From Calothrix sp. NIES-4105 (GTDB taxonomy: Bacteria > Cyanobacteriota > Cyanobacteriia > Cyanobacteriales > Nostocaceae), in assembly GCF_002368415.1 (NCBI RefSeq), contig NZ_AP018290.1, positions 10,035,717 through 10,099,716 of the forward strand: a stretch of 64,000 nucleotides of DNA. The letters are read 5' to 3'. Positions 1 to 64,000 of this stretch are shown here, piece by piece (positions within the stretch are counted from its first letter, which is position 1; every line of letters starts with the position of its first letter). The translations under genes and the position numbers were made by a program. The notes beneath the pieces were generated by a model. That model was not told where the DNA came from, did no database searches, and saw only the letters and a list, made by a program, of their open reading frames with translations.

Positions 1-100
1 ATTTAGAGACTTTTATCGCTTTATTCAAATTGCCTCAAGCGAACAAATAATTGTCCAAATCTTGGGACAGGCAAGATGCCTGTTCCACAAGAGTTTTTAT

Positions 101-1030
101 CTAGGTATATTCAATTACTTGGGTATCAAGCCCTTTCTGTAGTAAAAGTATAAATTGATGAATTAATCCAATGGTGACAGCAGGTAATTCTAGCTGTGGA
201 GTTAAGCCGACGTTTTCTATTTTTTCAAAAATCCGAATTGCTTCTGGGTTCATTTGGGCAAAACGGCGCCCGATTTCAGGACCTGTAAACTGAGATTTTT
301 GACCCCAGATGATTGCTGTAGGGGTTTTGAGTTGTTGAATATATAGTGATAAATCGAAACTTAAATCGCCACGTACAAATGAGAGTGCGGCATATTCGGC
401 GTTTGGTTGTTGTGCCGATTCTAAATACGCTTCAATAATTTCAGGATAAATTCGGTCTTTTTCGGCAAATTGACGTTGCTCTAAGAAAGAGCGAATACCG
501 TCTCTTGTCGCTATACCTGTACTATATAGTAAACGGTCGATTATAGGTATGCTGACTATTTGAGCAAATATACTGCGTGAATAATCCTCGCCAAAGTCGG
601 CAAGTCCCGCAGGTGTAGTTAAAATCAGCGATTTGAAAAGCTCAGGATGCAAACAGGCTACTCTGATTACAAAAGCAGCAGTCAAAGAAGAAGCGACTAC
701 GGTTACTGGTTCTTGACACGTTGACTCTAAAAACTCTCGAATCACATTTAAGTAATCATCGACTTGGTAATTGCGTGCTGGATGCTCTGAGCGTCCCCAC
801 CCAATTAAATCGGGCGCCAAAACTTGGTACGAAGATGCAAATGCTGGATAAACCTTTGACCACTCGTAAGCTGAGGAACCACCACCAAAACCGTGTATAA
901 ATACTAATTTTTCGTTGATTTCATTTTTTTGCCCGCTTTTTTGCCAAGGAGGGGCGCCATTGGTGTAATATACCATTCTACCAAGTGAGGTCAAAGTCTC
1001 GCGATGCTCAAATCCTAATGGCTGAAACAT
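101..1030 (-). CDS. alpha/beta hydrolase fold protein with degenerate catalytic triad
   Basis: This 309-residue protein has an alpha/beta-hydrolase fold. The oxyanion-hole motif HGFGGG lies near residue 46, and the strand-to-elbow segment VVASSLTAAF carries the nucleophile-position serine. The usual acid position (WGxxD) reads WGQKS, and the usual catalytic Gly-His reads VGLTPQLE, so two of the three triad residues appear to be missing. The length is normal for the family. It is transcribed alone, away from the gene at 1734, and its upstream side holds a palindromic repeat. Substrate is unknown. It may be a weak or non-catalytic member, or it may use other residues. The fold call is secure; the loss of activity is inference. 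Confidence 0.85.
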   Translation of the reverse strand: MFQPLGFEHRETLTSLGRMVYYTNGAPPWQKSGQKNEINEKLVFIHGFGGGSSAYEWSKVYPAFASSYQVLAPDLIGWGRSEHPARNYQVDDYLNVIREFLESTCQEPVTVVASSLTAAFVIRVACLHPELFKSLILTTPAGLADFGEDYSRSIFAQIVSIPIIDRLLYSTGIATRDGIRSFLEQRQFAEKDRIYPEIIEAYLESAQQPNAEYAALSFVRGDLSFDLSLYIQQLKTPTAIIWGQKSQFTGPEIGRRFAQMNPEAIRIFEKIENVGLTPQLELPAVTIGLIHQFILLLQKGLDTQVIEYT

Positions 1031-1733
1031 AATAAATTGAAAAAATTGGGAACGGGAAACAGAAAATTGCGTTCTTACGTAGAGACGTGATTAATCACGT
1101 CTCTACATACGGATCGTGTCTTTACATACGGATCGTGTCTTTACATACGCTTCACAAAGCGAAGCGTCTTTACATACTCTATTAACTTTTACTTTACCCT
1201 TTATGCCATTCTATGATTTACCACTTAAGATTATTAAATTTTTATGTAAATATCATCACTTATTGATAAAAAAGTATTAGTTATAATTGCTTAGGGTAAT
1301 AAGTTGAAGAATACTGTCACGAAAATACTATATTTGATTTTTCTTTAGAAATTAAGTAAACGTGAATGTCACCGTATTATTTGTGAAGATTCGGTAATTT
1401 TTCTTTCACAGATAGAGCCGATTCACAGCTGTACACACTATGATTTGAATGCTTGTACGTGTAGCAGCTATTACTTAGGGTTCATGTAAACTACTATATA
1501 ATATGGTACTCTATCAGAAACATTACTGTTAGTACAGAGTGTCCAGATACAAGCGAAAAGCTTTGTAAATTAGTCAACAGCAGTTAATAACTGTATTTTA
1601 AACTGATGAAGCCGATTTACCTGCAAACTTTAAAATTTCAAAAATTACGCATTATTACAGAAATCGGCACACTTGCCTTGTATCTAATTAACAGTGATAT
1701 TAATTTCTCGTGTATTCTAGAAGCGAGGGTGTT
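1031..1733. other. 700-bp intergenic region with palindrome and short direct repeats
   Basis: No convincing gene is visible here. The left part holds the perfect palindrome at 1079-1106. It is followed by two copies of ACATACGGATCGTGTCTTT at about 1105-1145 and a further related unit ending near 1175, so the spacer looks built from degraded copies of one palindromic family. The remainder is AT-rich and must contain the promoters of the two divergent flanking genes. Confidence 0.6.
1079..1106. repeat. dispersed 28-bp perfect palindrome, copy 1
   Basis: The left arm is GTAGAGACGTGATT and the right arm is its exact complement. The same element, with small changes, recurs at 4177-4218, 9092-9115, 30640-30666 and 53530-53557. 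Two of those copies lie inside coding sequence. The transcript would form a 14-bp hairpin. This copy is intergenic. Confidence 0.9.
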
Positions 1734-2369
1734 ATGGTGAAACAGAGTTTTTTTCTATCGGATACTGATACATTTTTGGGGTTTCCCCAACACCTCAACC
1801 AACTAACTAACCAAGATTTAATCGGTGTTCCCAAAGCAGCACCGTATGATGTTGGATACTTAAATCCGCCAGCGCTAATCATTCCTACTGCTGCTGACGA
1901 CGGGAACGAGGTTAGTAACGCCAAAATTTTAGATGGTGCAAATTGCGTTTGCCTGAATTTGGAGACTTTAAAGTGCTTTGAAGTCGTTGAGCGGCAATAT
2001 GAAGACCTAGGTGTCATTTTTAGCAATTGCATAGCTATTCAACCGTCAAATCCTGCGTTTCCATCACATTCAGGTGCAGTTGTACTGATGGGGGCGCCCA
2101 AAGGTGGTTTCTTAGAAGTAGCTTTCGTGCGTCCGGTAAATATTGTTAAAGCTTTAGTCACAAGTTCGCAACGACTATTACTGTCAGCGTACAACCGCGA
2201 GCGTAAAATAGTCGCACAAGAAGTACTACCAGTTGGGAATCTGGCTAATTCTGACTCTGCGCTGCCTCCTAATAAACAGCTTAAAGTCAAAGCAGAGGAA
2301 ATATCCAGCATCACCTTCTGCGCGTTTGATGGGCAATTTACCCTTGACAATTTTAGCTTTTGCTCTTAA
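1734..2369 (+). CDS. conserved hypothetical protein with C-terminal beta-sandwich-like region
   Basis: I do not recognise a named family. I chose the ATG at 1734 (MVKQSFFLS) because it follows a GAGGG-like ribosome site; an in-frame ATG 24 bases upstream is possible. The C-terminal half (alternating hydrophobic segments VVLMGAP, LEVAFVRPV, ITFCAFDGQFTLDNFSF) resembles the jelly-roll core seen in many exported cyanobacterial and PEP-CTERM-type proteins. There is no clear signal peptide, no membrane segment and no sorting tail, so it is probably soluble. The gene stands alone between long spacers. Confidence 0.6.
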   Translation: MVKQSFFLSDTDTFLGFPQHLNQLTNQDLIGVPKAAPYDVGYLNPPALIIPTAADDGNEVSNAKILDGANCVCLNLETLKCFEVVERQYEDLGVIFSNCIAIQPSNPAFPSHSGAVVLMGAPKGGFLEVAFVRPVNIVKALVTSSQRLLLSAYNRERKIVAQEVLPVGNLANSDSALPPNKQLKVKAEEISSITFCAFDGQFTLDNFSFCS

Positions 2370-2537
2370 CTATATCCTTATTTAGTCAAAACCTTTTTGA
2401 ACCATCTAAAAAATCAATTGTTTTTTCCGCGAGTTGGATATTCTTGTATAGAATATACTTTGCAAGGTATCTGTCCCATAATTAGGGGTCTACCACACTC
2501 ATATCAATTAAATTTTGGTAATAAAAGGTAAAAAACA

Positions 2538-3305
2538 GTGGCACAGGCTTCGTCTTCGTGGCAGCAGTTAATAAACCAGTTTACTACCTTGGCGCTTGAA
2601 ATGCCCAGGATAGGAGCCACTAAGCAGCGAAGTAAAGAGCGATTCCAACCAGGACCTGGAGGAATTCTTAGCTTTTTAACAATCGTCTTAGCGATGCTGT
2701 TATGGAACTGGAAGTTATTCCTAGCAACCAGTATTGGCGTTGGTACAATGGTATCAGCCTATTCGTTGCAAAAGCGAGACTTGTCAACGTATTGGTTACA
2801 GTTAAGTCAATTTTTTGACAAGCACAATCGGCGGTTATTGATAGCTGTAATTAGTGGTAGTGTTGCCACTTTTACTAGCTATACGGCAATAAACGTCTTT
2901 CTTGGCTCTAAAAATGCTTGGATTGCGACAGGCGCCTTGATGCAAGGTGCGGGAACGCTATTGACTTTAATTCTATTAGTATGGCTAATCAGCACCATTA
3001 ATGGCAATAGAGAACAAAGCCAAATCGACAGATTATTAGACAACTTAACTCAAAAAGACCCTATTAAACGTCTAATCGCTTTGCGTCAACTAACCAAATT
3101 AGTGACTCGTTTTGATATAGACGTAAGAGAGCGTCAAGTTATCGTAGATTGCTTGCAGCTTTTGTTGACTACTGAAGAAGAATCATTAATTCGAGACACA
3201 GCGTTTGATAGTTTACAAGCTCTTGAACGGTTACAAACATCTGGGAATTCCGGCGCCACTCCGTTAAAGCCACTTGGAGTCAAAGTAAAACAAAAAGCCT
3301 ATTAG
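2538..3305 (+). CDS. armadillo-type fold membrane protein (cyanobacterial)
   Basis: This 255-residue protein starts at a GTG. About residues 46-72 form one or two membrane segments (FLTIVLAMLLWNWKLFLATSIGVG), and two more lie at about 103-120 and 130-153. The C-terminal cytoplasmic part is helical (DRLLDNLTQKDPIKRLIALRQLTKLV), like a HEAT/armadillo repeat. Cyanobacteria widely carry such armadillo-type fold proteins of unknown role. Its stop overlaps the stop of the convergent FtsE-like gene by 4 bases. Membrane topology is predicted by eye only. Confidence 0.65.
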   Translation: MAQASSSWQQLINQFTTLALEMPRIGATKQRSKERFQPGPGGILSFLTIVLAMLLWNWKLFLATSIGVGTMVSAYSLQKRDLSTYWLQLSQFFDKHNRRLLIAVISGSVATFTSYTAINVFLGSKNAWIATGALMQGAGTLLTLILLVWLISTINGNREQSQIDRLLDNLTQKDPIKRLIALRQLTKLVTRFDIDVRERQVIVDCLQLLLTTEEESLIRDTAFDSLQALERLQTSGNSGATPLKPLGVKVKQKAY

Positions 3306-4078
3306 TTTATACTTTGAGGCACTAGTTTTCCATTCTTAACCTGTACGACTCTGTGATTGCAGCGTCGTACCAACTGCTCTGAGTGAGTAGTAATAATCAC
3401 CGTGGCGCCAAAAGTGTTTAATTTCCGAAAAATTTGTATAATTTGCCAAGCATTATCAGGGTCAAGATTCCCTGTAGGTTCGTCTGCGAGTATTAACGGT
3501 GGTGTACTAACTATTGCACGAGCGATCCCAACTCTCTGCTGCTCCCCTCCAGAAAGTTGTTCCGGAAAACAATTAGCCTTAGCTTGTAAACCTACTAGCT
3601 TTAAAGTTGGTTCTAGGCGCCGTTGAATTTCTTTGCGTGTATAACCAGCAGCTTCGAGAACAACTGTTACGTTTTCTGCTACTGTTCGCTGTTGAATTAA
3701 CTTGTAGTCTTGAAAAACAATACCAATACGGCGCCGTAGAAAAGATAAACGGTCACCTTGCATATTGGCAACGTTACACTCATCAACTGTAACTTCTCCA
3801 TGCGTAGGTAGTTCTTCACCATACAACATTTTTAAAAGTGTAGATTTACCCGAACCGCTTGCTCCTGTGACAAACAGGAATTCTCCTTTTTTGACCTCCA
3901 AGTTGACATCAGATAAGGTAGCTTGTCCGTTAGTGTATATTTTTGTAACGTTACGCAGTTGCACCATATTTACTGGCTCTTCTGGCGTAGAAAAATCGCC
4001 AATCCTTACGCCAACAGTTTGTTTTTTTTGCTCTAGTACGCTTTGGTTGAGAGTTGCTTGAGTTGTTGAGACAGGCAT
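3302..4078 (-). CDS. FtsE-type ABC transporter ATP-binding protein
   Basis: This is an ABC ATPase of 258 residues. Walker A is GASGSGKST (near residue 73), the signature is LSGGEQQRV, Walker B is [12 protein letters not shown], and the switch histidine lies in TTHSEQL. The sequence pattern ([22 protein letters not shown], then VFQDYKLI) is of the FtsE/LolD class that pairs with FtsX-type permeases. An N-terminal extension of about 38 residues precedes the ABC core. No ftsX lies beside it, so the partner must be elsewhere. A role in septal or peptidoglycan control is inferred from FtsE only; other LolD-like roles are possible. Confidence 0.8.
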
Positions 4079-4176
4079 AGAATCATCGCTCTTGGTTTAA
4101 CTTAAAAATGTATGGTTACAAAATTAAGGATTCCCAGGCAATGCCCAATAATATCAAAATTTGAATTTTTTTTGTT

Positions 4177-4218
4177 GTAGAGACGCGAATGTGGAGACGC
4201 GATTAATCGCGTCTCTAC
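4177..4218. repeat. dispersed palindrome, copy 2 (extended left arm)
   Basis: The core at 4194-4215 is a perfect palindrome with half-site GAGACGCGATT. The left arm GTAGAGACGCG is present twice (4177 and again at 4193), as if the element had partly duplicated. It lies between the glycosyltransferase gene end and the FtsE-like gene start. Confidence 0.85.
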
Positions 4219-4226
4219 ATATAACG

Positions 4227-4994
4227 TTACTGGCTTACCGCGCATTTATCAGTAATGCAATATACAACAGACTTAAATGCAAATTCTGGTAAAGACATCA
4301 TTCTCTTCCAGCGCCAGGGTTCTTTGTATAAGCGATACAGCCATTCTAGATGATTATTTCCTAACCAATGTGGAGCGCGCGTTTTAACACCTGACCAGAT
4401 ATCAAAACTGCCACCAACACCTATCCATACCGCTTGTGGGCATAAATGGCGGTTTTGAGAAATCCACATTTCTTGACGAGGAACTCCCAGACCAACAAGT
4501 ATCAATTGCGGCTGAATTTCTGCTAAAGTTTCCTTTAATTGCTGTTCTTCTGCTTCTGAGTGATAGCCCGAATGGGTACCTGCTATCATTAATTCTGATG
4601 ACTGCGACTTCCAGTAGTCAGCAGCTTTTTGAGCAACCCCAGGACTTCCACCGTAGAAAAATACTTTTGATGTATTTAATTTCGAGTTTGACTGTCCTAA
4701 GTTTTGAAGCAATGCTTCTGCAAGCTCAATACCTGGAACACGGTTAACTTTTTGCCGTAATAGTAACTGGAGATACAAAACTACCCCAGCACCATCAGGA
4801 ATTACAAGCTCTGCGCTTTGAATAACTTTAGCCAGGGGTTTATTACGTTCAGCTTGCATTGTCATTTCCGCATTTAGGGTGACAACGTGCGCTCCCTGCC
4901 TAGATTCTATGCGTTCCTGCAACCAGTTGGGGTAGTTAGCCATTACGTGGACGGGTAATCCCAACACAGAAAATGATTTAGGCAAATTAGACAT
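4227..4994 (-). CDS. WecG/TagA/CpsF family glycosyltransferase (GT26)
   Basis: This 255-residue protein has the GT26 hallmarks: VVTLNAEM and DGAGVV in the N-terminal half, then LGVPRQEMWI, IGVGGSFDIWSG and RAPHWL, with the C-terminal EWLYRL. These enzymes move a sugar (often ManNAc or GlcNAc derivatives) to a lipid-linked acceptor at the inner face of the membrane during exopolysaccharide or teichoic-acid-like synthesis. Length fits the family. No other polysaccharide genes are adjacent, so the product is unknown. Confidence 0.88.
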   Translation of the reverse strand: MSNLPKSFSVLGLPVHVMANYPNWLQERIESRQGAHVVTLNAEMTMQAERNKPLAKVIQSAELVIPDGAGVVLYLQLLLRQKVNRVPGIELAEALLQNLGQSNSKLNTSKVFFYGGSPGVAQKAADYWKSQSSELMIAGTHSGYHSEAEEQQLKETLAEIQPQLILVGLGVPRQEMWISQNRHLCPQAVWIGVGGSFDIWSGVKTRAPHWLGNNHLEWLYRLYKEPWRWKRMMSLPEFAFKSVVYCITDKCAVSQ

Positions 4995-5271
4995 AGCCTA
5001 TTGTTCTAGCCTCACACCATACTAATTACGAACGCTAGTTTATCAAATTTGTTCCAGATGTCATTGCTCTAAATGGCTACAAACAAAGGGTAAAATATAA
5101 TTTTTTGATGTTGAGTATACAAGTTCAGCATCAATAATCAACATTACTGTTCTTTTTTCTTGAAGAACGTTACATATTTTAGTTTTGTAAAGATGTACCA
5201 CTACTACATTTTGTAAAACTTTTTAGTAAACTCAACTTTACAGCCAACTGCGAAACGGGCAAAAATCGACC

Positions 5272-5988
5272 ATGAGTAAAATTCGTGTTGCTCTGATTGA
5301 AGACCATGATCTCACCCGTGTGAGTATCCGCACAGCATTGCAACAAAAAGGAGAAATTGAAGTTGTTGGAGAGGCGCCGAATGCAGCAGAAGGTCTAAAA
5401 CTGCTCAGTACGGTACAGCCGGATGTGGCAATTATTGATATTGGACTACCTGATAAAGATGGTATTGAATTAACGCGCGAAATCAAATCAGAAGCAGGTA
5501 GCGATGACGGTAGCACCAAAGTGCTAATACTAACGCTGCGCGATAGTAAGGAGGCAGTCTTAGCAGCATTTGCAGCAGGTGCAGATTCTTATTGTATGAA
5601 GGATGTTAAGTACGATAATTTGCTTGAAGCTGTTCGCGTCACTTACAACGGTAACGCTTGGATTGACCCAGCGATCGCTCGAATTGTCCTACAACAAGCA
5701 AAAACGAATCCTCCGAAAATTGACGGCATCACGAGCGAAACTGTAAAAGCGCCTGATAATGGTGAGCAAACCGAAGAAGAAATCATTGACCCTTATACCC
5801 TAACCGAACGAGAGTTAGAAGTATTACAGTTGATTGTTGAAGGTTGTAGTAACGCCGTTATTGCTGAGAGGCTTTACATCACTGTCGGTACAGTTAAAAC
5901 CCATGTGCGTAATATTTTGAACAAGCTCTGTGCGGATGACCGTACTCAAGCTGCTGTACGCGCTTTACGTTCCGGTCTAGTAGGCTAG
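5272..5988 (+). CDS. NarL/FixJ-family response regulator
   Basis: The receiver domain occupies residues 1-130, with acidic residues EDHD at the start, phospho-acceptor Asp in AIIDIGLPDKDG and conserved Lys in CMKDVKYDN. A C-terminal LuxR-type helix-turn-helix follows (LTERELEVLQLIVEGCSN, then TVGTVKTHVRNIL). It is therefore a DNA-binding output regulator of a two-component pathway. No histidine kinase lies next to it, so it is an orphan in this window. The only HIP1 octamer I found (GCGATCGC, about 5673) lies inside it. Confidence 0.9.
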   Translation: MSKIRVALIEDHDLTRVSIRTALQQKGEIEVVGEAPNAAEGLKLLSTVQPDVAIIDIGLPDKDGIELTREIKSEAGSDDGSTKVLILTLRDSKEAVLAAFAAGADSYCMKDVKYDNLLEAVRVTYNGNAWIDPAIARIVLQQAKTNPPKIDGITSETVKAPDNGEQTEEEIIDPYTLTERELEVLQLIVEGCSNAVIAERLYITVGTVKTHVRNILNKLCADDRTQAAVRALRSGLVG

Positions 5989-6036
5989 TATACAAATAAC
6001 TCCCCCTATATTTGGTATAGTAAGGAGTTAATTATT

Positions 6037-6099
6037 ATGCCGAATGTATTACTAATTTCTTACTATACCGTGCGTTTTGATAATTATGTAAATATCTAA
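6037..6099 (+). CDS. possible 20-codon small ORF
   Basis: An ATG at 6037 lies 9 bases after a good AAGGAG ribosome site (6022-6027) and opens MPNVLLISYYTVRFDNYVNI. The SD and start lie inside a long inverted repeat (GGTATAGTAAG near 6014 with its complement near 6059), which could mask the site. There is no family and no independent evidence of coding, so this could be chance. Confidence 0.2.
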   Translation: MPNVLLISYYTVRFDNYVNI

Positions 6100-6123
6100 A
6101 CATTAATAATTATCAAATTATGT

Positions 6124-6148
6124 TAGGCGCCTGCTTACAAGGCGCCTT
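6124..6148 (+). terminator. hairpin terminator-like site built from two GGCGCC palindromes
   Basis: AGGCGCC and GGCGCCT, 9 bases apart, form a strong G+C stem followed by a short T-rich stretch. It lies downstream of the response regulator and before the phosphatase gene. The T tract is weak, so termination is inferred. Confidence 0.5.
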
Positions 6149-6433
6149 TACGTTGCTTAAGTATTATTACTTAAACTATTTTGATATAAAAATTACATAG
6201 AGATGCGGTTAATAGACGTGATACTACGAAGGCTGTTAAACTATATAAACTATATATTGGTGTAGAGTAATACATAGGGAGTGCTGAGAAATCTTAAAAT
6301 TATTTGTGAAATCAAGATAAAAACTGGGTATTCTCAATATAAGCATGATAAGCATGTAATTTATTTTTTGTTCATTGGGTGTAAGTCTTGTACTTATAAC
6401 ACTCGTAAAACAAGCGCGAAACCAAAGTCAAAT

Positions 6434-8098
6434 ATGGCTGATACAGGGCTAGATAAACTGAAGCTGATGGTGGTAGATGATGAACCGGATAATCTAGAAC
6501 TACTCTACCGTACTTTTCGGCGAGATTTTCAAGTTTTCAAAGCGAGCAACGCTTTAGGTGCTATTGACATTTTAGACAAAGAAGGCGAAATGGCTGTAAT
6601 TATCTCAGATCAACGGATGCCTGAGATGAACGGGACAGAATTTCTTAGCCTTACGGTTGAGCGTTTTCCCGACACCATCCGGATTTTGCTGACTGGGTTT
6701 ACAGATGTCGAAGACTTAGTGGATGCTATCAACTCGGGTCAGGTGTTTAAGTATATTACTAAACCTTGGAAACCAGACCGTCTTAAAGCAGTGGTCGAGC
6801 AAGCAGCTGATACATATCGCGTTGTAAAAAAGCGAACCCAAGAATTGAGTCGTGCTTTAAGACGTGAATCACTATTTAACGCTGTGACAACGGCAGTTCG
6901 CGAGTCGCTTGACTACCGCAGTATGCTACAAAAAATTGTAGCGACGCTTGGTCAAAGTTTTGATGCAACTTGCTGTTTTGTACGACCAGTTGAAAACGAC
7001 CATTTGACGCCCGACGAATTTTACTATCAAGACCCTAAAGTAAAAGAATGTTACTGTGCGGCTAACTCAGAAGCTTTAATTGAAAAGGTTTTAGCGACCC
7101 GTAGTTATCAAGTTAAACAGTATGGTGATGAAGCTTACCCATGTCACCAACTTGTTGTACCGCTAATTTATCAACAGCAATTCTTAGCTATCTTGACATT
7201 ATGTCAGTACAAACCTGATTATGTTTGGCAAGAGCAAGACATACAGTTGATAACAGGAGTTGTTGAACAAGCAGCACTTGCGCTCTCGCAAGCCAAACTT
7301 TATCAGCGTTTACAAGAAAAACAAGAGCAAATCCGGCTGGAATTAGGAGTTGCACGTCAAATTCAAAATAATTTACTGCGTCAGAGACTGCCAGAAATTG
7401 ATAATGCTCGAATACAAGCTTCTTGTTTACCCGCGCGCGAAGTCGGAGGCGATTTTTTTGAAGTATTTGTTCACCCAAAAGGTGACTTATGGTTAGCTGT
7501 GGGGGATGTTTCCGGAAAAGGTGTCCCAGCAGCTTTGTTTATGGCAAGCGCAATATCAGTGCTGCGTCGTGAACTATCTCAAGAAACGCCCGAATTGCCA
7601 AATGTGGTTATGCAAAACCTAAATCACGCTTTGTGCGATGATTTAATCGGCAATAATTGCTTCATTACTTTAGTTTTAGCGCGTTATAGAAGTGCGACTA
7701 AAGAGTTAGTTTATGCTAATGCTGGACATATTTATCCGTTGCTTTGGTCAACTAAAGATTTTGACTCTGAACCAACTTATCTTACAACGCGCGGGGTTCC
7801 TCTTGGTATCTTGCGTAATTGGCAAGCCCAATATGGTCAATTAGTTCTCTCGTCTGGAGATGTATTACTCCTTGCTAGCGATGGAATTACCGAAGCAATG
7901 GTGACAAACCATCCGGATGCCGAAGTGTCCAAGCTTGGTGCTGGTATAAACCGCTCTATGTTAAAACAAGACGGTTTGTGGAAGTTACTAAAAGACCAAC
8001 CACAACCACTATGTCTCGATACCTTACTAGCTCGTATCCAGGCAGATACTGATTCTCAAGAAGACGACCAAACCATACTTGCTTTGGAGGTTTTATAG
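6434..8098 (+). CDS. response regulator-GAF-PP2C (SpoIIE/RsbU-type) serine phosphatase
   Basis: The 554-residue protein begins at the ATG at 6434 (MADTGLDKLKLMVVDDEPDN); the 51 upstream codons look non-coding. Order of domains: CheY-like receiver (DDEPDN, phospho-Asp in VIISDQRMPEMNG, Lys in ITKPWKP), GAF domain at about 155-290, a short coiled coil, then a SpoIIE/PP2C domain (ARQIQNNLLRQRLP, GGDFFEVF, GDVSGKGVPAALFMA, ASDGITEA, DDQTILALEV). It probably removes phosphate from a STAS-domain anti-sigma antagonist. The next gene, one base away, encodes the matching kinase. Nostoc uses comparable partner-switching modules (for example HmpU/HmpV/HmpW in hormogonia), but no STAS gene is seen here. 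Confidence 0.92.
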   Translation: MADTGLDKLKLMVVDDEPDNLELLYRTFRRDFQVFKASNALGAIDILDKEGEMAVIISDQRMPEMNGTEFLSLTVERFPDTIRILLTGFTDVEDLVDAINSGQVFKYITKPWKPDRLKAVVEQAADTYRVVKKRTQELSRALRRESLFNAVTTAVRESLDYRSMLQKIVATLGQSFDATCCFVRPVENDHLTPDEFYYQDPKVKECYCAANSEALIEKVLATRSYQVKQYGDEAYPCHQLVVPLIYQQQFLAILTLCQYKPDYVWQEQDIQLITGVVEQAALALSQAKLYQRLQEKQEQIRLELGVARQIQNNLLRQRLPEIDNARIQASCLPAREVGGDFFEVFVHPKGDLWLAVGDVSGKGVPAALFMASAISVLRRELSQETPELPNVVMQNLNHALCDDLIGNNCFITLVLARYRSATKELVYANAGHIYPLLWSTKDFDSEPTYLTTRGVPLGILRNWQAQYGQLVLSSGDVLLLASDGITEAMVTNHPDAEVSKLGAGINRSMLKQDGLWKLLKDQPQPLCLDTLLARIQADTDSQEDDQTILALEVL

Positions 8099-8099
8099 A

Positions 8100-8525
8100 A
8101 TGATGAAAACTGAGCTTCATGTACCGAGTGACTTGAAGTTTTTGACGATTGTAGAAGACTGGCTACTAGGGTGCCTAAAAGTCGAGTTAGGACAATCGGT
8201 TGATTGGTCTAAGCAATCTAATCGCTTACGGTTAGTACTGGTCGAAGCATATTCAAATGCTGTTCGTCACGCACATAGGAACCTGCCAAACGCTCCTATA
8301 TTAATTCGTCTAGAACTTCAAGACCGTGATATTGCTTTAGAAGTTTGGGACCGTGGTGATGGTTTTGATATGTCAGACTATTTTGCTCCTAGTCCTACCG
8401 ATAAACAAGAAGGTGGTTACGGCTGGCTAATTATGAATCGGCTAATGGACAAGGTTGAATATCAGTTACAAGTTAATGGTGGCAACTGTCTCAAACTCGA
8501 AGCGAAGCTTCCTGAAATTGCTTAA
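8100..8525 (+). CDS. RsbW-like anti-sigma factor serine kinase (HATPase_c_2)
   Basis: A 141-residue GHKL ATPase with N-box VEAYSNAVRHAHRN and G-box DRGDGFDM, then GGYGWLIMNRLMD. It starts one base after the phosphatase stop, and its ribosome site (GGAGG at 8085) lies in the end of that gene, so the two are translationally coupled. Family members phosphorylate a STAS antagonist and bind a sigma factor or other target. The antagonist is not encoded nearby. An ATG one codon later is equally possible. Confidence 0.88.
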   Translation: MMKTELHVPSDLKFLTIVEDWLLGCLKVELGQSVDWSKQSNRLRLVLVEAYSNAVRHAHRNLPNAPILIRLELQDRDIALEVWDRGDGFDMSDYFAPSPTDKQEGGYGWLIMNRLMDKVEYQLQVNGGNCLKLEAKLPEIA

Positions 8526-8703
8526 CTATAATTAACCTATGCGAATTAACCCATGTGTCTTTACCAATTCATAAATATAATTATCACGCATTAAGTGCCG
8601 CCAATCACTTAAACATTTAGTAATGTAAATAAATTAATACATTTTGCTAAATTTATTTGATTTAATGTAGCACAGCCTTCTGGCTGTGCATTCACTCATC
8701 GCT

Positions 8704-9168
8704 TTACCGACGCAAATTCAAAAGCTCTTGTGGCGAAGCTAAAAGTTTCACCCTAGTATAAACAATTTGCTTGTTTTCATTAAGAATAAATATCCAACTC
8801 ACATTAACCCCGCACCACGAAGTTTCAGCCTTCCCAGAAACTTGCACTTGATATTGTCCATCTTCTAAAACTTCTATAATTCCTTGACGCGGGTAAGCCT
8901 TTATACCTTTTGCCTCTAGATTCAGGTAATTTACTATTGCATCGCGTCCAGAAATATCTGATTCAAATGGTGGGTGCATTACACCGTCGGGAGCAAACAA
9001 ATCAACCGTTGCTTCAAAATCTCCAGCGTTCAGTGTTTCAAAATAATTTATAACCGTTGGTTCATCAAGTCCTTCAATTTGAAATTCTACGGTAGAGACG
9101 TGATTAATCACGTCTAAGATTGCATTTTTTGTTGAATTTGCAACAGAACTAGATTCAGCGGCTGTCAT
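8704..9168 (-). CDS. orange carotenoid protein C-terminal domain homologue (CTDH)
   Basis: The 154-residue protein is an NTF2-fold domain closely resembling the OCP C-terminal half: YFETLNAGDFEATVDLFA, DGVMHPPFES, the conserved Trp in VSWIFILN, and the typical ending SPQELLNLRR. CTDH proteins carry or deliver ketocarotenoids and quench singlet oxygen. A cysteine at residue 119 (TSWCGV) matches the redox cysteine reported in clade-2 CTDHs such as the Anabaena protein. Residues 19-26 (DVINHVST) are encoded by a dispersed palindrome, so the N-terminus has an in-frame insertion ahead of the domain. An HCP gene lies 2.5 kb away. Confidence 0.9.
   Translation of the reverse strand: MTAAESSSVANSTKNAILDVINHVSTVEFQIEGLDEPTVINYFETLNAGDFEATVDLFAPDGVMHPPFESDISGRDAIVNYLNLEAKGIKAYPRQGIIEVLEDGQYQVQVSGKAETSWCGVNVSWIFILNENKQIVYTRVKLLASPQELLNLRR
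9092..9115. repeat. dispersed palindrome, copy 3, inside the CTDH gene
   Basis: The same element as at 1079, with left arm GTAGAGACGTGATT and a shortened right arm (AATCACGTCT). It is read in frame as DVINHVST near the start of the CTDH protein. The matching copy in the SNF2 helicase gene gives the related peptide DAINRVST. Confidence 0.85.
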
Positions 9169-9350
9169 AAGATTACCTATATATTAAGCTTGCTAAAATT
9201 AATTTGCATTACATTCACCGAAAATAAAACTTGTTTAAGAAGGATTTATTGTAACCAGTACAAATACTTCTAATGGTGGTTGTAAATGGTAAAGTATTAT
9301 AAAGTGCATTTTACGGGTGTTGTGTTGGTGCAGTGAGTAGATAATATAGT

Positions 9351-10298
9351 ATGAATCAATTCCAAATCGGCAGCAATGAAATTAAGCATAAAGCCTTAGA
9401 ACTTGGATTCCATAAGGCTGGAGTTGCTATACCAAGTGCGCCATCAACAGAAGTGCAAGCATTGAGTTCTTGGCTATCCTTGGGTTATCAAGCTGATATG
9501 AGCTGGATGTCTAATCAAAGGCGCCAAGATATAAAGCTGGTAATGCCTGAAGTGAAATCTTTAGTATGTGTAGCGCTAAACTATTACACGCCGCATCAAC
9601 ATCAAGAAGATAGTGCCTATGCTAAAATTTCCCGATACGCATGGGGAAGAGATTACCACAAAGTCATGCACAAAAAACTTAAAGCGTTAAGTGTATGGTT
9701 AGAATCTTTACACCCAGATATCAAAACGCGATATTATGCCGATACAGGCCCGATTCAAGATAAAGTTTGGGCACAAAAAGCAGGTATTGGTTGGATTGCT
9801 AAAAATGGTAATGTAATTTCACGTTCTCACGGTTCATGGATATTTTTAGGAGAAGTGCTAACAAACTTGGAATTAACGCCTGATACACCCCATACACAAC
9901 ATTGCGGAACTTGTACTCGCTGTATTGATGCTTGTCCTACAGGCGCCATTGTTGCTGAGGGTGTAGTTGATGCAAATCGTTGTATTGCTTATCACACTAT
10001 TGAAAACCGTAGCGAAGAATTACCAGAAACGATTAAGTCAAAATTGCAAGGTTGGGTGGCAGGATGTGATATTTGTCAAGATGTTTGTCCTTGGAACCAG
10101 CGGTTTGCTAAAGAAACTTCGGTCGCCGAATTTCAACCTTACCCTGATAACTTGGCGCCAGATGTCGCTCAGTTAGCAGAAATATCAGACTCAGAATGGG
10201 ACAAACGTTTTACAGCGTCGGCTTTAAGACGAATTAAGCCGGAAATGTTACGACGGAATGCCCGCGCTAATATAGAAGCATTCCAGGCAAAATTATGA
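9351..10298 (+). CDS. queG: epoxyqueuosine reductase
   Basis: The 315-residue protein carries two ferredoxin-like cysteine clusters, CGTCTRCIDACP (about residues 185-196) and CDICQDVCPWN (about 239-249), and the cobalamin-domain motif WISKNG-like GWIAKNGN. QueG makes the last step of queuosine synthesis, reducing epoxyqueuosine in tRNA with cobalamin and two 4Fe-4S clusters. Length and motifs fit well. The stop overlaps the start of the HAD gene by 4 bases (ATGA), so the two are cotranscribed. Confidence 0.95.
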   Translation: MNQFQIGSNEIKHKALELGFHKAGVAIPSAPSTEVQALSSWLSLGYQADMSWMSNQRRQDIKLVMPEVKSLVCVALNYYTPHQHQEDSAYAKISRYAWGRDYHKVMHKKLKALSVWLESLHPDIKTRYYADTGPIQDKVWAQKAGIGWIAKNGNVISRSHGSWIFLGEVLTNLELTPDTPHTQHCGTCTRCIDACPTGAIVAEGVVDANRCIAYHTIENRSEELPETIKSKLQGWVAGCDICQDVCPWNQRFAKETSVAEFQPYPDNLAPDVAQLAEISDSEWDKRFTASALRRIKPEMLRRNARANIEAFQAKL

Positions 10299-10933
10299 AC
10301 CAGAAAGTAGTTATTTTTGATTTCGACGGTACTATTGCTGATACAGTAGACGCACTTGTAAATCTTGCAAATCGTTTAGCTGCTGATTTCGGCTACATTC
10401 AAATTACACCCGAAGAATTATCTATATTAAGAAATTTATCCTCTAGGGAAATAATTAAATATTCTGGTATATCAATTTTTAGAATTCCTTTTCTAGTTAA
10501 AAAAGTTAAATCAGAGCTAAAAAATAAAATTCATGAACTTAAACCAATTCCTGGTATACAAGAGGCATTAATTGAATTAAAAAATCGAGGACATAGACTA
10601 GGTATTATTACTTCAAACTCTCAAGACAATGTAGCTGAGTTTCTGAGAATAAATAATTTAGATAATCTATTTGAATTTGTATATTCGGGTGTCACAATAT
10701 TTGGTAAAACGACGATAATTAATAACGTATTGAGGCAAAAGCAAATTAAATCGCAAGAAGTGATTTATGTAGGAGATGAAACGCGCGATATTGATGCGTC
10801 GAAGAAAGCTAATATCAAGGTAGTGGCTGTCACATGGGGATTTAATTCTCAAGAAGCGCTAGTTAAGCAAAAACCTGACTTCTTAATTAATCATCCTAGG
10901 GAATTAATAGATGTTGTAAATGGAAGTTTGTAG
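10295..10933 (+). CDS. HAD-family hydrolase (phosphoglycolate phosphatase-like)
   Basis: A 212-residue HAD phosphatase. Motif I is FDFDGTIADT, motif II is the serine/threonine in IITSNSQ, the lysine lies near GKTTIINN, and motif III/IV is YVGDETRDIDASKKA. The helical cap between residues 15 and 80 marks subfamily IA, like Gph. It overlaps queG by 4 bases. The substrate is unknown. The DNA is more AT-rich than queG. Confidence 0.85.
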   Translation: MNQKVVIFDFDGTIADTVDALVNLANRLAADFGYIQITPEELSILRNLSSREIIKYSGISIFRIPFLVKKVKSELKNKIHELKPIPGIQEALIELKNRGHRLGIITSNSQDNVAEFLRINNLDNLFEFVYSGVTIFGKTTIINNVLRQKQIKSQEVIYVGDETRDIDASKKANIKVVAVTWGFNSQEALVKQKPDFLINHPRELIDVVNGSL

Positions 10934-10998
10934 TAGCACTAAGCGTGCTTATCCTGATTGTGCGCTCTCCGCGCTACTACGAACGAACCTATCCAAAA

Positions 10999-11367
10999 TT
11001 ATTGACCAGGTTGACCTAATTCTAAGGCTTTCTTTACAAGGTCATCATCAACATTTCCAGCAGCTTCATTGCCTGTACCAACTTCACTTGCCATACTCAT
11101 ATAATCAGATGGATTACCTGTTGCTGGCGCCTCGACTCTCATATCTTGAGCTTCTGGGATTTTATGTTGAGGTGCAACAGCTGCTTCAGCAGCTTTCTGA
11201 CCTTCTTCAGTATTATCGATGGGAGCAACGCTCATTTCCTTAGCAAGTTCATAATCAGCGTCGAAATCAACTTTAGGCGCCTTCTCTACACCTTCAGCAA
11301 CGTTGTCTGCGAGTAACTGTGCATCATGAGATACTTCACTGGCATTAATTTTTACTTCGTCAGCCAT
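10999..11367 (-). CDS. small acidic, probably disordered protein of unknown function
   Basis: 122 residues, very rich in Ala, Glu and Asp, with no cysteine, no membrane segment and no recognisable motif. Composition suggests an intrinsically disordered, soluble protein. The start ATG at 11367 is followed by ADEVKINASEVSHDAQ. It is convergent with the HAD gene and divergent from the HCP gene. It lies inside the CTDH-HCP interval, so a link to that system is possible but not shown. Confidence 0.55.
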   Translation of the reverse strand: MADEVKINASEVSHDAQLLADNVAEGVEKAPKVDFDADYELAKEMSVAPIDNTEEGQKAAEAAVAPQHKIPEAQDMRVEAPATGNPSDYMSMASEVGTGNEAAGNVDDDLVKKALELGQPGQ

Positions 11368-11683
11368 AAATTTGCTCCAAAAAATTTCCGCATTAATTCC
11401 AATAATGTTATGCTACCAACATTTATCAATAAAGTCTTGATATCGTTTGATAGATTCTTACCTCTACAAAAAGATAGATAAATGAAAATAATAATCCTGA
11501 TTTATGGAACAAATGGGAATTTTACAAGCTATGTAAATTAACCTCTACACAAAGATAGATAAAAAAAAGACAATATATTCTAACTAATCCCACTATCAGT
11601 AGTAGTTTATGCTCCCCTTAACCTGTTAATCCTGATTTAAAGAGCAATCATTCAATCATTTAAATATAAAGGGAGCGATTAAA
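11368..11683. promoter_or_regulatory. HCP upstream region with long direct repeats
   Basis: A 23-bp sequence beginning ACCTCTACAAAAAGATAGAT occurs at 11460-11482 and again, one base changed, at 11541-11563 (81 bp apart). A second 12-bp repeat, AATCCTGATTTA, occurs at 11493 and 11628. The region separates the divergent acidic-protein and HCP genes. The repeats could be binding sites for a regulator, or a small duplication. A ribosome site (GGGAGCG) precedes the HCP ATG. Confidence 0.5.
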
Positions 11684-12214
11684 ATGGTTAGCAGTTTTAA
11701 TAACCAAATACCTCAAGCCTTGACAGAAGAAGCACAAGAAGTGGTAAAGGGCTTTGACAAATTAGACACCGATGCAAAGCTGGCTTGGTTTTATGCAGTT
11801 TACAAACACATGGGTGAATCTATCACTCGTGCAGCACCCAATGCCGCAGAACCAGAACTGGCGCCAACGCTAGTGCAAGACTATTTAAAATTGTCTGATG
11901 ACGAACAATTGCAAATCATGCGTGATATAGTAGACAAAAAAGATACTCAATACTCACGTACTTACGGCGCATTAAAAGACAATAATCAATTACTAGTTTG
12001 GTACGCTTGGGCAGAAGAAATGGGTAAAAGCGTTATAGGAGTGCCAAATGACTACACACCTAGCGACAACGTAAAAGGCTTATTATCTAAAATCGAAAAC
12101 CTAGAATTTGAAGGACAAATGTCCGTATTCCGCACAATTGTAAACCAAATGGGTTACAGCGACGTTAAACCCATAGAAACACAAGCTCAAACCGGCAAAA
12201 CTGCAAGCCTTTAA
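11684..12214 (+). CDS. helical carotenoid protein (HCP), OCP N-terminal domain homologue
   Basis: The 176-residue all-helical protein matches the OCP N-terminal domain: FDKLDTDAKLAWFYAVYKHMGESITRAAP, then the hydrophobic ligand-lining segment LLVWYAWAEEMGKSVIGVP and the C-terminal helix FEGQMSVFRTIVNQMGY. HCPs bind a ketocarotenoid and act as singlet-oxygen or phycobilisome quenchers; in Nostoc, one HCP (HCP4) receives its pigment from CTDH. A CTDH gene lies 2.5 kb upstream on the other strand. Which HCP class this belongs to cannot be settled by eye. The C-terminal tail (QAQTGKTASL) is the linker remnant. Confidence 0.92.
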   Translation: MVSSFNNQIPQALTEEAQEVVKGFDKLDTDAKLAWFYAVYKHMGESITRAAPNAAEPELAPTLVQDYLKLSDDEQLQIMRDIVDKKDTQYSRTYGALKDNNQLLVWYAWAEEMGKSVIGVPNDYTPSDNVKGLLSKIENLEFEGQMSVFRTIVNQMGYSDVKPIETQAQTGKTASL

Positions 12215-12335
12215 GGAGTGGAAAGTGCGCTCGTGCGCTCGTGCTGAGTGAGAAGTGGAAAGTGCTGAGTGAGTCGTGCTGAGTGAGAAGTGGAAAGTAC
12301 ACTCAGCACTCAGAACTTTTTACTCAGCACTCAAT
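12215..12335. repeat. short tandem heptamer repeats (ACTCAGC / GCTGAGT family)
   Basis: Alternating GTGCTGAGTGAG, GTGGAAAGT and CACTCAGCACTC units fill the space between the HCP gene and the end of the ABC ATPase gene. Units on both strands face each other, so part can form a hairpin. It belongs to the short tandemly repeated repetitive (STRR) class known from filamentous cyanobacteria. Confidence 0.85.
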
Positions 12336-13146
12336 TTGCTACTTGACTTAAATCTGCTGGTGTTAAGTGTGAGTGAACAACTTGCCCATCGCGGAACCAG
12401 ACAATACGTCTAGTTTGGCGCGCGACTTCTGGTTCGTGCGTTACCATAACAACAGTAATTCCACTATCATTAAGTTCTGTAAAGATATCAAGCACTTCTT
12501 GAGTAGTACGCGAATCTAAGGCGCCTGTAGGTTCGTCAGCAAGTAGTACAACCGGACGATTAACAATAGCACGTGCTATTGCTACCCGTTGTTGTTGTCC
12601 CCCAGATAATTGGTTAGGTTTATTTTGTAAACGTTTTTCTAATCCAACTTTAATTAATGCTTCGGTTGCTCTGTCTTTACGTTCAGAGTTAGGAATACCC
12701 GCATAGACCATTGGCAGCATCACATTTTCTAAAGCGCTTAGTTGCTGCAACAGGTGAAACTGCTGGAAGACAAACCCTAGTTTTTTATTGCGAATATGTG
12801 CCAGTTCACTATCTGGCATTTGGGCAACGTCGATATTATCTAAATAATAGTGTCCAGAACTGGGACGGTCTAAACAGCCAATGATATTCATTGCTGTAGA
12901 TTTTCCAGAACCGGATGGTCCCATAATCGAACAGTACTCACCTTCAGAGATAGTTAGGTCTACGTCACTAAGTGCGCGGACTTCAGTTTCACCAGTACCG
13001 TAAACTTTAAATATATTTTCTAAACGAATAATTGTGCTTTTATAATTAAGAGTTAGGAGTGAGGAGTTATGAGTTATGAGTGATGAATTAATATCATCAG
13101 TCAATTGTTGATATTCTGCATTATTAATTGGTTGTTCTTCTTTCAT
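12331..13146 (-). CDS. MacB/LolD-type ABC exporter ATP-binding protein
   Basis: A 271-residue ABC ATPase. Walker A is GPSGSGKST, signature [14 protein letters not shown], Walker [13 protein letters not shown], switch region VTHEPEVA. It is the third gene of an adaptor-permease-ATPase operon read right to left. Residues about 20-37 ([18 protein letters not shown]) are encoded by AACTC-type tandem repeats and precede the normal start of the domain ([12 protein letters not shown]), so a repeat has expanded inside the 5' end of the gene. The start could in principle lie later, but a good AGGAG site precedes the ATG at 13146. Confidence 0.9.
13050..13085. repeat. STRR-type repeat inside the ABC ATPase coding sequence
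   Basis: On the plus strand the units are GAGTTAGGAGTGAGGAGTTA and GAGTTATGAGTGATGA. They are the same units as in the spacer at 13178-13217. On the coding strand they are translated into a Ser/Leu/Asn/Thr-rich stretch. Confidence 0.75.
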
Positions 13147-13177
13147 ATTTTTCTCCTGTATATATAATAAATGTAAT

Positions 13178-13217
13178 TTTTCTAACTCCTAACTCCTAAC
13201 TCCTAACTCCTAACTCT
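13178..13217. repeat. tandem CTAACTC heptamers
   Basis: Five to six perfect CTAACTC units fill most of the gap between the ATPase and permease genes of the exporter operon. Confidence 0.85.
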
Positions 13218-13218
13218 C

Positions 13219-14436
13219 TTACGCGCTTCTTAATGCCACAATTGGGTCAAGTTTAGCTGCACGACGCGCGGGGAATACACCGAAGAATAAACCAATTGCA
13301 CCGGAAATACCTACAGCAGAACCGATGGCAACCGGAGAAATAGCTGCTTCTAAGGGAGTTAAGGCGCCTACTAGTACAATTCCAGAAACACCAATCGCAG
13401 TACCAATTAAACCACCTGCGGCTGAGACAATTACGGCTTCAATCATAAATTGCAACAAAATATCACGTTCAGTGGCGCCAATAGCTTTTCGTAAACCAAT
13501 TTCGTGAGTACGTTCGGTAACGGAAACGAGCATAATATTCATAATACCGATACCGCCGACAAACAGCGAAATTGCCGCAATGGCAGCAAGCATAATAGTT
13601 AAGGCACCAGAAATTTGTCCAACTGTTTGCAGTGCGTCTTTTTGGGTACGAATAGTAAAGTCGTCTTCGTTGGTGATTTTGTGGCGTAAACGCAGTAAGT
13701 TCGTAATTTGAAATACTGCTGCATCAACGCTTTGACCATCACGAGCCGAAGCGACGATGTAATCTAGAGCAATACCATAGGGAGAATTTCGACCAATTAA
13801 CCGATTTGCAGAAGTTGTTAGTGGTACTATTGCTGCACTATCATAATCGGCGCCGACACTAGAACCTTTTTCTGTAAGTACACCAATGACTTCAAACCGA
13901 GAATCTTTGACACGTACTTGTTGTCCAATAGGGTTAGTTGAACCAAATAACTTAGTGGCAAATTTGCCTCCAAGTACAATCACTTGGTTGTTACGTTTCA
14001 TGTCAACATCACTAAAAAAGCGACCTTTAGCTGTGGTAAAATCTCGCACCTGTAAGAAACTAGGCGTAGAACCAATAATATTGACATCGGTGTTACGATT
14101 ACCAAAAGTTACTCTTTGCCTACGGTTTAATTCAGGCGCCACTCCTGCCACCGTTGGAACTTGTGTAGCAATAGCGTCAGCATCAGCTAAAACCAAATTT
14201 CTGGGAACATCAAACGAAATTCGCTGCGTTTCCTCATTTCCCGGAATCACAAATAACACATTTGGTCCAAGTGATTCTAACTGCTTGGCAACATACTTTT
14301 GACCACCCTCCCCAATGCCAATCATGGCAATTACCGAAGCATTGCCAATTACAATACCAAGCATCGTCAACGCACTACGTAATCTATTTGACAGCAGGGT
14401 TTTCCCCGCCATTTTCATACTTTCGACAATATTCAT
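13219..14436 (-). CDS. MacB-type ABC exporter permease (FtsX-like)
   Basis: The 405-residue protein has the MacB layout: an N-terminal membrane helix (SALTMLGIVIGNASVIAMIG), a large periplasmic domain (about residues 50-270), then three helices in the FtsX domain (LTIMLAAIAAISLFVGGIGIMNIMLVSVTERTHEIGLRKAIGA). It should act with the adjacent ATPase and the membrane-fusion protein to move small molecules or peptides across the envelope with an outer-membrane TolC-like channel. It is not the DevC type, which lacks this large domain. The substrate is unknown. Confidence 0.92.
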   Translation of the reverse strand: MNIVESMKMAGKTLLSNRLRSALTMLGIVIGNASVIAMIGIGEGGQKYVAKQLESLGPNVLFVIPGNEETQRISFDVPRNLVLADADAIATQVPTVAGVAPELNRRQRVTFGNRNTDVNIIGSTPSFLQVRDFTTAKGRFFSDVDMKRNNQVIVLGGKFATKLFGSTNPIGQQVRVKDSRFEVIGVLTEKGSSVGADYDSAAIVPLTTSANRLIGRNSPYGIALDYIVASARDGQSVDAAVFQITNLLRLRHKITNEDDFTIRTQKDALQTVGQISGALTIMLAAIAAISLFVGGIGIMNIMLVSVTERTHEIGLRKAIGATERDILLQFMIEAVIVSAAGGLIGTAIGVSGIVLVGALTPLEAAISPVAIGSAVGISGAIGLFFGVFPARRAAKLDPIVALRSA

Positions 14437-14458
14437 AATAAATAAGTAGTAAAAAGTG

Positions 14459-15934
14459 CTATTTTTTATTTTGTTTTTCCATTAGCTTCTGCATTTGATA
14501 TTCTTTGGGAGGGTTCAAGAAAATTCGGTCGCCTTGTTTTACTCCTTCTAGAATTTGCGTTTGGTTTTTGATTTGTGAGCCAACGACAACGGGACGAAAC
14601 TGAGGTTGATTTTTATTGTCAGGTAACAATACGCCTGTATTTCCTTTCTCTGTGACAATAGCTACAGTTGGTACCATCAAAGCATTGGGTACTTCATCGC
14701 CTAAGAACGTCAAGTCAACGTTTAAACCAGAGCGCAATTTATCTTCGCCTGTATCGATTTGTACTCGTATTTGAAATAAAGTTACGCCTTCTTCTTTGAC
14801 AGCTTCAGGTGCAATTAAGCGAACACGTCCTTTAAATACTTGGTCTGGGTAAGCGTCACTTGTAATTTCTACTTGCTGCCCTACTTTGATTCTACCAATA
14901 TCAGCTTCAGGTACACTTGCTAAGACTTCCAAACCGCGTACTAAAGCAACTATTGAACTTGATGTTGCTGAAGCACTTGCAGAAGCGGAAGTTGTTGGCG
15001 CCACATAAGCTCCGATATTGGCATATTTTTGTGTGACAATACCAGCAAATGGCGCCCGAATGATTGAGTCTTCTAAATTTACTAATTCTGCTTGGAGTCG
15101 TGCTTTTGCTTCTGCGACTGCTGCAGTACGTTGAGCAATTTCTTCTGGACGTGAACCACTAAGAGCTAATTGTAATGACGCGCGTGCTTCTGCAACTGCC
15201 GCAGTACGTTGGGCAATATTCTCTACACGACTACCGCTTTGTGATAAAGATAAACGTTTTTGGGCTTCGCGTAAAGAAGCTTTTGCAGTATTATCATCGC
15301 TCACTGCTTGGTCTAATAACTGCCGTCTTTCGGCGCCTTGACCAACAAGGTATTGATAGCGTCGCACTTGTTCGGCAGTATAATTAGCTCTTGCTTGGGC
15401 TGCGTCAACTTGTGCTTGAGCTTGTGCTATTTCCTGGGGACGGTTTCCCGCCTTTGCTTCTGCAAGTTGTGCTTCGACTGAAGCTAACCTAGCTCGTGCT
15501 TGGGCAATTTCTTGTGGACGACTACCTGCTTTCGCTTGGTCAAGTTGTGCAGTAGCTTGTGCAAGGAAAGCGCGCGCTTGCCCAATGCGTGCTTGAATAT
15601 CAGCACTATTCATCTTGGCTATTATTTGCCCTTGTTGTACCTTGTCACCTTGTTCGACAAGTAGCTGTGCAAGAATACCGCCATTTTTAGGGCTAACATT
15701 CACACTTTGCACAGGGGTAACTCTACCACTAGCAGTAATTCGCAGCGTGACGCTTTTTGCTTCAACTGGAACGGTAAGCTGTGAAATATCTTCGTTTCGC
15801 CCACGTTGAGTGATAAATGTGTTAGTAGCGACAGTACCAGCGACAAAAACACCAGCTGCCATCAAACCTACTACCCAACGGGATGGAGACTTTAACTTTT
15901 TACCAAAAATAGGAATTTGAATTTGCGTTGCCAT
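14459..15934 (-). CDS. HlyD/MacA-type periplasmic adaptor (membrane-fusion protein)
   Basis: 491 residues with an N-terminal membrane anchor (VVGLMAAGVFVAGTVATNTF), a lipoyl-like half (VSPKNGGILAQLLVEQGDKV), a long coiled coil containing four degenerate GSRPQEIAQ units, the second lipoyl half (IIRAPFAGIVTQKYANIGAYV), then beta-barrel and membrane-proximal domains. It links the MacB-like permease to an outer-membrane channel. It is the first gene of the three-gene operon, 22 bases from the permease gene. A run of Ser-Ala repeats (SASASASATSSS) near residue 315 is unusual in this position. Confidence 0.92.
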   Translation of the reverse strand: MATQIQIPIFGKKLKSPSRWVVGLMAAGVFVAGTVATNTFITQRGRNEDISQLTVPVEAKSVTLRITASGRVTPVQSVNVSPKNGGILAQLLVEQGDKVQQGQIIAKMNSADIQARIGQARAFLAQATAQLDQAKAGSRPQEIAQARARLASVEAQLAEAKAGNRPQEIAQAQAQVDAAQARANYTAEQVRRYQYLVGQGAERRQLLDQAVSDDNTAKASLREAQKRLSLSQSGSRVENIAQRTAAVAEARASLQLALSGSRPEEIAQRTAAVAEAKARLQAELVNLEDSIIRAPFAGIVTQKYANIGAYVAPTTSASASASATSSSIVALVRGLEVLASVPEADIGRIKVGQQVEITSDAYPDQVFKGRVRLIAPEAVKEEGVTLFQIRVQIDTGEDKLRSGLNVDLTFLGDEVPNALMVPTVAIVTEKGNTGVLLPDNKNQPQFRPVVVGSQIKNQTQILEGVKQGDRIFLNPPKEYQMQKLMEKQNKK

Positions 15935-16077
15935 AGATATACGTATATATATTTAATTGATGGATATGGTTAATGGAAAATATAGTTTTAGTCGCTAGTT
16001 GCTGGATTGACAACTAACTACCTTAATCCACTTTGTAAAGATTTGCTTAATATGAGTTCATATTAACCGCTTGTACG

Positions 16078-16944
16078 TTAAGGCGCCTTCACCAATTCGG
16101 GTGAGTTTATTACACTTATTCTTCTAACTTTTTTGGTACCTAAGTACTTAATTCCTTTTTTCAATGCTTCAAACTTAGCAACAATGGTATAAAATTTATC
16201 ATCCCACTCATCCCCATCGAATATTCGGGGTATTAGCTGGGGGAATAAGCTATATTGTTTCTGTAGTATTTGTGCCATGATTGGCTTAAGCTTATCAAGT
16301 AAACTTTGGCTAAAAGTATTTTTAATATCGTATCCAAGTAAGAAAGCAGGGATTTCTCTATACTCAACTAATCCTTCAGGAATTTTATCGATTCGCTCTA
16401 TAAATATATTTTCGTCAGTATAATTTTAGAGGATAAAACAAACATCTTTTAAATCTTTAATAGCTCTTCTATCATTCCAGGCAATTAGCTTTAAAACAAT
16501 TAACGATAGAACATTAATAACCTTAATTTCTACATCTTCTATTTGTTGTGATTCTGCGGTATAAAAAGCTTCTTCAAGTCCAATTATACTCATTTGATTA
16601 CCGTCTGACCATTGTATTTCTTGATTTGGCTGCCCAATATCACCGAAAGGTACGATGTCTACTAAAACACCAGTCGCAATATGTATAAATCTATGTTGAA
16701 TATTAGTTTGTTTAAACAGAGGATTATTTCCTTGTGTCATTTGCACGTTGAAAACTTGAAAATCAGACCAACTGTCAACTTTTATTGCAAAATCCAAATC
16801 AAAAGTCGCTCGGCCTTCAACATTATACCGTTTGTCAAAAACTAAAATTCTTGCTCCTGCTCCTACTACCAATAATGGTATACGTAAACTATCTGCTATT
16901 AATGTTATATCTAACAAAACCAGTTTTTGTTGTTCTTCAAGCAT
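16078..16944 (-). pseudogene. AbiEii/COG4914-type nucleotidyltransferase toxin, broken by one in-frame stop
   Basis: Two open stretches (16429-16944 and 16081-16278) are in the same frame. They are joined by clean coding sequence (NYTDENIFIERIDKIPEGL and on to LDKLKPIMAQILQK) interrupted only by a TAA at 16426-16428 after KDLKDVCFIL. The nucleotidyltransferase features are VVGAGARILVF and DLDFAI. The likely ancestor codon is AAA. The gene overlaps the start side of the AbiEi-like gene by 8 bases, as in type IV toxin-antitoxin pairs. The toxin is therefore probably inactive or truncated to 172 residues, unless the stop is a sequence error. Confidence 0.8.
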
Positions 16945-18025
16945 TTTGATATTTGTCTTTAATATATTTAGTAAAAATTAATTCCGCAGTCTCTTCGAGT
17001 CTGTCATCGCTTTCAGTCATTAATTCTGCATGAATTAATAATGGGTCAGCAACACATGCTCCTTGAATAGAAGCGCCATAATTTTGCTTACCGAATTGTG
17101 TTAAAAAAGTAATTGCCCCTTTTGCATCAGGTTTTAGTTGAAGTTTGGCTGCAATTAAATGATGATTACCAGTAACATGTAATGTAGCGCTTTGAGGAAG
17201 CAAATAAGATGTTGTTAGTGCAGCCCCTAGTTCTCCGCCAATTAAAATATTATTTGCTGAAGCTAAATTAATAATATTTTCTGCAAATTCTGAAAATTTA
17301 TTTTCTTTTGTATAAGTAAAAGTTTCAATCAATAATTTTGGTCGAAGAGTCTCAACGTAACCTATTTCCCACCGTTCAAATAGCTTGATATAATTAGCAA
17401 TACGATAACCACCTCTGGGTTGCCGCATTATATAGCCTAATTTATACAGATTTTCTAGCGTATTAGTAATAGACGATAGCGTTGTTCCAGTATTATCAGC
17501 AAGTTCTTGAAGTGGCAACGTTAAAATTTCAGGGTTTTTGAGCAAACTATAAATTATTTTAAAACTTATGGGAGTAATTTGCTTATGAGATAAAGGCTTC
17601 ACGTTTAGACGATGCTTTCCACGAACAAATATATAAGCAGCCGAACTGTCAATATATATATTGCCTAAGCTATCAATGAATTCAATATTTTCATTAAGTA
17701 ACTGTTCAATAGTCGTGTCTGATAAGTAACGTGTAATAAGGATAAGTTTATTTTTAAACTTCTCTTTGAGTAGTTTAAAGTAGCGAATAACAAGTTTAAC
17801 CGTATTAGCAGTAACATCTGGTTGAATAGTATAAGCATAATCTGCTGATTTTATAGAGCTACGAATTGTTAATAGCCCATCTACACTACTACTATCTAAC
17901 AAATCTTGCGTTTGATTTAGTTTTACTTCCAGATTTGGTAATGATTGAATATGTTTTAAGCACTTTCTTAATAAAGGCTCGTCTGGCTTTAATAAATAAT
18001 TTTTTTTTGACATAATCATTGGCAA
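16937..18025 (-). CDS. AbiEi-like type IV antitoxin / transcriptional regulator (COG4861-like)
   Basis: The 362-residue protein has a central winged-helix segment (LPLQELADNTGTTLSSITNTLENLYKLGYI) and a C-terminal domain typical of AbiEi-family antitoxins (LIGGELGAALTTSYLLPQ). The family member antagonises a nucleotidyltransferase toxin and represses its own operon. It precedes and overlaps the toxin gene. It is AT-rich and, like the toxin, lacks the GGCGCC words common elsewhere, which suggests acquisition. The start may be a few codons later (MSKKNYLL). Confidence 0.78.
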   Translation of the reverse strand: MPMIMSKKNYLLKPDEPLLRKCLKHIQSLPNLEVKLNQTQDLLDSSSVDGLLTIRSSIKSADYAYTIQPDVTANTVKLVIRYFKLLKEKFKNKLILITRYLSDTTIEQLLNENIEFIDSLGNIYIDSSAAYIFVRGKHRLNVKPLSHKQITPISFKIIYSLLKNPEILTLPLQELADNTGTTLSSITNTLENLYKLGYIMRQPRGGYRIANYIKLFERWEIGYVETLRPKLLIETFTYTKENKFSEFAENIINLASANNILIGGELGAALTTSYLLPQSATLHVTGNHHLIAAKLQLKPDAKGAITFLTQFGKQNYGASIQGACVADPLLIHAELMTESDDRLEETAELIFTKYIKDKYQNA

Positions 18026-18136
18026 ACTCTTCTTTTTATCTTAAATCACTAACCCTAAATTCGCTTTCATCTCTTAGGGGCTTCCTCTAATTCAATTTTT
18101 TTAACGAGAATGGAAAAAAGTTGTCCTTGTCTCAAT

Positions 18137-18790
18137 TTAAACCTTTTCTACCAATTGATTGCTCAAGGCTTCAAAATCAATTTCGTATCGTTGAAAAATA
18201 TCACCCAAAGCAGCATTGTCTGTTTGAGCTAGTTGGACTAAAGCCAACAAGAGATGTTCTGTTCCTATATACTTTCTACCCTTGAGTTGAACTATCTCCA
18301 AGGCAAGTTCCAGAGCGGAGTTACCCTGTGGACTAAATTTTAGATTTCCATGAGATTCAAAAGAATGGTCATTAGTCTCAATTTCCAGCGTCATACCGTT
18401 TGCTCGCAGTAAACGAGCAGAGGTTGTTGTTGGATCAGCCAACAAGCCAGCAAGCATATGTTCTGGCTCGACTTGTGATTTTTGTAAGCGTGTTGCCTCA
18501 TTACGTGCAAACTTGATAGCGTTGATTGCTTTCTCAGTAAACCTCTCGAAACCAAAGTATTTTTTGAATCGTTTTACAAGTGTTTGCATAGGATTGCTTG
18601 CCTCGTAGATAAAAACATCTTCAATTGCAACGTTGAAAAGACTGGCAATTTTGAAAGCCATGTCTAAACTGGGGTCAAATTTGCCTGATTCAAACCCGTT
18701 AACCGCTTGACGACTTACTCCTAATTCTCTGGCTAGGTCTGATTGTGACCATTTGTGCAGTTGTCGAAGTTCTTTCAGTCGGTTCTTCAT
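18137..18790 (-). CDS. XRE helix-turn-helix regulator fused to a ClpA/ClpC N-terminal domain
   Basis: I chose the ATG at 18790 (MKNRLKELRQLHKWSQSDLA); a TTG seven codons upstream is possible. Residues 1-65 are an XRE/Cro-type DNA-binding domain (SQSDLARELGVSRQAVNGFES). Residues about 80-217 form a Clp_N double repeat (AINAIKFARNEATRLQKSQVEPEHMLAGLL and ALELALEIVQLKGRKYIGTEHLLLALV). Clp_N normally docks substrates or adaptors on the Clp chaperone, so this could be a repressor whose stability or activity is coupled to the protease. That is inference. Twin 18-bp sites lie just upstream. Confidence 0.85.
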   Translation of the reverse strand: MKNRLKELRQLHKWSQSDLARELGVSRQAVNGFESGKFDPSLDMAFKIASLFNVAIEDVFIYEASNPMQTLVKRFKKYFGFERFTEKAINAIKFARNEATRLQKSQVEPEHMLAGLLADPTTTSARLLRANGMTLEIETNDHSFESHGNLKFSPQGNSALELALEIVQLKGRKYIGTEHLLLALVQLAQTDNAALGDIFQRYEIDFEALSNQLVEKV

Positions 18791-18806
18791 TATTTGCTTT
18801 ACTTTC

Positions 18807-18859
18807 GTCAAGTATTACTTTACATAATTTGTTCAGGTTTTGTCAAGTGTAGCTTTACA
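18807..18859 (-). promoter_or_regulatory. two 18-bp direct repeats, probable operators of the HTH-ClpN gene
   Basis: GTCAAGTATTACTTTACA (18807-18824) and GTCAAGTGTAGCTTTACA (18842-18859) are 35 bp apart, starting 17 bases upstream of the chosen ATG. XRE repressors commonly bind such sites at their own promoter. Binding is inferred. Confidence 0.5.
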
Positions 18860-19050
18860 AAGGCTTGCTAATATTCCTTGATAACTGCAGATGAAGATAG
18901 TAATAATTACTTTGTTGCTCTAAACACTTGTACTTATTCACTAACAGAGTAATAATTAACGATTAGTTCCCAGTCTCAACCTGGAAACGTTGCGCGGGTC
19001 GGCGCGTTCTTCAGTATCAAATATCATTCTTCTGCGACAGGGTAAAACTC

Positions 19051-20220
19051 ATGGAGTACAACTTTCAGGAATTAGCACAACTCTACAAAAACGCTCTCCT
19101 CAACGATGTACTTCCGTTTTGGGAAAAATATTCTATCGACTGGGTTCATGGTGGTTACTTTACCTGTTTAGATAGAGAAGGTAAAGTTTACGACACCGAC
19201 AAATTTATTTGGCTGCAAAATCGTCAAGTATGGACGTTCTCAACGCTATGTAACGAGATTGAAAAGCGTGACAACTGGCTTAAAATTGCTGGATGCGGCG
19301 CCAAATTTTTAGCAGAACACGGACGCGACGACGAGGGTAACTGGTATTTTGCCCTATCCCTTGAAGGTCAACCACTCGTACAACCTTATAATATATTCTC
19401 TGACTGCTTCGCGGCAATGGCGTTTAGTAAATATGCACTTGCTTCAGGTGAAGAGTGGGCGAAGGATGTAGCGATGCAAGCCTATAATAATGTGTTGCGT
19501 CGTAAAGACAATCCTAAAGGTAAATATACAAAAGCATATCCAGGTACGCGCGTGATGAAATCATTAGCAGTACCAATGATTTTAGCGAACCTGACTTTAG
19601 AGATGGAATGGTTATTACCCAGAGAAACCCTCGAACAAGTTCTCGAAGCAACCGTAACAGAAGTCATGGGTGACTTTCTCGACCAAGAACGAGGATTAAT
19701 GTTTGAAAATGTTACTCCTGACGGCGCCCATATAGATAGTTTCGATGGTAGAGTTATTAACCCAGGTCACGGCATTGAAGCGATGTGGTTTATTATGGAT
19801 ATCGCTCACCGTAAAAATGACACAAAAACAATCAACCAAGCTGTTGATGTCGTATTAAATATCCTCAACTTCGCATGGGATAGAGAATACGGTGGACTTT
19901 ACTACTTTATGGATAGCAAAGGATACCCACCTCAGCAACTCGAATGGGATCAAAAACTCTGGTGGGTACATTTAGAAACCTTGGTAGCACTCGCTATGGG
20001 TTATCGATTAACAGGGCGCCAACTATGCTGGGAGTGGTATAAAAAGCTGCATGACTATTCATGGTCACACTTCGCCGACCCTGAACATGGTGAATGGTTT
20101 GGTTATTTAAACAGACGTGGAGAAGTATTACTAAACCTTAAAGGTGGTAAATGGAAAGGATGTTTCCACGTACCGCGCGCAATGTATCTTTGCTGGCGCC
20201 AATTTGAATCATTAACATAA
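19051..20220 (+). CDS. AGE-family N-acylglucosamine 2-epimerase
   Basis: The 389-residue protein is a single (alpha/alpha)6-barrel enzyme of the AGE/RnBP type: [31 protein letters not shown], and [20 protein letters not shown], with catalytic histidines expected in GHGIEAMWF and near [10 protein letters not shown]. It interconverts GlcNAc and ManNAc (ATP-stimulated in cyanobacterial homologues) or a related sugar. Length is exactly typical. Upstream lies an imperfect TTCCCAGTCTCAACCTGGAA palindrome. The NahK-like kinase further downstream may act on the same kind of sugar, but the two genes are not adjacent. Confidence 0.9.
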
Positions 20221-20463
20221 CACTTTCATAAATTGTGATTGTGGAATAGCCCTTCTTCGCCTGTGCAATGAGAGTAATTATCTTTACCACTCCAGACACA
20301 GAGCGCACAGAGAGGAGAAAAAGGGAGGCGTAATATTACCGATTTTGGTGGCTTACAAAAAGTAAAAATCAGCCAAATATTCAGAGATAACACTGTTCTG
20401 AAATCTCGCAATTATTGTCATCATAAGGTGAGATATTTAGCAGTGCATTTGTAGTGTTTATTT

Positions 20464-22890
20464 ATGACTACGTTATACTCATATTTTGATGAAAAAATTT
20501 TACCACTCATTCATTTAATAAAATTTGTTTTTTATAGCAACTCTCAAGAACAAGTTAATAGTTTAAATAACATCATTGTAATATTACAAAGTTTCAAGAA
20601 TGAATTAGTAGATAAGTACGATGCAATTAAAGACGAAGTTGAAAAAAATCACAAAGATTCTAAACAGATAGTTATCTTGGAAATGATATACAATGATGGG
20701 AAAAAATACATTAATCTCACGAATGAATTAGAAGCTTTTCTGGATGGAGCTATTTTAAATAAACATCATTGGAAAAAAATTGACAAAGACTTTGTTTATT
20801 TAATTGAATTTATTCAAAATTTGATTGGCCACGCACAATCATTTATACACATTTGGCGATGCTATCATCATGGCACTAATAATATTTTTAAGCAAAAATC
20901 CAAAGATATTTATTTTTCTAGTTTGTCATCATTAAAGATACATATATCAACTCTTAGTGAAGGAGTTAAAATTTATTTTCAAACTAATAATCCCAGGCAA
21001 TTATTAGAAGTAGAACAATATGAATCGATAATTAATGAGCTAGAAAAAATAAAAGCTAAGTTAGGTAAATTCTCATATGCAATTGAAAATCCAACAAAAT
21101 TTGGAACTTTGTTTGATGTAATCGAACCAATAGCATATATTTTTGGAATAGCAATAAAACAAATAAACGTAGATAATAAATGTCAAATATTATTGATAAT
21201 AGGAACTGAAAGCTATCTTTTAAATAGCTTAGTTAGTGAATGTAAAAAGCTTGAGCAAGAAGTTGGAAGTATTATTAATAAAGCAACGGCGCTTACAGAT
21301 GTAATTTATGATTGTTTGGAACAAGTAGAATTTTTAGAATTGTATCAAAATACTTATCAGAGCAATTATAAATCTAGTATTAGTAGTTTTGTTGATAATA
21401 TTAATGAAATCTTGAGTAATTCAAAAAACAGATTAAATATCCAAAATGCTGATAGATTAGCGGAAACCTTAAAAGATATCTCTAAAAAATACAATTATTT
21501 AAAACCAGTATATGAAAATATAACAATGGTTTTAGAAGACCATAAAAAGAATAAAGCATACAAATTAAGCGTAAGTAAATTACAAGGATTAATGAAAATA
21601 TTAGGACTATCAATGTATGGAATAGGTTTAAAATCTAATGAATATATAATATATTCTAGCAAAGCTAAATCGAGAAGTCTAATATATATAGTTTATGAAT
21701 TATTAAAACTTGCAAAAAAAATTGCGCCTCATCTAGTGCAGTTAGAATTTTTCATGATAGTCGGTAAGCAATGCCTTCAACATCCGCTACTATTTCATCC
21801 AACAATACAATCTAGTTTGACAGTACAAAATATAAATAAATATTTAATAGTATTAGAAAGACAGCTTAAGGAATCTCAGAAGCATCCAAAGATACTTAGC
21901 ATAGAGGAAGCAAAGGAAAAAATTGCCAAAACTACATCTGTACTGGAAAGATTAATAAAACTAGAACAGCATCTGGAAAATACTTTCAATCCAATTTATA
22001 CAATTGGAATTAAATATAATATAATTAGCAGATATTATTTACAAGTTGAACCTGCTGTCGTCCATAATATTTTATCTCTTTATAATGTGCAAGAATTAGT
22101 ATTTTATCCATATGAGCAGTATGCAAAGAATTTCTTGTTTGTTTTTAATAAGAAAAATCGCGTCTCTTACATAGATATTAGCAAAACTTTTTCTATTGAG
22201 TATTGTCAATTGACTTCATCTGTTAAAACATTACTTAAAACAGCAGAAGAATCACTCCAGTATTTAGAACAATATTTAAACCCAAATTTTCACGAAATTT
22301 TACAGCAAGAAAAGCAGAGGATTCAGCAACAACAGCAGAAAATTAAGCAAAGACAATTAATATACAGAATTATGCAGTTAGGCTTAGTTAGCTTATTATT
22401 TTTATGCGGAGTAAGCATGATATATATCTGTAGAGAAAACTATTTTGAGGGAAATATTAATTTTGACAAAGCTCAAACAATATTATTACGCACAAGCACT
22501 GTTAAGGATGCTAAAAATATAGAGCAGGTATATGATATAAAACGAAGACATCAAGAAATAGTCTCTATAATTAAAAATGACGTAAACTTATTTAATAAAG
22601 TTTTAAACCCAAAAATACAAGTTATGTATGATGAATCGCTTCAAGAAATTAACAACGCAGACGAAAAGATTAAAAGTGAAGAATTCGCATTATCACAGCT
22701 AAAAATTGCAGAAAAATTTGCAAGGGAAGCAGATGATTTACTTCAAAATCCACCAGTTACACTTGAGGTATCGAATAAAGCTGATGAGAAATATTATCAA
22801 GCTAAACAGGCATTGCTCTTAATTCCACGAAATACATTTTTACAAGTGGAAATTGATAAAAAAATTCAAGAATATGAGGACAAGATGTAA
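20464..22890 (+). CDS. very AT-rich 808-residue protein of unknown function with one membrane helix
   Basis: I recognise no family. About 630 residues of mostly helical, Lys/Asn/Ile-rich sequence precede a Gln-rich segment (QQEKQRIQQQQQKIKQRQ), one membrane helix at about 638-660 (LGLVSLLFLCGVSMIYI) and a helical C-terminal domain of about 145 residues. Coiled-coil-like stretches occur throughout. The layout suggests a membrane-anchored scaffold or sensor. The base composition is clearly more AT-rich than its neighbours, and not one GGCGCC occurs in it, which supports horizontal gain. It is alone in its transcription unit, followed by a broken Uma2 gene. Confidence 0.7.
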   Translation: MTTLYSYFDEKILPLIHLIKFVFYSNSQEQVNSLNNIIVILQSFKNELVDKYDAIKDEVEKNHKDSKQIVILEMIYNDGKKYINLTNELEAFLDGAILNKHHWKKIDKDFVYLIEFIQNLIGHAQSFIHIWRCYHHGTNNIFKQKSKDIYFSSLSSLKIHISTLSEGVKIYFQTNNPRQLLEVEQYESIINELEKIKAKLGKFSYAIENPTKFGTLFDVIEPIAYIFGIAIKQINVDNKCQILLIIGTESYLLNSLVSECKKLEQEVGSIINKATALTDVIYDCLEQVEFLELYQNTYQSNYKSSISSFVDNINEILSNSKNRLNIQNADRLAETLKDISKKYNYLKPVYENITMVLEDHKKNKAYKLSVSKLQGLMKILGLSMYGIGLKSNEYIIYSSKAKSRSLIYIVYELLKLAKKIAPHLVQLEFFMIVGKQCLQHPLLFHPTIQSSLTVQNINKYLIVLERQLKESQKHPKILSIEEAKEKIAKTTSVLERLIKLEQHLENTFNPIYTIGIKYNIISRYYLQVEPAVVHNILSLYNVQELVFYPYEQYAKNFLFVFNKKNRVSYIDISKTFSIEYCQLTSSVKTLLKTAEESLQYLEQYLNPNFHEILQQEKQRIQQQQQKIKQRQLIYRIMQLGLVSLLFLCGVSMIYICRENYFEGNINFDKAQTILLRTSTVKDAKNIEQVYDIKRRHQEIVSIIKNDVNLFNKVLNPKIQVMYDESLQEINNADEKIKSEEFALSQLKIAEKFAREADDLLQNPPVTLEVSNKADEKYYQAKQALLLIPRNTFLQVEIDKKIQEYEDKM

Positions 22891-22992
22891 ACTATTAATC
22901 TAGACTAAGCAAAACATGTGTATTTATGTATGATTTTGTTATACAATCAGAGTAGTGAGCAGTAACAGCAGAAAATAAATATAGATAAGATA

Positions 22993-23577
22993 ATGACTGT
23001 TGTAACACCTAAGCGATTTACGATTAACGAATACCATCGGTTGATTGAACTTGGCTTTTTTACTGAAGCTGATAAAATTGAGTTGATTCGTGGGGAATTA
23101 ATCGTTCGGATAGCAAAAGGAACGCCACATACTGTATGTGGTTCCATATTATGCCGCCAACTTGATAGACTGTTAGGTGACAGAGCCGTTATTCGTGGAC
23201 AAGACCCTATTACATTACCAAATAATAGTGAGCCAGAACCAGATGTAGTCCGCAGCGCGCGGAATAGATGAAGATTATTTAGCACACCATCCTTACCCCG
23301 AAGATATTTTTCTAGTTATAGAAATTTCTGATAAAACTTTAGATTACGACCAAACTACAAAATTAGAAATGGGAGCAGAAGCTGGAATTGCTGATTACTG
23401 GATTGTAAACTTGAACGGGCGCCCCCTGAACTGTTAGAACAATGCTATCAAAACCCTTATCAAAATGCTCAAGGTAAATATAGTTATCTATCAGCCCAAG
23501 TTTACTTGCCTCACCAACATGTATTAATTCCTGGGTTTGAACCTATTAGTTTAGACTTGAGCAGAGTCTTGTTGTAA
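22993..23577 (+). pseudogene. Uma2-family (PD-(D/E)XK) nuclease gene with two frameshifts
   Basis: Frame 1 gives the Uma2 N-terminus (FTINEYHRLIELGFFTEADK, then IELIRGELIV and EPEPDVV) and then runs into a stop at 23269. The next part (GIDEDYLAHHPYPEDIFLVIEISD, with the catalytic EIS/KLE region) continues in another frame from about 23256. A second shift near 23417-23432 is needed to read the C-terminus (YQNPYQNAQGKYSY to SLDLSRVLL). Both breaks fall on or next to G+C palindromes (GCGCGC and GGCGCC). Uma2 genes are highly multiplied in cyanobacteria and decay often. The function is unknown even for intact members. Confidence 0.85.
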
Positions 23578-23661
23578 AAGTAACCTTGCAACACTTTGAT
23601 ACAGACCTGTGTGCAGCAGTTGCGCTACTATATCTCTCATGAGAAGAGGAGTCGCGCGCAC

Positions 23662-24756
23662 ATGACAGATAATTTAATTAACATAGCTGACCAGTTTACT
23701 CAAGTCGGACAAGTTAAAGATGTTCGACCATTTGGTAGTGGCAATATAAATGATACTTTTTTAGTAACGCTAGATTCTATACAGCAAAAGAATTTTGTGT
23801 TACAGCGCATCAATACGCAAGTGTTTCGGCAGCCTCAATTTGTTATGCAAAACATGTGTATTTTTACAGAGCATGTCAGTCAACGACTAGAAAAGACTCC
23901 TTTAAATCGTCGTTGGGAAGTGCCTAATGTTTTACTGACTAAAGATGGTCAAAACCATTACACTGATGCTAATGGTTCATTTTGGCGCGCGATTAGTTTT
24001 ATCGAAGCTTCTGAGTCTTTTGATATTATGCACGACGCGGAACAAGCTAGAGAAATTGGTTATGCATTAGGTATGTTCCACAATTTAATTAGCGACCTGT
24101 CACCACAAAAACTTGCCGACACTCTCGAAGGGTTTCATATCACCCCACTTTATTTAAAGCATTACAACGAAGTTTTAGCTACTGCAACTCCATCTTCTAC
24201 CCCAGAAGTCAATTATTGCTTACAGTTTGTAGAAAAGCGTTATTCACTGGCGCCTATATTAGAGAATGCCAAAGCAGAAGGAAAGCTACCACTACGTTTA
24301 ATGCATGGCGACCCCAAGATAAATAATGTCATGTTCGATACTAGTACTAAAAAAGCAGTTAGTGTAATTGACCTTGATACAGTAAAACCAGGACTAGTGC
24401 ATTATGATATTGGCGACTGTTTACGGTCTGGGTGCAACCCTGTAGGTGAAGAAACTTTATATTGGCAAAGCATTACTTTTGATAGCGATATTTGTAAAGA
24501 AATTCTCCAAGGTTATTTAGCTGTAGCAAAAGAATTTCTTACCCTCAATGACTATATATATATGTATGATGCCATCCGCTTGATAGCCTTCGAGTTGGGG
24601 TTAAGATTTTTTGCCGACTATTTAGCAGGGAATGTTTATTTTAAAGTCAAACACCCAGAACATAACTTAGCCCGCGCGCTCGTACAATTTAAACTTACCG
24701 AAAGCATCGAAGCACAAGAAGCAACAATTTGCAAAATAATCCAAGACGTTAAATAA
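23662..24756 (+). CDS. APH-fold sugar kinase, N-acetylhexosamine kinase (NahK)-like
   Basis: The 364-residue protein starts at the ATG at 23662 after an AAGAGGAG site. Kinase features: GSGNINDTF (nucleotide loop), catalytic LMHGDPKINNVMFD (HGDxxxxN), and DLDTVKPGLVHYDIGDCLR (metal-binding DxD). This pattern is seen in aminoglycoside-phosphotransferase-fold kinases of the NahK type that phosphorylate free hexosamines at C1. The DOMON-like gene follows after 3 bases, so they form one operon. The actual sugar is not determined by sequence. Confidence 0.85.
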   Translation: MTDNLINIADQFTQVGQVKDVRPFGSGNINDTFLVTLDSIQQKNFVLQRINTQVFRQPQFVMQNMCIFTEHVSQRLEKTPLNRRWEVPNVLLTKDGQNHYTDANGSFWRAISFIEASESFDIMHDAEQAREIGYALGMFHNLISDLSPQKLADTLEGFHITPLYLKHYNEVLATATPSSTPEVNYCLQFVEKRYSLAPILENAKAEGKLPLRLMHGDPKINNVMFDTSTKKAVSVIDLDTVKPGLVHYDIGDCLRSGCNPVGEETLYWQSITFDSDICKEILQGYLAVAKEFLTLNDYIYMYDAIRLIAFELGLRFFADYLAGNVYFKVKHPEHNLARALVQFKLTESIEAQEATICKIIQDVK

Positions 24757-24759
24757 TCA

Positions 24760-25293
24760 ATGCAAAATACTTTTTCTCTACAACCTTTCCCAAATACCCA
24801 GGTGCTTTTCAATCTGAAAATAACAGGTAATATAGCTAGACATGAGAATTTACTTACTATCAGCTATACCCTTGTTGGCGATATCCAACAAGTTGATATT
24901 GCACCACCTGAAACACCCGCACGTAAACATGAACTTTGGCAAGACACCTGTTTTGAGTTTTTTATAGGCGCCAAAAATTCTCCTGGTTACTGGGAATTTA
25001 ACCTTTCCCCTGCTGGACACTGGAACATCTACCGCTTTGATAACTACCGTCAAGGTATGCAAGAAGAAACTGCTTTTACAACACTTCCATTTAAAGTGCA
25101 GCAAGGAGCAGATTTTTTTGCCCTAACACTTGATGTAGACTTAGCTAAAATTATTCCCATAGACCAAGCAATTGAAGTAGCAATTACAACTGTCATCAAA
25201 AGCACAAATAATGACGTAACTTACTGGGCACTAACTCATAAAGGCGCCGAACCTGATTTTCACCTCCGAGAAAGTTTTGTATTGAAGTTGTAA
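24760..25293 (+). CDS. DOMON-like (type 9 carbohydrate-binding fold) protein
   Basis: 177 residues of beta-sandwich pattern with the motif RKHELWQDTCFEFFIGAK, then SPGYWEFNLSPAGHWNIYRF, and a C-terminal YWALTHKGAEPDFHLRESF. This is the cyanobacterial DOMON-like domain, related to CBM9 carbohydrate or heme-binding folds. There is no signal peptide, so it acts in the cytoplasm. Its close coupling to the sugar kinase suggests it binds a sugar or sugar phosphate; that is inference. Confidence 0.85.
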   Translation: MQNTFSLQPFPNTQVLFNLKITGNIARHENLLTISYTLVGDIQQVDIAPPETPARKHELWQDTCFEFFIGAKNSPGYWEFNLSPAGHWNIYRFDNYRQGMQEETAFTTLPFKVQQGADFFALTLDVDLAKIIPIDQAIEVAITTVIKSTNNDVTYWALTHKGAEPDFHLRESFVLKL

Positions 25294-25558
25294 GGCACTT
25301 GCAATTGCGTGTGATCACCCTTAATTAAGGTAAATTAATAGTTTATTTAAAATTAATTAGTTATAGTTATCTAAATAATTAAGAATAAAAAATATTGTCA
25401 TAGAGGTGCGATAACTAAGGCGCCTCTACATTTTTATGCTGTTTCCATGAATGGTTATCAGTCTCAAAACATTTAGCAATTTAGTTGAGATAATTAAGGG
25501 AGATTACGGTTACATTTGTATTTGATAGTAGTTAGGGCTATGCCTACATACAAATCTA

Positions 25559-26536
25559 CTATTCATCAATAAGCCAACCACGTTTTATCCCTTGCTCAAT
25601 ACCTCCACTCCAGTCAGTAGTTAAGTGTTTTCTAACTTTATAAAAAAGATGTTGAACCACAGCCACATTGACAGGGTTTTTCACATAGTCTTCCTCGTAT
25701 CTATATTCACGGTCAGTATTTTTTTGTTGCCGTAATACATAAATCTGGTCAACTTTGTATTTTCGGAGGTTGACATCACTAGAGAGTTTTATCCACTCCA
25801 TGACTACTATATATAAGCTATTTGGGTTTCTTGCTTTCAAATCCTCTGCTGCTCGTGATGACCCTTCGAGCATCGTTTTATCAAGATACGTCTTGCATTC
25901 AATTGCAACAACAGGAATGTCAAAGATATGAGTTTCGGTATTTCCTGTAACTTTAACTTGTGAGTAGTTTTCCGGTTCTTCTTTTACGAGCGTAAGCTTT
26001 TCACCTGGGTTTTCGTCTTGTTCAGGTGGAGGCGCCGCTTCAAATGATACTTGTATTGTTGCTCCAATCACAAAATCATGGTCTTTCTTTTCAATGCGCG
26101 CGTATGGTCGCTTTAACATCTCTAAGTATTTTGGCGGAACAAAGAAAATATCTTTGAAGGTATGCGATTTTCCGATTAAAGCATTTTCACCAAAATCTCT
26201 TACTAAATCCTTAAACAAGTAGTACAAAAATTCTTCCAAAACGCTGGAATGAAGGTTTGACCGAGAGTCAAACTTTTCAGCATAAACTTGTTGGTCAAGA
26301 AAATCTTTATAAGCAGCGAGAAGTTCTACCCTTTTGGTGAGGGTAGCATCATCATCATTAGTTGGTGTTGAAGTGGGGCCAACTAACTTCATATTGTCTA
26401 AGTGCCATTTATCATATTCTGCTCGAATTTCTTTGAGATACTTTTTGCTATCACTGTCTCTATATTTTGTACGATGAGCTTCTTTTTGCTCTAAATTTGA
26501 ACCATGAACTAGAGGATTCCTATCGCTTGTGGGCAT
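25559..26536 (-). CDS. type II restriction endonuclease, tentatively Bpu10I-like
   Basis: The 325-residue protein overlaps the end of a cytosine methylase gene by 28 bases, the classic type II arrangement. A PD-(D/E)XK-like core is visible in DIPVVAIECKTYLDKTMLEG, with acidic residues upstream (KKDHDFVIG). The N-terminal part (EYDKWHLDNMKLVGP) and the segment NSLYIVVMEWIKL recall the Bpu10I family, which cuts CCTNAGC-type sites, but I cannot confirm the subfamily or target by eye. The adjacent methylase should protect the same site. Confidence 0.75.
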   Translation of the reverse strand: MPTSDRNPLVHGSNLEQKEAHRTKYRDSDSKKYLKEIRAEYDKWHLDNMKLVGPTSTPTNDDDATLTKRVELLAAYKDFLDQQVYAEKFDSRSNLHSSVLEEFLYYLFKDLVRDFGENALIGKSHTFKDIFFVPPKYLEMLKRPYARIEKKDHDFVIGATIQVSFEAAPPPEQDENPGEKLTLVKEEPENYSQVKVTGNTETHIFDIPVVAIECKTYLDKTMLEGSSRAAEDLKARNPNSLYIVVMEWIKLSSDVNLRKYKVDQIYVLRQQKNTDREYRYEEDYVKNPVNVAVVQHLFYKVRKHLTTDWSGGIEQGIKRGWLIDE

Positions 26537-27744
26537 AACTGTAATTTTTCTTTAAGGTGAGATGCAATACACTTAGCTACCAGAGGTGGAACTGCGTTAC
26601 CTACTTGGTTATACTGGCAAAGAAATTTTTCATCCAGCCGTTCCTCTCTTTGTAATAATTTATGAGATACTACGGTTTTTTTCCCCATAAAACGGTAAGT
26701 ATCAGGAAATGACTGCACGCGCGCTCCTTCACGCGCTGTCAAATTACGATGTTGAAATGGATGGATAAAATTTGCATAAAATGAAGCGGCAATTGTATGT
26801 GAAGGTTTATGTGGATGTAAACGCCTATTATTCTGGTCGTAGCTTATTCCTGATAAATCTCCGTTACCGCTACGGCGCCTAGCTCCATGTTCTAGCGGAA
26901 CATCTGAACTAGATTCACCCCATTTGATATGTTTAAAGCGCTCAACAAGTCTTTGAGAATGTTCCATTGCTACATGATTATAAAGCGTTTGGCTGTAATT
27001 TCTTATCCAATGTTGATATTGACTTTGAGGTTCTGAGGAAAAAGCTTGTTCCTCAATTCCTTCACAAGCTTCAAGCGGTGGTAAATCAGATATTGCATCC
27101 CATAAAGTAATCGCTGGTAGTAAATCTACAGTGTCAAAGACAGATAATTGAACGCTTTTTTTACCTACTAATTCTAAAGAATGTGTATGCTGTGGAAAAC
27201 CCAATTCTTTACCCGTTTTATTACCTACAACAAAAACTCGCTCACGAATTTGTGGTACTCCATACTCTGCTGCATTTAATAACCATACTTCTACAAAATA
27301 TCCAAGTTCGGTAAATGTTTGTTTAATAATATCTATGACTTTTTCGCCTTCTGCACTTTTGCGCGTCAGTAAACCTTTCACGTTTTCCATCACAAACGCT
27401 TTAGGCTCTAAAAAGCTAATCCATTGAGCAAAATTTTTGAATAAACTGTTTCTTGGGTCTTTTGGGTCTTTATTGGCTCTTCCAGCAATACTAAAACCTT
27501 GACACGGTGGACCACCAATAATAATATCAGGTTTATAAGAATAAATATTTGTAATACTGTTTAAAGTACTATAATTGCGTATATCATCTTGAATAACTAC
27601 CATATCAGGATGGTTATAGCGCAATGTGTCGCAAGCCCAAGCGTCAATTTCCAGCGAAACCGGAATAGAAAACCCTGCCATCTTAAAGCCTAAACCGAAG
27701 CCACCCGCTCCAGCAAACAAGTCAATTGCTACAGGTTGTAACAT
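26509..27744 (-). CDS. DNA (cytosine-5-)-methyltransferase
   Basis: The 411-residue protein holds all main 5mC-methylase motifs: I AIDLFAGAGGFGLGFKMAGF, IV GGPPCQGFS with the catalytic Cys, VI ENVKGL, VIII QIRERVFVVG, IX REGARVQSFPDTYRF and X QVGNAVPPLVA. The target-recognition region is between VIII and IX. It is the modification partner of the downstream nuclease. A second, internally deleted copy lies at 29580-29994. The target sequence is unknown; it would be interesting if it were GGCGCC, but nothing here shows that. Confidence 0.95.
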   Translation of the reverse strand: MLQPVAIDLFAGAGGFGLGFKMAGFSIPVSLEIDAWACDTLRYNHPDMVVIQDDIRNYSTLNSITNIYSYKPDIIIGGPPCQGFSIAGRANKDPKDPRNSLFKNFAQWISFLEPKAFVMENVKGLLTRKSAEGEKVIDIIKQTFTELGYFVEVWLLNAAEYGVPQIRERVFVVGNKTGKELGFPQHTHSLELVGKKSVQLSVFDTVDLLPAITLWDAISDLPPLEACEGIEEQAFSSEPQSQYQHWIRNYSQTLYNHVAMEHSQRLVERFKHIKWGESSSDVPLEHGARRRSGNGDLSGISYDQNNRRLHPHKPSHTIAASFYANFIHPFQHRNLTAREGARVQSFPDTYRFMGKKTVVSHKLLQREERLDEKFLCQYNQVGNAVPPLVAKCIASHLKEKLQLCPQAIGIL

Positions 27745-28140
27745 TAATACTTCAAATAGAGATTGTGTGTAAATAATTATATTACAATAAATTATGTTAG
27801 GTCAGCACAAAGGCTGATGTAAATTATTGAGTATTCCCTTGCAAAGGCGCTATCAGGAACTAACAGCGTAGGAAACATATCAAAGCGATGTGCCAAACAT
27901 AAATCGAGAATAAGTTTTATTCCATCTTGGTACCTTTTTTGATGGGCAAAAGAAAAATCGCCTGTAACTTTACACAATCATTAGACACCGTAATTATACC
28001 ATTACTTGGTGTATAGGATAACAATAAATAATAAAACCGCTCTGCTATGCTATAAAACGGTTCCGGTAAAGAACCAATAATTTTAGTTTTGTATCAAATA
28101 GATAACAAATCGCTCCCTTTATTTATGGGTAATTGGAAAA

Positions 28141-28227
28141 AAATTGACCTAGCGTACAGGGTAAATTGTTGTGGAAATTAACTGAAATTAATCCAAATTA
28201 ACTATCTAAGGCGTTACCAAAAAACTT
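28141..28227 (+). promoter_or_regulatory. iteron-like AAATTAA repeats upstream of the ParM-like gene
   Basis: AAATTAA occurs at 28175, 28185 and 28195, exactly 10 bp apart, with weaker AAATTG copies at 28141 and 28163. One-turn spacing of short repeats before a parM/parR operon is what a ParR-type ribbon-helix-helix adaptor would bind, so this may be a centromere (parC-like) and operator. This is inferred from position and pattern only. Confidence 0.45.
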
Positions 28228-29247
28228 ATGTCTAATTGGTATAAACATTCACAATTAATTCATCTACAAACCGAGCAACAAACCCAAAAATCAGGGATGC
28301 AGGTAGCTGTTGATGTTGGAAACAGACTGATTAAATATCGTACAGGACAAGGAGTAGTAAAAGTTTTTTCATCGTGGCATAAAGATTTAGAACAATGGGA
28401 TACACCCAAAGCAGACGAAAACTCAGCTATCATCACTTACTTAGAAGGAGATAATTCTGCTTTAGTAGATAATAGCTGGGCTGTGGGAACAGTAGCTCAA
28501 GATTTAGGAGGAATGCCTACTTACGAATCAGAAAAGGCATTTTTGGCACCGAAGCTAGTATTAGCAATGATTGATCCCCAAACCGGTGTAAGTGAGTTAA
28601 CCGTCAACCGTCTTGTTTGTTCTCTACCCAACGATTTGCAAACAGACAAAGTAGAGGTTTTGATTCAGGGATTAATCGGAAATCACCATATTGTCCGCAA
28701 TGGTCAATCTCTGAATATAGAAATTCGCTCTGTGGAAGTTCAACCCGAAACCTTGGGAGCATATAAATATGCTTTGGCAAACAGATTATTTAATTATGCA
28801 AGGGTAAATGGCATCTTAGATTTGGGTGGCAAAACCGGAATTGGACAACTTTATACAAAAAACGGTACTCTGATACGTGAATCTAGAGTGATAGTTGAGG
28901 GAACTTACAGACTCGCGCAAATGGTAGCAAGACATCCAGCATTAATCGCTCAAGATATGACGCCTAGTCTAAGTTTAATTATGGATGGTATTGCTGATGG
29001 CTCATTAATTTATGGCACCACGGGAATTAGTTTTGCCGATAGATTCCCCACATATGTTTCCCAATGGCTTTCTGGCATTCGCAACAAGCTTAAAATAGGT
29101 TGGGCTTCTTGGTTGCCAGAGTTAGGAGAGGTGCTAATGATAGGTGGTTCAGCACATTTAGCAACAAGTTTGCAAGAACAAACTGAAGGAAGATTCAAAA
29201 TTGCTGACCAACCTGATATTAGTGGTGTATTGGGTATGCTGTTATGA
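28228..29247 (+). CDS. ParM/StbA-family actin-like segregation ATPase
   Basis: The 339-residue protein shows actin-fold motifs: phosphate-1 VAVDVGNRLIKYR, phosphate-2 GILDLGGKTGIGQLY, and adenosine loop VLMIGGSAHLA. Such filaments push plasmid copies apart. The next gene overlaps it by 4 bases (ATGA) and looks like the DNA-binding adaptor. Plasmid partition genes in a chromosome suggest an integrated plasmid, or a recruited stability cassette. The pair is flanked on both sides by copies of one methylase gene in direct orientation. Confidence 0.85.
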   Translation: MSNWYKHSQLIHLQTEQQTQKSGMQVAVDVGNRLIKYRTGQGVVKVFSSWHKDLEQWDTPKADENSAIITYLEGDNSALVDNSWAVGTVAQDLGGMPTYESEKAFLAPKLVLAMIDPQTGVSELTVNRLVCSLPNDLQTDKVEVLIQGLIGNHHIVRNGQSLNIEIRSVEVQPETLGAYKYALANRLFNYARVNGILDLGGKTGIGQLYTKNGTLIRESRVIVEGTYRLAQMVARHPALIAQDMTPSLSLIMDGIADGSLIYGTTGISFADRFPTYVSQWLSGIRNKLKIGWASWLPELGEVLMIGGSAHLATSLQEQTEGRFKIADQPDISGVLGMLL

Positions 29248-29540
29248 GCAAGAAAAAGAAGCAAGTTACCATTCGGGGTGAGAGCGTAGATATAGTTGAG
29301 CGACTCTCTGAAATTACAGGTCTTACCCATCGCCACGTAGTAGAGTTGTTGTTGAGAAAATACGGTAAAGAGTTAGAGTCATGGGTGGGTGTTCCTCTAC
29401 TTTCTTCTGTTTCAATACAGGAAATTCAAGAACCAATACCCGCTTTACCCCCTGCTACTACTCCCACTCAACATTATCCCGAACCAACTATTAATTTACC
29501 CAAAGACCCAGGTAAAGGATTAAAACCAATTCAACTTTGA
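29244..29540 (+). CDS. small ribbon-helix-helix-like protein, probable ParR-type adaptor
   Basis: The 98-residue protein has a basic N-terminus, one strand (KQVTIRG), two helices (ESVDIVERLSEITGL and THRHVVELLLRKYGKELESW) as in RHH proteins, and a Pro-rich, likely flexible tail. Size, overlap with parM and domain order match ParR adaptors that bind the centromere with the N-terminus and ParM with the tail. No direct homology to a named ParR was recognised. Confidence 0.65.
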   Translation: MSKKKKQVTIRGESVDIVERLSEITGLTHRHVVELLLRKYGKELESWVGVPLLSSVSIQEIQEPIPALPPATTPTQHYPEPTINLPKDPGKGLKPIQL

Positions 29541-29579
29541 GCTTTTATGGTACGGTGGGCATTGCCCACCATACAAACT

Positions 29580-29994
29580 TCCTTTAATATGAGATGCAAT
29601 ACATTTAGCAACCAGAGGTGGAACAGCGTTACCTACCTGGTTATACTGGCAGAGAAATTTTTCGTCTAAACGTTTGAGCAAAATTTTTGAATAAACTGTT
29701 TCTTGGGTCTTTTGGGTCTTTATTGGCTCGTCCAGCAATACTAAAACCTTGACACGGTGGACCACCAATAATAAGATCAGGTTTAGAAGAGTAAATATTT
29801 GTAACACTGCTTAAATCATTTAAACTGCGTATATCATCTTGAATAACTACCATATCAGAATGGTTATAGCGCAATGTGTCGCAAGCCCAAGTATCAATTT
29901 CCAGCGAAACCGGGACAGAAAACCCTGCCATCTTAAATCCTAAACCGAAGCCACCCGCTCCAGCAAACAAGTCGATTGCTACAGGTTGTGCCAT
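29580..29994 (-). pseudogene. cytosine-5 methyltransferase remnant with internal deletion
   Basis: The N-terminal 100 or so codons (AIDLFAGAGGFGLGFKMAGF through GGPPCQGFS and ANKDPKDPRNSLFKNFAQ) are nearly identical in protein to the intact methylase at 26509. They then join directly, out of frame, to the C-terminal part (RLDEKFLCQYNQVGNAVPP). About 800 bases including motifs VI to IX are missing; the join is near 29680. The upstream flank (to about 30040) also resembles that of the intact gene. It cannot be functional as a methylase. Confidence 0.9.
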
Positions 29995-30040
29995 TAATAC
30001 TGAAAATAGAAACTGTGTGTAAATAATATTATAATAATTT

Positions 30041-30400
30041 ATGTCAGAGTCAAATAAACTTGTTTTTAAAATCAATGTTGCACAAATTGAGAAAAGACGA
30101 GAATGGCGCCAGCAATTAGAAGAAAGAATTGCCAGACAACAACTGGAAAAAGGTAACTTAAGCGAGTTTGCAACTAAAGCTATTAAGTCAAGTCTTGAAC
30201 GTGGCGAACCGTGTGCTTACTATGGAGCAATTGGTGGTGCTTACGATAACATATTTCATCCAACACCCAATGGCTTGATTTTTAAAGTTAAAAATAGTGT
30301 ATCTGGTGATGAAATTGACCTCACAGATTTTGACACTGTTGGTGATGTTGTTGCTGCTGTAATTAGCGATATAGAATACACAACTCTTTTAGGATGGTAG
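30041..30400 (+). CDS. hypothetical protein, 119 residues
   Basis: No family is recognised. The N-terminal half is charged and helical (VAQIEKRREWRQQLEERIARQQLEKG); the C-terminal half has a small beta-rich motif (GLIFKVKNSVSGDEIDLTDFD). After the stop at 30398 the same frame stays open to 30535 and encodes a related motif, TTLGTIIRVKCVETNEEID then CTDYDW. This looks like a second, degraded copy of the domain. The gene may thus be a truncated form of a longer two-repeat protein. Confidence 0.5.
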   Translation: MSESNKLVFKINVAQIEKRREWRQQLEERIARQQLEKGNLSEFATKAIKSSLERGEPCAYYGAIGGAYDNIFHPTPNGLIFKVKNSVSGDEIDLTDFDTVGDVVAAVISDIEYTTLLGW

Positions 30401-30537
30401 GAATCAATCGAGCAAAAACTAGGATGTATTGGAAGTTACGTCTATATGTTTAGTGCCACAACTCTTGGAACGATTATCAGAGTTAAGTGTGTAGAAACAA
30501 ATGAAGAAATTGATTGTACAGACTATGATTGGTAGTT
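30401..30537 (+). pseudogene. in-frame remnant of a second copy of the 30041 protein's beta motif
   Basis: Reading on from the TAG at 30398-30400 gives about 45 codons ending at a TAG. IIRVKCVETNEEIDCTDYDW parallels IFKVKNSVSGDEIDLTDFDT of the preceding gene. There is no start codon with a clear ribosome site. Confidence 0.4.
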
Positions 30538-30639
30538 ATAACTTGAGTTTTTGAAACTTCTCTCCTCTGTGCCCTAGAAGTCTCTGTGGTAAATCTTACA
30601 TAGCAATTTTGATGATACTACATTTTACAAATACCCAAT

Positions 30640-30666
30640 GAGAGACGTTACATGTAACGTCTCTAC
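30640..30666. repeat. dispersed palindrome, copy 4 (variant core)
   Basis: The half-site AGAGACGTTACA, followed by its exact complement, forms a 24-bp perfect palindrome at 30641-30664. The outer GAGAGACG/CTCTAC edges match the family, but the core differs from the ATTAAT core. It lies downstream of cysH. Confidence 0.75.
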
Positions 30667-30724
30667 ATCATTATCGGCGCCTAATTACACGAATTAACCA
30701 TCCGTTGTATCCGTTGCCAATTAG

Positions 30725-31459
30725 TTATTGTTTGATGTTAGCTGAGTGTAGACCACATTCTTTTTGAGTCGCTTCTTCCCACCACCAACGACCTTCACGT
30801 TCGTGTTGGTTGGGTAATACTGCTCTTGTGCAGGGTTCACAACCAATACTGATAAACCCGCGTTCGTGGAGTTTATTATAAGGTACTCCCAGCGCGCGGA
30901 TATATTCCCACACTTGTGCGGAAGACCAGTTTGCTAAGGGGTTGAATTTAATTAACTCATGGTCTGGGGTTGAAAAGGCGCCATCAAATTCAATAACAGG
31001 TATACCATTGCGAGTACCGGGACTTTGGTCTTTACGCTGACCTGTTATCCATGCATCAAGGGTGTTAAGTTTACGACGTAGTGGTCTGACTTTACGTATA
31101 CCGCAGCATTCTTTGTGACCGTCCTGATAAAAGCTGAACATTCCTTTTTCTTCGACTAGCGCTTGTACTTCGGCTGCGTCTGGGAACATGACTTCTATTT
31201 TAATACCGTAATGCTTCCGAACTTCCTCTAAAAATTGATAGGTTTCTGGATGCAGACGCGCGGTGTCTAAAGTAAAAACACGGAAGTCTTTAGTAATTTT
31301 TGAAGCTATATCGATTAATACCACATCCTCGGCGCCGCTGAAAGAAATCGCGATATTATCGAAACTTTCAAGGGCAAATTTGAGTATTTCCCGTGGTGAT
31401 TTTTGACTGTACTCAGCCTCTAGTGCTGCAACATCAAATTTAGTCTGAGCGGCTACCAT
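30725..31459 (-). CDS. cysH: assimilatory adenylyl- (or phosphoadenylyl-) sulfate reductase
   Basis: The 244-residue protein has the PP-loop [14 protein letters not shown] and the active segment KECGLH near the C-terminus. It also carries two cysteine pairs, KECCGIRK (about residue 130) and [11 protein letters not shown] (about 213). The CC...CxxC pairs bind a 4Fe-4S cluster and are characteristic of APS-using enzymes; the PAPS-only type lacks them. It supplies sulfite for cysteine synthesis. The substrate preference is inferred from the cysteines. It is divergent from the DUF2656-like and metK genes, which also belong to, or sit beside, sulfur metabolism. Confidence 0.92.
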
Positions 31460-31599
31460 GCTTTAATTTTCCTCTCTCTCACCCTGATTTTACTAGCTGT
31501 TGGTAACACTTGCTAATAGCACAAACCGAATCATCACAAATAGAGCGCGAATGTGTCGCAGAATGGTATTTTAAACGGTGGATTGGTTAAGGTAAGGTT

Positions 31600-32061
31600 A
31601 TGGTTACTACTGGACGAATGCTACTGTCACACAACTTCGATATTTCTGATTCGGTTATTCCCCCATTAAGTCGCGAGCAATTTGCACAGGTCTTTATTGA
31701 TGGGTTAGGCGCCAACGCTCAATGTCGTTTGGTAAATAATCCTCATTGGATTGTTGAAGTCATATTTGATACTGATAGTTATTCTCCAATACAAATGGGT
31801 GAGCTTTGCGCTCAAGCTTTGGTAAATTTACGTATTAGCCAGAAAAAAGATGCTAAATTACCAAATACTTTAATTTTAGGTGGTATAAAAACAACTCCAG
31901 CTACGAGTAGTTCTCCAGATTCGTTGCAACCAGGAGAATGGGGAGTTGATGTAGTCGAAACAAGCGACGCTGAAAGATTTTTACAAGGTATTGGCTGGGA
32001 AGCAGCAATTGCAACCAAATCACCCGATAGTATATTCAAAGTCGAATTTAAAGATAATTAA
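31600..32061 (+). CDS. DUF2656-like cyanobacterial protein
   Basis: The 153-residue protein begins MVTTGRMLLSHNFDISD; the pattern LLSHNFD followed by LSREQFAQVFIDGL and NPHWIVEVIF resembles the cyanobacteria-specific DUF2656 family. No signal or membrane segment is visible. The function is unknown. It lies 140 bp from the divergent cysH start and 50 bp before metK, so it may share a transcript with metK. Confidence 0.6.
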   Translation: MVTTGRMLLSHNFDISDSVIPPLSREQFAQVFIDGLGANAQCRLVNNPHWIVEVIFDTDSYSPIQMGELCAQALVNLRISQKKDAKLPNTLILGGIKTTPATSSSPDSLQPGEWGVDVVETSDAERFLQGIGWEAAIATKSPDSIFKVEFKDN

Positions 32062-32079
32062 TCAACTCAAAAGAAAATC

Positions 32080-32108
32080 ATCCGCTACATCCGTTTTTAT
32101 CCGTTGCC
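32080..32108. repeat. dispersed ATCCGTTGCC-type repeat
   Basis: ATCCGCTACATCCG followed by ATCCGTTGCCAA lies directly before the metK start. The same words occur at about 30697-30721 (ATCCGTTGTATCCGTTGCCA) and, inverted, at about 62779-62810 after hisIE. It is a small dispersed repeat built from 9-10-bp units. Confidence 0.6.
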
Positions 32109-32111
32109 AAA

Positions 32112-33302
32112 ATGAAACAAAACTTTATGTTTAGTTCCGAGTCTGTTACAGAAGGACACCCGGACAAACTTTGTGACCAAATTAGTGATGCTATTGTTGA
32201 TAAATTTTTGCAGCGTGACCCTTATTCAAGAGTTGTTGCAGAGTGTGCTGTCGCTACCGCAATTGTATTTATCGCTGCTAGATTTGAGTCTGATGCTGTT
32301 GTTGATTTTACTAAGATAGCTCGGCAAGTAATTAAACAAGTTGGTTACAATGACCCCGATTTTAATGCCAATACTTGCAGTATTATTACGAGTTTGAAAG
32401 AATTACCTTCCAGCGGTTATCGATATTGGGACGCGCGGCAATTATCTGATGAGGAGTTAAATTTAATACCTGTAAAAGACCAAGTTACAGTATTTGGGTT
32501 TGCTTGTAATCAAACTCCAACTTTAATGCCTTTACCGATTTGGTTGGCACATAGTTTAGCACGTCGATTAACAACAGTACGTACTGAAAAAATATTACCT
32601 TATATTGCTCCAGATGGTAAAACTCAAGTGGGAGTTGAATATCGTAACCGTAAACCTTACCGCATTCACAGTATCTCAATTTTAGCTAGCCAAAATCAGC
32701 GAAACACCTCACCAGTTGCACTTCAACAAGAGATTAAAGAAACTATCATTGATGACGTTTTTAAAGACCAAGATATCAAACCGGATAATAATACTCGTAT
32801 TTTTATTGACTTTGACCAGTCCTTTACTATTGGTGGACCATCTGTACATTCCGGTTTAACTGGTCGCAAAAATGGTATTGACACTTATGGTGAATATTCC
32901 CGTCATAGCGGCGCCGCATTAAGTGGTAAAGACCCCACCCGTATTGACCGAGTGGGAGCATATGCTGCTCGTTACGCTGCAAAAAATATTGTTGCTGCTC
33001 GACTCGCCCTAGAATGCGAGGTGCAAGTTACTTATTCAATGGGACTCGCGCGTCCTGTTAGCATCCAAGTAGAAACTTTCGGGACAGGGAAAATACCCGA
33101 TGCTGATATTGCCGCAATTATAGAAGAACACTTTGATTTTCGCTTGGGTGGCATTATTCGTAAATTTAATTTACGCGCGCTACCTGCCATTATCGATGGC
33201 GGTTTTTATCGTAAGCTTGCTGCTTATGGTCACGTTGGTAGAGATGATTTAAAAAATTTACCTTGGGAAGAAGTTGATATGGTTGGGCTTCTGAAAAAAT
33301 AA
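32112..33302 (+). CDS. divergent S-adenosylmethionine synthetase (MetK family)
   Basis: The 396-residue protein has the MetK plan: ATP loop EGHPDKLCDQISDAI, GGPSVHSGLTGRKNGIDTY, SGKDPTRIDRVGAYAARYAAKN with catalytic Lys/Arg, and VETFGTGKIPD. Several normally invariant parts differ: the GAGDQG loop reads PVKDQV, and GGPxGDxGLTGRK has lost GD. It is clearly not a typical metK, and a standard copy probably exists elsewhere. It may use other kinetics or substrates; activity is not assured. It starts right after a dispersed repeat. Confidence 0.82.
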   Translation: MKQNFMFSSESVTEGHPDKLCDQISDAIVDKFLQRDPYSRVVAECAVATAIVFIAARFESDAVVDFTKIARQVIKQVGYNDPDFNANTCSIITSLKELPSSGYRYWDARQLSDEELNLIPVKDQVTVFGFACNQTPTLMPLPIWLAHSLARRLTTVRTEKILPYIAPDGKTQVGVEYRNRKPYRIHSISILASQNQRNTSPVALQQEIKETIIDDVFKDQDIKPDNNTRIFIDFDQSFTIGGPSVHSGLTGRKNGIDTYGEYSRHSGAALSGKDPTRIDRVGAYAARYAAKNIVAARLALECEVQVTYSMGLARPVSIQVETFGTGKIPDADIAAIIEEHFDFRLGGIIRKFNLRALPAIIDGGFYRKLAAYGHVGRDDLKNLPWEEVDMVGLLKK

Positions 33303-33603
33303 AATTGCAGGAAGGTATGCTAGTTAACGGTTAATCGCTCTCTGCTGCCTTTCTGCATTTATGCGTAAGTAATAAACCCATGAGTTAGACCATTATGGCA
33401 CTATATGACAAGTATTTTCACCTAATTAAGGTGGATTGTACTAGAAAGTTGCAATTTATGCATAAAATTGATGCAATAATTGCAATTAGATAAATATACT
33501 ACTAAAGCAAAATCAAAATATTCTCAACGATTAGTTGTTAATTGCTTACCGTTAATGGTTAATTGTTATTTATCTGGCTGTATTCACTATTATTTTGCCG
33601 AAG
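33303..33603. other. intergenic region with 8-bp inverted repeat
   Basis: No gene is seen. TTGCAATT at 33449 and AATTGCAA at 33478 form an inverted repeat around an AT-rich loop and could be a regulatory site for the SRPBCC gene. Confidence 0.35.
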
Positions 33604-34131
33604 ATGAAAATTTCGACCGACAACCGAGTTCCCTTTCCGCGCCAAATTGTATATACTACCTACCGGGACAAAATAACCGAACTAGTTCGTTACGTGCCAG
33701 ACATTCGCAGCATTAACGTCAAGTCTCGACGTGAAGTAGATAATGTAACTTATATAGTTAACGAATGGCATGGTGGTGGCGAAATTCCATTGGCAGCAAG
33801 AGCGTTACTAAGCAACGACATGCTGTCTTGGTTGGAACACGATGTTTGGGATGAGGCTCAATTTACATTAGATTGGCGCCTGGAAACGCGCGCTTTCACC
33901 GAAGCCGTTTCTTGTGTAGGTAAAAATACTTTTATTGAAGACGGTAATACAACTATTATTCAAAGTCGAGGCGAACTGAGCATAGACCCGAATCAAATTC
34001 ATGGGGCGCCTTCATTTCTCACAGGTCAAATAGCGCGCGTTGTCGAAGATTTTCTAGGCACCAAGATAAAACCAAGTTTAGTCCAAATGAGTGACGGTGT
34101 ACGTAAGTACCTGGAAAGCAAAGGCAGTTAA
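33604..34131 (+). CDS. SRPBCC/START-fold protein
   Basis: 175 residues from the ATG at 33604 (MKISTDNRVPFPRQIVYTTY). The opening strand followed by FPRQIVYTTYRDKITELVRYVPDI, and the final long helix (IARVVEDFLGTKIKPSLVQMSDGVRKYLES), are typical of the SRPBCC helix-grip fold that binds lipids or small hydrophobic ligands. Ligand and role are unknown. It is a single gene ahead of the RnfD/NqrB-like gene. Confidence 0.65.
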   Translation: MKISTDNRVPFPRQIVYTTYRDKITELVRYVPDIRSINVKSRREVDNVTYIVNEWHGGGEIPLAARALLSNDMLSWLEHDVWDEAQFTLDWRLETRAFTEAVSCVGKNTFIEDGNTTIIQSRGELSIDPNQIHGAPSFLTGQIARVVEDFLGTKIKPSLVQMSDGVRKYLESKGS

Positions 34132-34232
34132 ACGCACAGTTGTAACAAAATCTGTAACGGTTAAGTAATTTTGACTGTAGGCCATGTAGATTAATACAAC
34201 TATATGGCTTGTATTTTGTGAAGTGGCTTGTA

Positions 34233-35033
34233 ATGTGCTTTAAAGACCCACGTGACTATCAAATCCTATTCCTGTGTTTATTTTTAATACTGGGAATAGG
34301 CGCCAGAGATTGGACGTTAAAACCTGAAATTATTTGTGTAGCTATTGGTACATGCTTAGTTACACAGTTGTTGATGTGTTTTTTTATTGCGACACCCATA
34401 GAAAAATCGATAAAAAGTGCATTAATTACCTCTTTGGGACTTAGTTTGCTGCTGCGTGTAGACCATTGGACGACGATGGCATTTGCTGGGATGAGTGCTA
34501 TTGTCAGCAAATTCGTTTTTAAAGTCGGTGATAAACACTTTTTCAACCCGGCAAACTTTGGCATTATTACAGCTTTAGTATTTACGAATGATGCTTGGGT
34601 ATCACCTGGACAGTGGGGTGAAGATTGGTGGTATGCTCTTGTTTTTGCTGGATGTGGTGGTATTGTTCTCAAGCGTGTTGGTCGTTGGGACACTACTGCT
34701 GCATTTTTAGGCGCCTATAGTTTACTTGAAGCTGTTCGTAATTTATGGCTGGGGTGGACTTGGGATGTATATTGGCATCGTTTAATGAGCGGGTCTTTAA
34801 TATTATTTGCTTTATTCATGGTGACTGACCCTCGCTCGATACCGAATACCAGTACTAGCAGAATTGCTTGGGCATTATGTATTGCCGCACTTAGCTTTAT
34901 TTTACGCAACTACTTTTATCTATCTACCGCTGTTTTTTGGGCTTTATTTGCTCTTGCTCCCATCACTGTATGGTTTGATACTCTATTTAAAGGGCGCCAC
35001 TTTGAGTGGGTAAATGCCAAATTTGACATTTAA
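34233..35033 (+). CDS. RnfD/NqrB-family membrane protein
   Basis: The 266-residue integral membrane protein starts best at the ATG at 34233 (MCFKDPRDYQ); upstream in-frame starts exist. It has about 8-9 hydrophobic helices. The conserved segment KHFFNPANFGIITALVF resembles the FMN-attachment and core region of RnfD/NqrB electron-transport subunits. No other Rnf or Nqr genes are nearby; cyanobacteria carry such orphan subunits. The DUF2330 gene follows after 11 bases, so the two probably form an operon. Confidence 0.75.
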   Translation: MCFKDPRDYQILFLCLFLILGIGARDWTLKPEIICVAIGTCLVTQLLMCFFIATPIEKSIKSALITSLGLSLLLRVDHWTTMAFAGMSAIVSKFVFKVGDKHFFNPANFGIITALVFTNDAWVSPGQWGEDWWYALVFAGCGGIVLKRVGRWDTTAAFLGAYSLLEAVRNLWLGWTWDVYWHRLMSGSLILFALFMVTDPRSIPNTSTSRIAWALCIAALSFILRNYFYLSTAVFWALFALAPITVWFDTLFKGRHFEWVNAKFDI

Positions 35034-35044
35034 TTTTAGGTTAT

Positions 35045-36373
35045 ATGAAATTCAAATTTTTGATTACGTTATTTGTTTTGTGTATTGCGCTATTGTGTTT
35101 TACACCTGCTGCTTGGGCTTTTTGCGGATTTTACGTAGCAAAGGCTGATACTAAACTGTATAACAAAGCATCACAGGTAGTTATCGCGCGAGATGATAAG
35201 AAAACTGTGTTGACGATGGCAAATGACTTTCAAGGTGAAGTTAAAGATTTTGCGATTGTTGTTCCTGTACCAACTGTGCTGCAAAAAGAACAGGTAATTG
35301 TTGGTAAGCCAAAAATTGTTGAACGTTTGGATGCTTTTAGCGCACCGCGTTTGGTTGAGTATTTTGACCCTGACCCATGTGAGCAAAGCTATCCTAGATC
35401 GAGCGATGCACTAATGCCTGTACCACGACCTTTACCACCAGCTGCTCGTAGCGCGCGTGGTGAAAATTTGGGTGTTACGGTCGAAGCGCGTTTTAGTGTC
35501 GGTGAGTACGATATTCTCATTCTTGGCGCCAAAGAGTCGGGGGGATTAGAAACTTGGCTCAAAGCTAATGGTTACAAAATTCCACGAGGAGCTTCTTCAT
35601 TACTCAAACCTTACATTCGCCAAAAAATGAAATTCTTTGTTGCTCGCGTTAATCTTGATAAATTTGAGCAAAGTGGTTATCAATATTTACGTCCGCTTCA
35701 AATATCTTACACTTCCCCTAAATTCATGCTGCCAATTCGTTTGGGGATGATGAACGCTCTGAGTGAGCAAGATTTGATTGTATATATTCTGTCTCCACAA
35801 GGACAAGCAGAAATTACTAACTATCGAACGGTCAAAGTTCCCAGCGACGTTAATATTCCAGTATTCGTGAAAGAAGAATTTGGAGACTTTTACAAGTCGA
35901 TGTTTCAAACTTCTTACACAAAAGAAGACCGTAAAGTGGCATTTCTGGAATATGCTTGGGACATGGGAAGTTGTGACCCCTGCTCTGCTGAACCTTTGAC
36001 TAATTCTGAACTCAAAGATGCGGGTGTATTTTGGCTTGATAAAAGTGATGACCCAAAGGCGCCTCCCAATTTCGGTCGTTCTAGAAACATTAACATTAGT
36101 AATAACGTTTTTATCACCCGATTGCATGTCCGCTACACGCGCTTGGGATTTCCTGAAGACTTAATGTTCCAAGAAACCTCAAACCGAGAAAACTTTCAAG
36201 GACGTTACATCCTTCAACATCCCTTCACGGGCAAAACGAAATGTGCAGCGGGTAGAGAATATACGCGCGGTTTAAATAGACGTTATGAGGAAGAAGCACA
36301 AACTCTAGCCAAACTCACTAATTGGAATATTCGGGATATTCGTCAAAAAATCAAGCAAAAAAACCAATTTTAA
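35045..36373 (+). CDS. exported DUF2330 protein
   Basis: The 442-residue protein begins with a signal peptide (FLITLFVLCIALLCFTPAAWAF, cleavage after AWA). The mature start CGFYVAKADTKLYNKASQVV is the DUF2330 hallmark. Several cysteines (for example GSCDPCSAEPL) suggest metal or disulfide sites. A cysteine follows the signal peptide one residue after the cleavage site, but there is no clear lipobox. It is probably periplasmic. Coupling with the RnfD-like gene hints at a redox role, which is inference. Confidence 0.85.
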   Translation: MKFKFLITLFVLCIALLCFTPAAWAFCGFYVAKADTKLYNKASQVVIARDDKKTVLTMANDFQGEVKDFAIVVPVPTVLQKEQVIVGKPKIVERLDAFSAPRLVEYFDPDPCEQSYPRSSDALMPVPRPLPPAARSARGENLGVTVEARFSVGEYDILILGAKESGGLETWLKANGYKIPRGASSLLKPYIRQKMKFFVARVNLDKFEQSGYQYLRPLQISYTSPKFMLPIRLGMMNALSEQDLIVYILSPQGQAEITNYRTVKVPSDVNIPVFVKEEFGDFYKSMFQTSYTKEDRKVAFLEYAWDMGSCDPCSAEPLTNSELKDAGVFWLDKSDDPKAPPNFGRSRNINISNNVFITRLHVRYTRLGFPEDLMFQETSNRENFQGRYILQHPFTGKTKCAAGREYTRGLNRRYEEEAQTLAKLTNWNIRDIRQKIKQKNQF

Positions 36374-36485
36374 CAAATAAAGTCTTTCCCTTTTCTACTC
36401 TAAAAGGTAATATCACCATTGTGGGTAATATTACTTATAGAAACTATAGGCGATACTCACGATAGCATCGTTTGGCTTGAATCGT

Positions 36486-37121
36486 ATGAGTGGATTGGAG
36501 GAACAGTTACGTCAATTAGTTGAAAAAGCTTGTGGACATCCACCCGGAAGTCCACTTAGAGCTAGAGTGTTGACTCAAATTATTCGCTTAGTTGCCGTTA
36601 GACTGTGGAGAGAAAATAGTCCTTATTATCAAGATGCTTTACAACAAACTTGGTTATATTTCTGTCGTAATATTTGTGAGGGTTATGACCCTGACCGAGG
36701 AACAGTAGTAACTTGGTTGAATGTCTACTTGAAGCATAGACTACAAGATTTGTATATTAAATCACAAGAAGATAATATTAGAAAAGCATCTTTAGGCGTA
36801 CAGCAATTAGCTTCGGGTGATAAAAGTGATACATACGACCCTGTTGATAATATTGCTGCACCTCCTGACGCTCCCCCTATTTTAGAGAATGTTCGTGAAT
36901 GGGCAGAGGCTGATAATTTGGGAGACTTGCGTCGAACTCATATCCAAGGACGACCCGATGTAAATTGTCAGGTGTTAATCTTGAAACGTTTACCACCAGA
37001 AGTCAGTTGGAAGGAATTAGCTTCAGAATATGGATTAACAGTTTCGACTTTAAGCAGTTTTTATCAGCGCCAGTGTATACCTAGGCTGCGTCAATTTGCT
37101 CAAGATGAAGGCTATTTATAA
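36486..37121 (+). CDS. sigma-70-like (ECF-type) RNA polymerase factor
   Basis: 211 residues from the ATG at 36486 (MSGLEEQLRQLVEKA). A sigma2-like part (YQDALQQTWLYFCRNICEGYDPDRGTVVTWLNVYLKHRLQDLYI) is followed by a C-terminal helix-turn-helix (VSWKELASEYGLTVSTLSSFYQRQCIPRLRQFA), as in sigma4. Such short sigma-like proteins are common in filamentous cyanobacteria. No anti-sigma gene is evident. It ends 9 bases from the stop of the convergent double-RGSGR minigene. Confidence 0.8.
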   Translation: MSGLEEQLRQLVEKACGHPPGSPLRARVLTQIIRLVAVRLWRENSPYYQDALQQTWLYFCRNICEGYDPDRGTVVTWLNVYLKHRLQDLYIKSQEDNIRKASLGVQQLASGDKSDTYDPVDNIAAPPDAPPILENVREWAEADNLGDLRRTHIQGRPDVNCQVLILKRLPPEVSWKELASEYGLTVSTLSSFYQRQCIPRLRQFAQDEGYL

Positions 37122-37130
37122 GGTTTGTGT

Positions 37131-37235
37131 TCACTCGATAGTGAGTGTTATTCTACCGCTACCTCTATCATCGCTCAAAGGCATTACTGCTTCAACTCTA
37201 CCGCTACCTCTTTCACTGTCAAAAAATCTTAGCAT
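37131..37235 (-). CDS. PatS-like 34-residue peptide with two RGSGR pentapeptides
   Basis: The ATG at 37235 is preceded at ideal spacing by GAGGAAAG (37247-37240). Residues 1-13 (MLRFFDSERGSGR) align without gaps to the last 13 residues of Anabaena PatS (MLVNFCDERGSGR), with 9 of 13 identical. RGSGR is the pentapeptide that binds HetR and blocks heterocyst formation. The peptide continues VEAVMPLSDD, then a second RGSGR, then ITLTIE. PatS normally ends with RGSGR, so an internal and doubled motif is unusual; HetN also carries it internally. An inner ATG (residue 18) could give a 17-residue form with the second motif only. A long AT-rich upstream region (37236-37850) fits a regulated promoter. 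Function is inferred by motif. Confidence 0.85.
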   Translation of the reverse strand: MLRFFDSERGSGRVEAVMPLSDDRGSGRITLTIE

Positions 37236-38049
37236 TTTTCTTTCCTCAATTTAAATTATTAGTTTCACGCATTAAAATATTTATCTGCGAAAATTAAATG
37301 TTTACAGGCTTTCTAGACCAAAGAAACATATTCCTTCTATCTGAGTAAATGCCTCAAGTTCAATTACATTGTGACTTCTGTGCAACCCGGACTTTTTTTG
37401 ATTATTTTTGAAAAAAACATTATTCAATTGCCCCAATGCCTTCAAAATAGGCGTTAAAGCAAAAGCCAACCAACTCCGCCAATATATAAATTCATATTTA
37501 ATATAATCAAGTATCCATTTGACATTAATTATTTCTTTTATCAAAAAAAATAAATTAATCAAAAGTTGCTTCGACAAATTGATTATCATTGACCCTAATT
37601 AATGTTTAATAATGTTTGAACTTTATATCAGCTTTACATAGAGATTTAGCTTTAACCTGAGTATTTCTCCGTAAAGTCAAAAACTCAAGTACTTAGAATT
37701 ATCCTCTTAAGTATCTATTCAAGAATTTTTTAATCTTGATAAATATTTTTTTTTTAAGTATTTGTTACTTGAATAAGTAGAATTGTCAGTCAGTAAAAAC
37801 CACACAATTTCTAAATATATATATTGATAAGATTAAGTTAATGTTAAGAAAGTATAAAAAAACTCGCGATATTGCGAGTCCTTACTGAGTTAAAAATTTA
37901 TAATTATTGTAAATTCAGAGAATTTACGCAGTTGTCGGCGCCACCTAAACGCTTATTATCACTCATGTTTTGGAGCCGTAACAATACCTACATTATCAAC
38001 GAGAGTAATTTTAGTGTTGACGGATGAAACAGCACTAATCACTCATTAA
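37236..38049. other. 800-bp AT-rich region upstream of the PatS-like gene
   Basis: Apart from the terminator at 37855-37880 I see no supported gene; a 95-codon open frame at 37302-37589 has no ribosome site and poor composition. I did not find a GTA-N8-TAC box or the HetR palindrome (AGGGGTCTAACCCCT type). It should hold the promoter of the minigene. Confidence 0.5.
37855..37880 (-). terminator. rho-independent terminator downstream of pyrC
   Basis: On the minus strand a 6-bp stem (ACTCGC/GCGAGT) with a 6-base loop is followed by seven T. It lies 170 bases past the pyrC stop and insulates the PatS-like gene from pyrC readthrough. Confidence 0.7.
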
Positions 38050-39387
38050 TTACTCAAACTGTAAAGCTTGACCACGCACGTAGGTACAGAGCTTACCTTG
38101 ACGATAAACGATTTGACCGCCAACAATTGTAGTGTTTACCCATCCGGTTAAGTTCCAACCCTCAAAAGGACTCCATCCACACTTTGTAAATAGTTCTTCG
38201 CGCAGTACAGGACGGTAGGTTTTTAAGTCAACAAGAATTAAGTCGGCATCATAACCTACGGCAATAGCCCCTTTATTTGGTATCTTATAAGCTTTGGCAA
38301 CAGCAGTAGACATCCAGTTGACGACTTGATGAACGCTACATTTTCCTTGCATTGCGGCGGTTAGCATTAGTGCAAGCGATGTTTCAACTCCGGGCATTCC
38401 TGAAGGACTATTCGGATATTGTTGAGCTTTTTCTTCCAAAGTATGAGGTGCATGGTCAGTAGCAATAAAATCAATAACACCATCGTGTAGCGCTTGCCAT
38501 AGTACCTCACAGTCGTGGGGTGTACGTAGGGGAGGGTTCATTTGCGCTAGAGTTCCGATTTTTGCATAAGCGCTAGTATCCAGCAATAAATGCTGCGGTG
38601 TTACTTCTGCTGTAACCCAACTTGGTTTGTCAGAGCGTAACAACTCAGCTTCTTCTGCCGTAGACATATGTAGAATATGCAACCGCCGCTGATATTTTTT
38701 AGAAAGTTTTAAGGCTAGCTGTGTTGCATTAAGCGCAGCTTCGTTATCTTGAATTTGCGAATGAACTGCTGGGTCAGTAATACCTGCAAACTGTTGGCGC
38801 CGCTCGTTGATACGTGCCTGGTCTTCAGCGTGAACTGCGATTAAACGCTCACCTTTATCAAATATTTTATCGAGATTTGCTTCAGTATCTACCAATAACT
38901 GACCATGCATCGACCCCATGAAAATCTTAATTCCGCATGTTGGGTTGCTCGATAACAAATCTGGTAAATTTTCAGACGTTGCTCCAATAAAAAAGCCATA
39001 ATTAACTAAGCACTTTTGTGACGCGCGCTGCAACTTGTCATCTAAGGTTTGCTGAGTAGTAGTTAGAGGTCGCGTATTCGGCATCTCTAAAAACGAAGTA
39101 ACTCCACCTTTCGCACAAGCACAACTTGCAGTAAATAAGTTTTCCTTATGTTCGAGTCCCGGTTCGCGAAAGTGAACCTGCGGGTCGATAACTCCGGGCA
39201 ACAAAGTTAACCCACTTGCGTCAATTTCCGTAGTTGCGCTCGTGGCTTGAATTTCAGGTGCAACTTCGGTTATCATTCCACCGCGCGTCAGTACATCCCC
39301 AACAAAGAGTGTACCGTCAGGTAAAATGATGCTTGCACGGCGAATCAGTAAACTAATAGGTTCGGACATAGAGGTAAATGCACTCAC
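38050..39387 (-). CDS. pyrC: dihydroorotase
   Basis: The 445-residue amidohydrolase has VIDPQVHFREPGLEHKE (metal-binding HxH position), MPNTRPLTT, AVHAEDQ, LHILHMST and FIATDHAPHTLEEK, the active-site Asp segment. It closes carbamoyl aspartate to dihydroorotate in pyrimidine synthesis. The size fits class I dihydroorotases. The first Met (MSAFTS) or the one six codons later may be the start. A terminator lies downstream. Confidence 0.92.
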   Translation of the reverse strand: MSAFTSMSEPISLLIRRASIILPDGTLFVGDVLTRGGMITEVAPEIQATSATTEIDASGLTLLPGVIDPQVHFREPGLEHKENLFTASCACAKGGVTSFLEMPNTRPLTTTQQTLDDKLQRASQKCLVNYGFFIGATSENLPDLLSSNPTCGIKIFMGSMHGQLLVDTEANLDKIFDKGERLIAVHAEDQARINERRQQFAGITDPAVHSQIQDNEAALNATQLALKLSKKYQRRLHILHMSTAEEAELLRSDKPSWVTAEVTPQHLLLDTSAYAKIGTLAQMNPPLRTPHDCEVLWQALHDGVIDFIATDHAPHTLEEKAQQYPNSPSGMPGVETSLALMLTAAMQGKCSVHQVVNWMSTAVAKAYKIPNKGAIAVGYDADLILVDLKTYRPVLREELFTKCGWSPFEGWNLTGWVNTTIVGGQIVYRQGKLCTYVRGQALQFE

Positions 39388-39620
39388 ACAATTCCCTTGG
39401 TAACAACTATATTTTTAGGTTAAGCTTGGTTGCCTCAATCACAATCACTTTTTTAACCATCTGAAAAAAAAGTTCATTTTTTCTTTACCAGCAGCGCTGT
39501 GGGTCAAAATGGTAACATCACCCTTATTATCCATATATCTATGGTTAAGATTAAAAAATATAGTTTGCTTTGTTAAACAGGTGTATTGCCTGTGTATCAA
39601 TCTTTTATTTAAGTAACTAC

Positions 39621-40259
39621 ATGCAGAATCAAGTGTCTGACAATAACTCAAACAAACAACCTGACCATTCATGGATTGGCGAACTAGCTAGAACAGTAAT
39701 ACTAAGCGTCGTTCTTGCTTTAGGAATTCGGACTTTCGTTGCTGAAGCGCGTTGGATTCCCTCTGGTTCAATGGAACCAACTCTCCACGGTACTCCTAAT
39801 CAATGGGAAGCCGACAAAATTATAGTTGATAAATTAAAGTATAGATTTTCAGACCCCCAGCGTGGCGATATTGTCGTATTTTCACCTACACAAGAGTTGC
39901 AAAGAGAACAATACCAAGATGCGTTTATTAAGCGTGTAATTGGTTTACCCGGAGAACGGGTAGAACTTAAAGACGGTAAAGTTTTGATAAATGGTAAGCC
40001 AATTGAAGAGAAATACATCGGTGCCAACCAACAGACATCCGTTGATGTTTGTACATCCGGTCAGAACCCACCATTTTTACAAAGTCCTAGAACAATACAA
40101 AAAGATCAATATCTTGTACTCGGTGACAACCGTACTCAAAGTTATGATGGGCGGTGTTGGGGCTTGGTACCTCGCGAAAATATCATTGGTCGTGCAGTAG
40201 TCCGGTTTTGGCCTCTCAACAAAGTAGGCGGTATTGATAAATCTTCTGTGCAGCCGTAA
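39621..40259 (+). CDS. lepB: signal peptidase I
   Basis: 212 residues from the ATG at 39621 (MQNQVSDNNSNKQPDHSW). One membrane anchor (ARTVILSVVLALGIRTFV) is followed by the serine box RWIPSGSMEPTL and the lysine box DAFIKRVIGLPGE, then GDNRTQSYDGRCWG. It removes signal peptides on the outer face of the membrane. The Ser/Lys dyad is intact. A terminator follows. Confidence 0.95.
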   Translation: MQNQVSDNNSNKQPDHSWIGELARTVILSVVLALGIRTFVAEARWIPSGSMEPTLHGTPNQWEADKIIVDKLKYRFSDPQRGDIVVFSPTQELQREQYQDAFIKRVIGLPGERVELKDGKVLINGKPIEEKYIGANQQTSVDVCTSGQNPPFLQSPRTIQKDQYLVLGDNRTQSYDGRCWGLVPRENIIGRAVVRFWPLNKVGGIDKSSVQP

Positions 40260-40271
40260 GATTTACTTTTT

Positions 40272-40312
40272 AAAGAAAAAAAGGAAGAAGTCTAAGATTT
40301 CTTCTTTTTTTC
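40272..40312 (+). terminator. rho-independent terminator after lepB
   Basis: GAAGAA and TTCTTC form the stem core, extended by flanking A and T runs, and end in seven or more T. The symmetric A and T tracts could serve both lepB and the convergent NADAR gene. Confidence 0.75.
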
Positions 40313-40320
40313 ACAATTTT

Positions 40321-40800
40321 TTATATTATTTTATTAGTATAAACTTGACACGAGCGCAAATTTGTGAGTTCGCTACGCACGTTCATCAGAATTTTGCCAA
40401 GATTGTTTTGACCACTTTTATCGGCGCCACACCCCCAAAAATAATCACAAGCTGAATCTTCTACAAGCAATTGTGTACCTGTACTAAAAAGAACTTCACG
40501 AATATCAATGTGGGTTGAAAATTTATTGTACACAGCTTTATGCATAACTTGGATTTTAACGACATCCCAATCTGAACGAACAGACCTGGTACAACAGCGT
40601 CCTAGTGCTGCTGCTTCTTCAGGTGTTGGCGCCGTGTAAATCTCCGGAATAATTGCAGCATCTGGACTACCGACAAACTTTTGCGCTTGGTAATAATGCT
40701 CTACCGTTGCCCAAATTTTCCCCTCAATTTCAATAGCGTGAGGAGAGAAGTTAGAAAAACAACCGTAAGGGTCACAAACTTTGTAGAAATATATCGTCAT
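40321..40800 (-). CDS. NADAR (YbiA-like) domain protein
   Basis: The 159-residue protein matches NADAR: IYFYKVCDPYGCFSNFSPHAIEIEGKIWATVEHYYQAQKF, then DVVKIQVMHKAVYNKF. These proteins are N-glycosidases acting on riboflavin-pathway intermediates, ADP-ribose or ADP-ribosylated guanine. Length and motifs are typical. It ends with a slightly longer tail (SCQVYTNKII). It stands alone, convergent with lepB. Confidence 0.9.
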   Translation of the reverse strand: MTIYFYKVCDPYGCFSNFSPHAIEIEGKIWATVEHYYQAQKFVGSPDAAIIPEIYTAPTPEEAAALGRCCTRSVRSDWDVVKIQVMHKAVYNKFSTHIDIREVLFSTGTQLLVEDSACDYFWGCGADKSGQNNLGKILMNVRSELTNLRSCQVYTNKII

Positions 40801-40970
40801 TTTAATAAAACGTTTTGTAAAGATTTATAACACATATTTTTTAATCAATTCTCACATATCAATAATAATTCTGCCCTGTACGCAATCACACAACAATTTG
40901 TCTTTGGAGAGAGGATTATATAGATAAATTAGCTTTATCGTTTGAATTTAATTATAGGGAACGAGGATTT

Positions 40971-41453
40971 ATGGAGGCACAAGTCAGTAAGAGTTCCAAA
41001 CCTCTAATTGCACCTGGAATTTTTCTAGGAATAGGTTTTAGTGGGTTTTTTGATGGCATTGCACTCCATCAGATTTTGCAATGGCATCACATGTTAAGCA
41101 ATGTTAGACCATTGTTCACAGTTGCCGATATTGATTTAAACATGGTTTGGGACGGTTTATTTCACGTCTTTGATTTAGCCATGACTGTAACCGGGGTAAT
41201 TTTGCTGTGGCGTGCTGGTAAACGCGATGATGTAATTTGGGCATCAAATACGTTTTTTGGTTCAATCTTGGTAGGCGCCGGTTTGTTCGATGTTGTCGAA
41301 GGAATCATCGACCACCAAATTCTCGGTATTCACCACGTCAAACCGGGACCTAACCAACTCGCTTGGGATTTGGGATTTTTGGCTTTTGGCGCCTTGCTAA
41401 TCATCATAGGTAGGGTTATACAGAAACGCGACGAGCAGAAAACCGTAAATTGA
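40971..41453 (+). CDS. DUF2243 membrane protein
   Basis: The 160-residue protein has four hydrophobic helices with the DUF2243 pattern GFSGFFDGIALHQILQWHHM, WDGLFHVFDLAMT and GLFDVVEGIIDHQILGIHHV. Many conserved histidines and acids in the membrane suggest metal or heme binding; no function is known. The following hydrolase gene is 68 bases away. Confidence 0.9.
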   Translation: MEAQVSKSSKPLIAPGIFLGIGFSGFFDGIALHQILQWHHMLSNVRPLFTVADIDLNMVWDGLFHVFDLAMTVTGVILLWRAGKRDDVIWASNTFFGSILVGAGLFDVVEGIIDHQILGIHHVKPGPNQLAWDLGFLAFGALLIIIGRVIQKRDEQKTVN

Positions 41454-41521
41454 CTGGATTTAATTTTTATGCAATAAAACTTAAAATATGAGGAGGTAGT
41501 TTAGAAAAATTAATCATAACA

Positions 41522-42415
41522 GTGATTACGCAACAACAAACGGTAACAGCCGCTTTAGAGAAGCACTTTTGGACTTGGCAAGGTCATAAAATTCAATACA
41601 CAGTCATGGGTACAGGTAAACCCCTAGTACTCGTTCACGGATTCGGCGCCTCTCTGGGACACTGGCGAAAAAACATACCTGTACTTGCAGAAGCTGGCTA
41701 TCGTGTATTCGCTGTTGATTTATTAGGGTTTGGTGGTTCAGACAAGGCGCCGATTCAATACAACGTAGAACTTTGGGTAGATTTACTTAAAGATTTTTGG
41801 ACGGAGCATATTCAGCAACCAGCGGTATTTATTGGTAATTCTATTGGTGCGCTTATTAGCTTGACTGTACTGGCAAAATATCCAGAAATTAGTGCAGGAG
41901 GAGTTTTGATTAACAGTGCAGGTGGATTAAATCACCGTCCGCACGAGTTAAACCCGCCGTTACGTATTGTCATGTCAGCTTTTAATAGCCTAGTCAATCA
42001 TCCAATTACAGGTTCGTTTGTATTTAACCGTATTCGTCAAAAGCATCAAATTCGACGGACATTGTACCAAGTGTATCGTGACCGTAGTGCTGTAACTGAT
42101 GAATTAGTAGATTTACTATATGAACCATCGTGTGACCCAGGTGCCCAAAAAGTGTTTGCGTCAATTTTAACGGCGCCTCCTGGTGAAAGTCCAAATGAAC
42201 TATTACCGAAGGTGAATGTGCCATTGTTGGTGCTTTGGGGTGCTTCGGACCCTTGGACACCAATAACTGGGTCAAAAATTTATGAACAAGCACGTGCGGA
42301 TGGGAAGCAAGTAAAAATAGTCGCTATTCCAGGCGCCGGTCATTGTCCTCATGATGAAGTGCCAAACAAAGTTAATTCAGAAATTATAGATTGGCTCATA
42401 GAGCAACAGCCTTAA
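41522..42415 (+). CDS. alpha/beta-fold hydrolase with intact triad
   Basis: The 297-residue protein starts at a GTG (MITQQQTVTAALEKHF). Oxyanion motif LVHGFGASLGHW, nucleophile elbow FIGNSIGALIS, acid in WGASDPWTP and histidine in GAGHCPHDEVP are all present. Its closest relatives in cyanobacteria are annotated only as hydrolases; the substrate is unknown. Contrast the degenerate relative at the start of this window. Confidence 0.88.
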   Translation: MITQQQTVTAALEKHFWTWQGHKIQYTVMGTGKPLVLVHGFGASLGHWRKNIPVLAEAGYRVFAVDLLGFGGSDKAPIQYNVELWVDLLKDFWTEHIQQPAVFIGNSIGALISLTVLAKYPEISAGGVLINSAGGLNHRPHELNPPLRIVMSAFNSLVNHPITGSFVFNRIRQKHQIRRTLYQVYRDRSAVTDELVDLLYEPSCDPGAQKVFASILTAPPGESPNELLPKVNVPLLVLWGASDPWTPITGSKIYEQARADGKQVKIVAIPGAGHCPHDEVPNKVNSEIIDWLIEQQP

Positions 42416-42530
42416 AAAGCGGGTTGTATGGGGTAATACTCAACATATGATTAAACACAAATTGGTATAAAGTGTGCTGTAGGGCAGTTATAAGCATAAA
42501 CCCTATTAATGATTGCCCCCAGGACTTATT

Positions 42531-43013
42531 ATGATTCATCGCATTCTGGCAAGCAGTAAGAAATTAATTCTTTTAGCGGTCATTTGTTCTTTTATTGCTT
42601 CAGTTACAGTTTTGATTTATGGAGTCATCGAAACAGGTGATGCGGTTGTACATGTAATATTAGATGGTCCAGTCTCTAGCAAAGGCGCCAAAAAGGTTGT
42701 TGTAGCCTTTGTTGAAGTGATTGACCTCTTTTTATTGTCAACAGTATTTTATATTACAGCGTTAGGATTATACGAGTTATTTATCGATGATCGGATAAAA
42801 GTACCTGAATGGCTCGAAATACATACTTTAGATGATTTGAAAGGTAAGCTAATTAGTGTAGTAGTAGTAGTACTCAGTGTATTATTTTTAGGACAAGCTG
42901 TAACATGGAACGGCGAAGCGAATCTTTTGCCATTTGGAGCTAGTGTTGCGTTGGTTATTACATCATTGACTTTGTTTTTGAATGGACAGCATAAGAAAAC
43001 GAAAGTTGATTAG
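42531..43013 (+). CDS. YqhA-family (UPF0114) membrane protein
   Basis: 160 residues from the ATG at 42531 (MIHRILASSKKLILLAVICS). It has four hydrophobic helices and the family's opening and VVVAFVEVIDLFLLSTVFYI segments. The function is unknown. I preferred this ATG over an upstream TTG because the family begins at this point. Confidence 0.8.
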   Translation: MIHRILASSKKLILLAVICSFIASVTVLIYGVIETGDAVVHVILDGPVSSKGAKKVVVAFVEVIDLFLLSTVFYITALGLYELFIDDRIKVPEWLEIHTLDDLKGKLISVVVVVLSVLFLGQAVTWNGEANLLPFGASVALVITSLTLFLNGQHKKTKVD

Positions 43014-43099
43014 TACGTAGTTGTTGCTCTAGCCCTCTAGGTATGTTTAATACCTGTTGCGCTGAAGCGCTACTACGTACCCAACCCATCAAAATTAAA

Positions 43100-43120
43100 A
43101 TGTGAACCACGGTTCACAAA
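43100..43120. repeat. TGTGAACC-type palindrome
   Basis: TGTGAACC, two bases, GGTTCACA. The same palindrome occurs at about 58251-58269. Here it overlaps the end of hisB; on the other strand it could form a short hairpin. Confidence 0.5.
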
Positions 43121-43725
43121 ACGCCCTTGGAACTTGGAATAATACCCGCACGACGTGGGTCAATATCAACAGCCATGCGGGTAGCGCGCGCAAAAGCTTT
43201 GAATGTGGCTTCAATTATATGGTGAGAATTAATACCATCTAATTGACGAATATGCAGCGTTGTCAAGCTGTGATTGACTATAGCAACAAAGAATTCACGC
43301 ACTAATTGAGTATCATATGTACCGACTCGTTGCGTAGGAATTTGTAACCCATAGCTTATATGAGGGCGCCCAGAAAAGTCGAGTGCGACTTGAACCAAAG
43401 CTTCGTCAAGAGGTGCAAGAAAATTACCAAAGCGGACAATTCCCTTTCTATCACCTAATGCTTTATTTAATGCCTGTCCAAGAGTAATACCAACATCCTC
43501 GTTAGTATGGTGGTCATCGATATGTAAGTCACCTGTCGCGCGCACGTCTAAGTCAATAAGTCCATGCGAAGCAATTTGGTGCAACATATGGTCAAGAAAG
43601 GGAATACCAGTGGCAGCGTGACAAACACCTGTACCATCAAGGTTTATCGAAACTTCAACATCAGTTTCGCCGGTAGTGCGGCAAACAGTGGCTACACGTT
43701 GATTTAAATTCGTGAGGGTTTGCAT
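43114..43725 (-). CDS. hisB: imidazoleglycerol-phosphate dehydratase
   Basis: The 203-residue protein shows the metal-binding motifs [21 protein letters not shown], and [15 protein letters not shown]. It is the single-domain type of histidine biosynthesis. It follows fabI on the same strand; the gap between them is filled by heptamer tandem repeats, so cotranscription is uncertain. A hisIE gene occurs later in the window. Confidence 0.95.
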
Positions 43726-43729
43726 TTTT

Positions 43730-43935
43730 TAGTTAGGAGTTAGGAGTTAGGAGTTAGGAGTTAGGAATTGGAATTCAGCACTCAGCACTCAGAATTCAGC
43801 ACTCAGAACTCAGCACTCAGCACTCAGCACTCAGAACTCAGCACTCAGCACTCAGCACTCAGCACTCAGAACTCAGCACTCAGCACTCAGCACTCAGAAC
43901 TCAGCACTCAGAACTCAGAACTCTTAACTCCTAAC
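43730..43935. repeat. large STRR array of CACTCAG / AACTCAG heptamers
   Basis: GAGTTAG units (43732-43765) face a long run of CACTCAG, GAACTCAG and AATTCAG units up to 43935. It is the longest heptamer array in the window, over 25 units. The arms are partly complementary, so transcription could form a long hairpin between fabI and hisB. An open frame through it (43768-44013) is only a translation of the repeat. Confidence 0.9.
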
Positions 43936-43950
43936 TCATCACTTATATTA

Positions 43951-44727
43951 TTACATTCCCATGATTTCATAACCTGCATCGACATACAGCACTTGTCCGG
44001 TAATACCGCTTGACAAGTCGCTGCACAAGAAAGCGGCTGTGTTACCAACTTCTGTTTGTGTAACTGTACGACGTAGCGGCGCCACTTGCTCAACGTGGTG
44101 AATCATATCTAAAATACCACCAACAGCGCTTGATGCGAGGGTGCGAATTGGACCTGCAGAAATTGCATTAACTCGAATATTTTGGGAGCCAAGTTCCGAA
44201 GCAAGATAACGAACGCTGGCTTCTAAACCAGCTTTGGCAACACCCATGACGTTATAATTGGGGATAGCCCTTACCCCACCTAAGTAAGTTAGAGTTACAA
44301 TACTTCCACCATCGGTCATGAGGGGTTTCGCGGCGCCTGCTAACTGAATAAGCGAATAAGTGCTAATTTCTAAGGCAGTATTAAAACCGGAACGCGAAGT
44401 TTGACTGAAGTCACCGCTTAAATCATCTTTGTTGGCAAAAGCGAGACAGTGGATTAGTATGTCTAACTTATCCCACTTAGAGCTAATCGCAGCAAAAGTC
44501 GATTGAATCTCCTCATCATTTTGGACATTACAAGGCAGGAATAAGCTAGGGTTAAGCGGTTCAACGAGTTCTTTAACTTTTTTTTCCATTTTGCCTTTGT
44601 CGTCGCTTAGGTACGTTATACCCAGATTTGCACCAGCTTTGTGCAATTGCTGTGCTATACCCCAAGCAATTGAACGGTTATTGGCTATACCTGTAACAAG
44701 GGCATTTTTTCCGGTTAAATCCAACAT
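43951..44727 (-). CDS. fabI: enoyl-[acyl-carrier-protein] reductase (NADH)
   Basis: 258 residues from the ATG at 44727 (MLDLTGKNALVTGIANNRSI). An SDR fold with the FabI-specific catalytic pattern Y-x6-K: YLGGVRAIPNYNVMGVAKAG, and AISAGPIRTLASSAV. It performs the last reduction in each fatty-acid elongation round. A longer frame starting 8 codons upstream is less likely, as FabI begins at MLDL. Confidence 0.95.
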   Translation of the reverse strand: MLDLTGKNALVTGIANNRSIAWGIAQQLHKAGANLGITYLSDDKGKMEKKVKELVEPLNPSLFLPCNVQNDEEIQSTFAAISSKWDKLDILIHCLAFANKDDLSGDFSQTSRSGFNTALEISTYSLIQLAGAAKPLMTDGGSIVTLTYLGGVRAIPNYNVMGVAKAGLEASVRYLASELGSQNIRVNAISAGPIRTLASSAVGGILDMIHHVEQVAPLRRTVTQTEVGNTAAFLCSDLSSGITGQVLYVDAGYEIMGM

Positions 44728-45174
44728 AGATGTATTTTGAGACAGACGCATTCATGATTGAGCTTAACCTGAATATGATGTCTTTTGTACGAACTGCCTC
44801 ATACGTTGAAGCGTGCTTCGCATTTGACAACAACTCTTTGTACAACGCAAGAGAAGTGTTTTTACTGATAAATAATGTTATTAATAAAGTGTTATTACTA
44901 ATGAATAAAATTATTTATTAAGATTTTCTGGATTTTATCTGAGTTATTTCTGATTAATTCCCTGTTTGAGTGTTTTTGTAAACAGTTATCAAAAAGTAGT
45001 AGCCGAACTCATCAAAAATTATGTATCATGATGAACAAATAACTGTGATAAACGTCAATAAAGCGAGGTTGGGTATAGGAAAGTACAAAAAGGTTGACAA
45101 TGTATTCTTGAATTTTCGAGTGTATTCTTAGGTAATCTGTTTTAAAGAAACCGGCATTGGGTAGGGGAAGGGAG
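44728..45174 (+). promoter_or_regulatory. ntcA upstream region with an NtcA box
   Basis: GTA-N8-TAC occurs at 45073-45086 (GTATAGGAAAGTAC), the consensus for NtcA itself, 89 bases before the ntcA start. TTGACA at 45094 and TATTCT at 45103 and 45123 are possible promoter elements, though the spacing is not the canonical 22 bases. ntcA is autoregulated in Anabaena, so this is a reasonable candidate. No gene is seen in the rest. Confidence 0.5.
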
Positions 45175-45846
45175 ATGATCGTGACACAAGATAAAGCCCT
45201 AGCAAATGTTTTCCGTCAGATGGCAACCGGAGCGTTTCCACCTGTTGTGGAAACTTTTGAACGCAATAAAACCATATTTTTTCCCGGTGACCCTGCTGAA
45301 CGAGTTTATTTTCTTCTTAAAGGTGCTGTGAAGCTCTCCAGGGTCTACGAAGCAGGAGAAGAAATAACAGTTGCGCTGCTGAGGGAAAATAGCGTTTTTG
45401 GTGTTTTGTCGTTATTAACAGGAAACAAATCGGACAGATTCTACCATGCGGTTGCGTTTACCCCTGTGGAATTGCTGTCGGCACCCATAGAGCAAGTTGA
45501 ACAAGCTTTAAAGGAAAATCCGGAATTATCGATGTTGATGCTGCGTGGACTTTCCTCGCGGATATTGCAAACAGAGATGATGATTGAAACACTCGCACAC
45601 CGAGACATGGGTTCGAGGTTAGTGAGCTTTCTACTCATTCTTTGTCGGGATTTTGGAGTTCCTTGTGCCGATGGAATCACAATTGATTTGAAGTTATCGC
45701 ATCAAGCTATCGCTGAAGCTATTGGCTCAACTCGTGTAACCGTTACTCGGTTATTAGGCGATTTACGCGAGAAAAAAATGATTTCAATCCACAAGAAGAA
45801 AATTACTGTCCACAAACCTGTAACTTTAAGTCGTCAGTTCACTTAA
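45175..45846 (+). CDS. ntcA: global nitrogen regulator NtcA
   Basis: 223 residues from the ATG at 45175 ([20 protein letters not shown]), following GGGAAGGGAG. The CRP-type cyclic-nucleotide fold is followed by the helix-turn-helix [19 protein letters not shown] near residue 175. It is nearly identical in pattern to Nostoc NtcA, which senses 2-oxoglutarate, binds GTA-N8-TAC and starts heterocyst development under nitrogen lack. A matching box lies upstream. Presence with a PatS-like gene 8 kb away supports a heterocyst former. Confidence 0.98.
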
Positions 45847-46255
45847 ACGTATTTGGAGGAATATTTCGGTGACATAGAATTTATGTAGCCTATTGCTCTG
45901 TAAGTAGAAGTATTGAGTGTGTAATACTATACTGTTAGCTTTAGTGCTACTAGCACCTAAAGCAAAAAATGCAGAGCGCCGTATCCAATTATCCAGGCAC
46001 ACAAAGGCATTCTTATGTCATTTTTTACGATGGCTTTCCTTGGCGCCTGGATATTTCTAGCGGCAGGAGCGTAAACCGCTGCTAGCTCAAAGTAAAAATT
46101 TACTAGAATTAAATCAGCTTACAAATCGTTTAGAGAAGAGTGAGTTGATAACTATTACAGATTATATTTGGTTGGATTTAAAAATCTTGAAGTTTATATT
46201 TAACGGGACTGTTCGTGGTATTTCCAATTGACTTAGAGGTTACATTAGCCATTAT
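45847..46255. other. 400-bp spacer between ntcA and the DUF3084 gene
   Basis: It contains a possible tiny hydrophobic ORF (46015-46074) and otherwise nothing I can assign. Confidence 0.4.
46015..46074 (+). CDS. possible 19-residue hydrophobic peptide
   Basis: An ATG, seven bases after AAAGG, opens MSFFTMAFLGAWIFLAAGA, a single membrane-helix-like peptide resembling in style the tiny subunits of photosynthetic complexes. No family match is recognised, and coding is unproven. Confidence 0.2.
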   Translation: MSFFTMAFLGAWIFLAAGA

Positions 46256-47746
46256 ATGACCACTGCGTACATCCTGATTACAGCAATTTTGATTTTGGGA
46301 GGCGTTATTGCTACCGTTGGTGACCGAATTGGTACACGGGTCGGTAAAAAACGACTCTCGCTATTTAACCTACGACCGAAAAATACAGCAGTAGTAGTAA
46401 CAATATTAACGGGAATTGGGATTTCTGCTTCAACGTTAGGAATATTATTTCTTGCTGATGATGGATTGCGAAAAGGAGTGTTTGAATTAGAGAATATCCA
46501 GAAGGACTTACGGCGTAAGCGCGAACAGCTAAAAGGCGCCGAAACTCAAATTAGTCAAGTCACAAACGAACTAGGTCAAGCAAAGCAGCAGCAAGCAGAA
46601 GCGCAAAAGCGTCTCGAAGATACAAATAAAAACCTGCAACAAGCAAATCAAAAGCAACAAGTTACTCAAACCCAACTCAACAAAACGCTAACACTCCAAG
46701 CACAAACTCAATCTCAGCTTCGAGGAACACAAACTCGTTTGACTCAGGTAGTAGCACAGTACCGACAAGCAATATCACAATTACAAAGCGTCTATGACGA
46801 ACGCAAAAAGCTTCAGCAAGAAATTTCCCTACAAAAGGCAGAAAGCCAAAAGCTAGTAAATGAAGCTAATGCAGCAATAGAGGAAGCTAAAAACGCTATT
46901 AGTAGACGTGACCGTGAACTTGCCAAGCGTAAAAACGCAATTGAGTTACGTGACCGTAAAATTAACAACCTTGATACGGTAATTCAAAAGCGCAACACTG
47001 AAATTACCGCGCGCGAGAAAATTATTGTCCAACGTGAATCACGTCTTAAAGAACTTGAATCACAGCAAAGCGACTTAGAGCAAGAAGTAGCAAGACTTGA
47101 AAAGTACTATCAATCATTCCGCGACTTACGTTTGGGTAAATTAGCTTTAGTTCGCGGTCAAGTTATCGCATCAGCAGTTGTTAGCGTTCAGCAACCAAGT
47201 GCAGCCAAGCAAGCAGTAAGACAACTTTTAGAAGAAGCTAATCGTAACGCACTTGCAGCATTAACAGAACCTGGAACTAATGTACCAGCAGACGGAATTT
47301 TACAAGTCTCAAAAGAACAAGTTCTGCAATTGAGCAAGCAAATTGAAAATGGACGCGAGTATGTAGTACGTGTGTTTTCAGCAGGTAATTACGTGCGAGG
47401 TGAAAAGCGAATTGAATTTTTCACCGATGCCACTTTAAATCAAATTGTATTTCGAGGAGGTGAGCTTTTAGCAACTACAACAGCCGACCCCAACACAATG
47501 ACATCTTACCAAATGCGGCAAAGGCTCGATTTGTTAATTTCCGCTTCGCAATTCCGCGCGCGCAATGCTGGTATATTAAACGATATTCAAATTGATAGTA
47601 CATTTCTTCGCTTTTTAGCACAATTACGACAATACCAGCAGCCAGTAGAAATTCGAGCAATTGCTGCTGAAGATACTTATACAGCAGGGCCGCTTAGAGT
47701 TAAGTTGATTGCAATCCAAAATGGACAAGTTATTTTTAGTACATAG
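46256..47746 (+). CDS. DUF3084 coiled-coil membrane protein
   Basis: The 496-residue protein has two N-terminal helices (AYILITAILILGGVIATVGD and VVVTILTGIGISASTLGILF), a coiled coil of about 200 residues (QLKGAETQISQVTNELGQAK onward), then a globular domain. The GTRVGKKRLSLFNLRPKNTA segment between the helices is the family signature. Its usual neighbour, a RuvX-like gene, follows. The role is unknown, perhaps envelope related. Confidence 0.9.
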   Translation: MTTAYILITAILILGGVIATVGDRIGTRVGKKRLSLFNLRPKNTAVVVTILTGIGISASTLGILFLADDGLRKGVFELENIQKDLRRKREQLKGAETQISQVTNELGQAKQQQAEAQKRLEDTNKNLQQANQKQQVTQTQLNKTLTLQAQTQSQLRGTQTRLTQVVAQYRQAISQLQSVYDERKKLQQEISLQKAESQKLVNEANAAIEEAKNAISRRDRELAKRKNAIELRDRKINNLDTVIQKRNTEITAREKIIVQRESRLKELESQQSDLEQEVARLEKYYQSFRDLRLGKLALVRGQVIASAVVSVQQPSAAKQAVRQLLEEANRNALAALTEPGTNVPADGILQVSKEQVLQLSKQIENGREYVVRVFSAGNYVRGEKRIEFFTDATLNQIVFRGGELLATTTADPNTMTSYQMRQRLDLLISASQFRARNAGILNDIQIDSTFLRFLAQLRQYQQPVEIRAIAAEDTYTAGPLRVKLIAIQNGQVIFST

Positions 47747-47756
47747 TCAGGGCAGG

Positions 47757-47880
47757 TTCACGAGGACATCGTAGGGGCGGGTTCACGAAATATGAGCGCA
47801 CCGTTATAGGATATCTGTAAACCCGCCCTTACAAGATATAGGGCATTTATAAACCCGCCGGTACAGGAGGCACGGAGTTT
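47757..47880. repeat. dispersed GGGCGGGTT repeat, inverted copy of 58700-58945
   Basis: The spacer reads GTTCACGAGGACATCGTAGG, GGCGGGTTCACGAAATATGA, GCGCACCGTTATAGGATATC and on to AGATATAGGGCATTTATAAA. The same text, reverse-complemented, forms the array at 58.7 kb. This copy has one unit of the 32-bp repeat; the other has five. Confidence 0.85.
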
Positions 47881-47882
47881 TA

Positions 47883-48299
47883 ATGACACAGCCAATGATT
47901 CTAGGTTTTGACCCTGGAAAAGATAAATGTGGTGTAGCGGTGATGGGAGTAGACCGCCAGTTATACTACCATGAAGTTGTTCCGGCGCCGGATGCAATTA
48001 CACAAATCTCGCTTCTTAGGCAGAAATTCCCCATAACACTACTAGTAATGGGGGATCAAACGACTGCCAAACAATGGAAAAAAAAGTTAAATGACGAGTT
48101 AACAGAAACAATAAACATTATTTTGGTAGATGAACGCTACACAACCCTAGAAGCACGTGACCGCTACTGGCAAATGTATCCACCCAAAGGATTAAATAAA
48201 CTTTTACCCCAAGGTATGCGTCAACCCCCCAGACCAATTGACGATATCGTAGCGATTTTGCTTATCGAACGATATTTAATGCGATTAACTCTTAAATAG
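47883..48299 (+). CDS. RuvC-fold resolvase-like protein (YqgF/RuvX relative)
   Basis: 138 residues with a RuvC-like start ILGFDPGKDKCGVAVM and acidic positions VMGDQTT and LVDERYTT, the YqgF/RuvX layout. It is shorter and more divergent than the standard pre-16S rRNA nuclease and pairs with DUF3084 in cyanobacteria. A nuclease role is inferred from the fold. Confidence 0.75.
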   Translation: MTQPMILGFDPGKDKCGVAVMGVDRQLYYHEVVPAPDAITQISLLRQKFPITLLVMGDQTTAKQWKKKLNDELTETINIILVDERYTTLEARDRYWQMYPPKGLNKLLPQGMRQPPRPIDDIVAILLIERYLMRLTLK

Positions 48300-48425
48300 T
48301 GCTGAGTAAAAAGTGCGCTCGTAGAAAGTGCTGAGTGCAGAGTATTTTAACAGCTTTTTATAACTTACTTCTAACTATCATTTGCTCTTATCCTTAACAC
48401 TCAGCACTCAGCACTCAACACTCAC
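48298..48425. repeat. STRR heptamer repeats
   Basis: GTGCTGAGT units at the left and CACTCAGCACTCAG units at the right enclose 70 bases and can pair as a hairpin between two convergent genes. Confidence 0.8.
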
Positions 48426-48428
48426 CTC

Positions 48429-48692
48429 TTATAACTCCGCGCGAATTGTAAACGCATAATCACCTCCTGGTTCGAGTTGGTAATCCTTCTGCTCTAAAAA
48501 GCGACCAAGCGGTTCCTTTATTAATGCTCGACCTTGAGAGGGTCTAACGGTCAGTTCCCCTTGGCGGAAATGCCATTGGAACTGCCACTCAAAATCACCC
48601 GCGATCACGTAGCCTTCAAGTAAGCCTTGCTGCCAAGATTGGCGTATAACCCTAACATGGGCGGTAGTTTCAGGTAGAGGTTTGGCACTCAC
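48429..48692 (-). CDS. DUF3146 protein
   Basis: The 87-residue protein matches DUF3146: AHVRVIRQSWQQGLLEGYV, FEWQFQWHFRQGELTVRPS, ending YAFTIRAEL. It is cyanobacteria-specific, soluble and of unknown function. The DUF3084, RuvX-like, DUF3146 order appears conserved in relatives, as far as I recall. Confidence 0.85.
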   Translation of the reverse strand: MSAKPLPETTAHVRVIRQSWQQGLLEGYVIAGDFEWQFQWHFRQGELTVRPSQGRALIKEPLGRFLEQKDYQLEPGGDYAFTIRAEL

Positions 48693-48987
48693 AATGCTAA
48701 TTAAATTCTTTTACTTTGTTACGTAATGATGACCGTACATAGCTGTACATTTAACTAACTTACATCAAATATTTTGATTTGACTTATATACTACCTAAGT
48801 CATTTGTAATAAATTTATAAATTCAATATATACCAAGGTAGCAGTCGCACATAAGACTATTGATATAGCTTAAACCAAAATGCACGATTGCTAGTTGCGT
48901 ATTTTTGCGGTTGTAGAAAAATATATAACAAAGCCATTTTGGAAGTAGAGAACCTCTGCTTATAATCTCAGCCATGTAAATTGTGCT

Positions 48988-50535
48988 ATGACACAGGCGA
49001 ACATAAACGAACAAGCAAAAAAAGGCGACTCAAAGGCAATAACCTCACTGTTGAATCGTTCTTTACAAACTTATGGCATTATTGCAGAAGCGGTTCTTCA
49101 AGATAATTGCTTACAAGTTTGGCTGAAATCAAATCAAGTACCTGACCAAACAACTTCGGTTGCATTTATCCGCTTCGTAATGACAAAGTTAGGCGCCAGC
49201 GTGATTAAAACAGTTAAAGTTTACGCATGGCAAGGTAGTGAGGATTTACCTTGCTGGGATGCTGAATTTAGTTTAGATAACTTAGATAATCAACAAGAAG
49301 AACTTAAACAGCTTGCTAGTTCTGGAAATGTTGAAGCGATAGCAAAAATTTTAAACACTGCTTTTAACAAACAAAATATTAAACCTGCAAAAATTAGTAT
49401 AAAAGATAACTGTTTACAAATATTATTAGAATCACCTCAAACTCCAAATCAATCGCTTTCAACAGCAATTCTTCGTAAAGAATTAGTGCGATTAAAAATT
49501 CAATCAATTAAGACAGTTAAAGTTTACGGCAGAGAATTACAGCAAGAAATACCTACTTGGTTTCAAGAATTTAGTGTTGGTGTAGGTAAGCTGACACCAA
49601 TAATACCAACAAAAACGGCGCCGCAAAACCCAGAATTTTTAGCAACGTTACGAACGTTCAAGTTTGACTCTGTAGTACCATTCAAAGATGCTCTTAGCGG
49701 TCAGTTATATAGTAGTAATATAGTTAGACTACTTTTATTTTTTGGTTTATTTCCTTTAGCTATTAGTTTAATTGCAAGAAGCTCTGGCCTTGGCGCCATT
49801 GCTTTTATTTTAGGTATTTATTATTCATCGATTTGGGGAGTAGTGCTGTATGATTTGCTCAAGCCACCAGCATTTTCCTGGGGTAGTACGCTGAAATGTA
49901 GCTTCTTTACAGCATTTATCGGTATTCCAATACTATTATTTTTTCAAAAAGTACCACCATTTACACTTCTTTACAAAGCAATTGACCAAGAAGCGCTCAT
50001 CGGGCAATTAATTGGTTTTGTTCTGGGAGTCGGTGTTCTGGAAGAAGCTTGTAAAGCTTTACCTGTTTACTTATTTTTACTACGTCCTGGGAAATTACAA
50101 GACCCATTTACTTCCGCATTTTATGGGGCAATGTCAGGTTTAGGATTTGCTGTTGCGGAAGGTGTGCAGTACTCCTACAGGTATGCACTTAGTCTTGCAA
50201 CTGGGCAAAGCGATTTTGGTTTTTATGTATTGATAAATACCATTAGATTCGTATCTTTACCTTTGTATCACGCTATCTGGGCTGGTATATTTGGATATTT
50301 TATTGGTTTAGCAGCAATTAACCCATCCCGAAAAGGTTCAATTCTATTTATCGGTTTAACTATTTCTGCTGTGTTACATGGAAGTTACAATACTTTTTCG
50401 AGTGGTTTATTAGGTTTTGGTATTCTTGGTTTCTCCATTTTACTATTTGTTACATACTTAAATCGCAGTCAACAAATAGTATCAGAAATGGAGAAAGCAG
50501 AACTTTTAGTAAGGGCGGGTTCAGTTAAATTTTAA
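48988..50535 (+). CDS. PrsW-family intramembrane metalloprotease with duplicated N-terminal domain
   Basis: The 515-residue protein has two parts. Residues about 1-100 and 105-195 are tandem copies of one domain (compare DNCLQVWLKSNQVPDQTTSV with DNCLQILLESPQTPNQSLST). From about 230 on there are 7-8 membrane helices with the PrsW motifs: EEACKALPVY, GLGFAVAEGVQYSYR, YHAIWAGIFGYFIG and VLHGSYNTF, giving the Glu/His metal ligands. PrsW cuts anti-sigma factors in Bacillus. The duplicated domain may sense or bind a signal. Confidence 0.88.
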   Translation: MTQANINEQAKKGDSKAITSLLNRSLQTYGIIAEAVLQDNCLQVWLKSNQVPDQTTSVAFIRFVMTKLGASVIKTVKVYAWQGSEDLPCWDAEFSLDNLDNQQEELKQLASSGNVEAIAKILNTAFNKQNIKPAKISIKDNCLQILLESPQTPNQSLSTAILRKELVRLKIQSIKTVKVYGRELQQEIPTWFQEFSVGVGKLTPIIPTKTAPQNPEFLATLRTFKFDSVVPFKDALSGQLYSSNIVRLLLFFGLFPLAISLIARSSGLGAIAFILGIYYSSIWGVVLYDLLKPPAFSWGSTLKCSFFTAFIGIPILLFFQKVPPFTLLYKAIDQEALIGQLIGFVLGVGVLEEACKALPVYLFLLRPGKLQDPFTSAFYGAMSGLGFAVAEGVQYSYRYALSLATGQSDFGFYVLINTIRFVSLPLYHAIWAGIFGYFIGLAAINPSRKGSILFIGLTISAVLHGSYNTFSSGLLGFGILGFSILLFVTYLNRSQQIVSEMEKAELLVRAGSVKF

Positions 50536-50594
50536 ATTCAGTTGTAGGATATTTGTTAACCCGCCCATACGTTACTTGGTAGCAGCTTCTAGAC

Positions 50595-52745
50595 TTACTT
50601 AGTTGCAGCTTCGCGCGCTGCTGCTGCTTGGTCAGGATGAATACCCAAGCGAGTGAGGTTGATTCTACCTTTATTATCAATCTCACGCACTTTAATAATC
50701 ACTTCATCACCAACAGCTACCTCATCCTCTACTTTGCCAACGCGATAGTCAGCAAGCTGGGAGATGTGAATCATCCCTTCTTTACCGGGCAAAAATTCTA
50801 CAAATGCACCAATTGGTATAATTCGAGTCACGCGACCTACGTAAACATCACCTTCGTTGAGTTTACGTGTCATGCCTTGAACAATATTGCGTGCTTTCTT
50901 AGCTTTATTTTCGTCGATAGCGGAAATTGTAACGGTTCCATCATCTTCGATATCGATTTTGGCGCCAGTTTCTTCAGTAATGCCTTTAATCGTTTTACCA
51001 CCAGGTCCAATCACCAGACCAATCATATCTGGGTCAATCTTGATAGTAAGTAGACGTGGAGCATACGGCGACATTTCCGGACGTGGCTTATCAATTGCAG
51101 CCAGCATTTTCTCAAGAATATGTAACCGCGCGTCTTTGGCTTGGTTGACAGCTTTGGCAATAACTTGGATCGGCAAACCGGTAATTTTCATGTCCATTTG
51201 CAGGGCAGTAATTCCCGTGTCGGTACCAGCTACCTTAAAGTCCATGTCACCCAAAAAGTCTTCGATACCTTGGATGTCAGTGAGTACACGCACCTCCGAA
51301 CCTTCTTTAATTAAACCCATCGCGGCGCCGCTTACAGGTTTGGTAATTGGTACACCTGCATCCATTAACGCGAGTGTAGAACCACATACCGAACCCATTG
51401 ATGTAGAACCGTTGGAAGATAAAACCTCAGAAACTACACGAATTACATAAGGAAACTCGTTTTTAGGTGGCAGTACGGGTAATATTGCCCGCTCCGCTAA
51501 AGCACCGTGACCAATTTCTCTGCGACCTGGCGCCCGCATGGGTTTGGTTTCGCCAACAGAGAAAGGAGGGAAGTTATAATGGTGCATGTAGCGTTTTTCT
51601 TGGTCTACCTGCAAATCATCGTTCAAATTTTGAGCGTCACCAGGAGTGCCAAGAGTACATGCAGATAAAACTTGTGTTAGTCCACGGTTAAATAAGCCAG
51701 TTCCATGAACGCGCTTTGGAATAATGCTCGTTTGACACGATACTGGACGTACTTCGTCGAGTTTACGACCATCGACACGGATGTTATCTTCAACAATCTG
51801 GCGCCGCATAAAGTATTTAGTAATTTCTTTAAAAGTATTACTAAGCGCTTTATTATCGGCTACAGCTGCCAAACGTATTGGGTCTTCAAGAGACATTTCA
51901 TCTAAAGCTTTCTTAACACTGTCCTTGACTTCATCCAAAGCTGCATCGCGCTCGGTTTTTGTAAACTCAAACTGCGCCAAAATTCTCTTGATATCGTCTG
52001 TAGTACGCTCGCGAATAAAATTTGCCAACGTTTCGTCTACTTCAGGAGGTTCTTCTTGGATAATTTCTATCCCTAATTCAGCTACTAAATCGCGCTGTGC
52101 CTGAATTAAATCTTGCACCGCTTCGTACCCAAATTCAATTGCCTCGATAATATCGCGCTCGGGCAGTTGGTTGGCGCCTGCTTCGACCATGATTACACCG
52201 TCAGGAGAACCTGCTACTACTAAATCAAGATCGCCTGCTTCAATTTCTGCATAAGTCGGATTGATAATAAAATCATCACCCACTAGACCGACGCGCACGG
52301 CTGCCATTGGACCATTAAATGGAATTTGTGCTAGTAGGGTAGCAATCGAAGCACCTGTAACTGCTAATACATCGGGAGGTACTAATTCATCCATCGAGAG
52401 CGTCAATGCTACCACTTGCAGGTCATCGCGCAACCAAGACGGAAAAAGCGGACGTAATGGACGGTCAATTAAACGACTCGTCAGAATTGCTCTTTCTGGT
52501 GGTCGTCCTTCGCGTCTTAACATCCCACCGGGAATCCTGCCTGCTGCATACAGTCTTTCTTCGTAATCTACAGTCAACGGTAGAAAATCGATGCCTTCTC
52601 TGGCTTCCGAGCGCGTCACTGTTACTAAAACTGCCGTATCCCCAGATTGTAGCAAAACAGACCCACCAGCCTGGGGAGCAAGCAAGCCGACCTTCAGTCG
52701 AATATCCCGTCCATCAAAGGATATTGACTTCTCAAATTCTCCCAT
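50595..52745 (-). CDS. pnp: polyribonucleotide nucleotidyltransferase (PNPase)
   Basis: The 716-residue protein has two RNase PH domains (first with [20 protein letters not shown]; second with [19 protein letters not shown]), a KH domain ([20 protein letters not shown]) and an S1 domain ([20 protein letters not shown]). It degrades RNA from the 3' end with phosphate and adds heteropolymer tails in cyanobacteria. All parts are present; there is no autoregulatory upstream rpsO. Open frames on the other strand in this region are shadows. Confidence 0.98.
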
Positions 52746-53288
52746 TCAGTTTTTTTTCCTTCTACGTCTTTTCTCTAGTAAGGCAATCCTAACATTTCTG
52801 TACTATGGCTGGTAGCTATTATGATTAAGACTTTTGAGTAAATATCTATAAATTTCTCCCTCAAGCGTCTAATTTTCAATTTGAAAGCGCATTGTAGCCA
52901 ATGCAACCCAGAACTCCATATCTAGAATTATTTTACATTTTATTCGTTTTTGGGCGCCGACTTAACATTCTTTTTGCCGCGCATCATACAATTCAAGCAG
53001 TAGAACATCTGACCTTGTACTGATGAATGACAATCAAGTAATCGTTATAGTACATTTTTTGCTTTACTGTTTAAAATAGTTGTTTTAAGCCTTGAAATCA
53101 GTAAAATGATAAAAATCTTAATAAATATTTAAAATATCAAAAGTAAAATATATCAACTTAGTAATGAGGCATGAGATTAAGATTATATTGTAAATAAACT
53201 AAAAAAATCAAGATTTAAAAGACAAGGTATAATTATAAATCAACCGATATCAACAGTATAATATTTAGTAACTATTAGTGCTTGGCAG
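52746..53288. other. 540-bp AT-rich region between divergent pnp and SNF2 helicase genes
   Basis: No gene, tRNA or strong hairpin is visible. It should hold the two divergent promoters. One GGCGCC lies at 52952. Confidence 0.5.
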
Positions 53289-56200
53289 ATGGCAATTTTA
53301 CACGGAACTTGGTTAATTAAAAGTCAAAATAGTTGTTTATTTATTTGGGGGGAAACTTGGCGACCCCAAGAATCAATCTCTACCCAAGCTGGACTTGATG
53401 TGGCGCCAAATCCATTTTTTATGCCACCTGTTGAGTTATTGAAGTGGGTACAAACTGTAGGAGTCAACCTGCCAAAATCTTTATACCCAGTTAGTGTTGA
53501 GTCGGCTAAAAATTCAGGGCGCCAACGAAGTAGAGACGCGATTAATCGCGTCTCTACGGTGACAGCAGAAATAAGTCTACCGAGTACCGAGCTTTTCATC
53601 GCCTTGCCAACTGACATCACACCAGGTGAAAACGAAGGCACATTTACAATATCGGCACTGCACTCAGGTACTATATCTGATACTCTTGATACGGATACAG
53701 TACAACTACAACCTTGGCGAATTGAAGGATTTTGTTTAGAACCCGCAGATGCAATTAAATTTCTAGCATCCTTACCTTTACATATTGAAACAGGCGCCTC
53801 TCTAAATAGTTATTATCTGGGGGGAGATTTACGCTTTTGGTCACAAATCGCGCGGTGGAGTTTAGATTTAATATCGCGGTGCAAATTTTTACCTAGTTTA
53901 GAAAAATCAGATGTAGAAAAAACTAACGGGTTTATCTCTAAGTGGCAAGCGGTGTTAGATAGTGCAATTGATACTTCGCGACTAGAGAAATTTTCAAAAG
54001 CTATGCCCCTGACTTGTCGAACATACCAAGATAGTGCTGAGTTGAAAGTGCTGAGTGCTGAGTTAAGAGAACACTCAGCACTCAGCACTCAGCACTCAGC
54101 ACTTAGCAGCACTCAGCACTCAGCACTTAGCAGCACTCAGCACTCATCAATCTCTTTCCCTATTGAACCGCAAAAATTATTACTCGATTTCCTAAATACA
54201 GTTATTGATATTCAGGTGCGAGGGATGATAAATCCTTTAGGTGCAGCAGAAGCTCGTTTGGTAGCAGGTTTACCTTTGGCAGTGCGGCAGTGGTTACAAG
54301 GATTAACACCTTTTGCCTCCTCAAATCAAAATAATGCTACTGCTTCAGAAATGGAACGTGTACAAGCAGCACTTAAAGCTTGGAAAATGCCGCTGGAGTA
54401 TCAATTAGCTGGCAAAACGCTATTTCGGACATGTTTTGAACTACGTTCTCCTGAACCAGGGCAAACAGAGTGGAGTTTGGCATATTTTCTGCAAGCAACA
54501 GATGACGCTGAGTTTTTAATTGACGCAGCAACGATTTGGCAAAACCCTGTTGAAAGCTTTACATATCAAAATCGTAATATTGAACAACCACAAGAAACAT
54601 TTTTACGCGGTTTAGGATTAGCTTCGCGATTATACCCTCATCTTGCTGAAAATCTTGATAGTGAGGCGCCAACGTCTTGCTCTCTCAACCCGATGCAAGC
54701 TTACGAGTTTATCAAAGGTGTGGCTTGGCGTTTTGAAGATAGCGGTTTAGGAGTAATTTTACCACCGAGTTTGGCAAACCGCGAAGGCTGGGCAAACCGT
54801 TTAGGATTAAAAATAACTGCCCAAACACTTCAAAAGCAAGGGCGCCTCAATTTACAATCGTTATTAAATTTTGAATGGCAGTTAGCAATTGGTGGGCAGA
54901 CTATTTCCAAAGCTGAATTCGATAAATTAGTGGCATCAAATAGTCCGTTAGTAGAAATTAACGGTGAGTGGGTAGAGTTGCGTCCGAATGATATAAAAAC
55001 AGCGCAAAACTTTTTTGCTTCCAGAAAAGAGCAAATGTCCTTATCACTCGAAGATGCACTGCGTTTAAGTAGCGGTGATACTCAGACGATAGAAAAATTA
55101 CCAGTAGTCAGCTTTGAAGCTTCAGGCGCCTTACAAGAATTAGTAACAGCCTTGACTAACAACAAAGCCATAGCCACATTACCTACACCCAAAGACTTTA
55201 AGGGTGAATTACGTCCATATCAAGAACGCGGTGTTGCTTGGCTTGCTTTTCTCGAACGTTGGGGTTTAGGCGCCTGTCTTGCAGACGATATGGGATTAGG
55301 GAAGTGTGTCAAAAACGATACTTTTATGTACGTAAATGGGAAAATTACCACAGCAGAGGAAATTTGGAAAAACTATGCTGGGGAAACTGCATTTGATGGT
55401 GAAGGTTTTTGGGCAAATCCAACAGATAATTTACTTGTAAACTCTATCGATGACACTAGTAAAATTGTACAGGCACCTATTAAGCGTTTGTATCGGCAAG
55501 AAATACAAGAAAAGTTACGAAAAGTAACTTTGCAAGATGGTAGCAGTATAACTATCACTCGTCAGCATAAACTTTTAACTAATAAAGGTTGGACGAACCA
55601 ATTACAAGTAGGAGATTACGTTTGTGTACCAGCTAAATTACTCTGGAAAGGAGAACCACAAGACCCTGATTTAGTCAAATTTATTGCTTGGCAAATTTCC
55701 GAAGGACATGAGAACAAAAAAGAGGCAAATTTATCAATAACGCAAAAAGATGCAACAATTTTAGAAGATTTGCGGCTTTTACTCTTTAGACTGAGCCAAA
55801 AGTTTAGTATTAAGATAAATCAGCCCTCAATTTTAATTAACAAAAAAACTGGAGTTTCATGTTTATCATTAAATAGTCGTTCATATCAACGCTTTTTAGA
55901 AAGCCAGGGCTATCAATGGGGTAATCTATCACCACACAAAATGATTCCGTCTTTCATTATGCAAGCGGACTTGAACAGTGCGCGCATTTTCTTACGCAAT
56001 TATTTTGACGCTGAAGGTTCTGTTATCTATAGTATGCGAAGCATTGAAATAGCTTCTGCATCACAGATGATTATTCAACAGCTTTCTACTTTACTACGAC
56101 GCTTTGGAATTTGGATGCGAATATCGCCAAAGCAAAAATGTGCTACAAATGGTTCTGGTATTTATCGTACCTACTACATTGGTACTATTGGTGGTAATAG

Positions 56201-58046
56201 TGCCCGCAGGTTTCTAGAAGAAATTGGCTTTGGTATTGCAGAAAAACAGCAAAAGTTAGAAAAAATTTGCCAATTAGTAAGCAATACTAATGTAGAAGGA
56301 ATTCCGGCTTCTGATATCGTAGCGGAAGTGATTAAAACAACAGGTTTGCCGTTGCGACATTTTGGTATGCACACCACGGTGTATATCAATGGAACACAGC
56401 AGTTTTCCAAAGAGAGTTTGCAACAGGTAGTAGTCGGTTTAAATAAAGTTATCAGTGGAGAAGCTTTACAAGAATATCGGCAATTAAAAACTTCTAAGTG
56501 GACAAATAAAACTCTAGAAGCTTACTCAAGTTTAAATTTAGAATACTTAACAGTAACCCAACAATCCTTACAACATTTGCTTAATCAAGAGGTGTTTTAC
56601 TGCAAAATCGAAAGCATTGAAGATATTGATTACTCTGGTTGGGTCTACGACTTTGAAGTTAGTAAATATCACAACTTTGTAGCCAATAATATTATTTGCC
56701 ACAATACAGTGCAGTTCATAGCGCTTCTATTACATTTCAAAGAACAACAAACACTAGAAAAACCAACCTTACTCGTTTGTCCAACTTCAGTATTAGGCAA
56801 CTGGGAGCGCGAGTTTAAAAAATTTGCCCCAACTTTAAAGGTTTTACAATATCACGGTGATAAGCGTCCGAAAGGAAAACAATTTGAAACCGCAGTCAAA
56901 AAGCATGATGTGCTAATTACCAGCTACTCATTAATCCATCGCGATTTAAAATTACTACAAACCGTAGAGTGGCAACTTGTAGTATTAGACGAAGCTCAAA
57001 ACATCAAAAATTCAGATGCCAAACAATCTCAGGCAGTACGACAGCTAGAAACAACTTTCCGTGTTGCCCTAACGGGTACACCAGTAGAAAACCGTTTACA
57101 AGAGCTTTGGTCAATTTTAGATTTCCTCAACCCAGGATATTTAGGCAATAAACAATTTTTCCAACGACGCTTTGCAGCACCCGTAGAAAAATACGGTGAT
57201 ACTTCATCGCTGGGTCAATTGCGCTCCTTAGTACAACCGTTTATATTACGGCGCCTAAAAACAGACCGTGAAATTATCCAAGATTTGCCAGAAAAACAGG
57301 AAATGACCGTTTTTTGCGGACTATCTTCCGAACAAGCCAAGTTATACCAACAAGTTGTAGAAGAATCTTTAGCAGAAATTGACGAGGCAGAAGGTGTGCA
57401 GCGACGCGGTATGATTTTGGCACTATTAGTTAAACTCAAACAAGTTTGTAATCATCCTGCTCAATACTTGAAGCAAAATTCAATAAATACAAAAGACTCA
57501 GGTAAGCTACAACGGTTAGACGAAATGTTAGATGTCGCTTTATCAGAAGGTGATAGAGCATTAATATTTACGCAATTTGCCGAGTGGGGAAAATTACTTC
57601 AACCGCACTTAGAAAAACAACTAGGACGCGAAATATTCTTCTTGTACGGTAGTACTAGCAAACAACAGCGTGAAGAAATGGTAGACCGTTTCCAACATGA
57701 TCCCCAAGGGCCACCAGTAATGATTTTATCTTTAAAAGCGGGAGGTGTTGGTTTAAACTTAACGCGCGCGAATCACGTTTTCCACTTTGATAGATGGTGG
57801 AACCCTGCCGTAGAGAACCAAGCAACCGACCGTGTATTTCGGATTGGTCAAACTCGTAATGTTCAAGTACATAAGTTTGTATGTACTGGAACCCTAGAAG
57901 AAAAAATTCACGACATGATCGAAAGCAAAAAGCAACTAGCAGAACAAGTAGTAGGCGCCGGCGAACAATGGCTAACCGAACTAGACACTAACCAATTACG
58001 CGACTTACTCCTTCTCGATAGAGGCGCCGTAATTGATGACGAATAA
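53289..58046 (+). CDS. SNF2-family helicase containing an intein and two repeat insertions
   Basis: The 1585-codon frame is a helicase of about 1118 residues once the intein is removed. The N-terminal half is the SNF2-associated region of bacterial Swi2/Snf2 proteins. Helicase motifs: Walker A DDMGLGK joined to T after the intein, VVLDEAQNIKNS near 1232, LTGTPVENRLQELW, then the second lobe with LFLYGSTS-like FFLYGSTSKQQREE and ATDRVFRIGQ. Residues 81-90 (SRDAINRVST) come from the dispersed palindrome, and about 249-287 come from heptamer repeats (EHSALSTQHSALSSTQHS). It probably remodels or translocates on DNA or RNA polymerase. Its usual partner, a SWIM-domain protein, follows 0.9 kb later. 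Confidence 0.95.
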   Translation: MAILHGTWLIKSQNSCLFIWGETWRPQESISTQAGLDVAPNPFFMPPVELLKWVQTVGVNLPKSLYPVSVESAKNSGRQRSRDAINRVSTVTAEISLPSTELFIALPTDITPGENEGTFTISALHSGTISDTLDTDTVQLQPWRIEGFCLEPADAIKFLASLPLHIETGASLNSYYLGGDLRFWSQIARWSLDLISRCKFLPSLEKSDVEKTNGFISKWQAVLDSAIDTSRLEKFSKAMPLTCRTYQDSAELKVLSAELREHSALSTQHSALSSTQHSALSSTQHSSISFPIEPQKLLLDFLNTVIDIQVRGMINPLGAAEARLVAGLPLAVRQWLQGLTPFASSNQNNATASEMERVQAALKAWKMPLEYQLAGKTLFRTCFELRSPEPGQTEWSLAYFLQATDDAEFLIDAATIWQNPVESFTYQNRNIEQPQETFLRGLGLASRLYPHLAENLDSEAPTSCSLNPMQAYEFIKGVAWRFEDSGLGVILPPSLANREGWANRLGLKITAQTLQKQGRLNLQSLLNFEWQLAIGGQTISKAEFDKLVASNSPLVEINGEWVELRPNDIKTAQNFFASRKEQMSLSLEDALRLSSGDTQTIEKLPVVSFEASGALQELVTALTNNKAIATLPTPKDFKGELRPYQERGVAWLAFLERWGLGACLADDMGLGKCVKNDTFMYVNGKITTAEEIWKNYAGETAFDGEGFWANPTDNLLVNSIDDTSKIVQAPIKRLYRQEIQEKLRKVTLQDGSSITITRQHKLLTNKGWTNQLQVGDYVCVPAKLLWKGEPQDPDLVKFIAWQISEGHENKKEANLSITQKDATILEDLRLLLFRLSQKFSIKINQPSILINKKTGVSCLSLNSRSYQRFLESQGYQWGNLSPHKMIPSFIMQADLNSARIFLRNYFDAEGSVIYSMRSIEIASASQMIIQQLSTLLRRFGIWMRISPKQKCATNGSGIYRTYYIGTIGGNSARRFLEEIGFGIAEKQQKLEKICQLVSNTNVEGIPASDIVAEVIKTTGLPLRHFGMHTTVYINGTQQFSKESLQQVVVGLNKVISGEALQEYRQLKTSKWTNKTLEAYSSLNLEYLTVTQQSLQHLLNQEVFYCKIESIEDIDYSGWVYDFEVSKYHNFVANNIICHNTVQFIALLLHFKEQQTLEKPTLLVCPTSVLGNWEREFKKFAPTLKVLQYHGDKRPKGKQFETAVKKHDVLITSYSLIHRDLKLLQTVEWQLVVLDEAQNIKNSDAKQSQAVRQLETTFRVALTGTPVENRLQELWSILDFLNPGYLGNKQFFQRRFAAPVEKYGDTSSLGQLRSLVQPFILRRLKTDREIIQDLPEKQEMTVFCGLSSEQAKLYQQVVEESLAEIDEAEGVQRRGMILALLVKLKQVCNHPAQYLKQNSINTKDSGKLQRLDEMLDVALSEGDRALIFTQFAEWGKLLQPHLEKQLGREIFFLYGSTSKQQREEMVDRFQHDPQGPPVMILSLKAGGVGLNLTRANHVFHFDRWWNPAVENQATDRVFRIGQTRNVQVHKFVCTGTLEEKIHDMIESKKQLAEQVVGAGEQWLTELDTNQLRDLLLLDRGAVIDDE
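53530..53557. repeat. dispersed palindrome, copy 5, inside the SNF2 helicase gene
   Basis: A perfect 28-bp palindrome with half-site GTAGAGACGCGATT, read in frame as residues 81-90 of the helicase. Compare copy 3 inside the CTDH gene. Confidence 0.9.
54030..54150. repeat. STRR heptamers inside the SNF2 helicase gene
   Basis: About 13 units of CACTCAG with a few CACTTAGCAG variants, plus GTGCTGAGT units at the left, are read in frame as a His/Ser/Ala/Leu/Thr/Gln-rich stretch. The right-hand part contains three near-identical 22-bp blocks. Confidence 0.9.
55305..56705 (+). mobile_element. intein with LAGLIDADG-type homing endonuclease
   Basis: 467 residues inserted between Lys and Thr of the Walker A motif (GLGK / T). 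Splicing features: Cys1 (CVKNDTFMYVNGK), block B with ITITRQHKLL, block F GWVYDFEVSKYHNF, block G NIICHN ending His-Asn, and extein +1 Thr. The endonuclease part has two degenerate LAGLIDADG motifs, FIAWQISEGHE (about residue 798) and FLRNYFDAEGSV (about 901); the acidic Glu/Asp remain, so it may be active. The intein has no GGCGCC word, unlike the flanking gene. Placement in an ATP-binding loop is typical of inteins. Confidence 0.95.
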
Positions 58047-58135
58047 GTCCAAAACCCCGTGGCATAGGCGTCCTCGCCTGTGCATTCACGTATTTATATT
58101 TACCACGCCCGACACAGAGCGCGCAGAGAGTAATT

Positions 58136-58442
58136 GTAGGTTGGGTGGAGACTTTGCGTAACCCAACATAAAATATTTTTGTTTTTTAAGCTATCTCTTA
58201 CACCAATTTATATAGATATGTTTGGCGCCATACTTCGCATCAGCAACTAAAATGTGAACCATTGGTTCACATTTTCCCGATTGTGCTTCGATTACAGTAC
58301 AGGATCCCATCACAAAAGCGTTTGCTTGTTTATAAAAAGTGCTAACTTGTTTACGTATTGACTGTAGTTTATGATAATCAGCAATTGTTATTTTAATTAT
58401 TGGAATTGTAGTTGGGTTACGCAGAGCCTCCACCCAACCTAC
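58136..58442. mobile_element. MITE-like element with 32-bp terminal inverted repeats
   Basis: The left end (58136-58167, beginning GTAGGTTGGGTGGAG) and right end (58411-58442) are inverted copies with two mismatches. The 307-bp unit carries no transposase. An internal 80-codon frame on the minus strand begins inside the right repeat, so it is probably not a real gene. Similar GTAGGTTGGGT repeats are common in filamentous cyanobacteria. Target-site duplication is not clear by eye. Confidence 0.65.
58191..58433 (-). CDS. doubtful 80-codon ORF inside the MITE-like element
   Basis: The first residues (MEALRNPT) are encoded by the right terminal repeat. The middle (ITIADYHKLQSIRKQVSTFY) looks protein-like, and the palindrome TGTGAACC falls inside the frame. 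No family is recognised. It could be a captured or decayed fragment. Confidence 0.25.
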   Translation of the reverse strand: MEALRNPTTIPIIKITIADYHKLQSIRKQVSTFYKQANAFVMGSCTVIEAQSGKCEPMVHILVADAKYGAKHIYINWCKR

Positions 58443-58699
58443 AAGGTATCGCGTTTATGAGCTTTTTGAGGTTGCTTAAGAGGTTTTGAAATGATTTGTC
58501 TACCGCTTGTAGCTTGCCTTTGCCGCAAGTCATGGCAAATTGCTTTTATATTATAGTTAAAAGCTTTTGCGTGTTCTTCTCGAATTCTATATATTTCTTC
58601 TAAAACTTAGTTTCCCCACATTTTTAATTTCCTATTAATTCATTAAAATGTACTAATCGTAGGTTACTCATAGCCAACGTCAAGGTTAACAACTCCCCG

Positions 58700-58945
58700 C
58701 CTTGTGTACAGGCGGGTTTATAAATGCCCTATATCTTGTAAGGGGGGGTTTATAAATGCCCTATATCTTGTAAGGGGGGGTTTATAAATGCCCTGTATCT
58801 TGTAAGGGGGGGTTTATAAATGCCCTATATCTTGTAAGGGGGGGTTTATAAATGCCCTGTATCTTGTAAGGGCGGGTTTACAGATATCCTATAACGGTGC
58901 GCTCATATTTCGTGAACCCGCCCCTACGATATCCTCGTGAACTCT
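58700..58945. repeat. 32-bp tandem repeat array plus dispersed flank
   Basis: TTTATAAATGCCCT starts at 58717, 58749, 58781, 58813 and 58845, exactly 32 bp apart. A sixth, diverged unit is at 58877 (TTTACAGATATCCT). The units alternate ...CCCTATATC and ...CCCTGTATC. The flank, to 58945, is the inverted match of 47757-47880. There are no unique spacers, so it is not a CRISPR. Confidence 0.9.
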
Positions 58946-58961
58946 TAACTCCTAACTTTTT

Positions 58962-59843
58962 ATGTCTGATTATACTTTACAAGCAAGTCGCGAATGGTGG
59001 TCACAACGGTGGCTGGAATTACTTGATTCTTATCGTTTTAAGAAGCGTTTGGAACGCGCGCGAAATTACGCGCGGCAGGGTAATGTTTTAAGTATCGAAT
59101 TTAAAGGCGCCAAAGTTTTGGCACTCGTACAGGGAAGTGAGGTTGAACCATACAGTGTATCACTCTCTCTCGACCATTTTAGTGATGAAGAATGGAGTTA
59201 CGTAGTTGAAAGTATGTCGCAAAAAGCTATTTTTGCCGCAAAACTATTAGCTGGAGAAATGCCGCAGAATATTGAGCAAGTCTTTACTGCTAATGGCTTG
59301 TCACTGTTTCCATTTACACTATCAGATGTCAGAAGTAAGTGTTCATGTCCTGATAAAGCAAATCCTTGTAAGCATGTTGCTGCTGTTTACTATCAATTAG
59401 GTGATAGATTTAGCGAAGACCCGTTTGTATTATTCCAGCTTCGTGGACGCACAAAGGCTGAAATTATCAGCAATTTACGCCAGTTACGCTGTAAAAACAT
59501 TGGTATAAATCATGATGATACGTCGGAGCAAAATCAAAGTGATATTAACCAATCTGAAGTAACTAATACTCAAGAATTACTACCTACACAAAAATACTCA
59601 CTTAATCTTGATACTTATTGGCAGTACAATCAACCTTTAGAATCTTCTTTAGTTGTAATTGCCCCATCTACAGGTGAGACGATTTTAGACGTTTTAGGTC
59701 CTATTCCTCTAGCTAAAGATGAAGAGAGTCTGCCAAACTTTTCAACGGCTGATATTGTAATGAGATATTTAGACAATGTTTATAAAGACGTTAGTCAAAA
59801 AGCTGTAATTGCTGCAATGAATGTCGGTGAAGGAAAAAATTGA
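58962..59843 (+). CDS. SWIM zinc-finger protein, partner of the SNF2 helicase
   Basis: 293 residues with the SWIM motif CSCPDKANPCKHVAAVYYQL (CxC...CxH) near 125-145, preceded by TLQASREWWSQRWLELLDSY, the typical start of helicase-linked SWIM proteins. SWIM domains bind DNA or protein. In many bacteria such a gene follows an SNF2 helicase of this type. The gap between them here has been widened by repeats. The C-terminal half has no recognised domain. Confidence 0.88.
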   Translation: MSDYTLQASREWWSQRWLELLDSYRFKKRLERARNYARQGNVLSIEFKGAKVLALVQGSEVEPYSVSLSLDHFSDEEWSYVVESMSQKAIFAAKLLAGEMPQNIEQVFTANGLSLFPFTLSDVRSKCSCPDKANPCKHVAAVYYQLGDRFSEDPFVLFQLRGRTKAEIISNLRQLRCKNIGINHDDTSEQNQSDINQSEVTNTQELLPTQKYSLNLDTYWQYNQPLESSLVVIAPSTGETILDVLGPIPLAKDEESLPNFSTADIVMRYLDNVYKDVSQKAVIAAMNVGEGKN

Positions 59844-60006
59844 AATCACAAACTGGGTTTCTTATCGATAACTTGTAATAAAAACAACTATTTTGCATAT
59901 AAACCCGGTTTATTTATTTAAACAACCGTGGAGCTATTGTGATAAGGGTTATATTTTTAACATGTGCTTAAATGCTATAAGAGCATAGTAAGTATGTAAA
60001 ACGAAG

Positions 60007-60306
60007 ATGGAATTCCAAAGCAAAATAATTTCTGTTGAACTTATGGATGGTACAGTAGTTCGAGTAGAGGCGACTTCGATAGGCGACCGTAAAATTGGTT
60101 TGCAAACTCGACCGTTTAGTGAAGTTACTGGCGCCATTGAATCTTTGGCTAAAGAAATTTCGGAAACAGTCCAAAAAGTTAAGCCTGATAAAGCGAGTGT
60201 TAAGTTTGGTGTAGAAATCGGTGTAGACTCAGGCAAACTAATTGCTGTACTAGCAAAGGGTACTAATACAGCAAACCTAGAAATCACTTTAGAATGGGGA
60301 AGCTAA
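60007..60306 (+). CDS. CU044_2847-like (Trypco1) small protein
   Basis: The 99-residue protein has the pattern IISVELMDGTVVRVEATSI and ASVKFGVEIGVDSGKLIAVL with ANLEITLEW at the end, as in the trypsin-co-occurring Trypco1 family. The family is linked to trypsin-like effector systems in bacterial conflict and signalling, but no such protease is encoded nearby, so it is an orphan here. Family assignment is by memory of the pattern. Confidence 0.7.
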   Translation: MEFQSKIISVELMDGTVVRVEATSIGDRKIGLQTRPFSEVTGAIESLAKEISETVQKVKPDKASVKFGVEIGVDSGKLIAVLAKGTNTANLEITLEWGS

Positions 60307-60309
60307 CTA

Positions 60310-60415
60310 ACTACTCCCCCCACTCATCACTCATCACTCAGCACTCAGCACTCAGCACTCAGCACTCAGCACTCAGCACTCAGCACTCAGCACTCAGCAC
60401 TCATCACTCATCACT
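60310..60415. repeat. STRR heptamers between Trypco1-like gene and hemL
   Basis: About 11 perfect CACTCAG units with CACTCATCACT variants at both ends fill the spacer and reach the hemL stop. Confidence 0.9.
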
Positions 60416-61712
60416 ACAAGTTCGACATAACTTCTCGTGCAGCAGCTATAGTTCGTTCAATATCTTCATCGGTGTGAGATATCGAAGTGAACCCAGCTTC
60501 AAACTGTGAAGGCGCCAAGTAAATACCATGTTCTAACATCCCGCGATGAAAACGTCCGAATTTAGCTGTATCGGACTTTTTCGCATCTTCGTAACTGTGT
60601 ACAGGCCCACTAGTAAAGAACAAACCAAACATCCCACTAATTTGACCGCCACAAGCTTCATGACCTGTTTCTAGAGCGACTTGCAACAAACCCGAAGCTA
60701 GCTTTTTGGTTATCTGATCGAGATATTCGTAAGTACCTGGCTTTTGCAATAATTCAAGTGTTTTAATACCAGCAGTCATTGCCAGAGGATTACCTGATAA
60801 AGTGCCTGCTTGGTACATTGGACCTGCTGGCGCCACCATTGACATGATATCCCGGCGCCCACCATAAGCACCTACAGGTAAACCACCACCAATAATTTTA
60901 CCCAAAGTAGTTAAGTCAGGTGTAATGCCAAACTTTTCTTGGGCGCCACCATAAGCGATGCGAAAACCAGTCATAACTTCATCGAACACAAGTAAGGCGC
61001 CGTGTTCGTGGGTTAATTCGCGTAGTCCTTCCAAAAAGCCAGCATCAGGAGTAATAAAGCCAGCATTACCTACAACTGGCTCAAGAATCACACCAGCGAT
61101 TTCATCACGGTTTTGTTCAAATAACGCTTTTACTGCTTCTAAATCATTGTATGGTGCATTAAGGGTGTTAGCAGTAGTTGATTTTGGTACTCCTGGTGAG
61201 TCTGGAAGACCAAGTGTCGCTACACCCGAACCTGCTTTAACAAGGAACATATCAGCGTGACCGTGATAACATCCCTCGAACTTAATAATTTTATCGCGTC
61301 CGGTAAACGCGCGCATCAACCGCAATACCGCCATACAAGCTTCGGTACCAGAGTTAACAAAACGTACCATTTCAATGCTTGGTACAGCATCGATAACCAT
61401 TTCGGCAAGGACATTTTCTAGGACACAAGGGGCGCCAAAACTCGTACCTTTATCCAAAGCGGAATGAAGTGCGTTTATGACATCAGGATGTGCATGACCG
61501 CAAATTGCAGGACCCCATGTGCCTACGTAGTCGATGTATTGATTGCCATCTACATCCCAAATGTAAGCGCCTTTCACATGGTCAAATACAATAGGCTGCC
61601 CACCAACAGATTTAAACGCGCGGACAGGAGAGCTAACGCCACCAGGCATTAGGTTTTGAGCTTTCTCAAAAATTTCTTGTGATTTTGTGGTTTTAATCGT
61701 GGTATTTACCAA
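60414..61712 (-). CDS. hemL: glutamate-1-semialdehyde 2,1-aminomutase
   Basis: The 432-residue class III PLP aminotransferase has [20 protein letters not shown], the cofactor region [24 protein letters not shown] and the PLP lysine in [18 protein letters not shown]. It makes 5-aminolevulinate from glutamate semialdehyde for chlorophyll, heme and bilins. It is complete and standard. The gene is unusually rich in GGCGCC (seven sites). Confidence 0.98.
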
Positions 61713-61820
61713 GGGTTATCTCCGGGGTGTGCTTAAAAATGAAGCTCTATCCTAGGATAGGCGCAAAAATACCTTAAACTCTATATTCTAGAAGAATAGC
61801 TGAACCAAAAAAATAACAAT

Positions 61821-62006
61821 ATGTTATACAAATGTAATCAAGACTTGCCTGTGGAAATTCGCTCTTTATCACAAGAGTGTCAGGATGTCTATAGAGCGGC
61901 TTTTAACTCGGCTGTTCACTGGTATGGTGAAGCTTCCAAGGCTCACAAAGTCGCACGGAGCGCCGTTAGAATGCAATCGGCAATGCATAGAAGTGTTAGT
62001 GTTTAA
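61821..62006 (+). CDS. ChaB-domain small protein
   Basis: 61 residues matching ChaB: QDLPVEIRSLSQECQDVYRA, AFNSAVHWYGEASKAHKVAR and SAVRMQSAMH. ChaB proteins are small helical proteins once linked to cation antiport; their real role is unknown. This one lacks the charged insert between the halves and is near the minimal length. It is a single gene between hemL and hisIE. Confidence 0.75.
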   Translation: MLYKCNQDLPVEIRSLSQECQDVYRAAFNSAVHWYGEASKAHKVARSAVRMQSAMHRSVSV

Positions 62007-62128
62007 GTCATTGAAATAAAATGTAAATAAATCATTCTGAATTCACAAAAAAATAAAAAGTTGCCAGTTGTCTTGTCTAGAATGGTATGTTGATTAAATG
62101 AATCATTCTGGCCCTACGAGCAACTGGT

Positions 62129-62776
62129 ATGTTTTCTGAGTCACAATCATTACGCAACGCCATTCCAACTGATAAGATTCGTTACGACGAAAAAGGTCTT
62201 GTACCTGCCATTATCCAAGATTACTTGGATGGTACAGTGTTAATGATGGCTTGGATGAACCGCGAATCGTTACAAAAAACCTTGGAAACTGGAGAAACTT
62301 GGTTTTGGAGTCGTTCGCGTCAAGAGTTTTGGCATAAAGGCGCCATATCAGGTCATACGCAAAGCATAAAAAGTATTCGTTACGATTGCGATAGCGACGC
62401 GATTTTAGTCAGCGTCGAACAAATTGGTGACATCGCCTGCCACACCGGAGAGCGCAGTTGTTTCCACCAAATTGATGGTAGCATAATTCCCCCCCCAGCA
62501 GACACATTATCCCAAGTATTTCAAGTAATTTGCGACCGCCGCGACAACCCCAACGAAAGCTCTTACACATGTAAGTTATTCGCAGGTGGCGATAATAAGA
62601 TTTTAAAGAAAATTGGTGAAGAAGGCGCCGAGGTAGTTATGGCGTTCAAAGATGATAATGCTGAGGAAATAGCAGGCGAAGTCGCAGATTTATTTTACCA
62701 TACAATGGTCGCATTAGCGCATCACAAAGTAGATATTAAAGACGTATACCGCAAACTTCAAGAACGGCGCCGATAA
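62129..62776 (+). CDS. hisIE: bifunctional phosphoribosyl-AMP cyclohydrolase / phosphoribosyl-ATP pyrophosphatase
   Basis: 215 residues with the HisI part ([56 protein letters not shown]) and the HisE part ([29 protein letters not shown]). It carries out steps 2 and 3 of histidine synthesis. The zinc cysteines and acidic residues are present. It is not in a his operon, as is usual in cyanobacteria. Confidence 0.96.
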
Positions 62777-63042
62777 TTTTGGCAACGGATGCAACGGATG
62801 TAACGGATGTTATTTAAAACTCTGCCCTGTAAAACTCTATCTTGTGGAATGGGCATCAAAAGCCCGTTCCTAACTTAACCGACCCCAAACATACAGCTTT
62901 GGCAATAAAATTAGTATTAGAACGTTAACATCACGGTATATTTATTTAGAAGAAGCATTTGTATGTATATAAACTACTAAAAAATAGTCAAAAAATATTT
63001 TGTTCAAAGTTATATCGTTATACTAGTTGAACAAGTATTTAA

Positions 63043-63306
63043 ATGTTTACAACTCCAATTACAGATATAAGTGCCAGTGTAAGAGATTGTGAGCCTTCTG
63101 TCACAATACCAATGACTGGTGAAGAGTATTTAGAAAGTTTACGCGACGACCGAGAGATTTGGATTTATGGTGAGCGGGTAAAAGACGTAACGCAGCATCC
63201 AGCATTTCGTAACTGCGCGCGGATGGTCGCACGGTTATACGATGCAATGCATGACTCAGATATGAACCACCCCACCGCACGGCGGATGGGGTTTCTAGTT
63301 TACTGA
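63043..63306 (+). pseudogene. truncated HpaB-type 4-hydroxyphenylacetate 3-monooxygenase, 5' part
   Basis: The N-terminus ([43 protein letters not shown]) is that of FADH2-dependent HpaB/PvcC-type hydroxylases, normally about 480-500 residues. Homology ends near codon 73; a non-homologous tail and a stop follow, then the 3' end of an antisense group II intron at about 63311. The rest of the gene is expected beyond the intron, outside the window. Because the intron is on the opposite strand it cannot be spliced from this mRNA, so the gene is disrupted. Confidence 0.8.
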
Positions 63307-63310
63307 CTCG

Positions 63311-64000
63311 GTTGGTAGAGTCGATGCCCGGTATTATCCGGGGCACCTCTCTGTTAGAACTGGACGTGCGCGTTTCCGTGCATCCAGCTCCCGATATTCT
63401 TAGCTTGCGCTTTTGCCCATGTGTGTATAATCGTGACAGGATTCGTGTATTGCAATCAGATTATTAGGTTTCCAATTGTCGTGATTCCCGTCTATATGGT
63501 GTAAGTGTACTCGTTCTTCACTTGTAAACTTTAATCCACAGTGTCCACATGTATGGTTTTGCCTATTTAAGGCTTTAGAGGTTTCCCCGTCATAGAGCTT
63601 GCTATTACGCTCGCTCCAGTAGCTGATGTCGCCGTCGTAAGGTGATTTATTCCCTTTGACATTGACATATTTGTTTTCGGAGTAGGGAACCGATGGGAAC
63701 GCTTTTTCTATTAACTTAGTTGTAGATTCTCGCGTTAATTTCGTTTCCTTATTGAAGACTTTCCATGTCCTGTATCTGATGTGCCATAATGAAAATCTTG
63801 ACCCATCCATTTTACAGAAGCGGTGGTAGTTCCTCCAACCCCTAATAATAGGTGCTAGCTTTTGGGCTTTTACCTTTGCACCATAATTCGAGCAGTTAAC
63901 GATAGCTTTTACCTTCTGGCGGAATTTTTTATAGTTATCCGCTGAGGGAGTACTTCTAAATTTTCCGTTGCTTTGCACTTTAAAATGCCAGCCAAGGAAG
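63311..64000 (-). mobile_element. group II intron, 3' part (domains V and VI and ORF end)
   Basis: On the minus strand, domain V (about 63390-63346, beginning GAGCTGGATGCACGGAAACG and closing with CCAGTTCTAACAGAGAGG) has the classic GAGC...GTTC stem. Domain VI (about 63344-63311) ends CGACTCTACCAAC. The intron continues past the window. Domain V and the HNH-bearing ORF fit the CL/B-like introns frequent in cyanobacteria. The exact 3' splice site is uncertain (63311 or up to 50 bases further). Confidence 0.88.
63400..64000 (-). CDS. group II intron-encoded protein, C-terminal part (maturase + HNH)
   Basis: The frame is open to the window edge. It begins with the end of the reverse-transcriptase domain (FLGWHFKVQSNGKF), followed by maturase domain X (LAPIIRGWRNYHRFCKMDGS, FSLWHIRYRTWKV) and a C-terminal HNH endonuclease (CGHCGLKFTSEERVHLHHID, then NLIAIHESCHDYTH). 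The protein helps splicing and cuts target DNA for retrohoming. The GTG at 63978 is internal; the true start is outside. Confidence 0.92.
   Translation of the reverse strand, partial: FLGWHFKVQSNGKFRSTPSADNYKKFRQKVKAIVNCSNYGAKVKAQKLAPIIRGWRNYHRFCKMDGSRFSLWHIRYRTWKVFNKETKLTRESTTKLIEKAFPSVPYSENKYVNVKGNKSPYDGDISYWSERNSKLYDGETSKALNRQNHTCGHCGLKFTSEERVHLHHIDGNHDNWKPNNLIAIHESCHDYTHMGKSAS

Follow-up and report, generated by a model that had tools for sequence, protein, structure and literature searches.

The PatS-like minigene and its surroundings

The window, a stretch of 64,000 nucleotides from the 12.04-Mb genome (8 contigs) of Calothrix sp. NIES-4105, carries on its minus strand a minigene (37131-37235) whose 34-amino acid product is MLRFFDSERGSGRVEAVMPLSDDRGSGRITLTIE. 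The peptide features two RGSGR pentapeptides, the first within ERGSGRV (37197-37211, minus strand) and the second within DDRGSGRI (37152-37166, minus strand), each with E or D just before it and V or I just after it. They recur with a period of 15 residues across the linker VEAVMPLSDD, and a six-residue tail (ITLTIE) follows the second copy, so that RGSGR does not occupy the extreme carboxyl terminus as in the classical form of PatS. The ORF, its coordinates and strand and both motifs are as given in a preliminary description of this DNA, which had proposed a PatS-like gene of tandem form. The genome has 43 matches to the pattern D/E-RG..GR, among which, by eye, D/E-RG[S/T]GR is found only in the two minigene copies.

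The minigene ATG is preceded at 4 nt by the Shine-Dalgarno sequence GAGGAAAG (37240-37247, minus strand), invariant in the seven genomes of the genus, in all of which the ribosome site GAGGAAAGAAAAATG is unchanged. An inner ATG had been suggested to give a second product. This is not supported, since one of the seven congeners (L045) has ATA at that position and no Shine-Dalgarno sequence was seen by eye before the codon. Further upstream lie a DIF1-like -35 element, TCCGGG (37386-37391, minus strand), and, 17 nt after it, a -10-like element, TGTAAT (37363-37368, minus strand), which is invariant in 7/7 congeners. The DIF1-type element is found 155-156 nt upstream across the genus: four congeners have exact TCCGGA there, and the other three, the window included, have at this aligned position a version that is one base off. 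The three genomes of the sister genus g153 were searched over 1200 nt upstream and gave no exact TCCGGA, which counts against a promoter common to both genera.

The minigene is located downstream of, and in the same orientation as, a dihydroorotase gene (38050-39387, minus strand) that we take to be pyrC, a label of our own for a product assigned by Pfam to Amidohydro_1. On its other side a convergent gene (36477-37121, plus strand) codes a 214-amino acid protein that looks sigma factor-like by eye and has no Pfam match. The sigma-like gene adjoins patS in the tandem clade, while the 20 next best matches to it (L049-L068) lack both pyrC and RG[S/T]GR in flanks of up to 1.5 kb; this neighbour may thus be a mark of the tandem clade.

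The pyrC anchor and single-copy PatS

The pyrC gene was found in 209 of the 217 genomes of the family and served as syntenic anchor of the patS locus. Its surroundings were examined in 80 other Nostocaceae, for 60 of them through 3' flanks (mostly of 3 kb, chosen to span genera) and for 20 through the pyrC locus with flanks of 1.5 kb. In 44 of the 80, pyrC is followed in the same orientation by a small ORF with a single motif; 43 of these are credible, the motif of L258 being part of a longer frame. In two genomes (L210, L244) pyrC is inverted and has the motif on its opposite side, 34 have no motif in the examined flank and none has more than one downstream of pyrC. The same arrangement was found through the motif in nine further genomes (L119-L122, L145, L169, L171, L172 and L174).

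That this anchor finds real patS genes is indicated by three g22 genomes (L245, L256 and L259), where the peptide is MKA(V/A)MLVNFFDERGSGR and TCCGGA lies 655-663 nt before the motif. This layout fits the one reported for patS of PCC 7120, with DIF1 35 bp upstream of the transcription start at -580 (PMC7377430). The minigene of the window therefore sits at the patS locus, in the same place and orientation as the single-motif PatS of relatives. Its first 13 residues, when compared by eye to the canonical single-copy PatS of L245 (MLVNFFDERGSGR) at the same locus, have the 9 identities counted earlier. The statement that known PatS ends with RGSGR proved too strict: it describes the classical form, but single-copy forms with a tail occur at the same locus in L174, L191, L198, L218, L230 and L250. 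Carboxyl-terminal tails were also seen on PatS-like peptides of the pyrC locus in L169 and L172.

Distribution and copy number

The tandem gene is present in 10/10 genomes examined of two sister genera. Two RGSGR copies are found in 7/7 genomes of the genus of the window, the congeners being Calothrix sp. PCC 7103, PCC 7716, HK-06, FI2-JRJ7 and C42_A2020_038 and Dulcicalothrix desertica PCC 7102. The three g153 genomes have longer arrays at the same locus, with three copies in NIES-4101 and in CSU_2_0 (a MAG) and four in Calothrix elsteri CCALA 953. Among 44 candidate stretches, 9 loci were confirmed. A tree built from 30 pyrC sequences unites the ten tandem genomes on one branch (support 100/98). 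A profile of the tandem peptide run over the 217 family genomes gave these ten, at E 7e-17 or better, as the only strong matches. The next genome (G523, E 1.7e-6) owes its match to an RGTGR array inside a synthase, and inspection of weaker matches was confined to those that the search reported with a locus. When 388 genomes of the order were searched with one sequence as query, 75 had a match (E of 1 or lower), and the 30 reported with loci were inspected; this recovered tandem PatS in the three sampled genomes of the genus and, among the inspected loci, two other multi-copy ORFs (L013 and L024, see below).

Several features bear on the reading of the locus as a chance ORF, an untranslated repeat or a structured RNA. 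The ORF is very short, and a predicted-protein search with the peptide of the four-copy relative as the one tandem PatS query gave no match, as that reading would have it; the missing match is likely due to short length. Against it stand a frame and synteny kept in ten genomes, a Shine-Dalgarno sequence kept in seven, an RNA fold no better than that of shuffled sequences (z 0.58) and the lack of an Rfam match at the gathering score. Recurrence at the same locus in 10/10 genomes and the spelling of the 24 RGSGR copies of both genera by 11 different 15-mers also show that the tandem peptide is more than chance. The untranslated RNA or chance ORF was rejected on the fold, the Rfam result and the kept frame and synteny, and we consider it barely credible.

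Conservation of motifs and spacers

The first 29 codons of the seven congeners have 7, 4 and 12 variable columns at the first, second and third codon positions, respectively. The overall pN/pS is 0.42 (21 pairs of the 7 congeners), a value drawn from 29 codons only. The DNA of motif 1 is identical within the genus and hence uninformative there. Motif 2 has pS 0.286 and pN 0, and the linker pS 0.161 and pN 0.131 (21 congener pairs each). The amino acid sequence of both RGSGR blocks is invariant in the seven congeners, which agrees with the conservation in close relatives foreseen for a genuine gene. Kept motifs and drifting spacers are what would be expected for a precursor with repeated units.

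These values also bear on whether only one motif, probably the PatS-like first one, is functional and the second a passive duplicate. The first 13 residues of L043 align over the length of the PatS model (23.9 bits, positions 1-13), and the 80 other genomes have single-motif PatS where they have any, both in keeping with this reading. A passive duplicate is at odds with a second motif whose protein sequence is unchanged despite synonymous change, and with a sister genus that has three to four intact motifs; no degenerate RGSGR copy was seen in the ten tandem genomes. One working motif next to a passive one is accordingly an unlikely arrangement.

HetR, PatX and the curated models

Presence of hetR and patX in the same genome had been named as a check, and the genome has both. 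Its HetR is complete (299 amino acids) and in a gap-free alignment keeps R223, E253, E254, D256, D270 and D278, which are named as PatS6-contact residues of HetR in PMC4649674. The HetR_C domain scored above cut-off in the 13 of 13 genomes with RGSGR arrays that were tested. The own PatX (L115) is separate from the minigene, scores 51.1 bits with the NCBIfam PatX model NF047413 and has TCCGGA at -62 and GTAN8TAC at -89.

The cut-off of both NF047413 and the PatS model NF047415 is 30 bits. Canonical PatS controls reached 36.0 and 34.1 bits with NF047415, while the tandem peptides stay below the cut-off (window peptide 18.1, L043 23.9 and L048 19.2 bits). The four-copy form scores higher with the PatX model (22.4 bits) than with the PatS model (19.2 bits), both below cut-off. 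Judged by locus and sequence the minigene is a PatS ortholog, and the PatS-like identity and tandem form proposed earlier are both supported. It is a variant form and not classical PatS, scoring below the NF047415 cut-off and having a motif that is not carboxyl-terminal.

RGSGR in other proteins

The motif is also multiplied in larger proteins. In NifJ, the pyruvate:flavodoxin oxidoreductase (TIGR02176, 1818 bits for L272), the 72 copies of a variable loop that could be read include 26, from 10 of 36 genera, with one to four RGSGR. The sample is enriched, being composed of the 30 best matches to a motif-bearing NifJ, 40 chosen sequences including several from g22 and 5 found via the motif, 3 of these 75 loops being unreadable. 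All ten g22 loops read have it (L273, L276, L300, L301, L305, L325, L326 and L340-L342). Further loops with RGSGR are those of L277-L282, L284, L285, L304, L307, L333, L337, L346, L274, L275 and L123. When the 30 orderings of R, G, S, G and R were sought in the NifJ loops, only RGSGR recurred (45 times), two others occurring once each. RGSGR is absent from both NifJ loops read from the genus of the window (L327, L328).

HypF with ERGSGRI was found in L269 (TIGR00143) and, by likeness, in L270 and L271, the insert of the three reading DDERGSGRI or DEERGSGRI. A synthase of L158 has four tandem DERGTGR and scores 734 bits with PfaA (TIGR02813), below the cut-off of 1010 and on a fragment; we presume that it is perhaps HglE. 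The units of these PfaA-like synthases read DERGTGRVN(S/T)I, with four copies in L158 and one each in L173, L175 and L176.

Two ORFs feature a signal-like amino terminus followed by repeated motifs. One (L013:1417-2427, minus strand), from G096, a HetR-bearing genome of another family, has 17 tandem RGSGR spaced by 15-16 residues, the last spacing being 12; its one metagenome relative, P0002, is a weak match with three RGSGR covering 18% of the query. The other (L024:1480-1785, minus strand), from the HetR-bearing G208, codes 102 amino acids with three RGSGR. Their layout with a hydrophobic amino terminus is like that of PatX, an identity not assigned here because NF047413 gives no match for L013 and 12.5 bits for L024. 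Within 200 nt neither has an exact TCCGGA.

Three congeners (L070, L089 and L093) have small ORFs that carry K/R-ERGSGR close to their end, with no such D/E-RGSGR in the genome of the window. To the eye these ORFs look like part of the ~120-amino acid protein of L012, which belongs to a type of ~120-150 residues with [DE][DE]RGSGRR (L012, L019-L021 and L026) that is a false lead in RGSGR searches. This type looks RemA-like by eye; L012, the one tested, has no Pfam or NCBIfam match.

It is tempting to view RGSGR as a multiplied signal cargo, shared by tandem PatS, loops of the nitrogen-fixation enzymes NifJ, HypF and a PfaA/HglE-like synthase and the 17-copy secreted-type proteins, so that turnover of late proteins of the heterocyst would itself free a HetR inhibitor as was proposed for HetN. 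We put this forward tentatively, the odds being somewhat against it.

Proposed mode of action

PatS, which textbooks give as the diffusible inhibitor behind a one-dimensional bacterial pattern, signals to nearby cells that they should not turn into nitrogen-fixing ones. The minigene is probably the patS of this Calothrix, with its HetR-inhibitory pentapeptide duplicated in tandem to give a polyprotein-like precursor of two HetR-inhibitor units. Two units per molecule is the simplest reading of the sequence. Counting against this view are the mismatch in the DIF1-like element of the window, the lack of exact TCCGGA upstream in g153, the model scores under the cut-off, the 34 of 80 flanks that have no motif and an overall pN/pS of 0.42. 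A DIF1-type promoter would drive the minigene in differentiating cells, and cleavage around each E/D-RGSGR-V/I unit would yield two inhibitor peptides per molecule, ERGSGR and DRGSGR or RGSGR. Once released, the peptides would move into adjacent cells, where they would occupy the hood pocket of HetR and inhibit it; two copies might provide more signal per transcript.

Release of two signals by proteolysis, as first suggested, is plausible. Processing of the 17-residue PatS of Anabaena is believed to leave a short carboxyl-terminal peptide (PMC4133259, PMC5812504). In the HetR complex as reported, both free ends of PatS6 are near HetR side chains and Arg223 is near its carboxyl-terminal carboxylate (PMC4649674); an uncut internal motif may therefore bind HetR poorly, and an internal unit would need cutting on both sides. 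That a non-terminal RGSGR can work is indicated by a PatS-like protein of Arthrospira with such a motif, which complements a patS mutant (as cited in PMC2821919).

The uncut peptide might instead act as a bivalent ligand for both peptide sites of the HetR dimer, as PatS6 binds a hood-domain cleft in each subunit (PMC4649674) and the 15-residue period is common to all seven congeners. This is quite improbable: the ends of the bound peptide are free termini by HetR side chains (PMC4649674), NIES-4101 has a period of 14 and the copy number varies from two to four.

For the precursor with separately released units, the presence of two, three or four of them at one locus in sister species offers a natural dose series, which includes the culture-collection names Calothrix PCC 7103, PCC 7716 and NIES-4101 and Dulcicalothrix desertica PCC 7102. 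Tandem PatS shows tolerance for residues beyond the motif, suggests that cutting takes place at either side of it and would allow inhibitor stoichiometry to be varied in reaction-diffusion models. No description of RGSGR arrays was found in the portions consulted of a non-exhaustive PatS/RGSGR literature, where an earlier mention is possible.

Comparison with known systems

The minigene shares with PatS (NF047415; asl2301 of Anabaena PCC 7120) a short RGSGR peptide, a pyrC-linked locus, the ERGSGR context in copy 1 and, within the genus, a DIF1-type upstream element. It differs by its two to four copies of RGSGR, by its linker and carboxyl-terminal tail and by a score below the curated cut-off. 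Its 5' leader would be of ~120 nt, compared to a transcription start reported at -580 for PatS of PCC 7120 (PMC7377430). Like PatX (NF047413) it has an internal RGSGR followed by a tail; unlike PatX its amino terminus, MLRFFDSE, lacks by inspection a Sec-type hydrophobic stretch. PatX identity was rejected on this ground, on a score of 14.5 bits versus the cut-off of 30 and on the genome having its own PatX. HetN also has an internal RGSGR but is reported as a putative ketoacyl reductase (PMC4649674), unlike the 34-amino acid product of the minigene. Identity with HetN was rejected on size alone. Yeast alpha-factor, a eukaryotic and secretory multi-copy precursor in which repeated signal units alternate with spacers, has no homology to the minigene, which likewise repeats its signal units with spacers between them.
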